Positions 1 to 54,837 of a stretch of 54,837 bases of DNA are shown one piece after another. The position numbers were made by a program, and so were the translations under genes. Location: positions 1 to 54,837 of the forward strand of contig DATGEL010000077.1 in assembly GCA_035310145.1 (NCBI GenBank). Direction: 5' to 3'. Numbering within the stretch: position 1 is the stretch's first letter; the number at the start of each line of letters is the position of its first letter. The notes beneath the pieces are model-generated. The model searched no databases, was not told the DNA's origin, and saw only the letters and a list, made by a program, of their open reading frames with translations. The DNA comes from Dehalococcoidia bacterium (lineage in GTDB: Bacteria > Chloroflexota > Dehalococcoidia > CAUJGQ01).

Positions 1-209
1 TACGGATTACCTGGAAACGCAGCGCGATCGGCTGCCAAGAGGACCAGAAGCAGACGATCCGATCGCTCGGCTTTCGCAAGCTGGGGCAGACGGTCGAGTT
101 TTCCGACAGCCGGACCGTGCGTGGTATGATCCACAAGGTCCGGCACCTGGTCCTCGTCGACGAGAGCGACCAGAGCGCAAGGCAGGAGCAGCGACGCCGT
201 GGATCTTAG
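1..209 (+). CDS. rpmD: 50S ribosomal protein L30, 3' part
   Basis: The window opens inside this gene; the reading frame begins at base 3 and stops with TAG at 207-209. The visible part has the L30 core, with ITWKRSAIGC followed by QKQTIRSLGFRKLGQTVE and the RGMIHKVRHLV segment that packs on 23S rRNA. A short basic tail follows. L30 is a small protein of the large ribosomal subunit and normally sits between rpsE and rplO, as here. The last 11 bases overlap the start of rplO, which suggests translational coupling. The start codon lies outside the window. Confidence 0.93.
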   Translation, partial: RITWKRSAIGCQEDQKQTIRSLGFRKLGQTVEFSDSRTVRGMIHKVRHLVLVDESDQSARQEQRRRGS

Positions 210-732
210 TCAGCTTTCCGCGCCCGGGGCGCGGCATCGGCGGATCCGCGTCGGCCGCGGCAATGCGTCGGGCAAGGGCACCTACGCCGGCAAGGGTCTC
301 AAAGGCCAGAAAGCGCGCAGCGGCAACGACATCCGCCTCGGGTTCGAGGGCGGCCAGTTGCCGCTGGTGCGGCGCATGGCGCGCAAGCGCGGCTTCACCA
401 ACATCTTCCGCGTCGAGTACGAGTGGGTGAACCTTCGCCAGCTCGCGGCGTTGCCGGCTGGCAGCGTCGTGACGAAGGATTCGCTGCTCGCGGCCGGCGT
501 GATCAAGCGCGACGACAAGCCGCTCAAAGTGCTGGGCGAAGGCGAGCTGACGCATCCGCTCACGGTGCGGGCGCAACGCTTCACCAGCGGGGCGCGCCAG
601 AAGATCGAGGCAGCCGGCGGCACGGTGGACGAGTTGGAGCCGCGGCCGGTGCGCGAGGCGGCCGCGCCCGCGGCAGCAACGGAAGCGCCAGGGGAAGCGC
701 CAGGGGAAGCGCCAGGGGAAGCGGAGGAGTAG
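199..732 (+). CDS. rplO: 50S ribosomal protein L15
   Basis: Large-subunit protein needed late in 50S assembly. The glycine-rich N-terminus (RRIRVGRGNASGKGTYAGKG) and the GFEGGQLPLVRRMARKRGF block are diagnostic of L15. The GTG start at 199 overlaps the end of rpmD and has AGGAG about 11 bases upstream. The product is 177 aa, longer than the usual 145-150, because of an Ala/Pro/Glu tail. The tail ends in APGE repeats encoded by three tandem copies of a 12-bp unit (682-717). secY follows after one base. Identity is secure; the tail looks like slippage-driven growth. Confidence 0.97.
   Translation: MDLSQLSAPGARHRRIRVGRGNASGKGTYAGKGLKGQKARSGNDIRLGFEGGQLPLVRRMARKRGFTNIFRVEYEWVNLRQLAALPAGSVVTKDSLLAAGVIKRDDKPLKVLGEGELTHPLTVRAQRFTSGARQKIEAAGGTVDELEPRPVREAAAPAAATEAPGEAPGEAPGEAEE
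682..720 (+). repeat. Three tandem 12-bp units in the end of rplO
   Basis: The unit GAAGCGCCAGGG occurs three times head to tail at 682-693, 694-705 and 706-717, then begins a fourth time. It keeps the frame and encodes an EAPG/APGE repeat in the L15 tail. Replication slippage is the simplest explanation. Confidence 0.95.
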
Positions 733-733
733 G

Positions 734-2086
734 GTGGCACAGCCGCCGACGGCAGCGCAGGGCAACCGCCCGCGCCTGCTGCAAGCCTGCATCGATGCCT
801 TCCGCCAGCCGGACGTGCGCGAGAAGTTGCTGTTCACGTTCGCCATGCTGGTCGTGTTCCGCGCGATCGCCCACGTGCCGCTGCCGAATGTCAACCAGGC
901 CGCGCTCACCGACGCCTTCAACGGCAACGCGGTGCTCGGCTTCCTCAACGTCTTCAGCGGCAACACGCTGCGGCGGCTGAGCGTGGCGACGACGGGCGTC
1001 TACCCCTACATCACGGCCTCGATCGTGATGCAGGTGCTGGTGCCGGTGGTGCCGCGTCTGCAGGCGCTCTCCAAGGAGGGCGAGCGCGGCCAGAACCAGA
1101 TCCAGCTCTACACGCACTGGCTGACGGTGCCGCTCTGCCTCTTCCAGGCCTACGCGCAGCTCTCGCTGCTCACGCGCACCAGCACGCCGGCTGGCCCGGT
1201 GCTGCGCGACTTCGGCCTGTTCAGCGCTGGTACCTTTGTGCCGACCATCGCCACGCTCGCCTCGGTGCTCGCCGGCACGCTGTTCTGTATCTGGATCGGC
1301 GAGCTGATCACGGAGAAGGGGATCGGCAACGGCATCTCGATCCTGATCTTCGGCGGCATCGTCGCGGCCATTCCCAGCCTCGCGGGCAACAACATCTTTT
1401 CGGCCTCTGGCGTGGCCGCGATCATGCTGCTCGCGGTGCTCACCTTCATCCTGATTCTCGCGATCGTGATCTTCAACGAGGCGACGCGCCGCGTGCCGGT
1501 GCAGTACTCGCGCAGCGTCTTCCGCGGCGGGCGCATGTACCGCCAGTCGGGCCAAACCTACATTCCGCTGAAGGTCAACTCGGCGGGCATGATTCCGCTG
1601 CTCTTCGCCTTCTCGCTCATGATCCTGCCCAGCTTCATCGCCCAATACTTCGCCACCTCGGCCACGGGTTGGGTGCGCGACTTCGCCCACTGGCTGCAGA
1701 CGGCGTTCCAGCCCAACGGCCTGATCTACCAGGTGGCCGTCTTCTTCCTGGTGATGATCTTTACCTTCTTCTATACGATCATCATCTTCCAGCAGCAGAA
1801 CGTGGCGGAGAATTTGCAGAAGCAAGGCGGCTTCATTCCCGGCATCCGCCCCGGCCGGCCGACCTCGGAGTATATTAACCGCGTGCTCTTCCGCATCACC
1901 TGGGCTGGGGCGCTGTTCCTGGGCATCGTCTCGATCGTGCCCTACTTCGCCACGCGGCTCACCGGCGTGCAGGCGCTGACGATCAGCGCCACCGGCTTTT
2001 TGATCGTCGTCGGCGTCGTGATCGACACGATGAAACAGCTTGAGGCGCAGCTCCTGATGCGCAACTACGAAGGCTTCATACGCTAG
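734..2086 (+). CDS. secY: Preprotein translocase subunit SecY
   Basis: Core channel of the Sec translocon in the cytoplasmic membrane; it works with SecE/SecG, SecA and the ribosome. The 450-aa product has the expected ten hydrophobic segments. Family landmarks include the pore region with GVYPYITASIVMQ, the GIGNGISILIFGGI segment, the RRVPVQYSR loop with QTYIPLKVNSAGMIPLLFA, and the C-terminal GFIPGIRPGRPTSEYI loop. The GTG start at 734 lies one base after the rplO stop, and the GGAGGAG ribosome-binding site is inside the end of rplO. Length and position between rplO and adk are standard. Confidence 0.98.
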   Translation: MAQPPTAAQGNRPRLLQACIDAFRQPDVREKLLFTFAMLVVFRAIAHVPLPNVNQAALTDAFNGNAVLGFLNVFSGNTLRRLSVATTGVYPYITASIVMQVLVPVVPRLQALSKEGERGQNQIQLYTHWLTVPLCLFQAYAQLSLLTRTSTPAGPVLRDFGLFSAGTFVPTIATLASVLAGTLFCIWIGELITEKGIGNGISILIFGGIVAAIPSLAGNNIFSASGVAAIMLLAVLTFILILAIVIFNEATRRVPVQYSRSVFRGGRMYRQSGQTYIPLKVNSAGMIPLLFAFSLMILPSFIAQYFATSATGWVRDFAHWLQTAFQPNGLIYQVAVFFLVMIFTFFYTIIIFQQQNVAENLQKQGGFIPGIRPGRPTSEYINRVLFRITWAGALFLGIVSIVPYFATRLTGVQALTISATGFLIVVGVVIDTMKQLEAQLLMRNYEGFIR

Positions 2087-2117
2087 CGGCGCCGTTGGCG
2101 CCGCGCCGGACGGACGC

Positions 2118-2786
2118 ATGTACATCCTCCTCCTCGGCGCCCCGGGCGCCGGCAAAGGCACCCAGGCCGAGACGCTGATGCGCGAAACGGGCCTGCCGCA
2201 GATCGCCTCCGGCGATCTGTTTCGCGCCGTGCGCACGCAGCAGACCGAGTTGGCCGCGTTGGTGCGCTCCTACTACGACAAGGGCCAGCTCGTGCCGGAC
2301 GACGTGACCATCCGCATGTTCCTGGAGCGGCTGGCCGAGCCGGACGCGGCCAACGGCGCCATGCTGGACGGCTTCCCCCGCACGCTCGAGCAGGCGCGGG
2401 CGCTCGACGCGGCCTTCGCGCGCGAGGGCAAGGCGATCGAGGTCGTGCTCTACATCGAGGTCTCCGAGCCGGAGCTGATGACGCGCCTCTCCGGCCGCCT
2501 GATCTGCAAGAACAACGGCCTGCACGTCTTCCACGAGGTCACGCACCCACCCAAAGTCGCCGGCGTCTGCGACATCTGTGGCGGCGAGCTGTACCAGCGC
2601 GTGGACGACAAGCCGGAGACGGCGCGCGAACGGCTGCAGGTGTTCTTCAACCAGACCATGCCGCTGGTGGAGTATTACCAGGGCCAGGGCAAACTGAAGC
2701 GGGTCAATGGCGAGCAGGCGCCCGACGCGGTCGGGCGTGAGCTGATCGCCGCCGTGCGGGGACTGCGCGATGGCGCGGCGGTTTAA
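2118..2786 (+). CDS. adk: Adenylate kinase
   Basis: Catalyses ATP + AMP to 2 ADP in the cytoplasm. The P-loop GAPGAGKGT is at residues 7-15, and the AMP-binding DGFPRT motif is at about 84-89. The long-type LID domain spans about 125-165. In zinc-binding LIDs four ligands form two pairs; here the second pair is intact (C151, C154) but the first reads C130-K-N-N, so one cysteine is replaced by Asn133. Zinc may be lost or held in an altered way. The length of 222 aa is typical of long-form enzymes. Its end overlaps the proposed start of map by 17 bases. Confidence 0.97.
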   Translation: MYILLLGAPGAGKGTQAETLMRETGLPQIASGDLFRAVRTQQTELAALVRSYYDKGQLVPDDVTIRMFLERLAEPDAANGAMLDGFPRTLEQARALDAAFAREGKAIEVVLYIEVSEPELMTRLSGRLICKNNGLHVFHEVTHPPKVAGVCDICGGELYQRVDDKPETARERLQVFFNQTMPLVEYYQGQGKLKRVNGEQAPDAVGRELIAAVRGLRDGAAV

Positions 2787-3621
2787 CCTCCCGCTGCCGC
2801 GCCGGCGGCGCTGGACGAACGGCACGGAACGGCGCGAGGCGCGAAGGCAGGCGGAAGTCGTGGTCGAGGTCAAGTCACGCGACGAGATCAAGGTGATGCG
2901 TGAGGCCGGCCGGCACGTGGCCGAGGTGCTGCAACTGCTGGGGCAGGCGGTGCGGCCCGGCCTCGTGGTGCGCGAGCTGGATGAGATCGTACTGGACGAA
3001 TACAAGCGTCGCGGCGTCACGCCGACCTTCTTGAACTACGCGCCCGGCGGGAAGCCGCCGTACCCGGCCACGGTCTGCGTCTCGATCAACGAGCAGATCG
3101 TGCACGGCATCCCCGGCAGCCGCGTGTTGAAGGACGGCGATATCGTCTCGCTCGACTTGGGCGCGACATTCAAGGGCTTCGTCGGCGACACGGCGATTAC
3201 CGTGCCCTGCGGCACGGTCTCTGCCGAGGCGGCGCGGCTGATCGAGACGACGCGCGGCGCCCTCCAGGCCGGCATCGAGGCGGCGCGGGCCGGGTCGCGG
3301 ATCGGCGACATCGGCGCCACGGTGCAGCAGTACGCCGAATCTCGCGGTTACAGCGTGGTGCGCGAGTACGCGGGGCATGGCGTCGGCCGGCGCATGCACG
3401 AAGAGCCGCAAATACCGAACTACGGGGAGCCGGGCACGGGACGGATCCTGCGGCCGGGCTGGGTGATCGCGATCGAGCCGATGGTGAACGTCGGCACCTA
3501 TCTGACGCAGGAACAGCCGGACCGCTGGACCGTTTCCACGGCCGACGGCAGCCTCTCGGCCCACTTCGAGCACACGATCGCGATTACCGAAAACGGCGCC
3601 GAAGTGCTGACCCTGCCGTAG
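2770..3621 (+). CDS. map: Type I methionine aminopeptidase
   Basis: Removes the initiator methionine from nascent proteins. All five metal ligands of the pita-bread fold are visible (D129, D140, H203, E236, E267), as is the substrate-contacting H112 in IVHGIPGS. The ATG at 2770 gives 283 aa with a very basic 30-residue N-terminus. An in-frame GTG at 2860 would give a standard-length enzyme of about 253 aa, starting just before the conserved KSRDEIKVMREAG. Both starts have only modest ribosome-binding sites, so the start is uncertain and the function is not. Neighbours adk and infA are the usual ones. Confidence 0.96.
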   Translation: MARRFNLPLPRRRRWTNGTERREARRQAEVVVEVKSRDEIKVMREAGRHVAEVLQLLGQAVRPGLVVRELDEIVLDEYKRRGVTPTFLNYAPGGKPPYPATVCVSINEQIVHGIPGSRVLKDGDIVSLDLGATFKGFVGDTAITVPCGTVSAEAARLIETTRGALQAGIEAARAGSRIGDIGATVQQYAESRGYSVVREYAGHGVGRRMHEEPQIPNYGEPGTGRILRPGWVIAIEPMVNVGTYLTQEQPDRWTVSTADGSLSAHFEHTIAITENGAEVLTLP

Positions 3622-3718
3622 CCACCGGGGCGGTACAGTGCGACAATACGGCAATGCGACTTGAAGCAGTAGCAAGAGGCCGCTGCGCATGAACCTGCAT
3701 CACTAACCGTGGGGGTAT

Positions 3719-3937
3719 ATGGCAAAGAAAGACGGGATCGAAGTTGAAGGCACGGTGAGAGAGCCCCTGCCGAACGCCATGTTCAAGGTCGAGCTGGCGA
3801 ACGGGCATGAGGTGCTGGCGCACATCTCCGGCAAGATCCGGCTGCATTTCATTCGGATCTTGCCGGGCGACCGCGTGCTGGTAGAGCTGTCGCCCTACGA
3901 CCTTTCGCGCGGGCGCATCACCTATCGCTTCAAATAG
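3719..3937 (+). CDS. infA: Translation initiation factor IF-1
   Basis: An S1/OB-fold protein that binds the 30S A site during initiation. The sequence is a full-length 72-aa match to the family: [13 protein letters not shown] at the start, then [25 protein letters not shown], and [25 protein letters not shown] at the end. A GGGGG-containing leader precedes the ATG. It stands between map and rpmJ, the conserved order in the spc/alpha region. Confidence 0.98.
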
Positions 3938-4062
3938 AACGCTGTGCTAACATTGGCGTTTGGAGCGCCCGACGCGCCGTGCCTTCGCGCACGGCTCGGC
4001 GTCGGACGTGCGTTTGCGTGAGCGGCGGGCAGCCCCGGCGCCCGCGGCAGGGATAGTTGGTG

Positions 4063-4176
4063 ATGAAAGTTCAAGCGTCGGTGAAGCCGCGCTGCGAGAA
4101 GTGCAAGCTGATCCGCCGGCACGGCGTGCTGCGCGTGATTTGTCAGATACCGAAGCACAAGCAGCGCCAGGGATAG
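4063..4176 (+). CDS. rpmJ: 50S ribosomal protein L36
   Basis: A very short gene for a 37-aa zinc-ribbon protein of the large subunit, beginning [19 protein letters not shown]. It is the zinc-binding form: C11, C14, C27 and H32 give the canonical C-x2-C...C-x4-H set. The ATG at 4063 follows a GTTGGTG leader, and the stop is TAG at 4174-4176. Gene order infA-rpmJ-rpsM supports the call. Confidence 0.97.
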
Positions 4177-4254
4177 CGGAGAACGCTCCCGGCCGCGCGT
4201 GCTGCCTGCACGCGCGGCCGGGTTTGGCCCCGCGGGGCCAGGAGAACGGGACTG

Positions 4255-4635
4255 ATGGCACGTATCGCCGGCGTCGACATTCCTCGCGACAAGCCCGTGG
4301 CGATCTCGCTGCGCTATCTCTACGGCATCGGGCCGAGCAACGCGCTCAAGATCATCGACCAGGCGCGCGTCGTACCCAGCACGCGCGTGCGCGACCTGAC
4401 CGACGACGAGGTCAACCGCCTGCGCGAGATCATCGACAAGCAGTACGTGGTCGAGGGCGATCTGCGGCGCGAGGTGCGGCAGAACATCCAGCGGCTGATC
4501 GACATCCAGTGCTACCGCGGCCTGCGCCACCGGCGCAACCTGCCGGTGCATGGCCAGCGCACGCGCACCAATGCCCGCACCAAGCGCGGCGCCCGCCGCA
4601 CCGTGGCCGGCAAGCGGCGCGCCGGCAAGAAGTAA
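4255..4635 (+). CDS. rpsM: 30S ribosomal protein S13
   Basis: Head protein of the small subunit that contacts the P-site tRNA and 50S bridges. Landmarks are [19 protein letters not shown], the helix-hairpin-helix [12 protein letters not shown], and the C-terminal [20 protein letters not shown] motif followed by a basic tail. Length (126 aa) is normal. The ATG at 4255 has AGGAGA about 10 bases upstream. Confidence 0.98.
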
Positions 4636-4742
4636 GCCTGGCAGCGTTCTGCTGACGGCAGCAGCGCCGGCGTGCCCGTGTGCGGGGGAGACGGTCAGAC
4701 ACGCCGCGGCGGCAGCATCCCCCGGCGGCAGATGGAGACGGT

Positions 4743-5156
4743 ATGGCAGAGAGACAGCAGCGTGCGGGGGCCCGCAGCGCGCAGCGCGGCAAGCGGCGTG
4801 AGCGGAAGTCGGTGCCGCGCGGGCGCGCCTATGTGCAGTCGACCTTCAACAACACGATCATCACGCTGACGGACCCGAACGGCAACGCGCTCTCCTGGGG
4901 CAGCGCGGGCAGCTCCAACTTCAAGGGCTCGCGCAAGAGCACACCCTACGCCGCCCAGGTCGCGGCCGAGGGCGCCGCCCGTCGGGCGATGGAGCACGGG
5001 CTGCGCCAGGTCGATGTCTTCGTGCGCGGGCCCGGCAGCGGGCGCGAGGCGGCGATCCGCGCCCTGCAATCCGCCGGCCTGCTGGTGCTCAGCATCCGCG
5101 ATGTGACCCCCGTGCCGCACAACGGCTGCCGCCCGCCCAAGCGGCGGCGGGTGTAA
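4743..5156 (+). CDS. rpsK: 30S ribosomal protein S11
   Basis: Platform protein of the small subunit, near the mRNA exit and the anti-Shine-Dalgarno helix. It carries the conserved blocks [54 protein letters not shown] and the C-terminal [18 protein letters not shown]. An in-frame start exists at 4680, but the ATG at 4743 with GGAGA just upstream gives the usual length (137 aa) and drops a low-information N-terminus, so it is preferred. rpsM precedes it and rpsD follows, as in other alpha operons. Confidence 0.97.
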
Positions 5157-5268
5157 CCACCCACTTCTGGCGCTTCCGCGGCCCAAAGCGGCCCGGCGGC
5201 CGGCAGGACCGCGGGGCTGGTGGGCCGTCTGTCTCACGGGATCAGGGCAACTGGAGAGGATTTCGTCC

Positions 5269-5895
5269 ATGGCGCGATACACGGGCCCGGACTGCCGGGT
5301 CTGCCGCCGGCACGGTGAGAAGCTGTTTCTGAAGGGCGAGCGCTGCATGGGGCCGAAGTGCGCGATCGAGCGGCGCAACCAGCCGCCCGGGCCGCGCAGC
5401 ACGCGCCGCCGCAAGGTCTCTGACCGCGGCCTGCAGCTACGCGAGAAGCAGAAGGCGCGCTTCGCCTACGGCGTGCTGGAGAAGCAGTTCCGCATCTACT
5501 ACGAGCAGGCCGTGCGCCGGCCGGGCGTGACCGGCGAGAACCTGGTGCGGTTGCTCGAACAGCGGCTCGACAACGTCGTGCACCGCCTCGGCTGGGCGGA
5601 TTCGCGCGACCAGGGCCGGCAGATCGTGCGCCACGGCCACATCACGCTCAACAACCGCAAGACGGACATCCCTTCGGCCCAGGTGAAGATCGGCGACGTG
5701 ATCGGCTGGACGCCGGGCGGGCGCCGCACCGAGTACTTCAAGGTCCGCGAGGCGATGGCGCAGTCGGCCGCCACGCCGAGCTGGCTGGCCCTCGAACGCG
5801 AGCAGATGATCGGCCGCGTCACCGGCATGCCCGCCCGTGCCGACGCCGACCGCACCTTTGATGAGAGCGTCATTGTCGAATACTACTCTCGCTAA
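5269..5895 (+). CDS. rpsD: 30S ribosomal protein S4, zinc-binding form
   Basis: Primary 16S rRNA-binding assembly protein. Four cysteines at residues 9, 12, 26 and 31 form the N-terminal zinc knuckle of the cysteine-containing S4 type. The S4 RNA-binding domain follows (RLDNVVHRLGWADSRDQGRQIVRHGHI, about residues 100-126). The ATG at 5269 has TGGAGAGG 8-10 bases upstream. Length (208 aa) is typical. In many bacteria S4 also represses its own operon; no regulatory structure is recognisable here. Confidence 0.98.
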   Translation: MARYTGPDCRVCRRHGEKLFLKGERCMGPKCAIERRNQPPGPRSTRRRKVSDRGLQLREKQKARFAYGVLEKQFRIYYEQAVRRPGVTGENLVRLLEQRLDNVVHRLGWADSRDQGRQIVRHGHITLNNRKTDIPSAQVKIGDVIGWTPGGRRTEYFKVREAMAQSAATPSWLALEREQMIGRVTGMPARADADRTFDESVIVEYYSR

Positions 5896-5965
5896 CTACC
5901 CACTCGCCCTGGGATTTGCGGCGGAGGACTTGGAGACCGGGCGGGCCGCCCGGGGAGGAACATCG

Positions 5966-7072
5966 TTGACCCAGCTAGTGACACCGCAAATCGAAATCGA
6001 AGAGAGCGAGGAGGGCCGCCCCTCACGCTTCGTCGTGCAGCCGCTGCCCGCCGGCTTCGGCACGACCCTCGGCAACGCGCTGCGGCGCGTGTTGCTCAGT
6101 TCGCTGCCCGGCGCGGCGATCACCGCCGTGCGCATCGACGAAGTGGACCACGAGTTCTCCACGATCGCCGGCATGAAGGAGGACACCACCGAGTTCCTGC
6201 TGAACCTCAAAGAGGTGCGCCTGCAGGCGTACTCGGACCGGCCCGGCAAGCTCTACCTTGAGGTACAGGGCGCGGGCGAGGTTACCGCTGCCCAGATCCA
6301 GCCCACCGCCGACTTCGAGATCGTCAATCCGGCGCTGCACCTCGCCACGCTGGACGACGACAGCGCCCGCCTCACCGTGGAGCTGACGGTCGAGCGCGGC
6401 CACGGCTATGTGCCCGCCGGCGCCGCCGGCGGCATGCAGATCGGCATGATCCCGGTCGACGCGATCTTCACGCCGGTGCGCCGCGTCAACTACAACGTCG
6501 AGCGCATCCGCGGCGAGGGCGCCGCCTCCAGCTACGACAAGCTGATCCTCGAGGTCTGGACGGACGGCACGATCACGGAGCAGGAGGCCGTGGCCCAGGC
6601 GTCCGATATGCTGATCGCGCACTTCTCGCTGTTCAGCCATCTCGGCCGCCCCACGGTGCAGCGCGACGACAAGGGGCTCGGCCCCGTCTCGATGCTGCCG
6701 CCCGACCGCTACAACACGCCGATCGAAGACCTCAACCTCTCCGTCCGCGCCTACAACTGCCTGAAGCGCAGCGGCCTGATGACCGTGGGCCAGGTGCTGG
6801 AGAAGAGCGAGGACGAGCTGCTCTCGCTGCGCAACTTCGGCCGCAAGTCCTACGACGAGCTGCGCGACAAGCTGGTGGAGATGGGCTTCCTCGACCCGTC
6901 GGCGCTTGCCGCCGGCTCCTCTTCGACCGCGCTGGGCGATGAGGAAGGCGAAGAAGACGAGGAAGAGCTGGGCACGCTGGGCGCGGCGCTGATGGAGGCG
7001 CTGCGCGGCAAATCCGACGCGTCGAGCGGGATCGACTTCCTGCGCCGCCGCGAAGACGACGAGGAGGAGTAG
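5966..7072 (+). CDS. rpoA: RNA polymerase subunit alpha
   Basis: Assembles the RNA polymerase core through its N-terminal domain; the C-terminal domain contacts UP elements and activators. The dimerisation motif GFGTTLGNALRRVLLSSLPGA and the C-terminal LNLSVRAYNCLKRSG...RNFGRKSYDEL region are clear. The reading frame is open back to 5837, but TTG at 5966 has a perfect GGAGG 7 bases upstream and gives a family-like N-terminus (MTQLVTPQIEIEE). The resulting 368 aa exceeds the usual 310-330 because of an acidic 50-residue tail. The tail is family-atypical, while both core domains are intact. Confidence 0.96.
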   Translation: MTQLVTPQIEIEESEEGRPSRFVVQPLPAGFGTTLGNALRRVLLSSLPGAAITAVRIDEVDHEFSTIAGMKEDTTEFLLNLKEVRLQAYSDRPGKLYLEVQGAGEVTAAQIQPTADFEIVNPALHLATLDDDSARLTVELTVERGHGYVPAGAAGGMQIGMIPVDAIFTPVRRVNYNVERIRGEGAASSYDKLILEVWTDGTITEQEAVAQASDMLIAHFSLFSHLGRPTVQRDDKGLGPVSMLPPDRYNTPIEDLNLSVRAYNCLKRSGLMTVGQVLEKSEDELLSLRNFGRKSYDELRDKLVEMGFLDPSALAAGSSSTALGDEEGEEDEEELGTLGAALMEALRGKSDASSGIDFLRRREDDEEE

Positions 7073-7099
7073 CGCCGCGACGCGCTGCTGAGATCTGCG

Positions 7100-7450
7100 A
7101 TGCGACACGGCGTAAGCGGCCGTAAGTTCGACCGGAACACCGGCCACCGCACGGCGATGTTCCGCAACCTGGTGACCGACCTGCTGCGCTACGGCCGGAT
7201 CAAGACCACCGCGCCGAAGGCGAAGGAGATCCGGCCCATGGCGGAAAAGATCATCACGCTCGGCAAAGACGGCACCGTGCACGCGCGCCGGCAGGCGCTG
7301 CGCGTGGTCTACGACACGGACGTGGTGACGCACGTCTTCGCCGAGCTGGGGCCGCGCTACGCCGATCGCCCCGGCGGTTACACACGCATTATCAAGCTCG
7401 GGCCACGGCTGGGCGACGGCGCGGACATGGCGATCATCGAGCTGGTCTAG
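7100..7450 (+). CDS. rplQ: 50S ribosomal protein L17
   Basis: Large-subunit protein near the exit tunnel. The first 60 residues match the family almost fully: [17 protein letters not shown], then [32 protein letters not shown]. The [25 protein letters not shown] end is also standard. The 116-aa product is of normal length. Its gene follows rpoA by 27 bases, the conserved end of the alpha operon. Confidence 0.98.
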
Positions 7451-7476
7451 CGCCGGCCCGGCGGCGGGGCACGAAA

Positions 7477-8259
7477 CTGGAGGAGCACGAGCGAACCTTT
7501 GCGCTGCGCCTGGCCTACGACGGCACGAACTACCGCGGCTCGCAGCTGCAGGCGAACGGGCCGTCGATCCAGGGTGAGCTGGAGCGGGCCACGGAGCCGC
7601 TGGCAGGACGAGCCGTGCGGGCGCGGTTCGCCGGCAGAACCGATGCCGGTGTGCACGCGACGGGCCAGGTGGCGGTGCTCGAGCTGCCGCGGCGCTGGTC
7701 GGCAGGCGAGTTGCAACGGGCGCTGAACGCGCGGCTGCCGGCCGCGATCGCGGTGCTGGCGGTGGCTGAAGCGCCCGCGGGCTTCGATCCGCGGCGCAGG
7801 GCGCTCTGGCGGCGCTACCGCTACCGGGTCTGGAACGCGCCGGTGCGTTCGCCCCTGTTGCTGCGCACGGCCTGGCACGTGCGCTATGCGCTGGACGCTG
7901 GGGCGATGCGGCGAGCGGCGGCGCTGCTGGTGGGAGAGCACGATTTCGCCTCGTTCGCGGCGCCGCTGAAGCAGCCCAACGCCGCGACGGTGCGCACGAT
8001 GGAGGAAGCGGCCGTTGCCGGGGAGGGGCGGCTGCTGCGGTTTGAGTTCAGGGCGAACGCCTTCCTGCCGCACCAGGTGCGGCGAATGGTAGGCGCGCTG
8101 GTGGAGTTGGGCAGAGGCAAGCTGAGTGAGCAGCAGATCGAGGCGTGGCTGCGGCAGCCCCAGCCCGGCGCGGCCGGGCCCGCGGCGCCGCCGCAGGGGC
8201 TGTGCCTGGTGGACGTAGCCTACGCCGAGCTGCGATTCGAGGCGGGTGAGGACGCATGA
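7477..8259 (+). CDS. truA: tRNA pseudouridine(38-40) synthase TruA, start codon unclear
   Basis: Converts U38-U40 of the tRNA anticodon stem to pseudouridine. The catalytic Asp lies in [14 protein letters not shown], the RYRYRVWN and HDFASFAA motifs are present, and the protein ends as the family does. The conserved N-terminal motif [16 protein letters not shown] is encoded from about 7504. No ATG, GTG or TTG exists in this frame between the rplQ stop and GTG 7615, which would delete that motif. CTG at 7477 (used here) or 7504 are the only near-cognate candidates; GGAGGAG at 7479-7485 marks the translation start region. The end overlaps rplM by four bases (ATGA). Confidence 0.88.
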
Positions 8260-8957
8260 AGACCTACAGCACGACGCGAACCGAGGTGCGCCGCACCTGG
8301 CACGTGCTCGACGCCAGCAACATTCCGCTGGGCCGCCTGGCCACGCACGCCGCGAGCCTGATCCGCGGCAAGCACAAGGTGACCTACGCGCCACACCTGG
8401 ACACGGGCGACTACGTCGTCGTGATCAACGCGGAGAAGGTCGCGCTGTCGGGCCAGAAGCTGGAGCAGAAGAAGTACTACAGCCACTCGCAGTACCCGGG
8501 TGGGCTCAAGATCCGCTCGGTACGCGAACAGATCGAGCGCAACCCGGCGCGCGTGGTCGAGAAGGCGGTGTTCGGCATGCTGCCGCACAACCGACTCGGC
8601 CGCTCGCTGCACGGCCATCTCAAGGTCTACGTCGGCCCGGAGCACCCGCACGCGGCGCAGGTGAACGGTCCGGCGCAGCCCGCGCTCTCGCAACCGCCAC
8701 CGCCCGACCGCGCCCGCGCGAAGAAGGCCGCAGCGAAGCCGGCTGCCACGGCGAGCGCGACGGCGCCGGCCGCGATGGCCGCGCCGCTCACCCAGGCGCC
8801 CTCGGCCCAACTGCCGGCGGCCGAAGAGCCTGCTGCCGAGCTGCCCGCGGGCGAGGAGCCGGTGGCCGAGCTGGCCGCGCCCGAGGAGGCAGCCGAGGCG
8901 CCGGCAACCGAAGAGAACGCGACGGCTCACAACGCCGAGGAGGCCGACCGGTCATGA
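8256..8957 (+). CDS. rplM: 50S ribosomal protein L13 with long C-terminal extension
   Basis: Early-assembly large-subunit protein. Residues 1-145 are a complete L13, including [18 protein letters not shown], the [23 protein letters not shown] loop and [20 protein letters not shown]. About 88 extra residues follow, almost only Ala, Pro, Glu and Lys, becoming acidic toward the end ([17 protein letters not shown]). No domain is recognisable there, and it is probably disordered. Its start overlaps truA and its stop overlaps rpsI by ATGA, so the three are probably translationally coupled. Confidence 0.97.
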
Positions 8958-9352
8958 TGCAGCACGAGCACTACTTCCACGGCACGGGCCGGCGCAAGAC
9001 CTCGGTGGCGCGCTGCCGCCTCTACCCCGGCACCGGCACGATCGTGGTCAACGGCAAGGCGCTGGAAGAGGTGTTTACACGCCCGCTGCATCAGGCCGTC
9101 GTGCAGCAACCGCTGCGCATCACCGGCCAGGCGGGTCGCTTCAACCTGCAGATCAAGGTCGAGGGCGGCGGCATCACCGGCTGGGCGGGCGCGATCTCGC
9201 ACGGCATCTCCCGTGCGCTGGTCGTGGCCGACGAAACCCTGAAGCCGACGCTGCGCAAAGCCGGCCTGCTCACCCGCGACGCCCGCATGAAGGAGCGCAA
9301 GAAGTACGGCCTCAAGCGCGCCCGCAAAGCGCCGCAGTACACCAAGCGGTAG
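8954..9352 (+). CDS. rpsI: 30S ribosomal protein S9
   Basis: Small-subunit head protein whose C-terminal tail reaches the P-site t[26 protein letters not shown] opens the protein, [19 protein letters not shown] is the central block, and [24 protein letters not shown] is the canonical basic tail ending in KR. The reading frame is open far upstream, but ATG 8954 overlaps the rplM stop and gives the usual length (132 aa). It is the last gene of the ribosomal cluster; a strong palindrome lies about 120 bases downstream. Confidence 0.98.
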
Positions 9353-9360
9353 CGGCTCGG

Positions 9361-9433
9361 CCCTCATCCTCACCCCCGTGATATTCCACTGATCCTTCTC
9401 CCAATCTTGGAGAGAAGGAGAGGGGCGATCCGG
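9361..9433. repeat. Dispersed intergenic repeat, copy A (CCTCA-CACCCCC type)
   Basis: Non-coding. Begins GGCCCTCATCCTCACCCCCG, which is the reverse complement of the right end of the element at 21790-21995. It contains a short hairpin-forming CTTCTCCCAATCTTGG/AGAGAAGGAG stretch ending in GAGAGGGGCGATCCGGCG. It belongs to the same pyrimidine/purine-biased family as the copies at 12555-12620, 17890-17940 and 21790-21995, always between genes. Confidence 0.7.
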
Positions 9434-9473
9434 CGTCGGGCAGTCCGAGCGATTTGCGATTACCCCGGCATGG

Positions 9474-9513
9474 TAGGGGCCGTTCGCGAACGGCCCGTCG
9501 CGGCCGCAGCCGC
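9474..9513. repeat. Palindromic repeat downstream of rpsI (half copy of the 33397-33521 element)
   Basis: TAGG followed by a perfect 20-base palindrome, GGGCCGTTCGCGAACGGCCC (9477-9496). A sequence like GTCGCGGCCGCAGCCGCGA comes next. The same palindrome and following bases form the left end of an element inside the regulator gene at 33397-33521. The hairpin lies between convergent genes (rpsI on +, regulator fragment on -), so it could also stop transcription from both sides; there is no U-tract. Confidence 0.8.
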
Positions 9514-9598
9514 GACCAGCGGCGTTCCGCACAGCCACCCGGAACGGTGACGCACCGGCCGACCGAGGTTGTACGACTCGTGCAGGACATCCGGACGG

Positions 9599-10546
9599 CT
9601 ACGCGCCCGCGTCAGCCGAAAAGCTCGGATCAGGCGACAACGCCGCAAGCTCGGCCAGCGCGAGGTCGGCGGCCTGGTCCAGCGACAGCGCCTGCCCCTC
9701 CGCCCACGCCTGCGCAAACTCCTCCGAACTGAGCGCCGTCTGCGTCCGCGTTAGGGCTGCTTCGAAGGCGGCGTCAAAGTAGGACCGCCAGAAGCCGTAC
9801 TGCTCTGCGTCCCGCCACGTGCTTTCGCATGCGGCCAGCAACCGTGCCGCCGCCGCCGGCCCGCTCCGGGCGGTGAGGACACCCGCCAGCCCCGCGAGAC
9901 CGGTGGTAGTGAACGGCATGCTGCCGATTTCGGTCGCCGCGCGCAGACCAGCTTGCAGTTCGACCACTGCCCGCTCGAAGTCCCCCTCACTGCTCGCCAG
10001 CAGTCCCAGGTCGATGCCGTACATCGCGAGCCGGAAGCGGTCTCGGAATGCCTCGGCGAGCGGGCGTGCCTCCAGGAGCAGGCGGCGTAGCTCGTCAGGA
10101 TGCCCTTCGAGCCGCTCCAGCCAAGCCAGAAGCCCGAGCGTGTGCATGATGAGGTAATCGGCGCCCGACTCGCGGGCGAGGCGTACGGCCTCCTCGAAAT
10201 GGGGCCGGGCGCCGGCGGCGTCGCCGGCCTGCCAGCGGGGCCACCCGGCGTAGCCCTCGGCGTACGCCATCACGCGACGATCGCCCGTGGTCCGAGCTAA
10301 CGCCAGCCCTTCATCCACCAACTGCTGCGCCCGAGGCCGATCGATTGTTGATAACGAATCACCCAGAGAGCCGAGAGCAAGGCTCAACCCGCGCACATTC
10401 CGGACTACTCGGAAGGTCGCCACAGTCTGTTCGGCATAGTCCGCCGCCACCGTCGATTCGCCCAGAAAAATGGCGAGTTGCGTCGCCCAGCTAAGGGCAA
10501 CGCCTCGAGCGAGGGGAAGCTCCTCTACTCCGCGTATGCCGAGCAT
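9599..10546 (-). pseudogene. C-terminal TPR part of a split cyclase/ATPase regulator
   Basis: The 315 residues form helical TPR-like repeats with ALARTTGDRRVMAYAEGYAGW-type units and end EEFAQAWAEGQALSLDQAADLAL. The same ending (EAFAAEWAAGEALSVEQAIDLGL) closes the intact regulator at 31914-34853. It continues the reading frame of the gene at 10556-12421 exactly; only a TAG separates them, followed by LAR and this ATG. No ribosome-binding site is obvious before the ATG. It is most likely the orphaned end of one gene broken by a nonsense mutation, unless the codon is read through or is a sequencing error. Confidence 0.85.
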
Positions 10547-10555
10547 CCGCGCTAG

Positions 10556-12421
10556 CTACCGCTGTCCCTCGCCGAGTGCACGCATCAAGAACCACGTGCC
10601 CAGCGAACCGGCTAGCCGCAGCCCCAGTGCCGCGTCCTGCTGCTCAGCCAAGCACTCCAGCGCCGCGGAGAATTCATCGTGCTCGGGATCCAGGGCGCGC
10701 AGGAGGTCCAGCGCGCAGCCGGTACGCCGATACGTCGCGGCCGCCCGCTCGACCAGGTCGGTGTAATACTCCGCGTGATGGCGGCGCAGCGCCGCTGCCT
10801 CGCCACTCGCCTCTAACTGTTCGAGCGCGAACTCCCGTAGCGTCGCCAGCATGCCGAAGCGCGTCTCACCGTCCAGCCCGCGCTGGTGCACGAGGCTGTT
10901 GTCCACCAACGAAGTGAGTCCCTCCAGGAGGTCGAGTTCCCCCGCCCGGTCGCAGATCGCCGCGGCCGCCGCCAGTGTCCAGCCGCTGGCAAACACCCCC
11001 AAGCGTCGGAACAGCGCTTGCTCGGCCGGCTCTAGCAGCTCCCATGACCACTGCAACGTATCGCGTAAGGTTTGCTGCCGCCGCGGACGTTCGCGCTCGC
11101 CGCCGGTTAGCAGCGGCAGCCGTTGGTCCAGACGCTCCAGCAAGGCACGCGGCGGCAGCAGCCGCACCCGTGCGGCGGCGAGTTCGATTGACAGCGGCAG
11201 ACCGTCGAGCCGGGTACAGATGGTCGCGATGGCGATGGCGTTGTCCGCGGTCAGCGCAAAGTCCGGCTCCAGTGCCTGCGCCCGCGCGACGAAGAGCTGC
11301 ACCGCTGGATTGTGGCGCACCCGCTCGGGCGCGGCGTCTCCGGCGAGATCAGGCAGCGGCAGCGGCTGCAGGGTGTAAACATGCTCGCCGCCCACGCGGA
11401 GCAGCACGCGGCTGGTCACGAGTATGGTCGGCCCGAGCGCCGCCGTCAGCAGCTCGTAAAGCTGCGGCGCCGCCGCCACCACCTGCTCGAAGTTGTCCAG
11501 CAACAGCAGCAGCCGTTTGCGCCGCAGATAGGCGGCGAGCGAGACGGCCAACGAGCGGCCCTCGCTCTCCCGCACCGTCAGCACCTGGGCGATAGCCGGA
11601 ATCACGCCCACCGCGTCCAGCACGCCGAAAAGGTCCACGAACCAGACGCCGTCCGGAAACGCGTCCAGCATCTGGGCCGCGACCTGCAGAGCGAGCCGGG
11701 TCTTGCCGCTGCCGCCAGGACCGGTGAGCGTGATCAGCCGCGCCGCGCCCAGCAAATGAACGAGATCGGAGAGCTCCTGCTCGCGGCCGATGAAGCTGGT
11801 GAGCTGGAACGGAAGGTTGTTCGGATGCGCGTCGAGCGTGGCGAGCGGCGGGAAGGCATCCGGCAGATCCGGGGCGCGGAGTTGGAAGATCGGTTCCGCC
11901 TCGCTGAGATCTTTGAGGCGGTGCCGGCCCAGATCCACCAATGGGACGTGCTGCGGCACAGTCCCGCGTACCAGCACCGCCGTCGCCTCGGAGAGCAGGA
12001 TCTGGCCGCCGTGGCCAGCAGAGCGGAGGCGGGCGCAGCGGTTGACCGCTGAGCCGTAGTAGTCACCTTCACGCAGGTCCGCCTCGCCCGTATGCAGCCC
12101 CATCCGCACCCGCAGCAGACCGATCTCGCCCCAATCCTCGGCGGCGAGCGCCCGCTGGCCGGCGAGCGCGGCGGCCACGGCGTCGGAGACACGGACGAAG
12201 ACGGCGAAGAGCGAGTCGCCTTCGCCGCGCGGGCGGACGACCACCCCGTCATGCCGCTCGAAGACTTGTGTCAGCAGGGCGTCGTGGCGGGCCATCACCT
12301 GGCGCATCGCCTGAGAATGCTCTTCCCAGAGGCGCGTCGAGCCCTCCACGTCCGTGAACAGGAACGTGATCGTGCCCGTCGGCAGCGTCGGACTCGGCCA
12401 GCTACTCATCGCCAACAGCAT
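10556..12421 (-). CDS. Class III cyclase-like / NB-ARC-type ATPase regulator, cut by an in-frame amber codon
   Basis: Residues about 10-185 are a class III nucleotidyl cyclase-like domain (FLFTDVEGSTRLWE, GEGDSLFAVF, GLHTGEA, YYGSAVNRCARL). An STAND-type ATPase domain follows: GPGGSGKTRLA is the P-loop and LLLLDNFEQV the Walker B, with GLPLSIELAAARVRLL after it. The product stops at EGQR-TAG after 621 residues. The intact paralogue at 31914-34853 has Trp (TGG) at the aligned position, so TGG to TAG is the parsimonious cause. Such proteins are thought to be signal-responsive regulators; the ligand is unknown. Whether the truncated form is functional cannot be told. Confidence 0.88.
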   Translation of the reverse strand: MLLAMSSWPSPTLPTGTITFLFTDVEGSTRLWEEHSQAMRQVMARHDALLTQVFERHDGVVVRPRGEGDSLFAVFVRVSDAVAAALAGQRALAAEDWGEIGLLRVRMGLHTGEADLREGDYYGSAVNRCARLRSAGHGGQILLSEATAVLVRGTVPQHVPLVDLGRHRLKDLSEAEPIFQLRAPDLPDAFPPLATLDAHPNNLPFQLTSFIGREQELSDLVHLLGAARLITLTGPGGSGKTRLALQVAAQMLDAFPDGVWFVDLFGVLDAVGVIPAIAQVLTVRESEGRSLAVSLAAYLRRKRLLLLLDNFEQVVAAAPQLYELLTAALGPTILVTSRVLLRVGGEHVYTLQPLPLPDLAGDAAPERVRHNPAVQLFVARAQALEPDFALTADNAIAIATICTRLDGLPLSIELAAARVRLLPPRALLERLDQRLPLLTGGERERPRRQQTLRDTLQWSWELLEPAEQALFRRLGVFASGWTLAAAAAICDRAGELDLLEGLTSLVDNSLVHQRGLDGETRFGMLATLREFALEQLEASGEAAALRRHHAEYYTDLVERAAATYRRTGCALDLLRALDPEHDEFSAALECLAEQQDAALGLRLAGSLGTWFLMRALGEGQR

Positions 12422-12554
12422 AGCGTTTGGCGCGATGCCTTGCCGTCATCGGACCGCGGTCAGCGGAGGCCATCATCCCCAACCGCGGCATCACCGTGCG
12501 CAGCTCCGACGCCGCACGTTCCGCAATCGCGCCGGAACGCCCGCCACTGGCTCG

Positions 12555-12620
12555 CCCCTCTCTCCCATACGCTCTTGAACCGATGGAGATCTCCAGCACT
12601 CGGTGTATGGGAGAGAGGGG
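12555..12620. repeat. Long inverted repeat abutting the SRPBCC gene
   Basis: Arms CCCCTCTCTCCCATAC (12555-12570) and GTATGGGAGAGAGGGG (12605-12620) are perfect 16-base complements. A second palindrome, TGGAGATCTCCA, is in the loop. It ends exactly where the stop codon of the - strand gene 12621-13079 begins, so it could terminate that transcript. The arms belong to the dispersed CTCTCCC/GGGAGAG repeat family. Confidence 0.85.
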
Positions 12621-13079
12621 TCAGGGGGAGTGAGGGCCGCCCGTTTCCAGCCCCGCCTTGATGCGCAGCAGCACCGCCTCGCGCTGCTTGCGGAAGCCGC
12701 CGCCGACCATCACGCGGTCCAGCAGCTTGCCGACGAAGCCGCCGGGCAGGCGCAGATCGGCGCGGTAGCGCGCCAGCGTGCCGGAAGCCGTGGCGCTGAG
12801 CCGCCACTCCTCGTGGAAGCGGGCGCCGCTGCCGAAAGCGAAGCCGATCGCCAGGAAGCTGTCCGGCTCGTACGCCGTGATCGAGCCCTCAAATGCCTCG
12901 TCGCTGCCCGTGAGCGAGGCCCAGCCGCTGAACGCGGCGCCGGCTTCGGGCACAAACGCGGGCGCCTCGATCGAGCCGACCGTCGGATCGAGCGCCGGCC
13001 GCCGCGGCAGGTCGGCCAGCGCCGCGAACGCCGCCGCCGGCGACAGGGCGAAGACGGCCTGCGCATCCACGCTCGCCAT
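12621..13079 (-). CDS. SRPBCC-family (START-like fold) protein
   Basis: A 152-aa protein starting MASVDAQAVFALSPAAAFAA. It shows the SRPBCC/polyketide cyclase-like pattern: an initial strand with 'sp..afaaLaDl', central strands (GSITAYEPDSFLAIGFAFG), then a long C-terminal helix (GGFVGKLLDRVMVGGGFRKQREAVLLRIKAGLE). Members bind small hydrophobic ligands; no ligand can be predicted here. The C-terminus abuts an inverted repeat. It lies 35 bases downstream of the DUF1614 gene on the same strand and may be cotranscribed with it. Confidence 0.75.
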   Translation of the reverse strand: MASVDAQAVFALSPAAAFAALADLPRRPALDPTVGSIEAPAFVPEAGAAFSGWASLTGSDEAFEGSITAYEPDSFLAIGFAFGSGARFHEEWRLSATASGTLARYRADLRLPGGFVGKLLDRVMVGGGFRKQREAVLLRIKAGLETGGPHSP

Positions 13080-13114
13080 CGCTCAGCCGCGACGCCGCGC
13101 CGCGCGTCGCCGGC

Positions 13115-13810
13115 TCATCCGTGCATCTCGACCGGCGGCGCCTTCTTCGAGGAGGTGTCGAAGCTCAGCAAGGCCGCGATCAGGCCGGTGAGGAAAACGC
13201 CGTCGAACACGCCCGCACCGCCGATGCTGAGCACGCCGGAGCCGATCTCCGACATGCGCCCCAGGTTGCTGAGGTCCGCGCCGATCAGGATGCCCATCGC
13301 CCCGGCGATGTAGGCCACCGGCGCCGCCCGCCGACCGCCCGTCAGCAGCAGCGCCGCCACCGCCGCCACGATCGGTCCCAGCAGCAAGGGCATCGTGATG
13401 CCCCGGCCGGGAACGATCGTGGCCGAGATGTGCGCGATCACGGCGACGATCGCCGTCGCCGCGAGTGTGCGCAGCAGGGGAGCCCGCGGCAGCAGCCAGA
13501 GACTGAGCAGAATGGGAATCACCGCGCCGCCGACGTTGATCGCCACGATCTGGTTGTTGGCCATGTGCGGGTGCACGTAGTAAATGTGCTCGCGGATGCG
13601 GAAGAAGCCGCCCGGTTGAAACTCGGGATGGCTGGCCCAGATCGGGATGTTGATCAGGCTGCCGATCGCCGAGGCGACGAAGATCAGGAACGTGGCCCAG
13701 GGCGAGATGCCCAGATGCTCGAACGAGATCGTCAGCAGATCGAAGGCGACGACGATCAGCAGCACGCCGAGGCCGATGGCGATCAGAGCGATGACGAAGG
13801 GTACGTGCAT
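13115..13810 (-). CDS. DUF1614 family membrane protein
   Basis: A 231-aa integral membrane protein with about seven hydrophobic segments. The final motif GGAGVFDGVFLTGLIAALL and the loop HPHMANNQIVAINVGGAVIPI match my recollection of the DUF1614 family, whose function is unknown. The frame is open further upstream, but ATG 13810 places the first hydrophobic helix (MHVPFVIALIAIGLGVLLIV) at the N-terminus and is preferred. Divergent from the dehydrogenase at 13888, with a 77-base shared upstream region containing TAGTATAC. Confidence 0.82.
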   Translation of the reverse strand: MHVPFVIALIAIGLGVLLIVVAFDLLTISFEHLGISPWATFLIFVASAIGSLINIPIWASHPEFQPGGFFRIREHIYYVHPHMANNQIVAINVGGAVIPILLSLWLLPRAPLLRTLAATAIVAVIAHISATIVPGRGITMPLLLGPIVAAVAALLLTGGRRAAPVAYIAGAMGILIGADLSNLGRMSEIGSGVLSIGGAGVFDGVFLTGLIAALLSFDTSSKKAPPVEMHG

Positions 13811-13887
13811 GGCGCTAGTATACGGGCCAGCGGCCGCCCGTCCGCTACGCCGCGCGGGCGGGCGCCGCCACCGAGGAGAGACGCGCC

Positions 13888-14847
13888 ATGCTCGCGCTGC
13901 GCATCGCTGACGGCCTGCGCCTGGATCCCGCGGCCGCGGAACCGCGGCCCGGGCCAAACGAGGCGCTGGTGCGCATGCGGCTCGCCGGCGTCTGCGACAC
14001 CGATCTGCAGCTCGTGCGCGGTTACATGGGCTTCCGCGGCGTGCCCGGCCACGAGTTCGTGGGCGAGGTGGCCGCCGCGCTGGATGCGTCGCTGATCGGC
14101 GCCCGCGTCGCCGGCGAGATCAATGCCGGCTGCGGCCGCTGCGAGGCATGCGCCGCCGGCTGGCAGCGGCACTGTCCCGACCGCACGGTGCTCGGCATCC
14201 TCGGCCGGAACGGCGCCCACGCGCAGTTTCTCAGCCTGCCGCTGGAGAACCTGCACCGCATACCCGCCGGCCTCGACGACGAGCTCGCCGTGCTCACGGA
14301 GCCGCTCGCGGCTGCCTACGAGGTCGTGGAGCAGCGGCCGCCACGGGCCAGCGAGCGCTGGCTGGTGCTGGGCGACGGTAAGCTCGGCCTGCTCGTCGCG
14401 GCCGTTTTGCACAGCGACGGCGCGGCGCCCGTGCTCGCCGGCCGCCATGCGCGGAAGCTGGCGATCGCGGCGGGCTGGGGCGTGCGCACGGCGCCGGCCG
14501 AATCGCTGAACGAGCGCGGCTGGGATGTCGTGGTCGAGGCGACTGGCGCCGCGGACGGCCTGGAGCGTGCGCTGGCGCTGGTGCGGCCGCGCGGCACGAT
14601 CGTGCTGAAGACGACGGTGGCGGAACCGCCGCGCGCCCCGCTGGCGCCGATCGTGGTGGATGAAGTGACGGTGATCGGCTCGCGCTGCGGCCCGTTCCCA
14701 CGGGCGCTGGCCGGCTTTGCCCGCCTGGAGGCGGCCGGCGTGCGCCTCGCCGAGCTGATCGAGGCGCGCTTTCCGCTCTCCGACGGCCTCGCCGCCTACG
14801 AACGCGCGGGCCGGCGCGGCTCGCTCAAGGTGCTGATCGAGCCGTAG
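13888..14847 (+). CDS. Zinc-dependent MDR-family alcohol dehydrogenase-like protein
   Basis: A medium-chain dehydrogenase/reductase of 319 aa. The catalytic zinc ligands are C36 (GVCDTDL) and H55-E56 (GHEFVGEV). A full structural-zinc set of C82, C85, C88 and C96 is present. The nucleotide-binding region reads VLGDGKLGLL, with a short glycine motif. NAD(P)-dependent oxidation of an alcohol or polyol is expected, with substrate unknown. AGGAGAG lies 11 bases before the ATG. The 3' end overlaps the convergent CMD gene by about 20 bases. Confidence 0.9.
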   Translation: MLALRIADGLRLDPAAAEPRPGPNEALVRMRLAGVCDTDLQLVRGYMGFRGVPGHEFVGEVAAALDASLIGARVAGEINAGCGRCEACAAGWQRHCPDRTVLGILGRNGAHAQFLSLPLENLHRIPAGLDDELAVLTEPLAAAYEVVEQRPPRASERWLVLGDGKLGLLVAAVLHSDGAAPVLAGRHARKLAIAAGWGVRTAPAESLNERGWDVVVEATGAADGLERALALVRPRGTIVLKTTVAEPPRAPLAPIVVDEVTVIGSRCGPFPRALAGFARLEAAGVRLAELIEARFPLSDGLAAYERAGRRGSLKVLIEP

Positions 14848-15682
14848 CCGTGTCCTCCCCGCTGCCATCCTCCGCGTCGAAGACGGCACGCGCCACGCGC
14901 ATCGCCTCCACCGCGACGGGGAAGCCACCGTAGACCGCCAGGTGCATGATCTGCTCCGCGATCTCTTCGCGGCTGATGCCGATGTTCCGCGCCACGCCGA
15001 TATGCAGCCGCAGCTCTTCCGGCAGGTGCAGCACGGTCAGCACCGTGAGCACGACGCGGCTGTGCTCGCGCAGGCTCAGTCCCGGCCGAGCCCAGAGGTC
15101 AGCGAAGGCGCTCATCGCCACCCAGCGCCCCCAGTCCGGCGTGATCTCGGCGGGGACGGGCAGCGGGGCACGGTTTTGCTGTGGGAACAGGACGCGCAGC
15201 ACGGCGCGGGCGCGCTCCCAGCGGTCCTCGGGCAGGTCCGCGAGCGCGGGGCCGGCGGTGTCGGCCACTTCAGGCGGATCGAGATCAGGCGCCGAGTCGA
15301 ACGCCTGGCGCAGCACGCGCATGCCCTCCACGCCGACGGGAAAGCCCGCGTAGCCGGCGACGTGCATCACGATCTCGCTCACCTGGCGGCGCGAAAGGCC
15401 GTTGCGCAGGGCGCCGAGGGCGTGCAGCCGCAGCTCCTCCGGCCTGTGCAGCGCCGTCAACGCCGCCACGGTGATCAGGCTGCGGTTGCGCAGCGAGAGG
15501 CCCGGCCGCGACCAAACGTCGCCCATCGCCACTTCCAGCGTCCAGGCGCCCCAGTCACGCCGGATCTCTTCCGGCGCCGCGAGCGCGGCGTTGGTCTCAC
15601 GGTTGGGAAAGATCTGGCGGACCACCTCGGCGCCGCGCAGGAAGCGCTCGCTGCGCTGCGGCCGGACCTGCTGTTCGCTCAT
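14825..15682 (-). CDS. Protein with two carboxymuconolactone decarboxylase (CMD) domains
   Basis: The 285-aa product contains two homologous CMD/AhpD-like units, about residues 25-125 and 160-270. Each has the pattern DWG-W...DvWsRPGLSLR-RSLITVAALTALHRPEELRLH followed by EIVMHVAGYAGFPVGVEGMRV. Members are decarboxylases or thiol peroxidase-like; neither unit shows the AhpD CxxC pair, so a decarboxylase-like or unknown role is more likely. ATG 15682 has GGAG upstream and is chosen over the longer open frame (to 15829), whose added residues are arginine-rich and featureless. Confidence 0.85.
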   Translation of the reverse strand: MSEQQVRPQRSERFLRGAEVVRQIFPNRETNAALAAPEEIRRDWGAWTLEVAMGDVWSRPGLSLRNRSLITVAALTALHRPEELRLHALGALRNGLSRRQVSEIVMHVAGYAGFPVGVEGMRVLRQAFDSAPDLDPPEVADTAGPALADLPEDRWERARAVLRVLFPQQNRAPLPVPAEITPDWGRWVAMSAFADLWARPGLSLREHSRVVLTVLTVLHLPEELRLHIGVARNIGISREEIAEQIMHLAVYGGFPVAVEAMRVARAVFDAEDGSGEDTATARSAP

Positions 15683-15821
15683 CGTCCTGCTCCTCAATGC
15701 CTGCTGGTGCGCACGCCGCCTTCGGCGGTGACGCGTTGACCTTGCTCCGGCCACCGTGCCACACTGCCCGTGACTTGAGCAAAGCAAGCTACTTTCACCG
15801 GGCCGCAAGCGGGGGAAACGC

Positions 15822-16622
15822 ATGGGCACACAGCCGGGCTACGAAGACCTGATCGTCGAGCGCGAGGGCCACGTCACCACGGTCACGCTCAACCGGCCGG
15901 AGCGGCTGAACGCCATCTCCGGGCCGATGCTCTCCGGCCTCTCGCGGGCGCTGATGGCCGCCGAGGCCGATGCAGAGACGCGCGTGATCATCCTCACCGG
16001 CGCCGGGCGCGGCTTCTGCGCCGGCCTCGATCTGAAGCGCCAGAACGAGGGCAGCGACAGCGTGGGCGAGGGTCCGGGACGCATGTTCGACCTGCGCAAC
16101 GCGCCGCCGATGGTGATCCACAACGTCGACAAGCCGATCATCTGCGCCCTCAACGGCGCCGCCGCCGGCTACGGCATGGACCTCGCGCTCGGCTGCGACA
16201 TCCGCATCGCCTCGGACCAGGCGAAGCTCGCGGCCGTCTTCGCCAAGCGCGGCGTGCTGCCCGAGTCGGGCGGCACCTGGCTGCTGCCGCGGCTGATCGG
16301 CTGGGCGAAGGCGGCCGAGATCGCCTACCGCGGCATGATCCTGGACGCGCAGCGCTGCCTGGAGTACGGGCTGGTGAACACGGTCGTGCCGCACGAGACG
16401 CTGCTGGAGACGGCCCGCGCCTGGGCCGAGGAGATCGCCAACAACGCGCCGCTGGCCGTGCAGGCGACGAAGCGCATGATGCGGCTCGGCCTGGAAGAGT
16501 CGTTCGAGGCGAACGTCAATCACGTCTACCTGCAACTGCTGCCGCTCTTCCGCAGCAACGACTTCCGCGAGGGCTTGCAGGCCTTCACCGAGCGGCGCGA
16601 GCCGGTCTTCAGCGGGCGCTAA
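15822..16622 (+). CDS. Enoyl-CoA hydratase/isomerase family protein
   Basis: Crotonase-fold enzyme acting on acyl-CoA thioesters. The oxyanion-hole segments GRGFCAGLDLKR and NGAAAGYGMDLALGCDIRIAS are conserved, and a glutamate in LPESGGTWLLPRLIG occupies the usual catalytic region. GGGGGAAACGC precedes ATG 15822. Length (266 aa) is typical. Three bases separate it from the CoA-transferase gene that follows, so the pair is an operon, probably in catabolism of a carboxylic acid through its CoA ester. The exact substrate is not inferable. Confidence 0.93.
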   Translation: MGTQPGYEDLIVEREGHVTTVTLNRPERLNAISGPMLSGLSRALMAAEADAETRVIILTGAGRGFCAGLDLKRQNEGSDSVGEGPGRMFDLRNAPPMVIHNVDKPIICALNGAAAGYGMDLALGCDIRIASDQAKLAAVFAKRGVLPESGGTWLLPRLIGWAKAAEIAYRGMILDAQRCLEYGLVNTVVPHETLLETARAWAEEIANNAPLAVQATKRMMRLGLEESFEANVNHVYLQLLPLFRSNDFREGLQAFTERREPVFSGR

Positions 16623-16625
16623 GCC

Positions 16626-17861
16626 GTGGCCGAGCACGCGAACGGGGCGATCACCGGGCAAACGACCGCGGACCTGCAGCCGGGCGCGCTGCGCGGCCTG
16701 CGCGTGCTCGATTGCGGCCAGATCATCGCCGCGCCCTTCGCCGCCTGCCTGCTGGCAGACTTCGGCGCCGACGTGATCAAGGTCGAGCAGCCGGGCATCG
16801 GCGACGCTTACCGCGGCGAGCAGGGCAGTTCTTTCGGCTGGGCGGCGGACGACCGCAACAAGCGTTCGATCACGCTCGACCTGCGCCGGCCGGAGGGCCA
16901 GGCGCTGCTGAAGCGGCTGGTCGCCGTCTCCGACGTGGTGATCGAGAACTTCCTGCCCGGCACGATGGAGCGCTGGCGCCTGGGCTACGACGAGCTGGCG
17001 GCGGTGAACGAGCGCCTGATCATGCTGCGCTGCTCCGGCTTCGGCCAGACCGGCCCCTATGCGCAGAAGTACAGCTTCGACCGCATCGGCCTCGCCATCG
17101 GCGGCATGACCTACGCCACCGGCTTCGCCGACCGGCCCCCCGCGCGGCCCGGCTACTTCGTCGCCGACTACGGCACGGGCCTCTTCGGCGCCTTCGCCGT
17201 GCTCACGGCCATCTACAACCGCGACATCGCCCAGGGCGGGCGCGGCCAGATGATCGACGTCTCGCTCTACGAAACCGTCTGGAAGATGTCGGGCACGGTG
17301 GCGGCGCAGTACGCCAGCAGCGGTCAAATCCGCGAGCGCAACGGCAACACGGTGCCCGGCGTGGTGCCCGCCGAGCAGTTCGAGACGGCCGACGGCCGCT
17401 ACGTCGTGGTCCACGCCGGCACCGACCGCGTCTTCTCTCGCCTCTGCGAGACGATTGGCCGGCCCGAGCTGCGCACGGACCCGCGTTTCGCCACGCCGGC
17501 CGCGCGGCGCCAGCACCAGGACGCGCTGCACGCCGAGATCGCGGTCTGGGTGCGCGGGCTCACGCAGGCGGAGTGCCTGGGCAAGCTCGACGCGGGCGGC
17601 GTGCCGGGCAGCCCGGTGTTCAACATCGCCGACATCTTCGCCGACCCGCACTTCGCCGCCCGCGGCAACATCGTGCGCGTCAAAGATCCGCTGCTGGGCG
17701 AGGTGGCGCAGCCGGGCATCTACCCGCATCTCTCCGCCACGCCCGGCACGATCCGCCGGCCGGCGCCGCTGCTGGGCGACGCCAACGCCGAGATCTACGG
17801 CGGCCTGCTGGGCCTTGCCCCCGACGAACTGGCCGGCCTGCGGCAGAGCGGCGTGATCTAG
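16626..17861 (+). CDS. CaiB/BaiF-type (family III) CoA-transferase
   Basis: Transfers CoA between acyl donors and acceptors through an aspartyl-CoA intermediate. The N-terminal LRVLDCGQIIAAPFAACLLADFGADVIKVE, then DLRRPEGQALLKRLV and the SGFGQTGPY motif, are family hallmarks. The catalytic Asp is likely in FVADYGTGLFGA. A GTG start lies directly behind the hydratase. The 411-aa length is normal. Together with the hydratase and the adjacent PadR regulator it suggests a small acyl-CoA module. Confidence 0.93.
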   Translation: MAEHANGAITGQTTADLQPGALRGLRVLDCGQIIAAPFAACLLADFGADVIKVEQPGIGDAYRGEQGSSFGWAADDRNKRSITLDLRRPEGQALLKRLVAVSDVVIENFLPGTMERWRLGYDELAAVNERLIMLRCSGFGQTGPYAQKYSFDRIGLAIGGMTYATGFADRPPARPGYFVADYGTGLFGAFAVLTAIYNRDIAQGGRGQMIDVSLYETVWKMSGTVAAQYASSGQIRERNGNTVPGVVPAEQFETADGRYVVVHAGTDRVFSRLCETIGRPELRTDPRFATPAARRQHQDALHAEIAVWVRGLTQAECLGKLDAGGVPGSPVFNIADIFADPHFAARGNIVRVKDPLLGEVAQPGIYPHLSATPGTIRRPAPLLGDANAEIYGGLLGLAPDELAGLRQSGVI

Positions 17862-17889
17862 CGTGCCGCGCGTCACTGGTTCCTCGGAC

Positions 17890-17940
17890 GGATCCTCCCC
17901 TTTCCCGGTTGGGGAGACGCGGCCTGCCGCGGGGGTGAGG
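17890..17940. repeat. Degenerate copy of the dispersed CTCCCC/GGGGTGAGG repeat
   Basis: CGGATCCTCCCCTTTCCCGG followed by TTGGGGAGACGC and a GCGGCCTGCCGC hairpin ending GGGGGTGAGG. It resembles the elements at 9361-9433 and 21790-21995 and is non-coding. It lies directly upstream of the PadR promoter. Confidence 0.55.
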
Positions 17941-17948
17941 CAACGTGG

Positions 17949-17954
17949 TATACT
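17949..17954 (+). promoter_or_regulatory. Probable -10 element for the PadR gene
   Basis: TATACT stands 18 bases before ATG 17972. The same hexamer precedes several other genes here (25-100 bases upstream at 37865, 45140 and 45776). No good -35 hexamer is visible. If used, it excludes the in-frame GTG at 17945 as the translation start. Confidence 0.5.
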
Positions 17955-17971
17955 GGTTTCGGAACACACCT

Positions 17972-18433
17972 ATGGGTACCAAGCACCTAGCTGAGCCGCA
18001 GATGCCCACTCCCGACGACGAGCATGAAGAGGCGAACCCGGAGGAAACGGCGCCGTCCGGCGCGCCCGCCGGGCCGCAACCGCCGCCGGCGCTGACGCCG
18101 CCGCGCGATCTGCTGACCGCCTATCTGCTACTGCTGCTACGCAACTGGAACATGCACGGCTACCAGCTAATGCAGCAGCTCATGCTCTTCGGCTACCAAA
18201 CGAACGATCCGGGCAGCATCTACCGCCAGTTGCGCCAGCTCGAACGGCAGGGCTTCATCCGTTCGAGCTGGGAGACGGGTGAGGCCGGCCCGGCGCGGCG
18301 CACCTACACGCTGACCGATGCCGGTAACGCCTTCTTGAACGGCTGGGCCACGGCGATTGAGAACTACCAGAAAACGCTGAAATTCTGGAGCGACCTCTAC
18401 GCCGGCATGGTCAACCCGTTCAAGACCGAGTAA
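17972..18433 (+). CDS. PadR-family transcriptional regulator (PhaQ-like)
   Basis: A winged-helix repressor. After a 40-residue Pro/Glu/Ala-rich N-terminus comes LLTAYLLLLLRNWNMHGYQLMQQLMLFGY, then DPGSIYRQLRQLERQGFIRSSWETG and ARRTYTLTDAGNAFL, the PadR winged helix. The C-terminal helix ENYQKTLKFWSDLYAGM resembles the PadR-type poly-hydroxybutyrate-responsive repressors. That specificity is inference from similarity and from the neighbouring acyl-CoA genes. Possible starts are 17945, 17972 and 18002; 17972 is preferred because TATACT overlaps the first. Confidence 0.87.
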   Translation: MGTKHLAEPQMPTPDDEHEEANPEETAPSGAPAGPQPPPALTPPRDLLTAYLLLLLRNWNMHGYQLMQQLMLFGYQTNDPGSIYRQLRQLERQGFIRSSWETGEAGPARRTYTLTDAGNAFLNGWATAIENYQKTLKFWSDLYAGMVNPFKTE

Positions 18434-18448
18434 GGCCCGCCGCTCGTT

Positions 18449-18829
18449 TCAGGACGTGAGCCGCGCCGTGGTGTCGATCACGCGCGGCCGCTTTTCGACG
18501 CGGCTGAGATGCTCTTCCAGCAAGTCGTGCGGTATCAACCGCACGAACAACCAGAGCCCGATCAGCGCGATCAACCAGTTGTCCAGCCGCCGCAGCGCCT
18601 TCAAGTGCGGCGGCAGAATGTGCAGCGGCGAGAGCACGTAGGCGATCACGATGATCAGCGGCAGCCGGGCGTAGCGCGGCACGCGCTGATCGCGGCGCAG
18701 CCGCCAGGCCAGCCGCAGCTTGCGCGCCAGCGAGAGGCCGAGCACGCGGCCCAGGTTCTCCTGCCTCGCCTGGTTTGCCGGTCGCTCTGTCGTTTCGTTC
18801 ATCATGCGATCCATGCCCGGTCGCGCCAC
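18449..18829 (-). CDS. Small YkvA/DUF1232-like membrane protein
   Basis: A 126-aa protein with a basic N-terminal half (LSLARKLRLAWRLRRDQRVPRYARL) and two hydrophobic segments (PLIIVIAYVLSPLHILPP; NWLIALIGLWLFVRLIP). The spacing resembles DUF1232 (YkvA) proteins, where the first segment carries a D-L-I-P-D motif; here it is H-I-L-P-P, so the match is imperfect. Function unknown. It lies 3 bases beyond the end of the lipoprotein gene's reading frame and is likely in the same transcript. Confidence 0.62.
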   Translation of the reverse strand: MARPGMDRMMNETTERPANQARQENLGRVLGLSLARKLRLAWRLRRDQRVPRYARLPLIIVIAYVLSPLHILPPHLKALRRLDNWLIALIGLWLFVRLIPHDLLEEHLSRVEKRPRVIDTTARLTS

Positions 18830-18832
18830 GGC

Positions 18833-19270
18833 TCACCCGGTGGCGCCGGGGAAAAGCCCGTTGCACCCGTCCATGCCGCTGGTGTCCAGCAGCCAGTTGC
18901 CGCCGCTCTTCACCAGCGCGAAGGGCACCTGCGTCGCCTTCGCCGCGTCGGTGAGCAGCGAAACCGTGGCGCTGGCGTTCTTGCCCGTCACGTTCACGTT
19001 GTCCACGCTTCGCACCGAGTAGCGCGGCGCCAGTTGCTTCTCCTGCGTCAGGAAGTCCTTCGCGTCCTTATCGCTGCACGTGCGCCGCGCCGAGGCGGGC
19101 ACGTCGTCATCCAGGATCGCCTTCGCGTCGCCGCTGTTGTAGTGGCCGACCAGGCTGCTGACCCGGTCCTTGATCTTCGCCGTGTCGTCCTTCGCGGAGC
19201 CGCCGCAGGCCACGGTCAGCACCACGATCGCCGCGCCGGCCAGCGCGGCCGCCCAATCCACCCGCCTCAC
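18833..19270 (-). CDS. Lipoprotein, possibly NTF2/SnoaL-like
   Basis: GTG 19270 gives MRRVDWAAALAGAAIVVLTVAC followed by GGS: a signal peptide with lipobox T-V-A-C, so the mature protein is lipid-anchored at Cys. The frame is open to 19489, but upstream residues are arginine/proline-rich and lack ribosome-binding features. The mature part (DTAKIKDRVSSLVGHYNSGDAKAIL ... QVPFALVKSGGNWLLDTSG) reads like a small NTF2-like fold, with an N-terminal helix, the S-G-D turn and a final GNWLL strand. One cysteine pair (C in RRTCSDKD and in DGCNG) may form a disulfide. Function unknown. Confidence 0.75.
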   Translation of the reverse strand: MRRVDWAAALAGAAIVVLTVACGGSAKDDTAKIKDRVSSLVGHYNSGDAKAILDDDVPASARRTCSDKDAKDFLTQEKQLAPRYSVRSVDNVNVTGKNASATVSLLTDAAKATQVPFALVKSGGNWLLDTSGMDGCNGLFPGATG

Positions 19271-19451
19271 GCACCCGGTCTCCTGCTCTGTGCTTGCCAC
19301 GCCGCTCCTGCCGCGGCAGGCGCCGCGCCGCACGCCGATCATACACCGCGTCACGACCAAACCGGGAAGGGCGGGCGCCCGGCGCTTGCGCCGAGGCGGC
19401 GGAGGGAGCTTGATCAGATCAGGGAGGCCACGTCGGCCGGAGGAAGCGGCG

Positions 19452-20528
19452 ATGCCCCTGCGGGTGGGACTGGTCGGCGCCGGCCACATTGGCGGGGCGC
19501 ACGCGCGGGCGATCCGCGGCGTGATCCGGCGCGAGCTGGCGGACGCCGAGTACGTGGCCGTGGCCGACCGCGAGATCGATCGCGCCCGCCGCTTCGCCGA
19601 GCTGGCCGCGCTGCGCCACGTCTTTGCCGACGGGCATGCGCTGATCGGCCATCCCGAGGTGGACGCCGTCTACGTCTGCACGCCGACGCGCGAACACCGC
19701 GAGCTGGTGCTGCACGCGGCGCGGGCGGGCAAGGCGATCTTCTCTGAGAAGCCGCTGGCGGTGGATCTCGCCACGGCGCGGGAGATGACCGCGGCCGTGC
19801 AGGCCGCAGGGGTGACCAACCAGGTCGGCCTCGTGCTGCGCTTCTCGCCGATCCTCACCGTGCTGAAGGATTTGACGGGCGACGCGCGCCTCGGCCGGCC
19901 GATGGCGCTGATCTTCCGCGACGATCAGTTCTTCCCGATCCAGGGCCACTACGCCAGCGCCTGGCGCAAGGACGTGGCGCTGGCCGGCGGCGGCGCCTTG
20001 ATCGAGCACAGCATTCACGACCTCGACCTGCTGCGCTGGCTGCTGGGCGAGCCCGAGTGGCTGCGCGCCGAGACGCGCAACTACGCCGGCCACGCGGGCA
20101 TCGAGGATCTGGCGCACGTCACCCTGGGCTACGACGGCGGCTGCGTGGCCACGCTGGTCTCGATCTGGCACAACGTGCTGAGCCGGCCCTCGCTGCGCCG
20201 GATCGAAGTCTTCTTCGAAAACGGCTACTTCACGGTCGATCACGACTTTCTCGGCCCGATCCGCATGCACACGAGCTGGGCCGGGCCGGCCGAGTTGAGC
20301 GAGGCGCAGGTGCTCGACCGCTACTTCGCCCTGGCCGGCATCGAGGGCGAGGCGGAGCAGCAGGCGGCGCAACGCTGGTCGCTGCAGGACCTCGCCTTCC
20401 TGCGTGCCGCGGCGGCACACCGGCTGGCCTTCCCCGATTTCGCCGTCGCCCTGCGTGCCCACGAGCTGGTCGATGCCGTTTACCACGCGGCAGCCACGCG
20501 CACGGAGATCCGTTTCAGCAGCGCCTGA
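19452..20528 (+). CDS. Gfo/Idh/MocA family oxidoreductase
   Basis: NAD(P)-dependent sugar/polyol dehydrogenase-like protein of 358 aa. The N-terminal Rossmann motif is GLVGAGHIGGAHARAIRG, the DAVYVCTPTREHREL strand follows, and the family EKPLAVDLATAREM motif carries the lysine used in catalysis. GGALIEHSIHDLDLLRWLLGEP contains the His-Asp pair common near the active site. The ATG at 19452 has GGAGGAAG 8 bases upstream, so the longer open frame from 19170 is rejected. Substrate unknown. Confidence 0.92.
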   Translation: MPLRVGLVGAGHIGGAHARAIRGVIRRELADAEYVAVADREIDRARRFAELAALRHVFADGHALIGHPEVDAVYVCTPTREHRELVLHAARAGKAIFSEKPLAVDLATAREMTAAVQAAGVTNQVGLVLRFSPILTVLKDLTGDARLGRPMALIFRDDQFFPIQGHYASAWRKDVALAGGGALIEHSIHDLDLLRWLLGEPEWLRAETRNYAGHAGIEDLAHVTLGYDGGCVATLVSIWHNVLSRPSLRRIEVFFENGYFTVDHDFLGPIRMHTSWAGPAELSEAQVLDRYFALAGIEGEAEQQAAQRWSLQDLAFLRAAAAHRLAFPDFAVALRAHELVDAVYHAAATRTEIRFSSA

Positions 20529-20533
20529 GCAGT

Positions 20534-21358
20534 TCAGGAGGCAGCCGCGGCCTCCGGCGGCTCGCCGGCGTCTTTCGCCTCGATCGCCTCGACGCGTTGC
20601 ACGAAGCCCAGCACCGCGGCGTTGAACGCCTCCGGCCGTTCGAAGTAGGCCGAATGCCCTGCTCCGGCAATCATCTGGTACTCGGCGTGGGGCACCAGCG
20701 CCGCGGCCCGCTGCACGATGTGCGGCGGCGTGATCGCGTCGTGCTCGCCCACGAGGAAGAGGATCGGCACGCCGCACTCGGCCAGGAAGGGCGAGAAGGT
20801 GCCGCGGTAGCCGGGCTGCAGCGCGAGGAAGTCGGCCGGCCGCTTCGGATTGAGGCGGTTGATCTGGCGATAGAGAAAGGCCATGCACGGGTTGGCCTCG
20901 GCGTACCTCGGCCAGAGGGCGCGCTCGAGCAAGGTGCTGCCGGCGGGCAGGCTCGCCGTGTGCCGGCGTTGCAGCTCGCGGACTTCGTCGCTCACCGAGC
21001 CGGCCGTGCTGCCCGCGAAGATCACGCCGCGCAGCCGCTGCGGCGCCCGCCGGATCAGCCCCGCCGCTGTACGGCCGCCCATCGACTGCGCGACGAAAAC
21101 GAAGCGATCGATATCGAGTTGGTCCAGCAGCTCCAACACATCGGCGGCGAACTGCGCCCGGCCTCCTCCGGTTGAGTCGAGCGACTGCCCGAAGGCCCGG
21201 TGATCGAAGGTCACGCAGCGGTAGTTGGCGCTGAAGACGGGCACCTGCTGCCACCAGCTCATGTGGTTGCCGCCCGCGCCGTGGGCGAAGACGATCGCCG
21301 GTCCCTTCCCCTGGCTCTCGTAGTAGAGTTGAATTCCGTTCACCGCCGCCAATGGCAT
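20534..21358 (-). CDS. Alpha/beta-fold hydrolase
   Basis: A 274-aa single-domain hydrolase. The nucleophile elbow is AQSMGGR, the oxyanion region HGAGGNHMSWW, the acid EHDAITPPH and the catalytic histidine GHSAYFERPEAFN. This complete triad suggests an active esterase or C-C hydrolase of the 3-oxoadipate enol-lactonase/MhpC type; the substrate is not recognisable. It is convergent with the Gfo/Idh/MocA gene, with five bases between the stops. Confidence 0.92.
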   Translation of the reverse strand: MPLAAVNGIQLYYESQGKGPAIVFAHGAGGNHMSWWQQVPVFSANYRCVTFDHRAFGQSLDSTGGGRAQFAADVLELLDQLDIDRFVFVAQSMGGRTAAGLIRRAPQRLRGVIFAGSTAGSVSDEVRELQRRHTASLPAGSTLLERALWPRYAEANPCMAFLYRQINRLNPKRPADFLALQPGYRGTFSPFLAECGVPILFLVGEHDAITPPHIVQRAAALVPHAEYQMIAGAGHSAYFERPEAFNAAVLGFVQRVEAIEAKDAGEPPEAAAAS

Positions 21359-21444
21359 CGTCCTGCCTCCCGCGCTGCACGCGCCCGCGGTGCATTATAG
21401 GCGGTGCGACAAGACGGCGGCGGCGTTTGAGCTGAGGTGCGGGC

Positions 21445-21771
21445 GTGGAACAGTACCCTGCGCTCACCGTCGCGGTGGCCGAGCAGATCGCCGCCCTGCT
21501 GGGCTGTGCGCTGCATGCGGCCTCCTACCGCGCCGGCGGTGCGCCTGTGTTCGAGCTGACCGTGCCCTCGCATTCGCTGGGCGTGCCGGTCTCGCTGCTG
21601 CTCTGGACCGGACTCGGCCGCGCCGATGTGCGCATCGGCGATTCCAGCATGGTCTTCAAGCAGATCGCGCAGGTGGAGCTGTATCCGGGCGTCGAGGTGC
21701 TGTTTCGCCGCTTCACGCCGCCCGGCTACTTGTTCGTCAGCGTCGGCGGCCGCGCGAGCATGGTGGTGTGA
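21445..21771 (+). CDS. Hypothetical protein, 108 aa
   Basis: I do not recognise a family. The GTG-started frame encodes an alternating beta/helix pattern: helix (AVAEQIAALLGCALHAASY), strands (PVFELTVPS, PVSLLLWTGLGRADVRIGD), helix (SMVFKQIAQVEL) and strands (GVEVLFRRFTPPGYLFVSVGG). Composition is like the neighbouring genes and there is no signal peptide. It is divergent from the hydrolase and followed by a repeat element. Its coding potential looks real but no function is inferred. Confidence 0.6.
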   Translation: MEQYPALTVAVAEQIAALLGCALHAASYRAGGAPVFELTVPSHSLGVPVSLLLWTGLGRADVRIGDSSMVFKQIAQVELYPGVEVLFRRFTPPGYLFVSVGGRASMVV

Positions 21772-21789
21772 AGTGGAGCCGCGGCGTGC

Positions 21790-21995
21790 GGCCCTCACCC
21801 CCCTCTCCCATTCGTTGCACGATGGGCGAGGGGCGATCCTTTGGGTACTGCTCCATCGACGTGTAGTTAACCGCACCGGCTATGGAACGCACTGCCCGGG
21901 ATCGCCCCTCTGCTTCTCTTGATTGGACATCGCGCTCCAGGCGACAGGGATCATCGGGAGAAGGAAAGGGGGTCGGGGGTGAGGATGAGGGCCGC
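21790..21995. repeat. Large imperfect inverted repeat element, copy D
   Basis: Outer arms GGCCCTCACCCCCCTCTCCC and the complement of GGGGGTGAGGATGAGGGCC pair imperfectly, and inner arms GAGGGGCGATCC and GGGATCGCCCCTC pair as well. The right arm in reverse complement equals the start of the element at 9361-9433. It is about 200 bp, non-coding and located between a + gene end and a - gene end. It looks like a non-autonomous repeat family rather than a simple terminator. Confidence 0.75.
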
Positions 21996-21999
21996 ACGC

Positions 22000-22794
22000 T
22001 CAGTGCACGAAGATGATGGCCAGGACCAGGGCGAGGCAGAGCAGCGCCGCCATGCCGTCACCCGGGCCCAGGCGCGGGCGCTGCACCGGAAACTCGCGCG
22101 CCTCGGCATCGCCGTAGCCGCGGGCATTCATCGCTTCACCCAGCTCGGCGGCGCGGCGCAGGTTGGCGTTGATCAGCGCGGCGATCCAGCCTTCGACGGC
22201 GCGGCTGCGCGATTCGATGCTGCCCTGCCCCAGCGCCAGGCCGCGCGTCGCCTGCGCCTGGCGCAGCCGCGTGACCTCTTCCGCCATGATCGGCAGGAAG
22301 CGCAGGCTGATCGCGCACATCGTCAGCAGCTCGTCCACCGGCACGCGTAGCCAGCGCAGCGGATGCAGCAGCACGCCCAGCGCCGTCACCGACTCGGAGG
22401 TCGGCGTCGTGCGGTTCACCACCGAGGCAGCCAGCGCCAGCAGCAGCAGGAAGCCCGGCAGTCGCACCGCATCGGCCAGCCCCTTGTCGGTGGCCACGGC
22501 CGGACCGAGGCGCAGCAGCGGCGCGCCGTCCGTCGTGAACACCAGCAACACAATGCCGAGGCTCAAGGCGAAGAGCAGCGGCCGGATGCCGCGCCAGATG
22601 AGCGCGGGCGAGAGCCGGGCCAGCATCAGTGCGCAGAGCAGCAGCGCGGCGACGGCGAAGTGCGCCCACACGCGCCCGGTCAGCGCAAGCGTCATCGCCA
22701 GGATCAGGGTCATCAGCAGCTTGGTGCCGGCCCACAACCGGTGCACCGGCGTGTTCCCCGGCACCGCGCCGATCTCGAGAATGCCCTCAAGCAC
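22000..22794 (-). CDS. ecfT: ECF transporter transmembrane (T) component
   Basis: Membrane coupling subunit of an energy-coupling-factor importer. The 264-aa protein has about five to six hydrophobic segments (LLMTLILAMTLALTG, IRPLLFALSLGIVLLVF, LPGFLLLLALAASVVN). The cytoplasmic coupling helices contain the EcfT-type Ala-Arg-Gly motifs: RQAQATRGLALG and GEAMNARGYGD. GTG 22794 overlaps the end of the upstream ATPase gene by 8 bases; the frame is open further, but inside that gene. It is the last gene of the four-gene operon. Confidence 0.9.
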   Translation of the reverse strand: MLEGILEIGAVPGNTPVHRLWAGTKLLMTLILAMTLALTGRVWAHFAVAALLLCALMLARLSPALIWRGIRPLLFALSLGIVLLVFTTDGAPLLRLGPAVATDKGLADAVRLPGFLLLLALAASVVNRTTPTSESVTALGVLLHPLRWLRVPVDELLTMCAISLRFLPIMAEEVTRLRQAQATRGLALGQGSIESRSRAVEGWIAALINANLRRAAELGEAMNARGYGDAEAREFPVQRPRLGPGDGMAALLCLALVLAIIFVH

Positions 22795-23830
22795 CGGCCG
22801 CGCCCCTTCGCTCGGGCCCGGCCGCGCCAAGCGCCGGCGCCAGCACGGCCGCCGCCCGCTCCACGTCCAGCCAGTCGCCGCCGAAGGCATGGCCACGCGC
22901 GGCCAGCTCTGCGCGCAAGCGCACCAGCGGCGGCGGCGCCAGCCCAGCTTTGGTCAGCAAGTCCGCGTCGCGCAGGACTTCGCCCGTCGCCCCGGCCGCC
23001 GCCACGCGGCCGTCGGCCAGCACGATCACGCGCTCCGCAATCGCCGCCACCTCTTCCAGGTCGTGGGAGACGATCAGCACCGCCGTGTTCTGCTCCTCGC
23101 GCACCCGCTCGATGCAGGCGTAGAGCCGGGCGCGGCCCGGATCGTCGAGCCCGGCCGAGGGCTCGTCCAGCACCAGCACGCGCGGGCGGCGCGCCAGCAG
23201 CACGGCCAGGGCCAGGCGCCGCTGCTCGCCGCCGCTCAGCGTGAACGGATCGCGCGCCCCGTACTGTGTCGGGTCCAGCTCCACAAGACGCAGCGCTTCG
23301 AGCACCGCCGGCGGCGGCCTGGCCAGCAGCTCGCCGATCGTCATTCCGTTCCCGGCGACGCCAGGCGGCAGGATCGGCACGAGGCCGATCGCGACTTCCT
23401 CCATCACGCAGGTGGTGAAGAACTGGTCTTCGGGGTTCTGGAAGGCGAGCATCACCGCGCGCGGCCGCGAGTTGGCCACCGGCTTCGGTCCGCGCCGGCC
23501 AGGCTGCAGCGTCCAATTGTGGCGGGCCAACCAGCGCCGCGGATTCAGCAGGCGCAGCAACCAACGGCCGAATGCCTTCAGACGCCGGCCCCACGCGTTC
23601 AACGTTGGCGGCGCGGTCACGTCCGCGCCGTCCAGCAGCACCCTGCCGCCCGTCGGCGCCAGCAGGCCGGCGACGATGCGAGAGAGGGTGGACTTGCCCG
23701 AACCACTGACGCCGACCACGGCCACGCAGTCGCCGGGCGCGAGGTCGAAGGAGACATCGACCAGCGCCGTGTGCTGCATTGGCGTGCCTTTGAGGTACAT
23801 GTGCCGCAGGTGCTCGACGCAAAGTGTCAT
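22787..23830 (-). CDS. ecfA: ECF transporter ATPase subunit with an insertion after Walker A
   Basis: ABC ATPase of 347 aa. Walker A is GVSGSGKST (40-48), the Q-loop AFQNPEDQFF is near 131, the signature is LSGGEQRRLALA, Walker B is VLVLDEPSAGLD, and the switch is IVSHDLEE. Between the first strands and the Q-loop, about residues 75-122 form an extra basic/aromatic segment (NAWGRRLKAFGRWLLRLL ...) that typical EcfA proteins lack. ATG 23830 overlaps the stop of the upstream ATPase gene (ATGA). With its paralogue it should form the heterodimeric motor of the importer. Confidence 0.9.
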   Translation of the reverse strand: MTLCVEHLRHMYLKGTPMQHTALVDVSFDLAPGDCVAVVGVSGSGKSTLSRIVAGLLAPTGGRVLLDGADVTAPPTLNAWGRRLKAFGRWLLRLLNPRRWLARHNWTLQPGRRGPKPVANSRPRAVMLAFQNPEDQFFTTCVMEEVAIGLVPILPPGVAGNGMTIGELLARPPPAVLEALRLVELDPTQYGARDPFTLSGGEQRRLALAVLLARRPRVLVLDEPSAGLDDPGRARLYACIERVREEQNTAVLIVSHDLEEVAAIAERVIVLADGRVAAAGATGEVLRDADLLTKAGLAPPPLVRLRAELAARGHAFGGDWLDVERAAAVLAPALGAAGPERRGAAGA

Positions 23831-24723
23831 CGCGCACCTCCGCTGACCGAGGTCTGCTCCAGCAGGGCGACAAGCTCGGCGCTGAGGGCGTCGGTTGAAG
23901 TCGGCAACGGATCGATGTCGACGCCCAGCTCGCGCAGCCGCCGCGCCAGCGCCACGGGCGCGGGCAGCGACAGCACGACCTCGGGGTGAGCGCCGATCAG
24001 CTCGCGTGGCGTACCTTGCGCGACGATCTGGCCCGCCTTCAGGACAACAAGCCGGTCGGCCGGCAGCGCCTCCTCCAGGCGATGCGTGATCCACAGCAGG
24101 CCGATGCCGCGCTCGCGACAGCCCAGCAGCAGGCGCTTCGCCTCCTCGCGCGAGGCGCCGTCGAGCAAGGCGGTCGGCTCATCGCAGACGAGATAGTGCG
24201 GGCCGCGCGCCAGCACGCCGGCCAGCGCCAGCCGCTGCTTCTGCCCGCCCGAAAGGCGCCAGGTCGCGTGCGCCTCAAAGCCCTCCAGCCCCACGGAGCG
24301 CAGCGCCTCCAGGCTGCGGCGGCGGCCCTCCGCCGGGTCGAGGCCCGCGGGCATGCCCCAGAGCACGTCTTCGAGCACGCTGGCGCCGACGATCTGATGG
24401 TCGGGGTTCTGGAAGATCAGTCCGACGCGGCGGCGGATCGCCGGCAGATCGCGTGGCTCCGCGGTGGAGAGGCCATCCGCGCAGACGCTGCCCCGCTGCG
24501 GCGCGATCAGGCCATTGAGGTGGCGCGCCAGCGTCGATTTGCCCGAGCCGTTGTGGCCAAGCAGGGCCACGAACTCGCCCGGCGCCAGGCTGAGGGAGAC
24601 ATCGCTCAGCGCGGGCCGCTCCGCTCCCGGCGGCGTATAGCTCAGGCCGGCCACCTGGATGCCGCTGCTCGACGGAGGCTGCGGCTTACCCGGCCACAGG
24701 CGGCGCCTGATCGAACGCATCAC
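23827..24723 (-). CDS. ecfA: ECF transporter ATPase subunit
   Basis: ABC ATPase of 298 aa with Walker A GHNGSGKST, the EcfA-type Q-loop FQNPDHQIVGASVLEDVLWG, signature LSGGQKQRLALAG, Walker B LVCDEPTALLD and switch WITHRLEEA. The VGASVLED region after the Q-loop resembles EcfA1/A2 rather than general importers. Starts GTG-ATG at 24723/24720 overlap the stop of the DUF2232 gene. Translational coupling across all four genes indicates a single complex. Confidence 0.92.
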   Translation of the reverse strand: MMRSIRRRLWPGKPQPPSSSGIQVAGLSYTPPGAERPALSDVSLSLAPGEFVALLGHNGSGKSTLARHLNGLIAPQRGSVCADGLSTAEPRDLPAIRRRVGLIFQNPDHQIVGASVLEDVLWGMPAGLDPAEGRRRSLEALRSVGLEGFEAHATWRLSGGQKQRLALAGVLARGPHYLVCDEPTALLDGASREEAKRLLLGCRERGIGLLWITHRLEEALPADRLVVLKAGQIVAQGTPRELIGAHPEVVLSLPAPVALARRLRELGVDIDPLPTSTDALSAELVALLEQTSVSGGAR

Positions 24724-25700
24724 TCGCGCCCCGTCTGCTCGGGCGGCAGCGCCGGGCCGGCGAGCGGGCGCGCCTCCATCGCCCAGCGCCCCTCGCCCTC
24801 ACGGCTGCCCGTCGCGTTGTGCGCGGCTTCGGCCTCCTGCGGCAACGGCCGCGCCGGCACGGCGACACGCTGCGCGAGGCGCAAGGCACGGCCCCGTGGC
24901 CGCGCATCGCCAGAGGCTTCGCCCGCACGGTTCAGCCGCCGCTCCAGCCCCGCCAGCGCCCGGCCGCGTACGCCTGCCGGCCGCTGGCGCTCGCCGCGCG
25001 CCGAGCCATGTGCCCAGGGGAAGCGCAGCGGCGGCGGCTGCACGCCGAAGCGCGGCATGATCACTTCCAGGATGATGTACTCGGCCGTCTCGGCCACGAG
25101 CAGCACCGGCCAGGCCACGACGGGCAACAGGTACAGCCAGTAGCGGATGAACCAGGCGATGCCGTCGTTGACGCGCGGATGGATCTGCTGCCACCAGGCG
25201 CCGAGGCCCGCCAGGCCCAGCAGCGCCCCCCCGAGATTGGCGATCTGATGCAGGGTGAGCGAGATACCGTGCTCCGTGGCCGTGCGCCAGGACGGGATCA
25301 GCAGCGCCCAGGCGATCACGCCGATGCAGAGGAACACCCAGAGGAAGGCCGCGCCCGTGAAGATCGTGCGGCTCACGCGCCAGCCGCGGCGCAGCCCGAT
25401 GCCCAGTGAGGCGCCGCGCAGGAAGAGCGTGCCGACGGCGAAGGCGCTGAACGGCCCGGTCAGGAAGGCGACCAGCAACGAGGCCACGGCCGCGGACTCG
25501 ATCGCCACGCGCCAGCCGCGCCGCACGAGCAGCAGCAGGAAGGGCACGGGCGAGATCGTCGCCATCGCCGGGCCGGCGTAGGGCACGTACAGGCTGATCA
25601 GCACGATCAGCACCGCGAGGTCGCCCAGCAGGGCGCCTTCGGCGATCGCACGAGCGTCTGGCGCCCGGTTGCTTGCTGCAGGTGATCTCGCTGGCGTCAA
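24720..25700 (-). CDS. DUF2232-type membrane protein, probable ECF substrate-binding (S) component
   Basis: The first 220 residues of 326 hold about seven hydrophobic helices, including LLGDLAVLIVLISLYVPYAGPAMATISPVPFLLLLVRRGW, an arrangement like the DUF2232 (YybS-like) family. The last 100 residues are a basic, Arg/Ala-rich tail of low complexity. Being first in an operon with two ATPases and a T component, it most likely supplies substrate specificity, probably for a vitamin or similar micronutrient that I cannot name. No riboswitch-like leader was recognised upstream. Confidence 0.78.
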   Translation of the reverse strand: MTPARSPAASNRAPDARAIAEGALLGDLAVLIVLISLYVPYAGPAMATISPVPFLLLLVRRGWRVAIESAAVASLLVAFLTGPFSAFAVGTLFLRGASLGIGLRRGWRVSRTIFTGAAFLWVFLCIGVIAWALLIPSWRTATEHGISLTLHQIANLGGALLGLAGLGAWWQQIHPRVNDGIAWFIRYWLYLLPVVAWPVLLVAETAEYIILEVIMPRFGVQPPPLRFPWAHGSARGERQRPAGVRGRALAGLERRLNRAGEASGDARPRGRALRLAQRVAVPARPLPQEAEAAHNATGSREGEGRWAMEARPLAGPALPPEQTGRE

Positions 25701-25855
25701 GCCGCCCCCCGGGCTGCGCGTGGCGTGCTCCCTCCAGCATACGCCAGTTGGCCGCGATCCGTTTCAAGATAGTAACGCTCGCACATAAGTGGTTTACCGT
25801 TCCGTGCCTCTCGCGTGCGGCACGACACAGTTGTCCCGGCGCGGGCCGGCGTTCC

Positions 25856-25885
25856 TTGCTCTCCGCTTTCGCGGATGTGGGATAC
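25856..25885 (+). promoter_or_regulatory. Possible promoter of ppk
   Basis: TTGCTC and GATACT lie 19 bases apart, about 20-25 bases before ATG 25907. The -10 matches four of six consensus positions. A weak but well-placed candidate. Confidence 0.35.
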
Positions 25886-25906
25886 TGCGCGGAGAGAGGT
25901 GTCTCG

Positions 25907-28351
25907 ATGAACGAGCACTCGTCGCGGGCGCCGCACGGCGATCAGCCCGACGGAGAGGCTCGCGCAACCATTCCCGCGTTCGGCCCGCCGCCCGCAGCAG
26001 CCATGGCGCTGCACAACGAGGGCGGCGCGGCGCCCGGGCTGAACGGCAGCAGCGCGGCGTGGTCGCCGGAAGCCAGCGCCGCCGCGGCGCCGGCGAGCAG
26101 CTCCGCCGCCGCGGCCGAGGCGCGAGCGGTGGGCATGGCGGCGGCCGCGGTGGCCGCGCCGCTGCCCTCGAACCTGCGCGGTGTCCCGGAAGCGGCCGGC
26201 AGCGCCCGCTTTACCAACCGCGAGCTGAGCTGGATCGACTTTAACCAGCGTGTCTTCGCCGAGGCGGAGAACCCGGCGCGGCCGTTGCTGGAGCGCATCA
26301 AGTTTTTAGCGATCTACGGCTCCAACCTCGACGAGTTTATGATGGTGCGCCTGCCCGCCCTGCGCAGCAAGGTCAAGGCCGGCGTCTCCGAGCCGGGGCC
26401 CGACGGCATTCCACCCTCGCGCCTGCTGGCCGAGCTGCGCGCCATCGTCGCCCGCTGCCTTGAGAACGCGGCGCGGCTGCTGCGCGAAGTGCTGATTCCG
26501 GCCCTTGCCGAGCAGGGTGTGCTGCTCGTGCGCCACGCCGATCTGAACCCGCGCCAGCAGGCGGCGCTGCGCGACTACTTTGAGCAGGACGTCTTCCCCG
26601 TCTGCACGCCGCTCGGCTTCGACCCGGCCCACCCCTTCCCCTTCATTTCCAACCAGAGCACCAACCTCGCGGTGCTGCTGCTCGACCCGGAACTGGGCCG
26701 CCGCTTCGCCCGCGTCAAGATTCCCACCGTGTTGCCGCGCCTGGTGGAGGTGCCGCCGGACGCCGAGGCCACGCCGCTGAGCGCGGCCCTGCCGCAGCAG
26801 CACACCTTCATCTGGCTCGACGATCTGCTGGCGGCGCACCTGGGCGCCTTCTTCCCCGGCGTCGCGATCGAGGAGGCGCATCCATTCCGTGTGCTGCGCC
26901 AGGCCGAGCTGGCGATCCAGGAGCTTGAGGCCGCCGACCTGCTGGAGCTGGTGGAGAGCGGCGTGCAGCAGCGGCGCTTCGGCGAAGTGACGGCGCTGCA
27001 GGTGCAGCCCTCGATGCCGGCCGCGCTGCGCACGCTTTTGCTCGAATCCATCGAGGTCGAGCAGCAGGATCTCTACGTGATCGACGGCGTGCCCGGGCTC
27101 AGCTCGTTGATGGAGCTGACGGCGCTGCCACGCCCCGACCTCAAAGACGCGCCCTTCGTGCCGCGTACGCCGATCGAGCTGACGGGCCACGAGGATATGT
27201 TCGAGGCGATCCGCCAGCAGGACGTGCTGCTGCACCATCCCTTCGACAGCTTCGACCCCGTGGTCGAGTTCATCCGCAAGGCGGCGCTGGACCCCGGCGT
27301 GGTCGCGATCAAGCAGACGCTCTACCGGGTCGGCCAGAACTCGCCGATCGTCGAGGCGCTGCTGGAGGCGGCGGAGTGGGAGAAGCAGGTCACGGTCCTG
27401 GTCGAGCTGAAGGCGCGCTTCGACGAAGAGCACAACATCGACTGGGCCAGGCGGTTGGAGCAGGCGGGCGTGCACGTCGTCTACGGTCTGCTCGGCCTCA
27501 AGGTGCACTGCAAGCTGGCCCTGGTGGTACGGCGCGAGCGCGAGGGGTTGCGCCGCTACGTGCACATCGGCACAGGCAACTACAACGCCGCCACCGCCCG
27601 CGCCTACACCGACCTGGGGCTGCTCACCTGCCGGCCGGAGATCGGCGCCGACGTCTCCGAGATCTTCAACTACCTCACCGGCTACTCGCGCCAGACCGAG
27701 TACCGGCGGCTCTTAGTCGCGCCCGTGAACATGCGGCACGAGCTGCTGCGCCGCATCGACCGCGAGATCGGCCACGCCCGCCGCGGCGGCCATGCCCGCC
27801 TGATCTTCAAGATGAACGCCCTGGTGGACCCGGAGATGATCGACGCGCTTTACCGCGCTTCGGCCGCGGGTGTGCAGGTGGATCTGATCGTGCGCGGCAT
27901 CTGCTGCCTGCGGCCCGGCGCGCCTGGCCTGAGCGAGACCATCCGCGTGGTCAGCATCGTCGGCCGCCTGCTGGAGCACAGCCGTCTCTACTACTTCCAC
28001 AACGGCGGCGGCGGCGAAGAGGAGCTGCTGCTGGGCAGCGCCGACCTGATGCCGCGCAACCTCGACTACCGCGTGGAGACGCTGGCGCCGGTCGAAGACG
28101 CGGGCATCAAGCGCTACCTGGTCGACGACGTGCTCAACGGCTACCTGCATGACAACGTGCAGGCCACGCTGCTGGGGCCGGACGGTATCTACCGCCGCCC
28201 GCAGCGCGGCGCCGAGGAGCCGCGCATCGACATGCAGGCGCGCCTGATCAACGCGCCGGATCTGCTCGTACGCCGCATGGCCGAGAGCGACGACATCACC
28301 ACGAGCTGGCACAGCGTCGATCGACCTCGCCCCCTCTGGATCGACGAGTAG
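25907..28351 (+). CDS. ppk1: Polyphosphate kinase 1
   Basis: Reversibly polymerises the gamma-phosphate of ATP into polyphosphate. After about 85 low-complexity Ala/Pro/Gly residues, the PPK N-domain begins with RFTNRELSWIDFNQRVFAEAE and FLAIYGSNLDEFMMVR. DVLLHHPFDSFDPVVEF, then GLLGLKVHCKLALVVRR with the autophosphorylated His, RYVHIGTGNYNAATARAYTDLGLLT and RLYYFHNGG complete the catalytic domains. ATG 25907 with GGAGAGAGG upstream gives 814 aa, longer than the usual 690-720 only because of the N-terminal leader. No ppx neighbour is seen. Confidence 0.97.
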   Translation: MNEHSSRAPHGDQPDGEARATIPAFGPPPAAAMALHNEGGAAPGLNGSSAAWSPEASAAAAPASSSAAAAEARAVGMAAAAVAAPLPSNLRGVPEAAGSARFTNRELSWIDFNQRVFAEAENPARPLLERIKFLAIYGSNLDEFMMVRLPALRSKVKAGVSEPGPDGIPPSRLLAELRAIVARCLENAARLLREVLIPALAEQGVLLVRHADLNPRQQAALRDYFEQDVFPVCTPLGFDPAHPFPFISNQSTNLAVLLLDPELGRRFARVKIPTVLPRLVEVPPDAEATPLSAALPQQHTFIWLDDLLAAHLGAFFPGVAIEEAHPFRVLRQAELAIQELEAADLLELVESGVQQRRFGEVTALQVQPSMPAALRTLLLESIEVEQQDLYVIDGVPGLSSLMELTALPRPDLKDAPFVPRTPIELTGHEDMFEAIRQQDVLLHHPFDSFDPVVEFIRKAALDPGVVAIKQTLYRVGQNSPIVEALLEAAEWEKQVTVLVELKARFDEEHNIDWARRLEQAGVHVVYGLLGLKVHCKLALVVRREREGLRRYVHIGTGNYNAATARAYTDLGLLTCRPEIGADVSEIFNYLTGYSRQTEYRRLLVAPVNMRHELLRRIDREIGHARRGGHARLIFKMNALVDPEMIDALYRASAAGVQVDLIVRGICCLRPGAPGLSETIRVVSIVGRLLEHSRLYYFHNGGGGEEELLLGSADLMPRNLDYRVETLAPVEDAGIKRYLVDDVLNGYLHDNVQATLLGPDGIYRRPQRGAEEPRIDMQARLINAPDLLVRRMAESDDITTSWHSVDRPRPLWIDE

Positions 28352-28372
28352 CGCGCCGATGGCCGGCTGGCC

Positions 28373-28423
28373 GCTGCGGAGCACACCTCGCCAGGTGATG
28401 GTGGTTCACCCTCACTTTTGCTG
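28373..28423 (+). repeat. ~50-bp repeat, copy 1 (forward)
   Basis: Contains GCACACCTCGCCAGGTGATG then GTGGTTCACCCTCACTTTTG. The core CACCTCGCCAGGTG can form a five-base stem with a CGCC loop. Copies 2 and 3 are in the opposite orientation, so copy 1 pairs with each as a terminal inverted repeat. It starts about 20 bases after the ppk1 stop. The rest of 28424-28581 is non-coding and I see nothing else in it. Confidence 0.85.
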
Positions 28424-28581
28424 ACGACGGTCGGCCGGGGCTTGGTACCGCACCACCCTGAGCGCGACGTCCGGTGTTCGCGCCGGCGAACGACCGTCAG
28501 CAGCCGTGGGTGCGGGTCGTGCCGCGCCTCTGTGGGGGCAAGCGACGACCCTGACACCCACTGGTGACCATGCTGACCTGG

Positions 28582-28631
28582 CTCTCACCAAGTGTAAGGG
28601 AGAGCCACCACCATCTGGCGAGGTGTGGTTA
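28582..28631 (-). repeat. ~50-bp repeat, copy 2 (inverted)
   Basis: Reads CTCTCACCAAGTGTAAGGGA ... CACCATCTGGCGAGGTGTGG on +. Its reverse complement aligns with copy 1 over about 45 bases with a few mismatches. Copies 1 and 2 bound a 259-bp MITE-sized segment. Confidence 0.8.
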
Positions 28632-28712
28632 CCAGCTCTGTAAGCGACGTAATCGTTTCGTAAGAAAGTTTGCCTATGGTCTGCTTGGTCGAATGATAAG
28701 CAAGAACGAGGA

Positions 28713-29129
28713 TTGAAAGTGAAACGCGTTCTTCTGGCCGTCAGTCTTGTAGCGGTTGTGGCATTCAGCGCCCAAGTTTTGGGGGTGTCCGCGCCACATG
28801 CGTCGGCCTCTGTCACAAAGGGCAATTTGTTCTTCGACGGAAACATAGTGGGCACAGTTGTTACTCCTGTCAGCATCCCGGGTGAAGGAACGGATCCTTT
28901 TTACAAGGTGACAAACGGCGTCGCCGGCCAACTTGGTGTCGCGGGGGTGGCCCCAGGGAGCCCTGGCTACCACGGCGGTCACTGGGCAGTCAGTACCGTC
29001 AGCTTTCATGTGGGGGTCGTTCCTTATCTGCTGACCTCTGCAGCAGCGGTGCAGAGTGCGCTGTCGAAAGGCGACGTGACGGTGACCCGCGCTCCGGCGG
29101 CAGACTTCCTCTGCCCGATTCAGCCGTGA
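28713..29129 (+). CDS. Small secreted protein of unknown function
   Basis: A 138-aa product with a clear signal peptide: KVKRVLLAVSLVAVVAFSAQ, a hydrophobic core, and a likely cut after HASA. The mature part is about 100 aa, with FYKVTNGVAGQLGVAGVAPG, a GYHGGHW motif and a C-terminal FLCPIQP motif with its only cysteine. I recall similar short secreted proteins with a GG-W motif and an F-x-C-P ending in other prokaryotes, but cannot name a family. TTG 28713 or GTG 28719 may be the start. Base composition is visibly less GC-rich than that of neighbours, and it lies between mobile-element traces, suggesting acquisition by transfer. Confidence 0.75.
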   Translation: MKVKRVLLAVSLVAVVAFSAQVLGVSAPHASASVTKGNLFFDGNIVGTVVTPVSIPGEGTDPFYKVTNGVAGQLGVAGVAPGSPGYHGGHWAVSTVSFHVGVVPYLLTSAAAVQSALSKGDVTVTRAPAADFLCPIQP

Positions 29130-29141
29130 CTGAGAGTCTGT

Positions 29142-29325
29142 TCACAGAAGATCGGCGCGTTTGAAGGTGTGGCAGGCGCAATCAAGGCGGAGCAGCGCGT
29201 CGTGTGTGGCAGTTAGCTGCTCAAAGTAGACCAGCAGCCGGCGAAGGTCGGTTGCTCCAGGAAAACGCTCGCTCTACCACCCGGTGCCGCGCTTTGTACA
29301 CCCGGTTGGCCTGCTGTGAGGAGCG
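29142..29325 (-). pseudogene. Decayed 3' end of an IS5-type transposase
   Basis: The - strand reads NRVYKARHRVVERAFSW in one frame. After a frameshift it continues DLRRLLVYFEQLTATHDALL and RLDCACHTFKRADLL before a stop. Together these match the end of IS5-group DDE transposases (family pattern R-W-V-V-E-R-T-F-S-W-L then R-R-L-x-x-x-Y-E), including the catalytic Glu. Only about 60 codons remain, with at least one frameshift. GAGTCTGTTCACAG at 29133-29146, just outside the stop, resembles an IS5-type terminal sequence. The catalytic Asp residues are missing, so it is inactive. Confidence 0.8.
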
Positions 29326-29333
29326 GCGGACTG

Positions 29334-29389
29334 ACTCTCACCAAGAGTGAGGATGAACCGCCATCACCTGGCGAGGTGTGCTGCGGAGC
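29334..29389 (-). repeat. ~50-bp repeat, copy 3 (inverted)
   Basis: Reads CTCTCACCAAGAGTGAGGAT ... CATCACCTGGCGAGGTGTGC on +. Its reverse complement matches copy 1 closely, including the shared flank near CAGCACACCTCGCC. Copies 1 and 3 therefore bracket a 1017-bp segment holding the secreted protein gene and the transposase remnant. The 118 bases from here to the acetyltransferase stop hold nothing recognisable. Confidence 0.85.
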
Positions 29390-29507
29390 CTGTGCACCCG
29401 TTCGAGCGCGGCCGCCGGAGCGCGGCGCAACCGTCGGAGACTTCCAAGCCAACGGCCGGCCGCAGCCGCGACCCACGGCTCGCTGATGTGGGCAACATTG
29501 GTCCCAC

Positions 29508-30737
29508 TCAGAAGTGATCCATACAGTAGGGCAGGAAGTCGCCGCGGAAGAGCGCGTCCGCGGTTGCCAGCGTCCGCGGAACGACGGCGCCGTGCAGCAG
29601 GCCGAGGCGGGCGAGCAGCGTGGCCGTCGCGCTGCCGCAGGACAGCATCGCCAGCGCCCGCGGCGAGAGGGTGAGTTCCGGCTCGTGTCCGCTGCGCCGC
29701 ACCCGCGCCGCCCCGCCTTCGACCGCAAGCTCCCAAACGCCGCTGTTCCAGGGGCACAGCTCGTCATCGACGGCGAAGCGCAGCCGCCCGTCGGCAGCGT
29801 AACCGCGGCCTTCCAGCGCGGCCGGAAGATCGACCAGTCGCAGCCAGGATCCATCGACTGCCCGCGTGTGCAGATCGCGGGGTTCCTGCACACTGCAGAA
29901 GAGCGGATCGTCGGCCGGCAGCGCGTTGAACAGCACCGTGTGGGCACGGTCGTAGGCGGCGAGATACTGGATCAGCGCCCGGTGCGCCGCGGGGCTGTGC
30001 CAGACGAGGTCGCGCACCTCGATCTTGACGTTGCCGCTGCCGTGCTCGGCCGGCGCCTGCTCTACGTGGTAAAGCAGATAGCCCCGCACCTCGCCCGCCT
30101 CCTCGTAGGCGGCGATCAACTCCGGGGCATCATCCGGATCCCATTGCCGCAGCAGGCCGCCGAGCCACCAGTGACTGCTGCGGCGCAGCATCAGCGTGCG
30201 CGGCGTGGCGAAGCGTTCGTACGCGGGGGCGATGCGGTCCATCACCTCAGCATGCGGCACGAGGCGTACGCGGCCCGGCGTGGCGACCTCGTCCACGAAG
30301 GCCAGGCGGCGGGCATCGAACGCCGGCATCTGGCAGGCGTAACCCAGGCCGTAACCGAAGCGCTGGTAGATCGCGGCCATACTCGCCCAGAGCATGGAGA
30401 GCGCCTGCTCCTGCTCGCGCTGGCGCTGGAAGGCGCGGCGCAACAGTTCCCGCAGGTGGCCGCGGCGGCGGTGCGCCGGCGAGGTGACCACACCGGTCAG
30501 TCCGCCACAGGCGATCTCACGCCGGCCCCAGACGACGGTGAAGGGACGCACGGTGAGCCTCGCCGCCACCTCATCTCCAGCGAACGCCGCCAGGTGTGCG
30601 TCCGCCGGATACCAGCCCGCGTCGCCGAGCCGCCTGTCGATCTCCGCCTGCGCCGTCGAGTTGCCGAAGCCGAGCTGGCGGGTGTAGAGCACGCGGGCCA
30701 TTTCGTCCGGCCGCGGCTGGCGATACTCGATGCTCAT
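29508..30737 (-). CDS. Eis-like GNAT N-acetyltransferase
   Basis: A 409-aa protein with the three-part Eis layout. The N-terminal GNAT domain (about 1-145) has ACGGLTGVVTSPAHRRRGHLRELL, the acetyl-CoA pyrophosphate loop. A second GNAT-like domain (about 150-300) and an SCP2-like C-terminal domain (DGRLRFAVDDELCPWN ... LTLSPRALAMLSCG) follow. The protein ends LPYCMDHF; in this family the C-terminal carboxylate acts as the general acid/base. Eis enzymes acetylate amines such as aminoglycosides, but the substrate here is unknown. The start ATG overlaps the stop of the next gene upstream. Confidence 0.9.
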   Translation of the reverse strand: MSIEYRQPRPDEMARVLYTRQLGFGNSTAQAEIDRRLGDAGWYPADAHLAAFAGDEVAARLTVRPFTVVWGRREIACGGLTGVVTSPAHRRRGHLRELLRRAFQRQREQEQALSMLWASMAAIYQRFGYGLGYACQMPAFDARRLAFVDEVATPGRVRLVPHAEVMDRIAPAYERFATPRTLMLRRSSHWWLGGLLRQWDPDDAPELIAAYEEAGEVRGYLLYHVEQAPAEHGSGNVKIEVRDLVWHSPAAHRALIQYLAAYDRAHTVLFNALPADDPLFCSVQEPRDLHTRAVDGSWLRLVDLPAALEGRGYAADGRLRFAVDDELCPWNSGVWELAVEGGAARVRRSGHEPELTLSPRALAMLSCGSATATLLARLGLLHGAVVPRTLATADALFRGDFLPYCMDHF

Positions 30738-31102
30738 GGCGGCTCCTGATCAAGGCCGGCCCGCAGCCAGCCCAGCATCTGCCGGATCTGTTCATACGCC
30801 CGCAGGCGGGCGGCGTCGCTGCCCTCGGCTTCGGCCGCGACGCACGCCTGCCACATGCGGCCAACGGTGGACGGGCCAAGCTCCAGCAGCCCCTCGCTGC
30901 CGCCGGCGGCCCAGCGGGCCAGCACGTAGCGGCACAGCGCGCCGAGCGGAATGCCGGTGTTGCGGCTCAGCGTCCGCAGCGTGCTCAGCGGCTCGACCAG
31001 GGAGTAGAGCGCTACCTCGTGCTTGAAGTTGGCGTCGGGGTCGTCTTCCGGCCACGGCCCGGCCCAGCGCGCGAGGCGGATCAGCGGCTCGTCCTCAGCC
31101 AT
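30734..31102 (-). CDS. DUF6027-like small protein
   Basis: A 122-aa, mostly helical protein. Its pattern, NFKHEVALYSLVEPLSTLRTLSRNTGIPLGALCRYVLARWAAGGSEGLLELGP and a C-terminal LRAYEQIRQMLGWLRAGLD, matches what I recall as DUF6027, a family of unknown function mostly from actinobacteria. The family name is from memory. Its end overlaps the acetyltransferase start by four bases and it begins 10 bases after the nicotinamidase stop, so all three are probably one operon. Confidence 0.72.
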   Translation of the reverse strand: MAEDEPLIRLARWAGPWPEDDPDANFKHEVALYSLVEPLSTLRTLSRNTGIPLGALCRYVLARWAAGGSEGLLELGPSTVGRMWQACVAAEAEGSDAARLRAYEQIRQMLGWLRAGLDQEPP

Positions 31103-31111
31103 CGCGCCGGC

Positions 31112-31708
31112 TCAGCCCGCGAGCCGCGCCAGCGTGGCCGTCTCGGCGCCGGCCGCGACCATCTGCTCAATCGCCAGCTCGGCGTCGTGGGCCTGCAGGT
31201 TGACGCCACGGCTGGCGTCGAGCAGCAGTGTGGCGGCGAAGCCCTCTGCCAGCGCGTCCAGCACCGTGGCCTTCGCGCAGTAGTCGGTGGCAAGCCCTCC
31301 GACGCAGACGCGCCGCACGCCGGCCGCCCGCAGCAGCGCCGCCAGCCCCGTACCGTCCGCAAGACGCGCCTGGAAGCCGGAGTAGGCGTCCTCCTCCGCG
31401 CCCATACCCTTCGAAACGATCTGTGTGCCGGCCGGCAGTTTCAAATCGGGATGGAAGGCGCCGCCTTGAGTCTCCTGCACGCAGTGCGGCGGCCAGACGC
31501 CGCCAAACGCCTGGAAGTGCGTGGTGCGCGCCGGGTGCCAGTCGCGCGTGGCGAACACCGGCCGGCCGGCCGCGGCGAAGCGGCTCGCGTACTCGTTCAG
31601 CACCGGCACGACGGCATCGCCCTCGGCCACGGCCAGCGAGCCGCCCGGACAGAAGTCGTTCTGCACGTCGACGACGATCAGCGCCGCGTCGCTCAGATCG
31701 GCGGCCAT
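31112..31708 (-). CDS. pncA: Nicotinamidase
   Basis: Hydrolyses nicotinamide to nicotinate in NAD salvage. The isochorismatase-fold triad is complete: Asp in IVVDVQNDFCPGGSL, Lys in IVSKGM and the nucleophile Cys in GLATDYCAKATVLDA. Metal ligands are in TRDWHPARTTHF. ATG 31708 with GGAGG 9 bases upstream gives 198 aa, the usual length; the open frame to 31801 is not needed. First gene of a probable three-gene operon with the DUF and Eis-like genes. Confidence 0.94.
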   Translation of the reverse strand: MAADLSDAALIVVDVQNDFCPGGSLAVAEGDAVVPVLNEYASRFAAAGRPVFATRDWHPARTTHFQAFGGVWPPHCVQETQGGAFHPDLKLPAGTQIVSKGMGAEEDAYSGFQARLADGTGLAALLRAAGVRRVCVGGLATDYCAKATVLDALAEGFAATLLLDASRGVNLQAHDAELAIEQMVAAGAETATLARLAG

Positions 31709-31871
31709 GATGGCTTCCTCCGACGGCTGACCGTATCTCGGGTCGAGCCGGTCCGTGCGCATCGATGATATACCGCGCCGGCACGGCGGAGCCGCACCCA
31801 CGCTTGCGCACGCGCCAAAGGGAGCGCCGGCATCGTGGATGGCGGTGTGCGCACCGTGATCGCTGGCTTGC

Positions 31872-31877
31872 TAGAAT
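31872..31877 (+). promoter_or_regulatory. Extended -10 element before the giant regulator
   Basis: TGCTAGAAT (31869-31877) is an extended -10 sequence 36 bases upstream of ATG 31914. No convincing -35 is visible, which extended -10 promoters tolerate. Confidence 0.45.
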
Positions 31878-31913
31878 GAGCCGAACCGTTCGGCGCCAGC
31901 GCGTGAGGCGGCC

Positions 31914-34853
31914 ATGCCCGAGCTGCCCACCGGCACGATCACCTTCCTCTTCACGGACGTGGAGGGTTCCTCCCGCGCCTGGGAGGAGCATCCCGCCGCC
32001 ATGCGCCGGGCCATGACCCGCCACGACGCGCTGCTGACAGCAGTCTTCGAGCGGCACGAGGGCGTGGTCGTGCGCCCGCGCGGCGAGGGCGACTCGCTGT
32101 TCGCCGTCTTCGTGCGCGCCTCCGACGCCGCAGCGGCGGCGCTGGCGGGGCAGCGGGCGCTCGCCGCCGAGGACTGGGGCGCGATTGGGCCGCTGCGGGT
32201 GCGGATGGGCCTGCACACGGGCGAAGCGGACCTGCGCGAGGGCGACTACTACGGCAGTGCCGTCAATCGCACCGCCCGTATCCGCGGCGCCGGGCATGGG
32301 GGCCAAATCCTTCTCTCCCAGACCACTGCCGACCTGGTGCGCGGCACGCTGCCCGCCGGCGCAACGCTCACCGAGCTGGGCCGCCACCGCCTGCGCGATC
32401 TGCGCGAGCCGGAGCTGATCCACCAGCTCAGTGAGCCGGGCCTGCCGGACACCTTTCCGCCGCTGGCGACATTCGATGCCCGCCCTAACAATCTGCCGCT
32501 CCAGCTCACCAGCTTCGTGGGCCGCGAACGCGAGCTGGCCGAGGTCACGGGTCTGCTGCGCGAGCAGCGGCTGGTCACGCTGACCGGCCCCGGTGGCACG
32601 GGCAAGACGCGGCTGGCCTTGCAGGCAGCCGCCGAGGCACTGGACGCGTTCCCAGACGGCGTCTTCTTCGTCGATCTGGCGCCGCTCGCCGATCTGGCCC
32701 TGGTGCCTTCGGCGATCGCGCAGGCGCTGGGCGTGCAGGAACAGCCCGGCGTGCCGGCGCAGCAGAGCCTGGGCTACGCGCTGCGCCAGAAGCGCCTGCT
32801 ACTGCTGCTCGACAACTTCGAGCATCTGCTCGAGGCCGCGGGACTTGTAGGCGTGTTGCTCCAGGCGGCGCCGGCACTGACGGCGCTGGTGACGAGCCGC
32901 GCGCCGCTGCGGCTGCGCGGCGAACGCGAGTATCCCGTCGCGCCGCTGCCGCTGCCGCAGTCCGAACGGCTGACGCCAGCGCAAACGGCCGGCAACCCGG
33001 CGGTGGCGCTATTCGTGATGCGGGCGCGCGAGGTCCGCCCGGATTTCGGCCTGACGGAGGAGAACACCGCGTCTGTTTCGGCGATCTGCGCCCGGCTGGA
33101 CGGGCTGCCGTTGGCGATCGAGCTGGCTGCAGCGCGCGTGCGGGCGCTGGCGCCGGCGGCGCTGCTGGCCCGGCTCGAACAGCGGCTGCCGCTGCTCACC
33201 GGCGGCCCGCGCGATGCGCCCGCGCGCCAGCAAACGCTACGCGACGCGATCGCCTGGAGCCACGCCCTGCTCACATCCGCCGAGCAGGCGCTGTTCCGCC
33301 GCCTCGCCGTCTTCGCCGGCGGCTGCACGCTGGACCTCGCCGAAGCCGTCTGCGCCGACGACCAAAGCCCACCCCAAGCGGACGACCAAGCTTCGATAGG
33401 GGCCGTTCGTGAACGGCCCGTCGCGGCGCAGCCGCGAGCAACGGCCTCCGCGAACCCTCAACCAACGAATCTGTCCCCTACACTCGCGAACGCAGCGCGG
33501 GCGGTTCCCGAACCGCCCCTACCGGCCCTTACCAAAGATGCGATCCTCGACACCATCGCCTCGCTGATGGAGAAGAGCCTGCTGCGGGAGAACACCGGCG
33601 CGGACGGCGAGCCGCGCTACGCGATGCTGGAGACGATCCGCGAGTTCGCGCTAGCGGAGTTGGAGACGAGCGGCGACGCGGAGGCCATTCGCCGCCGGCT
33701 CGCCGTGCAGATGCTGCAGTTCGCCCGGCGCTGCGCGATGATGCTCGACTGGCCATGGCTGGATGCCGATCTTGCCAATGCGCGGTCGGTGCTGGGCTGG
33801 TGCATTGCTGAAGCGGAACTCGGCCTCGGCGTGCGGCTGTGGCGGGCGCTACGGGATTACCTGATCAACCGTGGACTCAGCAAAGAGGACGATCTGTGGC
33901 GCCGACGGCTGCTGGCGCTGCCGGAAGCGGTGCGGCCGAACCTGTCGCGGGCGTGGCTCCTCATGATCTCTTCGCTGACTTACGGCCTCTCCGCTGCCGA
34001 GCAGGAGCACGGCGCGGCTGGTCTTGAAGAGGCAATCGCCTTGAGCCGGGAGCTGGGGGAACGACGCTGCCTGGAGCAGGCGCTGTCGCTTCTCGCTGTG
34101 CTCCGCTCAATTCAGGGCAGGTACGATGCCGTGCCGCCGCTGGCCGAAGAAGCGCTCGCCCTCGCTCTTGAAGCTGGGTCCGGCCCGATAGTCATGGCGT
34201 CGCGGATACAACTCACCGAAGCAGCGTTGGCTCGCGGAGACGTTGCGACTGCCGAAAGCCTGATCGCGGCAATCCGGCCTATCCCCCGGAATGCTTTGTC
34301 GCTACCGCTGCTGGTCGAGACCTGGCTGGCAGAGGCACACGGTGACGACGCCCAGGCGCGAGCATTGCTTGAGGAGGTCGTTCAGAGTATCGGGGCTAAG
34401 CAGGTTGAGGAAAGCCCACACAGACTTATGGGGCTTACCATCCTCGCGCGGGTGATGTTGCGGCAAGGGGATGCCCCGGCAGCCGTGGCTGCTTGCGTCG
34501 AGAGCCTTACAATTCATCGCAAGGTTGGTTCGTCGCGCAACCTGCCAACAACCCTCAACGTGCTCGCGCAGGCGGCCGAGCGCGATGGCCTGCTGCTTGT
34601 GAGCGCCAGGTTGCTCGCGTGCGTTGACGCGCTGCGGCGAATGTTCGCCGGCGAGCTGCTCGGCTTGCCGGCCGCGCAGCAGGCGGCGGTCACGCGGGTG
34701 CGGTCCGCGCTCGGCGAGGAGGCGTTCGCGGCGGAGTGGGCCGCCGGCGAGGCGCTGTCGGTCGAGCAGGCGATCGATCTCGGGTTGGCGGTCGCGGCGG
34801 AGCTTCAGCGCACGCTCGCAGCGCAGCCAGGCGACTCGCCAACACCTGGGTGA
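31914..34853 (+). CDS. Class III cyclase-like / STAND ATPase / TPR regulator (intact)
   Basis: Paralogue of the split gene at 9599-12421, 979 aa. The order is: cyclase-like domain (FLFTDVEGSSRAWEE, GEGDSLFAVF, GLHTGEADL, about 8-180), STAND ATPase (GPGGTGKTRLA near 225; LLLLDNFEHLLE), winged-helix region with RQQTLRDAIAWSHALLTSAEQALFRRLAVF, then TPR-like helices to the end. The cyclase-like domain keeps the first metal-binding Asp and the N-x-x-A-R pair; whether it makes a cyclic nucleotide is uncertain. No DNA-binding domain is evident, so output may be by protein contact. Residues about 495-536 are encoded by a palindrome-bounded insert. Confidence 0.9.
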   Translation: MPELPTGTITFLFTDVEGSSRAWEEHPAAMRRAMTRHDALLTAVFERHEGVVVRPRGEGDSLFAVFVRASDAAAAALAGQRALAAEDWGAIGPLRVRMGLHTGEADLREGDYYGSAVNRTARIRGAGHGGQILLSQTTADLVRGTLPAGATLTELGRHRLRDLREPELIHQLSEPGLPDTFPPLATFDARPNNLPLQLTSFVGRERELAEVTGLLREQRLVTLTGPGGTGKTRLALQAAAEALDAFPDGVFFVDLAPLADLALVPSAIAQALGVQEQPGVPAQQSLGYALRQKRLLLLLDNFEHLLEAAGLVGVLLQAAPALTALVTSRAPLRLRGEREYPVAPLPLPQSERLTPAQTAGNPAVALFVMRAREVRPDFGLTEENTASVSAICARLDGLPLAIELAAARVRALAPAALLARLEQRLPLLTGGPRDAPARQQTLRDAIAWSHALLTSAEQALFRRLAVFAGGCTLDLAEAVCADDQSPPQADDQASIGAVRERPVAAQPRATASANPQPTNLSPTLANAARAVPEPPLPALTKDAILDTIASLMEKSLLRENTGADGEPRYAMLETIREFALAELETSGDAEAIRRRLAVQMLQFARRCAMMLDWPWLDADLANARSVLGWCIAEAELGLGVRLWRALRDYLINRGLSKEDDLWRRRLLALPEAVRPNLSRAWLLMISSLTYGLSAAEQEHGAAGLEEAIALSRELGERRCLEQALSLLAVLRSIQGRYDAVPPLAEEALALALEAGSGPIVMASRIQLTEAALARGDVATAESLIAAIRPIPRNALSLPLLVETWLAEAHGDDAQARALLEEVVQSIGAKQVEESPHRLMGLTILARVMLRQGDAPAAVAACVESLTIHRKVGSSRNLPTTLNVLAQAAERDGLLLVSARLLACVDALRRMFAGELLGLPAAQQAAVTRVRSALGEEAFAAEWAAGEALSVEQAIDLGLAVAAELQRTLAAQPGDSPTPG
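33397..33521. mobile_element. Palindrome-ended MITE-like insertion inside the regulator gene
   Basis: Left end TAGGGGCCGTTCGTGAACGG and right end complement TAGGGGCGGTTCGGGAACCG form terminal inverted repeats of about 23 bases, each itself a hairpin. TA flanks both ends, consistent with a TA target duplication. Element plus one TA is 123 bp, exactly 41 codons, so the host frame is kept. The encoded stretch (IGAVRERPVAAQPRATAS ...) is unlike the rest of the protein. The left half recurs at 9474-9513. No transposase is encoded. Confidence 0.8.
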
Positions 34854-34884
34854 TGGACGCTCCCGCGCGCTTTACCGCCCGCCG

Positions 34885-37365
34885 CTATGCTCGCCGTAGC
34901 TGGCTCAAGATCGTCGGGTCGCTGATGTGGGTGTCGGCGGCAAGCAGGAAGGCCTTGCTCAGAATGATCGAGAGCACGCCGTCGCCTTCGAAGGGCAGCG
35001 CGAGGCCGCCGGCCGGGTCCGCGCCACGCGAGCGGGCCGAGGGCACAATACACAGGTAGCGGCCGTCCGGCTCGATCAAGATGTTGCCGCTGCCCAGGTG
35101 GATACGGTACGTGTGCAGTTCGCCGCGCACCAGCAGGTAACGCTCCTCCAGCGTGCAGCGTCCTGCGATCTTCAGCCGCGGCAGCAGCCGCGCCAGCACC
35201 TCGCGCCGCGTGAGCGCTGAGGCGTTCAGCTCGCCGAAGGCGTACTCGTGCCAGTAGACGCCGTACTGCTGACCGAGCGGGCCTGCGCCGCGATCCTGCC
35301 ACTGCGGGTCGTTGCCGATGCTGGCGACGCCGACGAACAGGTCGACCTCGCGCATGACCTCGGAAAAGAGCAGCGGCCGAATCTCTGTGAGCGGCAATGG
35401 CCCGCCCCGCCGGGCACAGAAGCGCACCTGGTCGGTCGAGCAGTAGAGCAGCACGCCCGAGGCAGTGCCGTCGTCCAATCCCTGCGCCTCGATCCAAAAC
35501 TCGACGCGGCCGCCGCCCGGCAGAGCACGTGTGGCGCGGGTGGTGAGCGGCGCATCGTAGATGGTCACCATCGCGTAGCGCCAGCCGCGCTCGTCGCAGA
35601 GCCGCTTGAACTGGTGCTGTCGCAGGATGTGCGCGGCGAAGCGGTTGGAGTAGGCGCCGGTCGCACGCTCGGCGTCGGTGAGCAGGTACAGCTCGCGATG
35701 CGCCTGCTTGAAGGGCTGGGCCACGGCGTGCGCCTCGAGCCACTCACGCCAGGCGGCCGCAACCTCCGGCGACGTATTCAGCGGGTGCCAGAGGCGAACC
35801 AGGGCGCCTTCGCCGGGCCAGGCAACCGGCTCGCCTTGCGCGTTGACCAGGCCCTCATCGTGCCAGATCACGGTCTCCGTGTGGCCGTTCGCTTCGACCT
35901 GCCAGACCAGGCGGCGGGCGATGTGGCGCACGAGCGGGTGGTCGAGATACCGTTCGCGCCACGCGACCGCAGACAGGACGCGTTCGCCCAACAGCAAGCG
36001 CTCGATGCGGTCGCGTTGCGCGGTCAGTGCCTTGCCCAGCTCGTCGCGCTCGCGGCGCAGCGCCTTCAACGCCTCGGCGTGCTCGGCCTTGAGCGTCGCG
36101 GGCGGCGACTTGTACTGCCTACCGGAGGCGTCGCGCCAGCGCCATTCGCCCGGCCGCGAGCCGGCGATCGCCAGCTCGGCCGCGAACGCGCCGATCTCGC
36201 GCCGCAGGCAGCCGTCGTCGTCGAAGCCGACCTCAGACACGGTCTGCTCCTCAAGCTCGTCGCGGGCGATGCCCAGCCGCCGCGTGGCTTCCGCGAGCGC
36301 CCGTTCAATCGCGGGCCGCTGGTTGCCGTCCTTCAGCCGGCGCGAGAGCTGCAGCAACTGCACGGCCGGCTCACTGCCCGGCATCTGGCCAAGTGCGTAG
36401 ATGCAGGCGTTGGCGGCGAGGATCGAGCGCGCGGTGGCGTAGGCATACTTGCGGTGCAGCGCCTCGGCCGCACGGGCCACGGCGCGGGCCAGCTCGGCGT
36501 TTTCGGTCAGCGAGCAGACCCAGGCGCAGCCGCGCACCGTCTGCGCATGCGCCGGCGAAAGGATCTGCGCCAGCGGCGGCTCCAACAGTGCCAGCCAGCC
36601 GATCGCCTGCGCGGCGAACACCTGCTCCCCCACGCCGTCCAGCAGCGCGCGGGCCTCGCGCAGCCACGCCCGTGACGGGCGAGCCTGCGCCGCCTCGCTC
36701 ATGTGGATCAGCAACGCCCGCCAGGCTTCGCTCTCCCCCTCCGGCAGGGTGGCGATATGGGCGCGCACGGCCCTGGGCAGCGAGGGCGCCTCGCCCAGCG
36801 CTTCGCGGAACGCCGCTGGGCCGGGGTGGTAGCCGTTCACGTTCTGCCCGATGCGGTCCCACACCCGGCGAATCGCCTCGAACAGCGAATCGCTGCGGCC
36901 GAAGACCCGATCATGCCGCTCCACCAGGTTGAGCAACGCCAGCCAGTACTCGTCTTGAGAGGGCACGGGCCAATCCGCACCGAAGAACGGCTCGATCATC
37001 TCCGCAGAAACCGCTGGCAAGGTGTGTAGGAGGCCCACACCGGCTCGATGCAGTACCGTCAGCTCGACTCTCGCGGCTTCGCTGCCTGCACGCTCAACCG
37101 CCGCGCCGCCGCGCTCGCCCCAGCGCAGCAGCGCCCGTCGGGCGACCTCGGCGCGCAGGCCAGGATCGGCAAAGAGGACCGCATGGCCCTCCGGGCCGGG
37201 CAAGAACCCATCGGTGTACAAATCCCTGTCGTATAGGCGCCGCCAGGCGCACGCCTGCGGGGCAAACGCGGCCTCCGGCAGCCGGTCGATCAGTAGATCA
37301 GCCTCTGCGGCGAGCGCGTCGCCGTCGTCTGAGGAGGGTTGGGCCGCATCCTCGCTCGTGACCAT
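34885..37365 (-). CDS. DUF4132 domain-containing protein
   Basis: An 826-aa soluble protein. The C-terminal 350 residues carry the DUF4132 signature: QPFKQAHRELYLLTDAERAT, RFAAHILRQHQFKRLCDERGW, SEVMREVDLFVGVASIGNDP, LLPRLKIAGRCTLEERYLLVRGELHTYRIHLGSGNILIEPDGRYLCIVP, and the final LPFEGDGVLSIILSKAFLL. The N-terminal 450 residues are helical, with HEAT-like pairs and a coiled-coil-like stretch (ALKALRRERDELGKALTAQRDRIERLL). The family includes E. coli YehI and MolR-like proteins; function is unresolved, and relatives often adjoin MoxR ATPase/VWA genes, which are absent here. Sixteen bases separate it from the small partner gene. Confidence 0.88.
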   Translation of the reverse strand: MVTSEDAAQPSSDDGDALAAEADLLIDRLPEAAFAPQACAWRRLYDRDLYTDGFLPGPEGHAVLFADPGLRAEVARRALLRWGERGGAAVERAGSEAARVELTVLHRAGVGLLHTLPAVSAEMIEPFFGADWPVPSQDEYWLALLNLVERHDRVFGRSDSLFEAIRRVWDRIGQNVNGYHPGPAAFREALGEAPSLPRAVRAHIATLPEGESEAWRALLIHMSEAAQARPSRAWLREARALLDGVGEQVFAAQAIGWLALLEPPLAQILSPAHAQTVRGCAWVCSLTENAELARAVARAAEALHRKYAYATARSILAANACIYALGQMPGSEPAVQLLQLSRRLKDGNQRPAIERALAEATRRLGIARDELEEQTVSEVGFDDDGCLRREIGAFAAELAIAGSRPGEWRWRDASGRQYKSPPATLKAEHAEALKALRRERDELGKALTAQRDRIERLLLGERVLSAVAWRERYLDHPLVRHIARRLVWQVEANGHTETVIWHDEGLVNAQGEPVAWPGEGALVRLWHPLNTSPEVAAAWREWLEAHAVAQPFKQAHRELYLLTDAERATGAYSNRFAAHILRQHQFKRLCDERGWRYAMVTIYDAPLTTRATRALPGGGRVEFWIEAQGLDDGTASGVLLYCSTDQVRFCARRGGPLPLTEIRPLLFSEVMREVDLFVGVASIGNDPQWQDRGAGPLGQQYGVYWHEYAFGELNASALTRREVLARLLPRLKIAGRCTLEERYLLVRGELHTYRIHLGSGNILIEPDGRYLCIVPSARSRGADPAGGLALPFEGDGVLSIILSKAFLLAADTHISDPTILSQLRRA

Positions 37366-37381
37366 CGCCCGCCTCCGTCTG

Positions 37382-37774
37382 CTACCCGCCGACCAACGGC
37401 ACGAGCTTCAAGAAGCTGATCTCCGTGCCGCTGCGAAGCTCGATCTCCTCGTCCAGCCGCTCCACCTGGCGATCGTCCACGATCACGATGAAGCCGTTGC
37501 GCGTGAAGGCCTCCAGCGCCCGCAGCGCCTGCGCTTCCGCATCGATCGGGCGTGGCGCCGTCATGCGGTAGCCGCGGGCGGTGCGCTCGGCGCCCAGCGG
37601 CTGCACCAGCCCCTGAAACAGCTCGCCGGCGTTGCGGTTATATTCGTCCACCTCTTCGCACACCCGTTTGCTGATTAACTCGGCGACCGTGATCTGCGCG
37701 GTGAGAAAGGCCAGGCTAAACGTGCGCGTGCACTGCCCGGTGGCCGTCTCGTCGTGTACCGTCACCGCCGCCAT
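37382..37774 (-). CDS. Small protein paired with the DUF4132 gene
   Basis: A 130-aa protein from ATG 37774 (MAAVTVHDETATGQCTRTFSL), ending in EISFLKLVPLVGG. The pattern VAELISKRVCEEVDEYNRNAGELFQGLVQP, then DAEAQALRALEAFTRNGFIVIVDDRQVERLDEEIEL, looks like a compact alpha/beta domain. I recall similar proteins next to DUF4132 genes but no established function. The frame is open to 37951, but that region holds the promoter. As the first gene of the pair, just upstream of DUF4132, it is likely a physical or regulatory partner. Confidence 0.75.
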   Translation of the reverse strand: MAAVTVHDETATGQCTRTFSLAFLTAQITVAELISKRVCEEVDEYNRNAGELFQGLVQPLGAERTARGYRMTAPRPIDAEAQALRALEAFTRNGFIVIVDDRQVERLDEEIELRSGTEISFLKLVPLVGG

Positions 37775-37864
37775 CGTTCGTGCCTCCCACGCGCTCGGCG
37801 AACCGCTGCGCCGTACCTTCGAGCATCGGTCCACGCCGGTTTCAGCAGCAGCCCGATTCAGTCC

Positions 37865-37870
37865 AGTATA
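37865..37870 (-). promoter_or_regulatory. -10 element for the DUF4132 pair
   Basis: TATACT on the - strand about 90 bases upstream of ATG 37774. The surrounding TTCAGTACAAATGTTCTATA ... CTGGACTGAA has outer TTCAGT/ACTGAA arms, an inverted repeat spanning the core promoter that could be an operator. The regulator is unknown. Confidence 0.5.
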
Positions 37871-37953
37871 GAACATTTGTACTGAACTGACCAGCGACAA
37901 AACGGCGACGTTCGCGGGCCGGCGCGTTGTGCCCTGCCTCCGTGGCGGCAATC

Positions 37954-38697
37954 ATGATAGGGGTGGCCCCGTCGCCGGGTGACCCGCACAGCGAGGATTC
38001 GAGATTGGCGCGGCTGAGCGACCTTGCCGTTGACGCGTCCTGGCGCGCGGCGCATCCGGGCGCGATCATCGGGCTGCTGGCGCTGGGCGCGATCGAACCC
38101 GGCGACCAGCGGCCGTTCGCCGCGCGCCGGGCGGCGCTCGCAGAGGAGTTGCGGCAACGCTTGGCCGGCAAAAGCCGCGCCGATCTGCTGGCCGAGCTGC
38201 CGGCCCTGCGGGCGTATGCCGACTACTATCGCCGCTTCAAGAAGACCTACCACGTACTGCTGCAGCTCGAATCGGTCGCCTTCAAAGGCCGCCCGATCGC
38301 CGGTCCCGGCCCGCTGGTGGAGACCGCATTCATGGCCGAGCTGCACAACCTGCTGCTCACAGCAACGCACGATCTCGACATGCTGGCGGCGCCGCTGCGC
38401 CTCGCGGCGGCGGACGGCACGGAGCGCTACGCCGCGCTCGGCGGCCAGGTTGCCGAAGCGAAGGCCGGAGACATGCTGATGGCTGACGCGGCGGGCACGG
38501 TCTGCACCGTGATCCACGGCCAGGCGGCGCGTGGCAGCGTTTCGACCGCCACAAGCCGGGCGCTGTTCGTCGTCTATGCGCCGCCCGCTATCGCGCCGAG
38601 CCTGGTGAGCGCACACCTGGCCGAGATCGAGACGCTCGTACGGCTGTTTGCGCCCGGCACGGAGCGCGAGGGCCAGGACGTGATCGGCGCAGGCTGA
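37954..38697 (+). CDS. B3/B4 domain protein (PheT-like editing fold)
   Basis: A 247-aa protein resembling stand-alone B3/4 domains of phenylalanyl-tRNA synthetase beta. It has ELRQRLAGKSRADLLAELPALRAYADYYRRFKKTYHVLLQLESVAFKGRPI, then TAFMAELHNLLLTATHDLDML, and a C-terminal TSRALFVVYAPPAI strand. Such proteins may edit or bind aminoacyl-tRNA or amino acids; the role of free-standing copies is poorly known. ATG 37954 is chosen; a GTG at 37927 is also in frame. It is divergent from the DUF4132 pair, sharing a 180-base upstream region. Confidence 0.82.
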   Translation: MIGVAPSPGDPHSEDSRLARLSDLAVDASWRAAHPGAIIGLLALGAIEPGDQRPFAARRAALAEELRQRLAGKSRADLLAELPALRAYADYYRRFKKTYHVLLQLESVAFKGRPIAGPGPLVETAFMAELHNLLLTATHDLDMLAAPLRLAAADGTERYAALGGQVAEAKAGDMLMADAAGTVCTVIHGQAARGSVSTATSRALFVVYAPPAIAPSLVSAHLAEIETLVRLFAPGTEREGQDVIGAG

Positions 38698-38713
38698 ACC
38701 GCGGCACGCAGGC

Positions 38714-39643
38714 TCAGGCGATGTGCAACACGGCTTTGCCGGCGATCTGTCGGTCCATCAGCGCGGCGAGGGCGGGACCAGGCTCGCGCCAGTCGGCCTC
38801 CAGGGCGATCTGCGGATCGAGTTTGCCGGCGGCGATCAGCTCCGCCAGGTAGGCGAGCGCCCGTGACCCGGCGCCGGGTTCGCGCTGCAACTCGTGGAAG
38901 AGATTGAATCCGTACAAGCGCACCCCTGGCCGGCGGCGCATCTCGTTCGCCGTGATCTGCAGCGGCTCACGCGAGGAGTCGCCGAAGGAGACGATCAGGC
39001 CGTCCTGCGCCGCGCGGGCGCAGGCGGCGGCCAGCGAGGCGCCGCCCACCGACTCAAGCAGCAGATCGAACTCCGCGCCCTCGCGCTCGAAGCTGGTCAT
39101 CACCTCGCTCGCCCCCAACTCGCGCAGCCCCGCCGCGCGGCCGGCGTTCGCCGCAACCCCCGTCACCCGCGCCCCAGCGAGCGCGGCCAGTTGCACGGCG
39201 AAGCGGCCCACACCGCCGGCCGCGCCCGTCACCAGCACACGCCGGCCGAGCAGCAGCCCGCCCAGGCGCAGCGCGAAGAACGCCGTCAGCCCGGCGACCG
39301 GCAGCGTCGCCGCCTGCGCGAAGCCGACCGCCTCGGGCAGCGCCGCCAGTTGCCCCGTGGGCACGGCGACACGCTCGGCCCAACCGCCGCCACGCGCCAG
39401 GCCGACGACGCGCACCCCCGCCGCCGGCCCGCTGCCGTCCGCGGCTGCGCGTGCAACCACCCCGGCCACGTCCCAGCCCGGCCGCGCGCCCGCGGCCGAG
39501 CCGCTGAGTCCGCGCACCTCGCCGCGGTTGAGCGAGATCGCCTGCACGGCGATCAGCGCCTCGGCGCGGTGCGGCTCCGGCTCGGCAACGTCCCCCATGG
39601 CGACGGGGACATCCGCGCCGGGCGTGGCGACAAGCGCTCGCAT
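38714..39643 (-). CDS. Zinc-free MDR oxidoreductase, quinone-reductase type
   Basis: A 309-aa medium-chain reductase without zinc-ligand cysteines. It has the QOR-type features: ALIAVQAISLNRGEVRGLSG, PGWDVAGVVARAA, the LPVAGLTAFFALR segment and the NADPH motif VLVTGAAGGVGRFAVQLAALAGARVTG. NADPH-dependent reduction of quinones or enones is expected. ATG 39643 with CAGGAGC upstream is chosen over the long open frame to 39961, which overlaps rpmE antisense. A terminator for rpmE lies about 90 bases upstream. Confidence 0.9.
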   Translation of the reverse strand: MRALVATPGADVPVAMGDVAEPEPHRAEALIAVQAISLNRGEVRGLSGSAAGARPGWDVAGVVARAAADGSGPAAGVRVVGLARGGGWAERVAVPTGQLAALPEAVGFAQAATLPVAGLTAFFALRLGGLLLGRRVLVTGAAGGVGRFAVQLAALAGARVTGVAANAGRAAGLRELGASEVMTSFEREGAEFDLLLESVGGASLAAACARAAQDGLIVSFGDSSREPLQITANEMRRRPGVRLYGFNLFHELQREPGAGSRALAYLAELIAAGKLDPQIALEADWREPGPALAALMDRQIAGKAVLHIA

Positions 39644-39732
39644 GCTCCTGCCCCTTCGTGGGCGCCCGGCTGGCTCAGCCGCGCAAACCGCGCGGGCTCC
39701 CGTTCGCCGCGTTCGGTCCGGTTGGAGGATAC

Positions 39733-39775
39733 AAAAAACGTCCCTCCGTCGCGTTCTCGGGCGACGAAGGGACGT
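39733..39775 (-). terminator. Intrinsic terminator of rpmE
   Basis: On the - strand ACGTCCCTTCGTCGC (39775-39761) pairs with GCGACGGAGGGACGT (39752-39738), with one internal mismatch and an 8-base loop, and is followed by TTTTTTG. It starts 15 bases after the rpmE stop. Confidence 0.92.
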
Positions 39776-39789
39776 GGAAACGGGGCGGA

Positions 39790-40014
39790 TCAGGCGCTCG
39801 CCGCCACGGCGGGACGCCAGCGGCGGGTGAAGCGCTCGATGCGGCTGTCCGCGGCGAGGCTGCGCGGCTGACCCGTGTAGAAGGGGTGACAGGCCGAGCA
39901 GACCTCGGTGCGAAGCTCCGGCCGGGTCGAGCGCGTCTCGAAGCTGTTGCCGCAGGCGCACTGGACCCGTGCCGGGCCGTAGGTTGGATGGAGGGTTGAT
40001 TTCGTCGTGTTCAC
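39790..40014 (-). CDS. rpmE: 50S ribosomal protein L31, zinc-binding form
   Basis: Forms an intersubunit bridge component of the 50S subunit. The 74-aa product has STLHPTYGPARVQCACGNSFETRST and EVCSACHPFYTGQ, so the C-x-C...C-x-x-C zinc set is intact, followed by RIERFTRRW and a short Ala-rich end. GTG 40014 gives the family length; the frame is open further but upstream residues are unrelated. A strong terminator follows. Its upstream neighbours are the small unknown genes; an intervening terminator (40077-40102) implies its own promoter, which I cannot pinpoint. Confidence 0.95.
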   Translation of the reverse strand: MNTTKSTLHPTYGPARVQCACGNSFETRSTRPELRTEVCSACHPFYTGQPRSLAADSRIERFTRRWRPAVAASA

Positions 40015-40076
40015 GAACGTGTGCCGTTCTGCCGGATGCTGCCGGCGAGTGGTTGCTGGATGCGGGTGATCGCCAG

Positions 40077-40102
40077 CGGAAAAGAAGCCCGGACGGCGGG
40101 CT
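40077..40102 (-). terminator. Intrinsic terminator after the 55-aa gene
   Basis: On the - strand AGCCCG (40102-40097) and CGGGCT (40091-40086) form a stem with loop CCGTC, followed by TCTTTTCC. It begins 13 bases after the stop of the gene at 40115-40282 and separates that transcript from rpmE. Confidence 0.72.
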
Positions 40103-40114
40103 GCCGTCGCCGGT

Positions 40115-40282
40115 CTATGCCTGGCGGCGCCGGTCGCCGGCGGGGCGCGGGCCGGCGGGTTGTCGCGCAAGGCGCATCAGCGCGGCGAGCCGGGGCGCCG
40201 GGCGCGGCAGGGTCGCCGAAACTTTGGGCCGTTCACCGCGGCCTTCGGCCTGGCGCATGCGAATAAATTCCATGTCGGTCAT
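40115..40282 (-). CDS. Small unknown protein, 55 aa
   Basis: ATG 40282 has an excellent GGGAGGAGG about 10 bases upstream; the stop is TAG at 40117-40115. The product starts MTDMEFIRMRQAEGRGERPK and continues with Pro/Ala/Arg-rich sequence ending GDRRRQA, so it is strongly basic. No family is recognised. Supported by the ribosome-binding site, the terminator right after it and the promoter upstream of its neighbour 40412-40588, with which it forms a probable two-gene transcript. Confidence 0.6.
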   Translation of the reverse strand: MTDMEFIRMRQAEGRGERPKVSATLPRPAPRLAALMRLARQPAGPRPAGDRRRQA

Positions 40283-40411
40283 GGAGCTACCTCCTCCCAG
40301 AGGGTCAAAAGTGAGGGCGACGAGAAAGGCATCGGAGCGGGGCGTCGATTCGTGACGGGCGGTGCGACCGGCTGTCCAACGCGGCGCGGGCGATCGGCTC
40401 GGCCGCTGTCG

Positions 40412-40588
40412 CTACGCCGCCAGGGATTCGACGGCGTCGGGCCCGGCGGGCGCGGCGGCGCCGCGGCTCATGCGCTGCCCAGCGGCGTTCGCCTTCAGGG
40501 CAGCCAGCGCCCGGCGCTCGCCGGCGATGCGGGCAACGTCGCGCGATAGGTCGCGCAGGCGTGCCTGGAAATACAGATCTTCGATCAT
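40412..40588 (-). CDS. Small unknown protein, 58 aa
   Basis: ATG 40588 follows CGGGAGGGTTCC, a good ribosome-binding site. The sequence MIEDLYFQARLRDLSRDVAR continues IAGERRALAALKANAAG: an amphipathic, charged helix of about 35 residues, then a flexible Gly/Pro/Ala tail. Not recognised. About 80 bases upstream is a strong sigma70-type promoter, so it is first in a short transcript with 40115-40282. The frame is open to 40723 but crosses that promoter, so the shorter form is chosen. Confidence 0.62.
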   Translation of the reverse strand: MIEDLYFQARLRDLSRDVARIAGERRALAALKANAAGQRMSRGAAAPAGPDAVESLAA

Positions 40589-40667
40589 GGAACCCTCCCG
40601 TCGAGGCGGGCTGCTGCCCGTCCCCGCGTGCCTCGGTTGTCTAATTCCATCACTCTGGAACAATAGA

Positions 40668-40696
40668 ATAGTAGCACAAAGCGCCCACCCCGGCAA
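40668..40696 (-). promoter_or_regulatory. Sigma70-type promoter of the 58-aa/55-aa transcript
   Basis: On the - strand TTGCCG (-35, 40696-40691), a 17-base spacer and TACTAT (-10, 40673-40668), with TGC just before the -10 (extended type). The region downstream is locally AT-rich, in contrast to its surroundings. Transcription would start near 40661, about 70 bases before ATG 40588. Confidence 0.78.
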
Positions 40697-40740
40697 GCGG
40701 CGTCCCTCTCTGCACGCGTGCATGCTCGCACGCCGGGCAA

Positions 40741-40781
40741 CGAGAAAGGCGCGGCGCCGCGGGGAGGAGCGGCGCCGCGCC
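40741..40781 (-). terminator. Intrinsic terminator of the paralogous small-protein genes
   Basis: On the - strand GGCGCGGCGCCGC (40781-40769) and GCGGCGCCGCGCC (40760-40748) are perfect 13-base arms with an 8-base loop, followed by TTTCTCG. It lies 30 bases after the stop of the gene at 40812-41117, ending the upstream transcript before the next promoter. Confidence 0.85.
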
Positions 40782-40811
40782 TGGAGAGGAACACGGCTAT
40801 TCGGATCGGAA

Positions 40812-41117
40812 TCAGCTCAGCCGCCGGATCGGGGCAGTCCCGCCGCCGATCGTCGCGCCGCCGGTCGCGGACGGCACCGGCGTCGCCGCGTGGGGGTAGA
40901 GGCTGGGAAAGGTGCACGGCAGGTTCGCGATGACATCCGCCAGGAAGCCGTACTCGTAGCCCCGGACATCGTCGTCCGAGCGGTCCAGCGCTGCGGCAAG
41001 TTCCCGGAAGGTCGCCCGTTCCCCCGCGCTCAACTGGTTCCACCACTCGCGGTTGTCCGCGATGAAGGCCTGGACTGCCGCGTCGAGCGGCGCCGTATCG
41101 GCCGGTTGAGTCGTCAT
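40812..41117 (-). CDS. Small unknown protein, 101 aa, paralogue of 41268-41606
   Basis: ATG 41117 (MTTQPADTAPLDAAVQAFI) has GGGAGAG 6-12 bases upstream. Residues 12-60 contain WWNQLSAGERATFRELAAAL and DDDVRGYEYGFLADVI, shared in pattern (W-x-Q-L-S-A-x-E-R-A-x-F, then D-V-x-G-Y-x-Y) with the neighbour 41268-41606. The last 30 residues are Pro/Ser/Thr/Gly-rich (ATPVPSATGGATIGGGTAP) and end IRRLS. One cysteine (LPCTF). No signal peptide. The layout of acidic helical head plus low-complexity tail is compatible with a peptide precursor, but nothing proves this. Confidence 0.72.
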   Translation of the reverse strand: MTTQPADTAPLDAAVQAFIADNREWWNQLSAGERATFRELAAALDRSDDDVRGYEYGFLADVIANLPCTFPSLYPHAATPVPSATGGATIGGGTAPIRRLS

Positions 41118-41267
41118 CCGTTCTCTCCCTTCAGCGTCCATATCGCTTCGCCGCCCCCGGCGAGCCGGGGCGGGTGCGCCGCCGGAGGCCGCCGGGGGCA
41201 ATCCGTCGGCAGCGCCGGCATCGTCGGCCCCGCAGCCCGGCGGGGCACCCTCGCCGTCGGCGGGCGC

Positions 41268-41606
41268 TCAGTTGAGCCGCGTCGTGCTGCTTGGCCCGTT
41301 GTAGGAGCCGGCGGTCGTGCCGCTGGAGGCCGCGGGCACCGGCGTCGGCGCCGGAACGGGCTGCGGGACGAAGGGGTTCGGCGTGTTCTGGATCACCATC
41401 CAGATGAAGCCGAGGCTGCTCTGGCCGTATTCGACATACCCGTAGCCCTCGACATCCTCGCCCTGCTGCTCTGCCGCCGGGGCAATGAGCCGGCCGAAGA
41501 ACGCGCGTTCCTTGGCGCTGAGCTGACCCCACAGGTCCTGGAGCTTGGTCGCGAAGCCCTGCAGCTCCGCCGCGGTCAACGGCTCGCAGATCTGCTCGGT
41601 GGTCAT
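41268..41606 (-). CDS. Small unknown protein, 112 aa, paralogue of 40812-41117
   Basis: ATG 41606 follows ACGAGGAG. The protein starts MTTEQICEPLTAAELQGFAT, then LWGQLSAKERAFFGRLIAPAAE and EDVEGYGYVEYG, aligning with the 101-aa neighbour. The tail (PFVPQPVPAPTPVPAASSG, TTAGS, GPSSTTRLN) is again Pro/Ser/Thr-rich and ends with R-L-N, parallel to R-L-S in the paralogue. The two genes are 150 bases apart in the same orientation. No transmembrane segment or known domain is recognised. Confidence 0.74.
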   Translation of the reverse strand: MTTEQICEPLTAAELQGFATKLQDLWGQLSAKERAFFGRLIAPAAEQQGEDVEGYGYVEYGQSSLGFIWMVIQNTPNPFVPQPVPAPTPVPAASSGTTAGSYNGPSSTTRLN

Positions 41607-41652
41607 GGCTGAACTCCTCGTATTGTTTATTGTGGTCGTCAGGATTGTTCGC

Positions 41653-41670
41653 CGCCCGCCGGCCGGCGGG
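41653..41670. repeat. 18-base palindrome between small genes
   Basis: GCCCGCCGGCCGGCGGGC is a perfect palindrome 15-32 bases after the stop of the 54-aa gene and before the ribosome-binding site of the 112-aa gene. No U-tract follows, so it may be an mRNA-stability or attenuating hairpin rather than a terminator. Confidence 0.6.
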
Positions 41671-41684
41671 CAGCGGGTAGTCGC

Positions 41685-41849
41685 CTAGAAGTCGCTGCTG
41701 GTGACACGCCCGCCGAACGGGACCGGCCGCGCGCCGAGCTGGGGGATCTCCTCGCCGATCGCAAGCGTCGGCACGACGGGCAGCACGGCGCCCAGGCCGG
41801 CCACTCCGCCGCCGGGCAGCATCATTCGGGCCGTATCTTTACCACGCAT
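41685..41849 (-). CDS. Small unknown peptide, 54 aa
   Basis: ATG 41849 has AGGAGATGAAAG immediately upstream; the stop is TAG at 41687-41685. The sequence is MRGKDTARMMLPGGGVAGLG, then AVLPVVPTLAIGEEIPQLGA and RPVPFGGRVTSSDF. It has a glycine-rich hydrophobic first half and a short polar end. It is too short for a domain search by eye and I recognise nothing. It heads the same-strand series with 41268-41606 and 40812-41117 and lies 155 bases downstream of the LuxR regulator gene. Confidence 0.6.
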   Translation of the reverse strand: MRGKDTARMMLPGGGVAGLGAVLPVVPTLAIGEEIPQLGARPVPFGGRVTSSDF

Positions 41850-41863
41850 CTTTCATCTCCTGT

Positions 41864-41877
41864 GTTTGCGAGCAAAC
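41864..41877. promoter_or_regulatory. GTTTGC-n2-GCAAAC dyad upstream of the small-gene series
   Basis: GTTTGCGAGCAAAC is a 14-base sequence with perfect six-base arms around GA, 15 bases upstream of ATG 41849 and overlapping the edge of its ribosome-binding region. It could be an operator or an mRNA hairpin. A second dyad, GGTACC...GGTACC, lies at about 41954-41978. No convincing promoter hexamers were found between it and the LuxR gene. Confidence 0.45.
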
Positions 41878-42004
41878 GCCCGCCGCTCGACGGGCTCAGC
41901 TTCAGCATGGCGTGCGACGCCCGGCACAACATCGGTAGAACAGCGGAGGAACGGTACCTATCTTTTGCCGCGTGGTACCGAGCGGGAGCGGCCGGGGATT
42001 CCGG

Positions 42005-45000
42005 TCAGGCGTCGGCGGCGGGGGAATGCAGGCCGTGCGCGGTGGCCCAGGCGGCGACCTGGGCGCGCTTGTGCAGGCCCAGCTTGTCGAAGATGTTGGC
42101 GACGTGGGCATCCGCCGTGCGCTCGGAGATCACCAGCGCAGCGGCGATCTGGCGGTTGCTGAGGCCGCGGGCGAGCAGCCGTGCGACCTCCTGCTCCCGT
42201 GCCGTGAGTGTGCGGCTGCGCCGCGTACCCGCGCGGGGGCGCGACGCCGCGGGCGCCCCTGCCGCCGTTCGCGCGCCGGCGGGCGCTGCGGCTCCGGCTG
42301 TCGCGGGCGCCGTGCCCTGGAATCCAACTTCGCGCTGGCCCGCCGCGTCGCGCTGCTGCAGGTTCAGCGCCCGTTCCACGAGCCGGGCCATGCCGAGATC
42401 TTGCGCGATGGTCAGCGCCTCGGCCACGAGCTCCAGCGCCCGCGCACGCTCGCCGGGATCGCCGCGGGCGAGCAGCATGGCGGCGTGCTCGTAGTGCGTG
42501 GTGGCGAGCCACGGCTTCGCACCCAGCCTGGCGTGCAGCGCCTGGGCGCGCGCGAAGTGGCCCTCCGCCGCGTCCCAGCGGGCCAGCAACGCGGCCAGCA
42601 GGCCCAGGTAGTGCGCAACCGCACCGAGGCAGACCACCGCGGCTCCGGCCACGACGAGTTGCTCGGCGTAGGGAAGCAAGAGGTCGTACAAGACTGCGGC
42701 GCGTTCGCCGTCCCCGAGGCAGGCGCACACCTCGGCGAGTGAGGTCAGCGCAACCAGCCAGTTCGCATCGCGCGCAATGCCCTCGAAGCCCCCGCGCGCC
42801 AGGCGTTCGAACTCGCCGCGCGCGGCGTCCGCCTCGCCCTGCTCCGCGCGGACCGTGGCGAGCGCGGCACGCCACACCGGCGTATCCGGGAACCGTTCCA
42901 CCAGTTCACGCAGCCACGGCTCAAGCTCGGCCGCGCGGCCCTGGAGGCGTCGCAAGGCGCCCCACTGCACGATGAACAAGGGGGTTGCGTCGCGGCGCTG
43001 CGTCCGGCGTCCGAGGGCGAGCGCCCGCTGAACCAGCTCCTCGGCCTCGGCAAAGCGCCCGAACAGCAGGGCGCGCATCGCCCGCCAGCGCGCGGCGCGC
43101 CAGAGGTGCAGCGGCTGCCGCAGGCTGTCGGCGAGCATGGCATGCGCCGCGATCTCCTTGTCAAGCGCCGCGCCGTCGCCCAGTTCCAGCAAGTCGGCGA
43201 CCAGCCAGCGGCTGGCGGCCAGCATCAACTCCTGGTCGCCGGACGCCGCCGCCGCCTTGCGCATCGCCTCGCCGGCGGCGAAGCGCTCTCGCAGGTGCTG
43301 CGGCCGCCAGAGCGCCTCTCGCCGGGCGTTGAGCGCGTGGGCGAGCGCGGCCGGGTCTTCGAGCCGGGTGGCAACGTCCAGCGCCTGCCGGCTCAGGGCG
43401 ATGCTCGGCTCCGCCTGCTCGGACCAGTACAGCGCGGCCGACAGCCCGGCCAGCACCATCACGCGCAGCGCGTCGTCGCGCTCGCCCAGCGCTGCCAGCG
43501 CCTGCTCCAACAGCACCACCCGGACATGGTCCACGGGGCCGGCATCGGCCACGGCACCGTAGCCGAGCGCGGCGCGCGCCATCCCTTCGGCATCGCCGAG
43601 CCGCCGGGCGATCGCCGCCGCGTTCTGAAAGGTCTGCCGCGCCGCCTCCACCTCGCCGGACCAGTTCTGCGCCACGCCGAGCGAGAGCAGGAGCGCGCAA
43701 CGCCGCGCTTCGTCTGGCCGCGGCAGCAGGTCGAGCGCCTGCAGCGCCATGATGAAATAGCGCGCGGCTTCCTCGTAGGCCAGGGACGCCAGCGCGCTTT
43801 CCCCGGCCAGCCGCGCGTAGGCCACGGCCTTATCGGCGTCGCCGCCGGCAGCGGCCTGCACGAAGTGGTGCGCCAACTGCCCCTGGTGCGGATGGGCCGC
43901 TTCCCCGTACACCGCCTCCAGCGCCTCCGCGACCTGACGGTGCAGCCGCATGCGGCGCGTGGTCGGCAGCTCTTCGTAGAGCGCCTCCCGGATCAGCGCG
44001 TGGCTGAAGCGATAGCGGCCCGCAGCGCCGGGCATGGCGGCGATCAGGCGAGCGACCTCCGCGTGTTCCAGCAGCTCCAGCGGCGCGTCGCCGGCAAGCT
44101 CCGTCACCCGCTCAAGCTCGCGCACGCCGAACTCACGGCCGATTACGGCCGCGATCGTCAGCACGCGGCGGCAGGCGGGCGGCAGCCGGCTCAGCCGGTA
44201 CTCGAGCAGTTGCAGCGGCCCGTGCGCATCGCCCCGGCTGCCGGGCATGGCGGTGGGGGCACCGCCACCGCTCCGCGCTTCGGCCGCCAGGCGGCGCGCG
44301 ATCTCGGTGACAAAGAACGGATTACCGGCGGTTTCAAGCAGCACCGCCGCGACCAGCTCCGCCGGCGGCTCGACGCCGGTGATCTCCGCAAGGCACCGCA
44401 CCACATCGGCCTCGGCCAGCCCGCCAAGCACGTGCCGCTCGTGCAGGTGCGCCCGCATCAGTACGGCGATCGTCCGGGCGAGGGGCTGCTCGCGGTCCAC
44501 ATCGACGCCGCGATAGGTTCCCACCACCAGCAGGCGGCTCCGGTGCAACTCCCAGCCGAGAAACTCCAGCAGGAGCAAGGACGGCCGATCGGCCCAGTGC
44601 AGGTCGTCGAGCACGAGCAGCAGCGGCTGGACCCGGGCCGCGTTGTGGAGAAAGGCCGCCACGGAGTCGAAGAAGCGAAACCGCGCCTGCTCGGGCTCAA
44701 GCGGCGGCGGAGCGGGCAGATCTGGCAGCCACTCTCGCACCTGCGGCACGACCTGGGCGATATCCGCTGCGCCGGCGCCCATCTGCGCCAGCACCGTATG
44801 CGGCTCGTGATCGCGAACGTAGCCGCGGATGATCTGGATCCACGGCCAGAAGGCCGGCGCCCCCGCGTCTTCCGAACAGCGGCCCCAGAGCGCGCGGACG
44901 CCTTGCAGACCGGCTCGCATGGCCAGCGCGGCGGCCAGGCGCGTCTTGCCGATCCCCGGCTCCCCGGCGATCCACGCCAGGTGTCCAACGCCGGCGATGG

Positions 45001-45085
45001 CCGCTTCCAGCCCGGCATCGAGCGCCGCCAGCTCAACCTCGCGGCCGAAGAAGCCGCCGACACGAGGCACGGACGGTGAGGTCAT
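42005..45085 (-). CDS. Large ATP-binding LuxR-family (LAL) regulator
   Basis: A 1026-aa transcription factor. The N-terminal AAA/STAND module has Walker A GEPGIGKT at 41-48 and Walker B LLVLDDLHWAD. A long TPR-like helical region occupies about 350-930. The C-terminal LuxR-type helix-turn-helix (about 955-1015) is intact: LTAREQEVARLLARGLSNRQIAAALVISERTADAHVANIFDKLGL. LAL proteins integrate a ligand signal with ATP binding and activate operons such as maltose or antibiotic genes. It could control the small genes directly downstream. A TATACT -10 lies at 45140-45145. Confidence 0.93.
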   Translation of the reverse strand: MTSPSVPRVGGFFGREVELAALDAGLEAAIAGVGHLAWIAGEPGIGKTRLAAALAMRAGLQGVRALWGRCSEDAGAPAFWPWIQIIRGYVRDHEPHTVLAQMGAGAADIAQVVPQVREWLPDLPAPPPLEPEQARFRFFDSVAAFLHNAARVQPLLLVLDDLHWADRPSLLLLEFLGWELHRSRLLVVGTYRGVDVDREQPLARTIAVLMRAHLHERHVLGGLAEADVVRCLAEITGVEPPAELVAAVLLETAGNPFFVTEIARRLAAEARSGGGAPTAMPGSRGDAHGPLQLLEYRLSRLPPACRRVLTIAAVIGREFGVRELERVTELAGDAPLELLEHAEVARLIAAMPGAAGRYRFSHALIREALYEELPTTRRMRLHRQVAEALEAVYGEAAHPHQGQLAHHFVQAAAGGDADKAVAYARLAGESALASLAYEEAARYFIMALQALDLLPRPDEARRCALLLSLGVAQNWSGEVEAARQTFQNAAAIARRLGDAEGMARAALGYGAVADAGPVDHVRVVLLEQALAALGERDDALRVMVLAGLSAALYWSEQAEPSIALSRQALDVATRLEDPAALAHALNARREALWRPQHLRERFAAGEAMRKAAAASGDQELMLAASRWLVADLLELGDGAALDKEIAAHAMLADSLRQPLHLWRAARWRAMRALLFGRFAEAEELVQRALALGRRTQRRDATPLFIVQWGALRRLQGRAAELEPWLRELVERFPDTPVWRAALATVRAEQGEADAARGEFERLARGGFEGIARDANWLVALTSLAEVCACLGDGERAAVLYDLLLPYAEQLVVAGAAVVCLGAVAHYLGLLAALLARWDAAEGHFARAQALHARLGAKPWLATTHYEHAAMLLARGDPGERARALELVAEALTIAQDLGMARLVERALNLQQRDAAGQREVGFQGTAPATAGAAAPAGARTAAGAPAASRPRAGTRRSRTLTAREQEVARLLARGLSNRQIAAALVISERTADAHVANIFDKLGLHKRAQVAAWATAHGLHSPAADA

Positions 45086-45139
45086 CGCAGGGCCGCCCGC
45101 AGACCGGCGGGACGCCGCCAGTCATTGACTATCAGACGC

Positions 45140-45145
45140 AGTATA
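45140..45145 (-). promoter_or_regulatory. -10 element for the LAL regulator
   Basis: TATACT on the - strand 55 bases before ATG 45085, with no strong -35. The rest of 45086-45308 shows no other recognisable feature. Confidence 0.4.
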
Positions 45146-45308
45146 GTCGCGAACGGCCTGGTTGTGCGGCTGGCCGTGGCCAGCGCGCAGCGCCAGCGTA
45201 GCCGATCCTCCGGGCGCCTTCCCTGCCGGGCACGCTTCACCGACTCGCGTACCCGCGCTGGTGCGTCTCCGCGGGATCGCACACACTGAAGCGCGAAATG
45301 AGGGAACG

Positions 45309-45740
45309 ATGACGACCGCCGATTCGACCCGGGCCCAGCTCGAAGCGTTCCTGGCGCAGCCGCGCAACGTGATGGTCGCGGCGATCCGGCGCGACGGCCG
45401 GCCTCAGATGACTCCCAACTGGTTTCTCTGGGACGGCAGCCGCTTCTACATCTCGACCACGAAGACGCGCCACAAATACAAGAACTTCCGCAGGGACCCG
45501 CGCGTCCAGCTCGCCTTCGACGATCCCACGGGCTTTCAGTGCATCGTCTGTGACGGCACGGTCGAAATCTGGGAGGATCACCAGCGCGGCCTGCCCTTCT
45601 TCCGCCGGATCACGCTCAAGCACCGCGGCGCGGCGCCGGACGACCAGACGATCCTTGAACGCCTGGCGCGCGAGCAGCGCGTGCTGCTGGTGATCACCCC
45701 GGACAAGCCGATCGCGCGGTGGACGCACTGGGGCTTCTGA
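45309..45740 (+). CDS. PPOX-class (split-barrel) flavin/F420-dependent protein
   Basis: A 143-aa split-barrel protein of the pyridoxamine 5'-phosphate oxidase superfamily. The start ATRDGRP-like block reads VMVAAIRRDGRPQMTPNWFLWDGSRFYIST, followed by KTRHKYKNFRRDPRVQLAFDDP and VCDGTVEIWEDH, as in small F420- or FMN-dependent reductases. ITPDKPIARWTHWGF closes it. Cofactor choice cannot be decided by eye. ATG 45309 has GAGGG upstream; the longer frame from 45162 is rejected. Confidence 0.88.
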   Translation: MTTADSTRAQLEAFLAQPRNVMVAAIRRDGRPQMTPNWFLWDGSRFYISTTKTRHKYKNFRRDPRVQLAFDDPTGFQCIVCDGTVEIWEDHQRGLPFFRRITLKHRGAAPDDQTILERLAREQRVLLVITPDKPIARWTHWGF

Positions 45741-45799
45741 CGCGCGGCACACGACTCTCTGAGCGTATGCACCGCTATACTTGTCTCAGGAGCCGAACC

Positions 45800-46049
45800 A
45801 TGTCCGACGACGAACTGATCGCGCTGGATCGAGCCCAATCCGCATAAAGGCGGCAAGGATGAAGCTCGTCTGAAGCGCTACGCGATCCCGATCTGGGCGA
45901 TCGCGGGCGAACTCCAGGAGCCCGACATCGGCGTTGCCCAGCTGGCGCGCGACTTCGATGTCCCGTCCGAGGCGGTCGAGGCAGCCATGGCCTACTATCG
46001 CCGGCATAAGTGCCTGATCGACAATCGCCTGCGCGCAAACGCGGTCTGA
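45800..46049 (+). pseudogene. Frameshifted DUF433-like antitoxin gene
   Basis: ATG 45800 opens MSDDELIAL and then runs to a stop. Shifting frame near 45828 restores WIEPNPHKGGKDEARLKRYA, IPIWAIAGELQE, GVAQLARDFDVPSEAVEAAMAYYRRHK and DNRLRANAV to the stop at 46047-46049. The EAVEAAMAYYRRHK ending is typical of DUF433-like antitoxins. The full span is 250 bases, so one base was gained or two lost. TATACT lies at 45776-45781. No PIN-like toxin follows: 46050-46320 holds no gene I can support. Confidence 0.75.
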
Positions 46050-46320
46050 CTGGTGCTCCACCAGCCAATGACGGCCGAAGACGCGGCAAGGCGGCTGGTC
46101 GAGATTGCGCAGCCGGCCGGAGCGCTGGTGGATACGCTGCATCGGTGGCGGCCGACCAGTGGTTGGATACCGCTTCACTGAAGGAGCCACGAAGGCATGG
46201 CACGGTACTTCCGCATACCCGCATGCCGGCCCGGCGGGATTACGTCATGCTCCTGCGCCGGCAGCGCAACAGTTCGTTTATACTGTGGCCGGCGAGGCAC
46301 GCGGCACGGCGGGAGGATCG

Positions 46321-46824
46321 ATGGCGGTTCCGCGAACCTACCGGGTGGAGTCGCGCAGCTTCGACAGGCAGATCAGCTGGCACTGGGACGCCGAGTTCGT
46401 GGGGCGGGCGCCGAGTCTGCTGATCGTGCACTCGGCCGCCGGCGATCCGGTCGTCTCCGGCGAGCGCCAGTATCCCTGGCCGGCCGACACGCTGCAGTTC
46501 TATTGGAGCGACCGCTGGTACAACATCCGCGCCGCCCTGCGCGACGGCACGCCCTACTTCTACTCCTGCAACGTGGCGATGCCTGCCGCCTTCAACGAGA
46601 ACGAGGTCAGCTACGTCGACCTGGATCTCGAGCTGGCCGTCACCGATGGCCTCAGCGCTCGCCTTGAAGGCGAAGACGACTTCCGCCGCAACGCCGCCGC
46701 CATGAGCTATCCGCCCGATGTCGTGCAGCGGGCGCAGGACGCGGTGCAGGAGCTGCGCAGCCTGGTGCAAGCCGGCCGGCCGCCGTTTCGCGACCACGAG
46801 AGCCTGCTGCGGCTGGCGCGCTGA
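46321..46824 (+). CDS. DUF402 domain protein
   Basis: A 167-aa protein with the DUF402 core: the strand/loop PADTLQFYWSDRWYNIRAALRDGTPYFYSCNVAMPAAFNENEVSYVDLDLELAV, rich in aromatic residues and with conserved Asp/Asn, then a C-terminal helix pair. Characterised relatives include nucleoside di/triphosphatases of the Ntdp type and domains fused to RNase E/G-like proteins; activity here is inferred only. ATG 46321 with GGGAGGATCG upstream is chosen over the long open frame from 46105. Confidence 0.85.
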   Translation: MAVPRTYRVESRSFDRQISWHWDAEFVGRAPSLLIVHSAAGDPVVSGERQYPWPADTLQFYWSDRWYNIRAALRDGTPYFYSCNVAMPAAFNENEVSYVDLDLELAVTDGLSARLEGEDDFRRNAAAMSYPPDVVQRAQDAVQELRSLVQAGRPPFRDHESLLRLAR

Positions 46825-46852
46825 GACGCCCCGGCCCGTCGAGCGCCGGGAG

Positions 46853-47962
46853 ATGATGGGGGGTTCACGTTTGCGTGCCGCGATGCCGCCCGCCCGGCTC
46901 GCCTGTTTCGCTTGCCTTGTGCTCGCAGCCCTGGGCGTCGGCCTTGCCCGACCGCCCGCGCCAGTGGCCGCCGCCCGCGCCTTGCCCGCCACGTTCTCAT
47001 CTGTACACACGTTTCCACACACGGTGCCGCGGGTGTGGGTCGCGGACGGCGGCAGCGGCGCGCCATCCCCGGCCTCGGCACGCGTTGATGTCAGCGGCCG
47101 CGCGCCGAACGAACTGGGGCGCGTGCTGATCCTGGAGTACCACCGCATCTGGAACCCGGACGGACCCTGGCAGCGCTCGACCGCGGGGTTCCGGCGCGAC
47201 CTCGAGCGGCTGTACGCGGCGGGCTTCCGTTCCGTCTCACTGCACGACGTCCTCGCCAACCGTATCGATCTGCCGCTGGGCGCCTCGCCCGTGGTCTTCA
47301 CCTTCGACGACAGTTACGTGAGCCAGCTCTGGTTCACGGCGGACGGCACGCCGGCCGCCGACAGCGCCGTGGGCATCATGCAGCGCTTCGCCGCAGATCA
47401 CCCCGACTTCGGCCTGCACGGCGTCTTCTACGTCACCTGGAACACGCTGTTCGGCGGCCCCGGAGCGCAGCGCACGGACCGGCTGCGCTTTCTTGTCGAT
47501 CATGGCTTCGAGCTGGGGAACCATACGCTCAGCCATGCCGATCTCAGCCGCGGCACTCCGGCCAGCGTACAGCGCGAGCTGGGCCAGGAGCAGGCCTTCG
47601 TGCGGCAGGCGCTGGGCGGCTACGACATGCAAACCATGGCGTTGCCCTACGGCAACTGGCCGCGCGACCGCACTCTGGCGCAGGCGGGCACAGACGGCAC
47701 GGCGGCATATCGCTTTCAGGCGATCCTGCAGGTTGGCTCCGAGCCCGCGCCGGCGCCCGCCAGCGCTGCCTTCAATCCCCTGATCTTGCCGCGCGTGCAG
47801 GCGGGCGAACAGTTGCTTAGCTACTGGCTCACCTGGTTCGATCAGCACCCCGACGACCGCTACGTCAGCGACGGCGACCCGGCCTGCGTCGCCTATCCCG
47901 CGCGGCTTAGCGCTCGCCTGCGCGCCGACGCGGCGCAGCGCTGGACGCTGAAACCGTATTGA
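46853..47962 (+). CDS. Secreted polysaccharide deacetylase family protein
   Basis: The 369-aa product starts with a basic N-terminus and a hydrophobic stretch (LACFACLVLAALGVGLA) before an Ala-rich cleavage region: a signal peptide. The NodB-like domain begins at LILEYHRIW. It has the metal-binding TFDDS motif and the GNHTLSH motif (H-x3-H), then ALPYGNWPRD, the family's third motif. It probably removes acetyl groups from cell-wall or extracellular polysaccharide. Starts 46853 and 46856 are both ATG. The adjacent LysM-M23 gene suggests envelope remodelling. Confidence 0.9.
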   Translation: MMGGSRLRAAMPPARLACFACLVLAALGVGLARPPAPVAAARALPATFSSVHTFPHTVPRVWVADGGSGAPSPASARVDVSGRAPNELGRVLILEYHRIWNPDGPWQRSTAGFRRDLERLYAAGFRSVSLHDVLANRIDLPLGASPVVFTFDDSYVSQLWFTADGTPAADSAVGIMQRFAADHPDFGLHGVFYVTWNTLFGGPGAQRTDRLRFLVDHGFELGNHTLSHADLSRGTPASVQRELGQEQAFVRQALGGYDMQTMALPYGNWPRDRTLAQAGTDGTAAYRFQAILQVGSEPAPAPASAAFNPLILPRVQAGEQLLSYWLTWFDQHPDDRYVSDGDPACVAYPARLSARLRADAAQRWTLKPY

Positions 47963-48030
47963 CACCCGGGCACTTGCCAGAGTGGCCGCTGTTACGTAAA
48001 GTCGAGCACGGCGGTAGGGTTTTCCATAAA

Positions 48031-48048
48031 GCCGTTACGCATAACGGC
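48031..48048. repeat. Hairpin upstream of the M23 gene
   Basis: GCCGTTACGCATAACGGC has seven-base arms around CGCA, about 70 bases after the deacetylase stop. TATGCT at 48058-48063 may be a -10 element. The dyad could be an operator or a terminator without a U-tract. Confidence 0.5.
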
Positions 48049-48110
48049 TAAGCTGTGTATGCTGAGGGGCGAATCCGCCGGCGCTTTGGCCGGAGAGGGA
48101 GAGCGCGCGC

Positions 48111-49643
48111 ATCGACGGCACGCAACGGCTCAGGCGCGGCCCGCTGTACGATTACCACCTGATCAATCCCGAGCGGCTGGCCCGCGAACGCGCCCGGCGC
48201 CGCCGCCGTTTCCGCATCCACGCGGCCATCATCCTGCTCTTCGCTGCCGTGGCCTTCGCCCTGGTGCCGCTGCGCGGCCGCGCGCACCTCGGCTCGCCGC
48301 ACGCCGCCGCCGCCTACATTCCACCGCGGCCGCCGCTGTTCGCGCCCGGCCCCGCGGACAGTGCCGCCGGCGCCGTCCGCGTTGCCGGCGAGATCCAGTA
48401 TCTGCGGGCGCCGCTGGTGCTGGACGGCGTGAACCAGGCGCACACCACCGGGCTGCCCGTGCAGGCGAACAGCATCGCCGGCAGCGCGAACCGGCCGGCC
48501 GGCGGCCAACCCGCGGCCAACGCCGCTCCGGCAAGCGCCATGGCGACGGCCACCGCAGCAGCGGAAGCCGGCCCAACCGCGACGGCCACTCCGCCGCCGA
48601 CGCCGTCGATCGGCTTCGCCGGCGATACACCGCACCGGCCCAACGTGCCTGACGACGGCGGCAGCGGCGGTGCCGAGGCGAGCCCGACACCTGCGGCCGG
48701 CGGCCCGCAGAACGGCCAACCGGCCGCGGCGACGCCGCCGGCGCCGACACCCACGCCGGACAACAGCCTGCGCCAGTACGCGACGAACGATCCCAACCGG
48801 CCGCTCTACTACGACCACGTGGTGCAGCCGGGTGACACCGTCTCGACGATCGCCGCGCGCTACGGCGTCTCCACCAGCACGGTGCTGTGGAACAACCCGC
48901 TGATCACCGACCGCGACGCGCTGTTCGTGGGGCAAACGATCCGGGTGCCCACCACAGACGGCGTGCTCTACAACGTGCATCTCGACGACACGCTCTCCGA
49001 TATTGCAGACACCTACAAGGTGAAGCCGAGCGACGTGATCGCGCTGGCGGCGAACGGTGTGCCCAGCGGCGGCGCCATCCGCGAGGGGCAGACGATCCTG
49101 CTGGTCGGCGGCGAGCCGCCTCCACCACCGCCCCCGCCCCCGCCGCCCCCGACCCCCTCGCCAGCGCCGACTCCGCAGCCAACGGCGCAACCGCCGGCAA
49201 CGGCGGCGGCTCCGGCTGCACCAGCCGCGCCACCGCCCGCGCCGGCCGCACCGCCAGCGCCGCAGGTCTCGAGCAGCGGCTGGGCCTGGCCGGCGATCGG
49301 GCCGATTACCAGCTACTTCGGCCCCAGCCATCCGCTGGGCATCGACATCGGCCAGGGCACGGGCGGCCAGCCGATCCACGCCGCCAAGGCCGGCACCGTC
49401 ACCTTCGCCGGCGGCGACCCATGCTGCAGCTACGGCTACTACGTGGACATCGACCACGGCGGCGGCTGGAGCTCGCGCTACGGCCACTGCCGCAGCTGGC
49501 CGGTCGTCTCCGTCGGCCAGCACGTGGCACAGGGGCAGACGATCTGCTACGCGGGCAGCACCGGCTACAGCACCGGCCCGCACCTGCACTTCGAGATTCA
49601 CCTGAACGGGCAGGTGCTTAACCCGCTGAACTTCTTACCGTAG
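48111..49643 (+). CDS. LysM-M23 peptidoglycan endopeptidase, start codon unclear
   Basis: Layout: basic cytoplasmic head, one membrane helix (IHAAIILLFAAVAFALVPL), a long Ala/Pro/Thr linker, two LysM domains (YYDHVVQPGDTVSTIAARYG; VHLDDTLSDIADTYKVKPSD), a poly-proline linker, and an M23 domain. The M23 domain has HPLGIDIGQG and the GPHLHFEI zinc/catalytic motif. It should bind and cut peptidoglycan outside the membrane. No ATG/GTG/TTG occurs in frame between the TGA at 48063 and GTG 48249, which would cut the membrane helix in half. ATC 48111, with GGAGAGGGA about 10 bases upstream, is the best-placed candidate. Confidence 0.88.
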   Translation: MDGTQRLRRGPLYDYHLINPERLARERARRRRRFRIHAAIILLFAAVAFALVPLRGRAHLGSPHAAAAYIPPRPPLFAPGPADSAAGAVRVAGEIQYLRAPLVLDGVNQAHTTGLPVQANSIAGSANRPAGGQPAANAAPASAMATATAAAEAGPTATATPPPTPSIGFAGDTPHRPNVPDDGGSGGAEASPTPAAGGPQNGQPAAATPPAPTPTPDNSLRQYATNDPNRPLYYDHVVQPGDTVSTIAARYGVSTSTVLWNNPLITDRDALFVGQTIRVPTTDGVLYNVHLDDTLSDIADTYKVKPSDVIALAANGVPSGGAIREGQTILLVGGEPPPPPPPPPPPPTPSPAPTPQPTAQPPATAAAPAAPAAPPPAPAAPPAPQVSSSGWAWPAIGPITSYFGPSHPLGIDIGQGTGGQPIHAAKAGTVTFAGGDPCCSYGYYVDIDHGGGWSSRYGHCRSWPVVSVGQHVAQGQTICYAGSTGYSTGPHLHFEIHLNGQVLNPLNFLP

Positions 49644-49790
49644 TCACAACGCCAGCCGGCCCAGACTATACGCGCGGCAGCGTGTGCGTGGCAGGCGTCG
49701 TGGCCCTGCCCCAGGCGCACGTGAAGGAGCCGGGGCGGCTACCCGGCCGCGTCAAGGGATGGGCTGTGAGCGGGCCGTCACGCCGCACGG

Positions 49791-50432
49791 CTACCGCTTG
49801 TATTCCAGCACGGTCACGGTCGTTTCCAGCGGCAGGCTCGTCTTGGTGACGTTCAGCCTCGCGGTGGGCTGCGGCTCGGCCAGGCCCATCTGCTTGCAGA
49901 AGGCGTCGAGCGAATCGAGCTTCGCCGTGGCGTTCGGCGTCTGGTAGTGCATCGGCACGACGATGCGCGGCTCCAGCAGACTGATCACCTCGGCCGCCGC
50001 CTCGGCGTCGAGTGTGGTGCCGCCGCCCACGGGCACCAGCAGCACTTCGGCGCCGTTCAGCGCCTCCGCCTGGTCCGGCGTGGGAATGTGGCCCAGGTCG
50101 CCGAGGTGACAGACGCGCACCTCATCCATCTCGACGACGTAGGCCGTGTTGCGGCCCAGCTTCGTACCCTTGCTGCCGTCGTGATAGGTGCGCACGCCGG
50201 TGATCAGCACGCCGCCGACCTCAAACTCGCCGGGGCCTTGAATGACCCTGGGCTTGCCCGTGACGGCGCCGGCGTTGTTGTGCGCCGGGTGATCGTGGCT
50301 GACGATCACGACGTCGGCCTCGCCGATCGCGCGGGGGTTGTAGCCCGTCTCCGCGCCGAACGGATCGATCACGATCGTGGTTTCACGGTTCTTCAGACGA
50401 AAGCAGGCATGGCCAAGCCAGGTGATCTCCAA
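49791..50432 (-). CDS. MBL-fold metallo-hydrolase (UlaG/YtkL-like)
   Basis: A 213-aa metallo-beta-lactamase-fold protein. It has LEITWLGHACFRLK, IVIDPF, the metal motif VIVSHDHPAHNN (H-x-D-H), GVRTYHDGSKG and the C-terminal VVPMHYQTPN. The pattern fits the UlaG/YtkL group, which hydrolyses lactones or phosphodiesters; substrate unknown. TTG 50432 with GAGGAG six bases upstream starts the conserved first strand directly and is preferred to the open frame to 50531. Confidence 0.88.
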   Translation of the reverse strand: MEITWLGHACFRLKNRETTIVIDPFGAETGYNPRAIGEADVVIVSHDHPAHNNAGAVTGKPRVIQGPGEFEVGGVLITGVRTYHDGSKGTKLGRNTAYVVEMDEVRVCHLGDLGHIPTPDQAEALNGAEVLLVPVGGGTTLDAEAAAEVISLLEPRIVVPMHYQTPNATAKLDSLDAFCKQMGLAEPQPTARLNVTKTSLPLETTVTVLEYKR

Positions 50433-50558
50433 GACGGCTCCTCGTGTACCGGCAGTTGGCGCCTTGATCCGGCCGGAGCGGTTTGCGTCGCCACGATGGC
50501 GGCGTGGTTCGGCGGAAGCATCCAACCTCACGTCCCCGCTGACGGAGCGGATCGAAAC

Positions 50559-50756
50559 TCAGCAGGCGTGACCGCTGAGGCGGGCCTGCGATTGCGCTTC
50601 CGGCCGGGCGCCGGGCGGCGGCGCGCCGACCAGCTTCTGGCGCAGGTCTTCGCGGAAGCGCTGCGGGCAGGGCACGGGCGGGAGGGCGCGCCGCACGAGC
50701 TGGCCCGTGTTGCAGAGCTGGCAGGCGATCGGTTGGTCGGGCTCTGGCTTCATCAC
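50559..50756 (-). CDS. Small CxxC protein beside the sigma factor
   Basis: ATG 50756 gives 65 aa starting MMKPEPDQPIACQLCNTGQL, with one C-x-x-C pair and a further cysteine (PPVPCPQRFREDLRQKL), then a disordered Pro/Ala/Arg tail. It lies 30 bases after the sigma factor stop on the same strand. A zinc-ribbon or redox-sensing partner of the sigma factor is conceivable but unproven; the ribosome-binding site is weak. Confidence 0.42.
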   Translation of the reverse strand: MMKPEPDQPIACQLCNTGQLVRRALPPVPCPQRFREDLRQKLVGAPPPGARPEAQSQARLSGHAC

Positions 50757-50786
50757 AGCGGCTCCGGCTCGGGCTCCCGCCCTCTG

Positions 50787-51341
50787 CTAATCGTTGAGAT
50801 CGCCGCGCGCTTCCAGATCGCGGCGCAGCGTATCCAGCGTGCGTCTGAGCAGGCTCTTGATCGCGCCCTCGCTGCGGTTCATGGCGCGGGCGATCTCGGC
50901 GTTGCTCAGCTCCTCACCGTATTTTAGCAGGATCAGGTGCTGGCGTTCCGGCGGCAGGTTGGCGATCAGCTCGCGCATCGCCTGCGCGTCCTCGGCCTCG
51001 GCGATCGGGGAGGGGCCCTCCGGCTCCGGGGCGCTCTCTAGCGGCGCGGTGGGCCGGCGCGAGCGGTCGCGGTGATAGTTGGCGAGCAGATTGTGCGCGA
51101 TCGTCATCAGCCAGGCGCCGAAGGGCAGGCCACGCTCCTCGAAGCCGTCGAGATGACTGATCGCCTGGAAGAAAACGCGCGCGGTAAGGTCCTCGGCGTC
51201 GGCGGCCGACGCCGTGCGGTAGTAGAGGTAGCGGTAGACGCGATCGACGTAGCGTTCGTAGAGCGCGCCGAAGGCGGCGCGGTCGTCGCGGGCGCGTTCC
51301 ACCAGCACGGTATCCGAGTCCGAGGGGGAGGCCGTCGTCAT
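50787..51341 (-). CDS. ECF-type RNA polymerase sigma factor
   Basis: A 184-aa group 4 sigma factor. Region 2 is AFGALYERYVDRVYRYLYYRTASAADAEDLTARVFFQAIS, with the core-binding and -10-melting helices. Region 4 is LPPERQHLILLKYGEELSNAEIARAMNRSEGAIKSLLRRTLDTLRRDLE, the -35-binding helix-turn-helix. An acidic, Pro-rich linker joins them. No anti-sigma membrane protein is beside it; the 65-aa CxxC protein is the only neighbour. It is divergent from hrcA. Confidence 0.94.
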   Translation of the reverse strand: MTTASPSDSDTVLVERARDDRAAFGALYERYVDRVYRYLYYRTASAADAEDLTARVFFQAISHLDGFEERGLPFGAWLMTIAHNLLANYHRDRSRRPTAPLESAPEPEGPSPIAEAEDAQAMRELIANLPPERQHLILLKYGEELSNAEIARAMNRSEGAIKSLLRRTLDTLRRDLEARGDLND

Positions 51342-51405
51342 CCGCGGCTCCGCGGGCGGGGCCGTGGCCAGCCTCGCCCGGCCGGGTTAGTTGACACCAT
51401 TATAC

Positions 51406-51434
51406 TTGACAATGACACACTCAACCGCTACACT
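51406..51434 (+). promoter_or_regulatory. Sigma70 promoter of the hrcA-grpE-dnaK operon
   Basis: TTGACA (51406-51411), a 17-base spacer, and TACACT (51429-51434). Transcription would start near 51441, at the edge of the CIRCE operator. A second TTGACA at 51391-51396 is followed too closely by TATACT to form a normal promoter. Confidence 0.9.
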
Positions 51435-51441
51435 TTCGGTG

Positions 51442-51468
51442 TTAGCACTCTCCATGTGAGAGTGCTAA
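51442..51468. promoter_or_regulatory. CIRCE operator (HrcA binding site)
   Basis: TTAGCACTC, nine bases, GAGTGCTAA: a perfect match to the CIRCE consensus. Placed just downstream of the -10, it lets HrcA block transcription of its own operon until heat stress titrates the GroE-dependent folding of HrcA. Confidence 0.97.
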
Positions 51469-51520
51469 TCAGGGAAGGACACGCCGAGTCCATCTGCCGC
51501 CGGCCGGCAGAGGTACACGA

Positions 51521-52537
51521 ATGCTCACGGAACGCCGCGCGCAGGTTTTGCGCCTTATCGTATCGGACTATATCGAGACTGCAACCCCGGTCGGCTCCGA
51601 GCAGATCGTCAAGCGGCACGCCCTTGAAATCTCGCCCGCCACGATCCGCAACGAGATGGCCAGGCTGGAAGAGGATGGGTACATCTCGCACCCGCACACC
51701 TCCGCCGGCCGCGTGCCCTCCGACCTGGGCTACCGCTACTTCGTCGAGATGCTGATGGGCGAGCCCAACGTCAGCACAGACGAGCAGCGGCGCATTCTGC
51801 ACCAGTTTCATCAGTCCACGGCCCAGCTCGGCGAGTGGCTGCAGCTTGCCGCCTCCGTGCTGGCGCAGACCCTCAACAACATGGCGGTGGTTTCCGGTCC
51901 GCGCGCCAGCCTGGCGCGGCTGAAGCAACTGCAACTCGTCAGCCTGCACGATCACTCGGCGCTGCTGGTCGTGGTCTTGCAGGACGTGAAGGTGCGCCAG
52001 CAGCAGCTCGCTTTCGGCGAAGCCGCGACGCAGGACGACCTCAACCGGCTGGCGCGGCAGCTCAGCCAGCAGTTCACCGGCCTGGGCGCTGCAGCGATTC
52101 GCGCCGCCGCCGGCGATCTGGGGGGACTTGAGCAGCAGATCGCGCTCGCCACGGCCGAGATCGTCCAGGCAGAGGATGTGGACGAGTTCCCCGACCCGCA
52201 TCTTGATGGTATCCGCAACGTGCTCTCGCAGCCCGAGTTCTCGCACAGCGAGCGCATGCTGGACATCCTCGAAGCGCTGGACGGGCGCAACATCTCGCGC
52301 ACGATCCCGCAGACAGACGTGAAGAGCAACGACGTGGTCGTGATTATCGGCGCCGAGAACCGCGAGAACATCATGCGCGGCTGCAGCCTGGTGATCGGCC
52401 GCTACGGCGAGGCCGACGGCCCCGGCGGCACGATCGCGGTGGTCGGCCCCACGCGGCTGCCCTACTCCCGCGCGATCGCCACCGTCCGCTACGTCGGCTC
52501 GCTGATGAGCGGGCTGCTCTCTCAGGCCTACGAATAA
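51521..52537 (+). CDS. hrcA: Heat-inducible transcription repressor HrcA
   Basis: Represses class I heat-shock genes by binding CIRCE. The 338-aa product has the N-terminal winged helix MLTERRAQVLRLIVSDYIETATPVGSEQIVKRH, then SPATIRNEMARLEEDGYISHPHTSAGRVPSDLGYRYFV, and a C-terminal regulatory domain with VVIIGAENRENIMRGCSLVIGRYG and a final GPTRLPYSRAIATVRYV. The CIRCE element 50 bases upstream shows autoregulation. grpE follows after 39 bases. Confidence 0.97.
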   Translation: MLTERRAQVLRLIVSDYIETATPVGSEQIVKRHALEISPATIRNEMARLEEDGYISHPHTSAGRVPSDLGYRYFVEMLMGEPNVSTDEQRRILHQFHQSTAQLGEWLQLAASVLAQTLNNMAVVSGPRASLARLKQLQLVSLHDHSALLVVVLQDVKVRQQQLAFGEAATQDDLNRLARQLSQQFTGLGAAAIRAAAGDLGGLEQQIALATAEIVQAEDVDEFPDPHLDGIRNVLSQPEFSHSERMLDILEALDGRNISRTIPQTDVKSNDVVVIIGAENRENIMRGCSLVIGRYGEADGPGGTIAVVGPTRLPYSRAIATVRYVGSLMSGLLSQAYE

Positions 52538-52576
52538 TTCACGCGCCGTCCGGAACCCCGGCGGTCAGGAGCAGCA

Positions 52577-53185
52577 ATGCCACAGTCATCACATCATCGC
52601 GGCCCGCGGCAGCCGGGGGCTGGCGAGTCCGCAGAGGGTACAACGCCAAACGCCAACGGCGCGGGAGAGAACGCAGCGAACCTGCAGCAACAGCTCGACG
52701 ACGCGCTCGAAAAATCAAACACGTACCTGGCAAGCTGGCAGCGTACCGCCGCCGACTTCCAGAACTACAAGCGCCGCACGGAGCAGGAGCGCGAAGAGTA
52801 CGCCCTGCTCGCCAACCGCGCCCTGCTCATCAACCTGTTGCCCGCGATCGATGACCTCGACCGCGCGATCGAGCAGGCCGAGCAGCAGAACGCCGGCGCC
52901 GGCTGGCTCGAAGGCTTCGAGGCGATTCAGCGCAAGCTGCACGGCGCTCTGGAAGCTTCCGGCGTGAGTGAGATTCCCGCCGACGGCGAGCCGTTCGACC
53001 CGAACGTGCACGAGGCCGTCAGCCAGGGTCCCGGCGAGCACGACAAAGTCATCGCCGAAGTCCGGCGCGGCTATCGGCTCGGCAGCCGCGTGCTGCGGCC
53101 GGCGATGGTCGTGGTCGGCAACGGGCAGCCGGCGGAGCAAACCGGCGCAGACGGTACGGACGGGCCGCAACACGGCAACAACTAA
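52577..53185 (+). CDS. grpE: Nucleotide exchange factor GrpE
   Basis: Accelerates ADP release from DnaK. After a polar 30-residue N-terminus comes the dimerising coiled coil (LQQQLDDALEKSNTYLASWQRTAADFQNYKRRTEQEREEY), then LLPAIDDLDRAIEQAE and the C-terminal beta domain (DGEPFDPNVHEAVSQGP, EVRRGYRLGSRVLRPAMVVVG). ATG 52577 has CAGGAG 6 bases upstream. Length (202 aa) is normal. Confidence 0.97.
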   Translation: MPQSSHHRGPRQPGAGESAEGTTPNANGAGENAANLQQQLDDALEKSNTYLASWQRTAADFQNYKRRTEQEREEYALLANRALLINLLPAIDDLDRAIEQAEQQNAGAGWLEGFEAIQRKLHGALEASGVSEIPADGEPFDPNVHEAVSQGPGEHDKVIAEVRRGYRLGSRVLRPAMVVVGNGQPAEQTGADGTDGPQHGNN

Positions 53186-53245
53186 GCAATCCAAGAGACA
53201 GGGACCGGCGGCGGCAGTCCGGCGGATCCGGAGGGGAAGTAACCC

Positions 53246-54837
<1,592 letters not shown>

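Follow-up and report, generated by a model that had tools for sequence, protein, structure and literature searches.

We propose that two neighbouring paralogous genes in a Dehalococcoidia genome probably encode precursors of a new RiPP-like family, in which an acidic hairpin would act as the leader and the sequence after a [D/E]VxG[Y/H/F] motif as the core. We regard the pair as probable precursors because a constant acidic front is followed by an ever-changing tail across the family, and because the fronts of their relatives adjoin enzymes that remodel peptides. The window, by which we mean the whole stretch of 54,837 nucleotides that was analysed, is contig C77 of a 5.3-Mb genome in 148 contigs, and the locus within it comprises the following features, listed from upstream to downstream.

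42005..45085, minus strand: LAL-type LuxR regulator, 1026 aa, upstream of the series and 155 bp from the 54-aa ORF
41864..41877, no strand: perfect dyad GTTTGC-GA-GCAAAC, just upstream of the 54-aa ORF
41685..41849, minus strand: 54-aa ORF heading the series, with ATG start, AGGAG ribosome-binding site and coding-like GC pattern
41268..41606, minus strand: predicted precursor A, an ORF of 112 aa with ATG start and GAGGAG ribosome-binding site
41442-41606, minus strand: head of precursor A, 55 aa, net charge -5, ending DVEGY
41271-41441, minus strand: tail of precursor A, 57 aa, rich in Pro, Ser, Thr and Gly
40812..41117, minus strand: predicted precursor B, an ORF of 101 aa with ATG start and AGGGAG ribosome-binding site
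40956-41117, minus strand: head of precursor B, 54 aa, net charge -5, ending DVRGY
40815-40955, minus strand: tail of precursor B, 47 aa
40747..40782, minus strand: intrinsic-terminator-like hairpin closing the series, 14 pairs of which 13 are G-C, followed by TTCTCGTT

A first-pass annotation had described three same-strand small genes, headed by a dyad and closed by a terminator, and each of these elements is present: the ribosome-binding sites of the 54-, 112- and 101-aa genes are Shine-Dalgarno-like, the 14-pair hairpin runs from 40782 to 40747 on the minus strand, and the dyad is perfect, with a chance expectation in the window of 0.07 even with one mismatch allowed. GC content at the three codon positions is coding-like in the 112-aa gene (0.61/0.52/0.91), the 101-aa gene (0.67/0.58/0.87) and the gene for the LAL regulator (0.81/0.52/0.88). 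The 112- and 101-aa products are paralogues (BLASTP E 2e-13, 42% identity over 85 aa) and share, exactly as had been reported, the motifs WxQLSAxERAxF and DVxGYxY and the endings RLN or RLS. Their tails are still related to each other (45% identity, z 7.5), and the case for tail hypervariability therefore rests on the wider family and not on this pair. The 54-aa ORF lacks the head domain and has no relative in the DNA fetched for the family loci, and scans of the window ORFs against Pfam and NCBIfam returned no match. Beyond the terminator, two further small ORFs with good ribosome-binding sites lie on the minus strand (40412-40588, 58 aa, and 40115-40282, 55 aa); neither has the head domain or a relative in the fetched loci.

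The upstream LAL regulator, whose P-loop GEPGIGKTR and C-terminal LTAREQEVARLLARGLSNRQIA HTH were read directly in the translation, may set expression of the window pair, a suggestion that rests on adjacency. Its HTH is approximately 43-50% identical to those of LuxR proteins near the family members on C168 and C17. The dyad is a possible operator specific to this locus; a role as a family-wide operator was rejected, as it is absent upstream of every other family member fetched. No match to a sigma-70-like promoter was found for the small-gene series.

A search with the 112-aa protein alone returned only its neighbour and a faint match in the nearest relative (E 4e-4). Further members, in the same genome and in others, came from a profile made of those three heads, and two larger profiles brought the catalogue to 33 members at 22 loci, all in Chloroflexota. 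The genome containing the window holds eight of them (two on C77, three in tandem on C13, one on C17 and two on C22), its sister genome and nearest relative, G001, holds nine, and the remainder are in G092 (four), G101 (two), G129 (four), G189 (five) and G197 (one). Against the family profile, precursor A scores 70.6 bits (E 5e-19; precursor A is itself included in the profile) and precursor B 58.9 bits. Members already inside a profile score high by construction, and the fair test is the sister genome: there, a profile built without them recovered members on C52, C29, C26, C64 and C37 at E 1e-12 to 8e-9. With the same profile, 24 of 29 and 5 of 7 genomes included in the searches next to positive ones gave no match or none at E 1e-4, and 26 of 29 and 5 of 7 were without a match. 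The family is patchy, since the A3 profile matched 8 of 400 genomes of a phylum sample at E 1e-3. A scan of a GTDB contig collection with a hand-made consensus alignment, narrow as it was, suggested that the family is rare, finding only two loci, both in the Chloroflexi MAG CRAIB_MAG58 (G092). No relative was found in viral contigs queried with A2 and with the G197 member, nor in plasmids queried with a hand-made head consensus. Weak phylum-wide matches (such as L014, L015, L017, L018 and L020-L022) lay in larger unrelated ORFs or contained stops and were dropped. The genomes are mostly draft MAGs, and genes were called with a simple GC-position script and by reading ORFs. A tree of the heads is poorly resolved (2 of 29 branches starred); it joins the first C13 member of the window's genome with the C37 member of the sister genome, and these orthologous members both adjoin a CxxCxxCC protein.

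Throughout the family, heads of 45-61 aa end in [D/E]VxG[Y/H/F] or a close variant, with no Gly-Gly motif at the head end. Net charge is negative in 32 of the 33 heads (mean -5.6) and zero or positive in 27 of the 33 tails (mean +1.3), the extreme being G189, where five tandem copies have heads of -11 to -12 and short tails of +7 to +9. Aromatic residues make up 16-34% of the C17, G129 and G197 tails. Within arrays, heads are 34-100% identical and most tails are no more alike than shuffled sequences (z about -1 to 2), the exceptions being the window pair, C29 (z 11) and G129 a/b (z 6.8); most arrays thus show the conserved N-terminal leader and variable C-terminal core by which RiPP precursors are generally recognised. 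Substitution rates by codon position are 0.30/0.25/0.40 in heads and 0.48/0.48/0.53 in tails, values that are descriptive only because several of the compared pairs are saturated, and whose Fisher values are not independent tests because tails were cut at a motif that we chose and pairs share sequences. The head rates point to selection on the protein. Precursor A as modelled by AlphaFold has head helices at 12-28 and 31-46 (pLDDT about 92-95) and a tail at about 50, so that the head is apparently a helical hairpin of approximately 50 aa and the tail disordered; a PDB sequence profile search and a Foldseek search with the head model gave no meaningful match. In G129, members a and b (L039:7855-8548, minus strand) have heads identical at 162 of 162 nucleotides and tails only 34% identical, which may represent recent duplication or gene conversion, or an effect of assembly.

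The first-pass annotation had seen in the window pair the layout of modified-peptide precursors, and with the wider family taken into account this idea has good support from the acidic structured heads, divergent tails, tandem arrays and enzyme-adjacent relatives. Its alternative of a matrix protein gains nothing. Homologues exist, their heads show codon-position bias, and none has a known unrelated function.

Putative modification enzymes are encoded with relatives of the pair at three loci. On C29 of the sister genome, a radical SAM enzyme of TIGR03975, 'RiPP maturation radical SAM C-methyltransferase' (644 bits, cut-off 282), is followed on one strand by members a and b, two P450s and a methyltransferase, and the two members have near-identical Val-rich ends, LAGVSIVVGVMF and LAGVSVVVGVGVMF. 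On C22 of the window's own genome, the first member lies upstream of a HemN-like radical SAM gene, which is followed by a small ORF and by genes for a methyltransferase, a TrmO-like protein and a SPASM radical SAM enzyme; beyond these, the second member lies on the opposite strand. This locus also has a BTAD regulator upstream, and a DUF6065 protein is encoded beside the second member (L067:5513-6430, minus strand). On C17 of the same genome, a Tyr-rich member with a Tyr/Trp-rich tail is divergent from a P450 gene. Radical SAM genes, whose co-occurrence had been put forward as a check, lie beside relatives at two of these loci; no YcaO or LanM gene was found among the neighbours examined. Radical SAM or P450 genes lie within 5 kb, a limit of our choosing, at 3 of 12 loci in the two closest genomes (expected 0.62, P 0.02; in these two genomes, radical SAM genes number 18 and 17, and P450 genes 8 and 6) and at 3 of 23 loci in seven genomes (expected 1.06, P 0.09; the 22 catalogued loci plus one partial match). 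The excess over the 23 loci is weak, which makes the neighbour count modest on its own, and we therefore place the weight on the identities of the enzymes. A general partnership of TIGR03975 with the family was rejected, since nine other TIGR03975 loci in the phylum sample, to which the sister genome does not belong, lack the family head; at least one of the nine (L144) has an NHLP-like precursor instead. These Chloroflexota loci (L144-L152) hold other small ORFs, including short peptides with an FTxNExGxL-type motif at L146 and L149.

Several observations count against the precursor reading. There is no gene for modification, proteolysis or export within the window, as the first-pass annotation had noted for the surroundings of the pair; most single-copy loci have unremarkable neighbours; and the tails of the window pair have no Cys pattern or Tyr/Trp richness that would indicate one chemistry. 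The earlier suggestion of an orphan set served from elsewhere fits, in that other contigs of the same genome carry relatives beside radical SAM and P450 genes. An orphan set with every feature of the family's predicted precursors, the window pair may be served in trans, unmodified or idle.

It is most likely that the head is the leader of a new family of RiPP precursors. In our model, the maturation machinery would recognise the hairpin as a constant docking handle, leaving the core after [D/E]VxG[Y/H/F] free to change so that the product diversifies. In clusters having radical SAM enzymes, P450s or both, these would modify the tail; the Val-rich ends on C29 would suit C-methylation. Cleavage at or near the DVxGY motif, a boundary placed by analogy with NHLP and Nif11, and export would complete maturation. 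The window pair might be modified in trans, for example by the C22 radical SAM cluster or the C17 P450 of the same genome, or not at all.

NHLP and Nif11 precursors are known to consist of a structured leader followed by a core, and they can also lie apart from their enzymes (PMC2887384); protein-protein engagement of a structured leader has been modelled for NHLP (PMC12455567). In some RiPPs the leader is removed by an S8 protease, and protease genes often lie elsewhere (PMC10885120). Like Nif11-type (N11P) and NHLP leaders, the family has a long, structured putative leader and a hypervariable putative core, with many paralogues within one genome and predicted precursors that are often distant from modification genes (Haft, Basu, Mitchell 2010, PMC2887384). 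However, the head is about 50 aa here as opposed to 70-83 in Nif11/NHLP, and it ends in [D/E]VxG[Y/H/F] where the NHLP cleavage motif is Gly-Gly. No Nif11 model (TIGR03798 or Pfam Nif11) was matched by 28 members at E up to 2, and NHLP TIGR03793 gave no hit. For Aroma-sacti NF045560 and the DynW-associated RiPP NF041299, one or two members gave best E values of about 0.01-0.04, below the curated cut-offs (NF045560 16.4 bits, cut-off 30) and a weak lead only; that NF045560 is the same family was not supported in the window's own genome. The C29 locus resembles TIGR03975 systems in pairing two family members with a full-length enzyme, yet this precursor type was not seen beside the nine other Chloroflexota TIGR03975 genes, and C29 adds P450s carrying a leader-like hairpin. 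In the P450-modified RiPPs (biarylitides, cittilins and tryptorubin-type), a small precursor gene lies beside a P450 gene, and leaders and cores are much shorter than in the Chloroflexota family. The Tyr/Trp-rich tail on C17 and the P450 facing it suggest a likeness to these systems; a P450 that itself carries the hairpin, as on C29, is a difference.

An unlikely alternative is that these are unmodified secreted peptides, in which the head is an export or pro-region cut by a subtilase or M48 peptidase, the cationic, aromatic or Pro-rich tail is active as it is, and the clusters with radical SAM enzymes and P450s are exceptions. This explanation would accommodate the S8 subtilase found with a GAF protein beside members in G129 and G197, the ABC exporter with a cNMP domain that G197 has in addition, the M48 peptidase beside the five cationic G189 copies (L068:54-3826, minus strand), and the absence of modifying enzymes at most loci. 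The lack of a Gly-Gly motif speaks against it, and it is hard to explain without modification why a TIGR03975 enzyme adjoins two members with near-identical Val-rich ends, or why radical SAM genes lie between the C22 pair.

Returning to the leader reading, both C29 P450s have an N-terminal extension that matches the head profile (23.7 and 18.8 bits; L106:4780-7487, minus strand), and the predicted structure of a C29 P450 has an N-terminal hairpin with helices at 10-24 and 29-41. Among ORFs in 16 other P450 regions, the best head-profile match was 7.7 bits and internal. The extensions score low and lack DVxG, and the two P450s share 48% identity, so that the P450 hairpin represents no more than a single event. 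It hints at, but does not prove, a docking domain common to precursors and enzymes. A bolder idea, which we hold only tentatively and think improbable in its full form, is that the hairpin is a portable docking tag on dispersed precursors and tailoring enzymes, one surface gathering both, with orphan precursors served in trans. If true, the P450 hairpin would be a testable case of a leader-like domain common to substrate and enzyme.

The same P450 fusions would fit small adaptor or regulatory proteins, whose hairpin pairs with LuxR-type regulators or enzymes and whose disordered tail is a freely drifting spacer, with no peptide product. We consider this distinctly improbable. The predicted disorder of the tail is consistent with it, as are the LuxR-type regulators close to the window pair and to the C168 and C17 members. 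However, regulator types differ between loci, and tandem arrays in which the head is conserved and the tail strongly cationic or Tyr/Trp-rich are what peptide products, not spacers, typically show. On C29, the two tails are conserved relative to one another, and a RiPP maturase is encoded next to them. That the window pair consists of decaying orphan copies left without a present product after loss of the family cluster, as the missing enzymes and the 54-aa ORF without relatives might suggest, is very unlikely given intact frames, good ribosome-binding sites, coding-like GC3 (0.91 and 0.87), a strong terminator and heads that still match the family profile at 59-71 bits.

If the precursor reading is right, the family represents a leader type so far missing from catalogues, in a phylum whose peptide chemistry has been little studied, the acidic hairpin with [D/E]VxG[Y/H/F] would be a simple handle for products missed by standard models, and the tandem arrays would show core diversification behind a constant leader. 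Separately, the G197 member lies in an island (L070:582-17001) that also encodes a TIR-like protein, a patatin, the GAF protein, the S8 subtilase, the ABC exporter with its cNMP domain and a RyR/TPR-S/cyclase protein, and that may be a conflict system.
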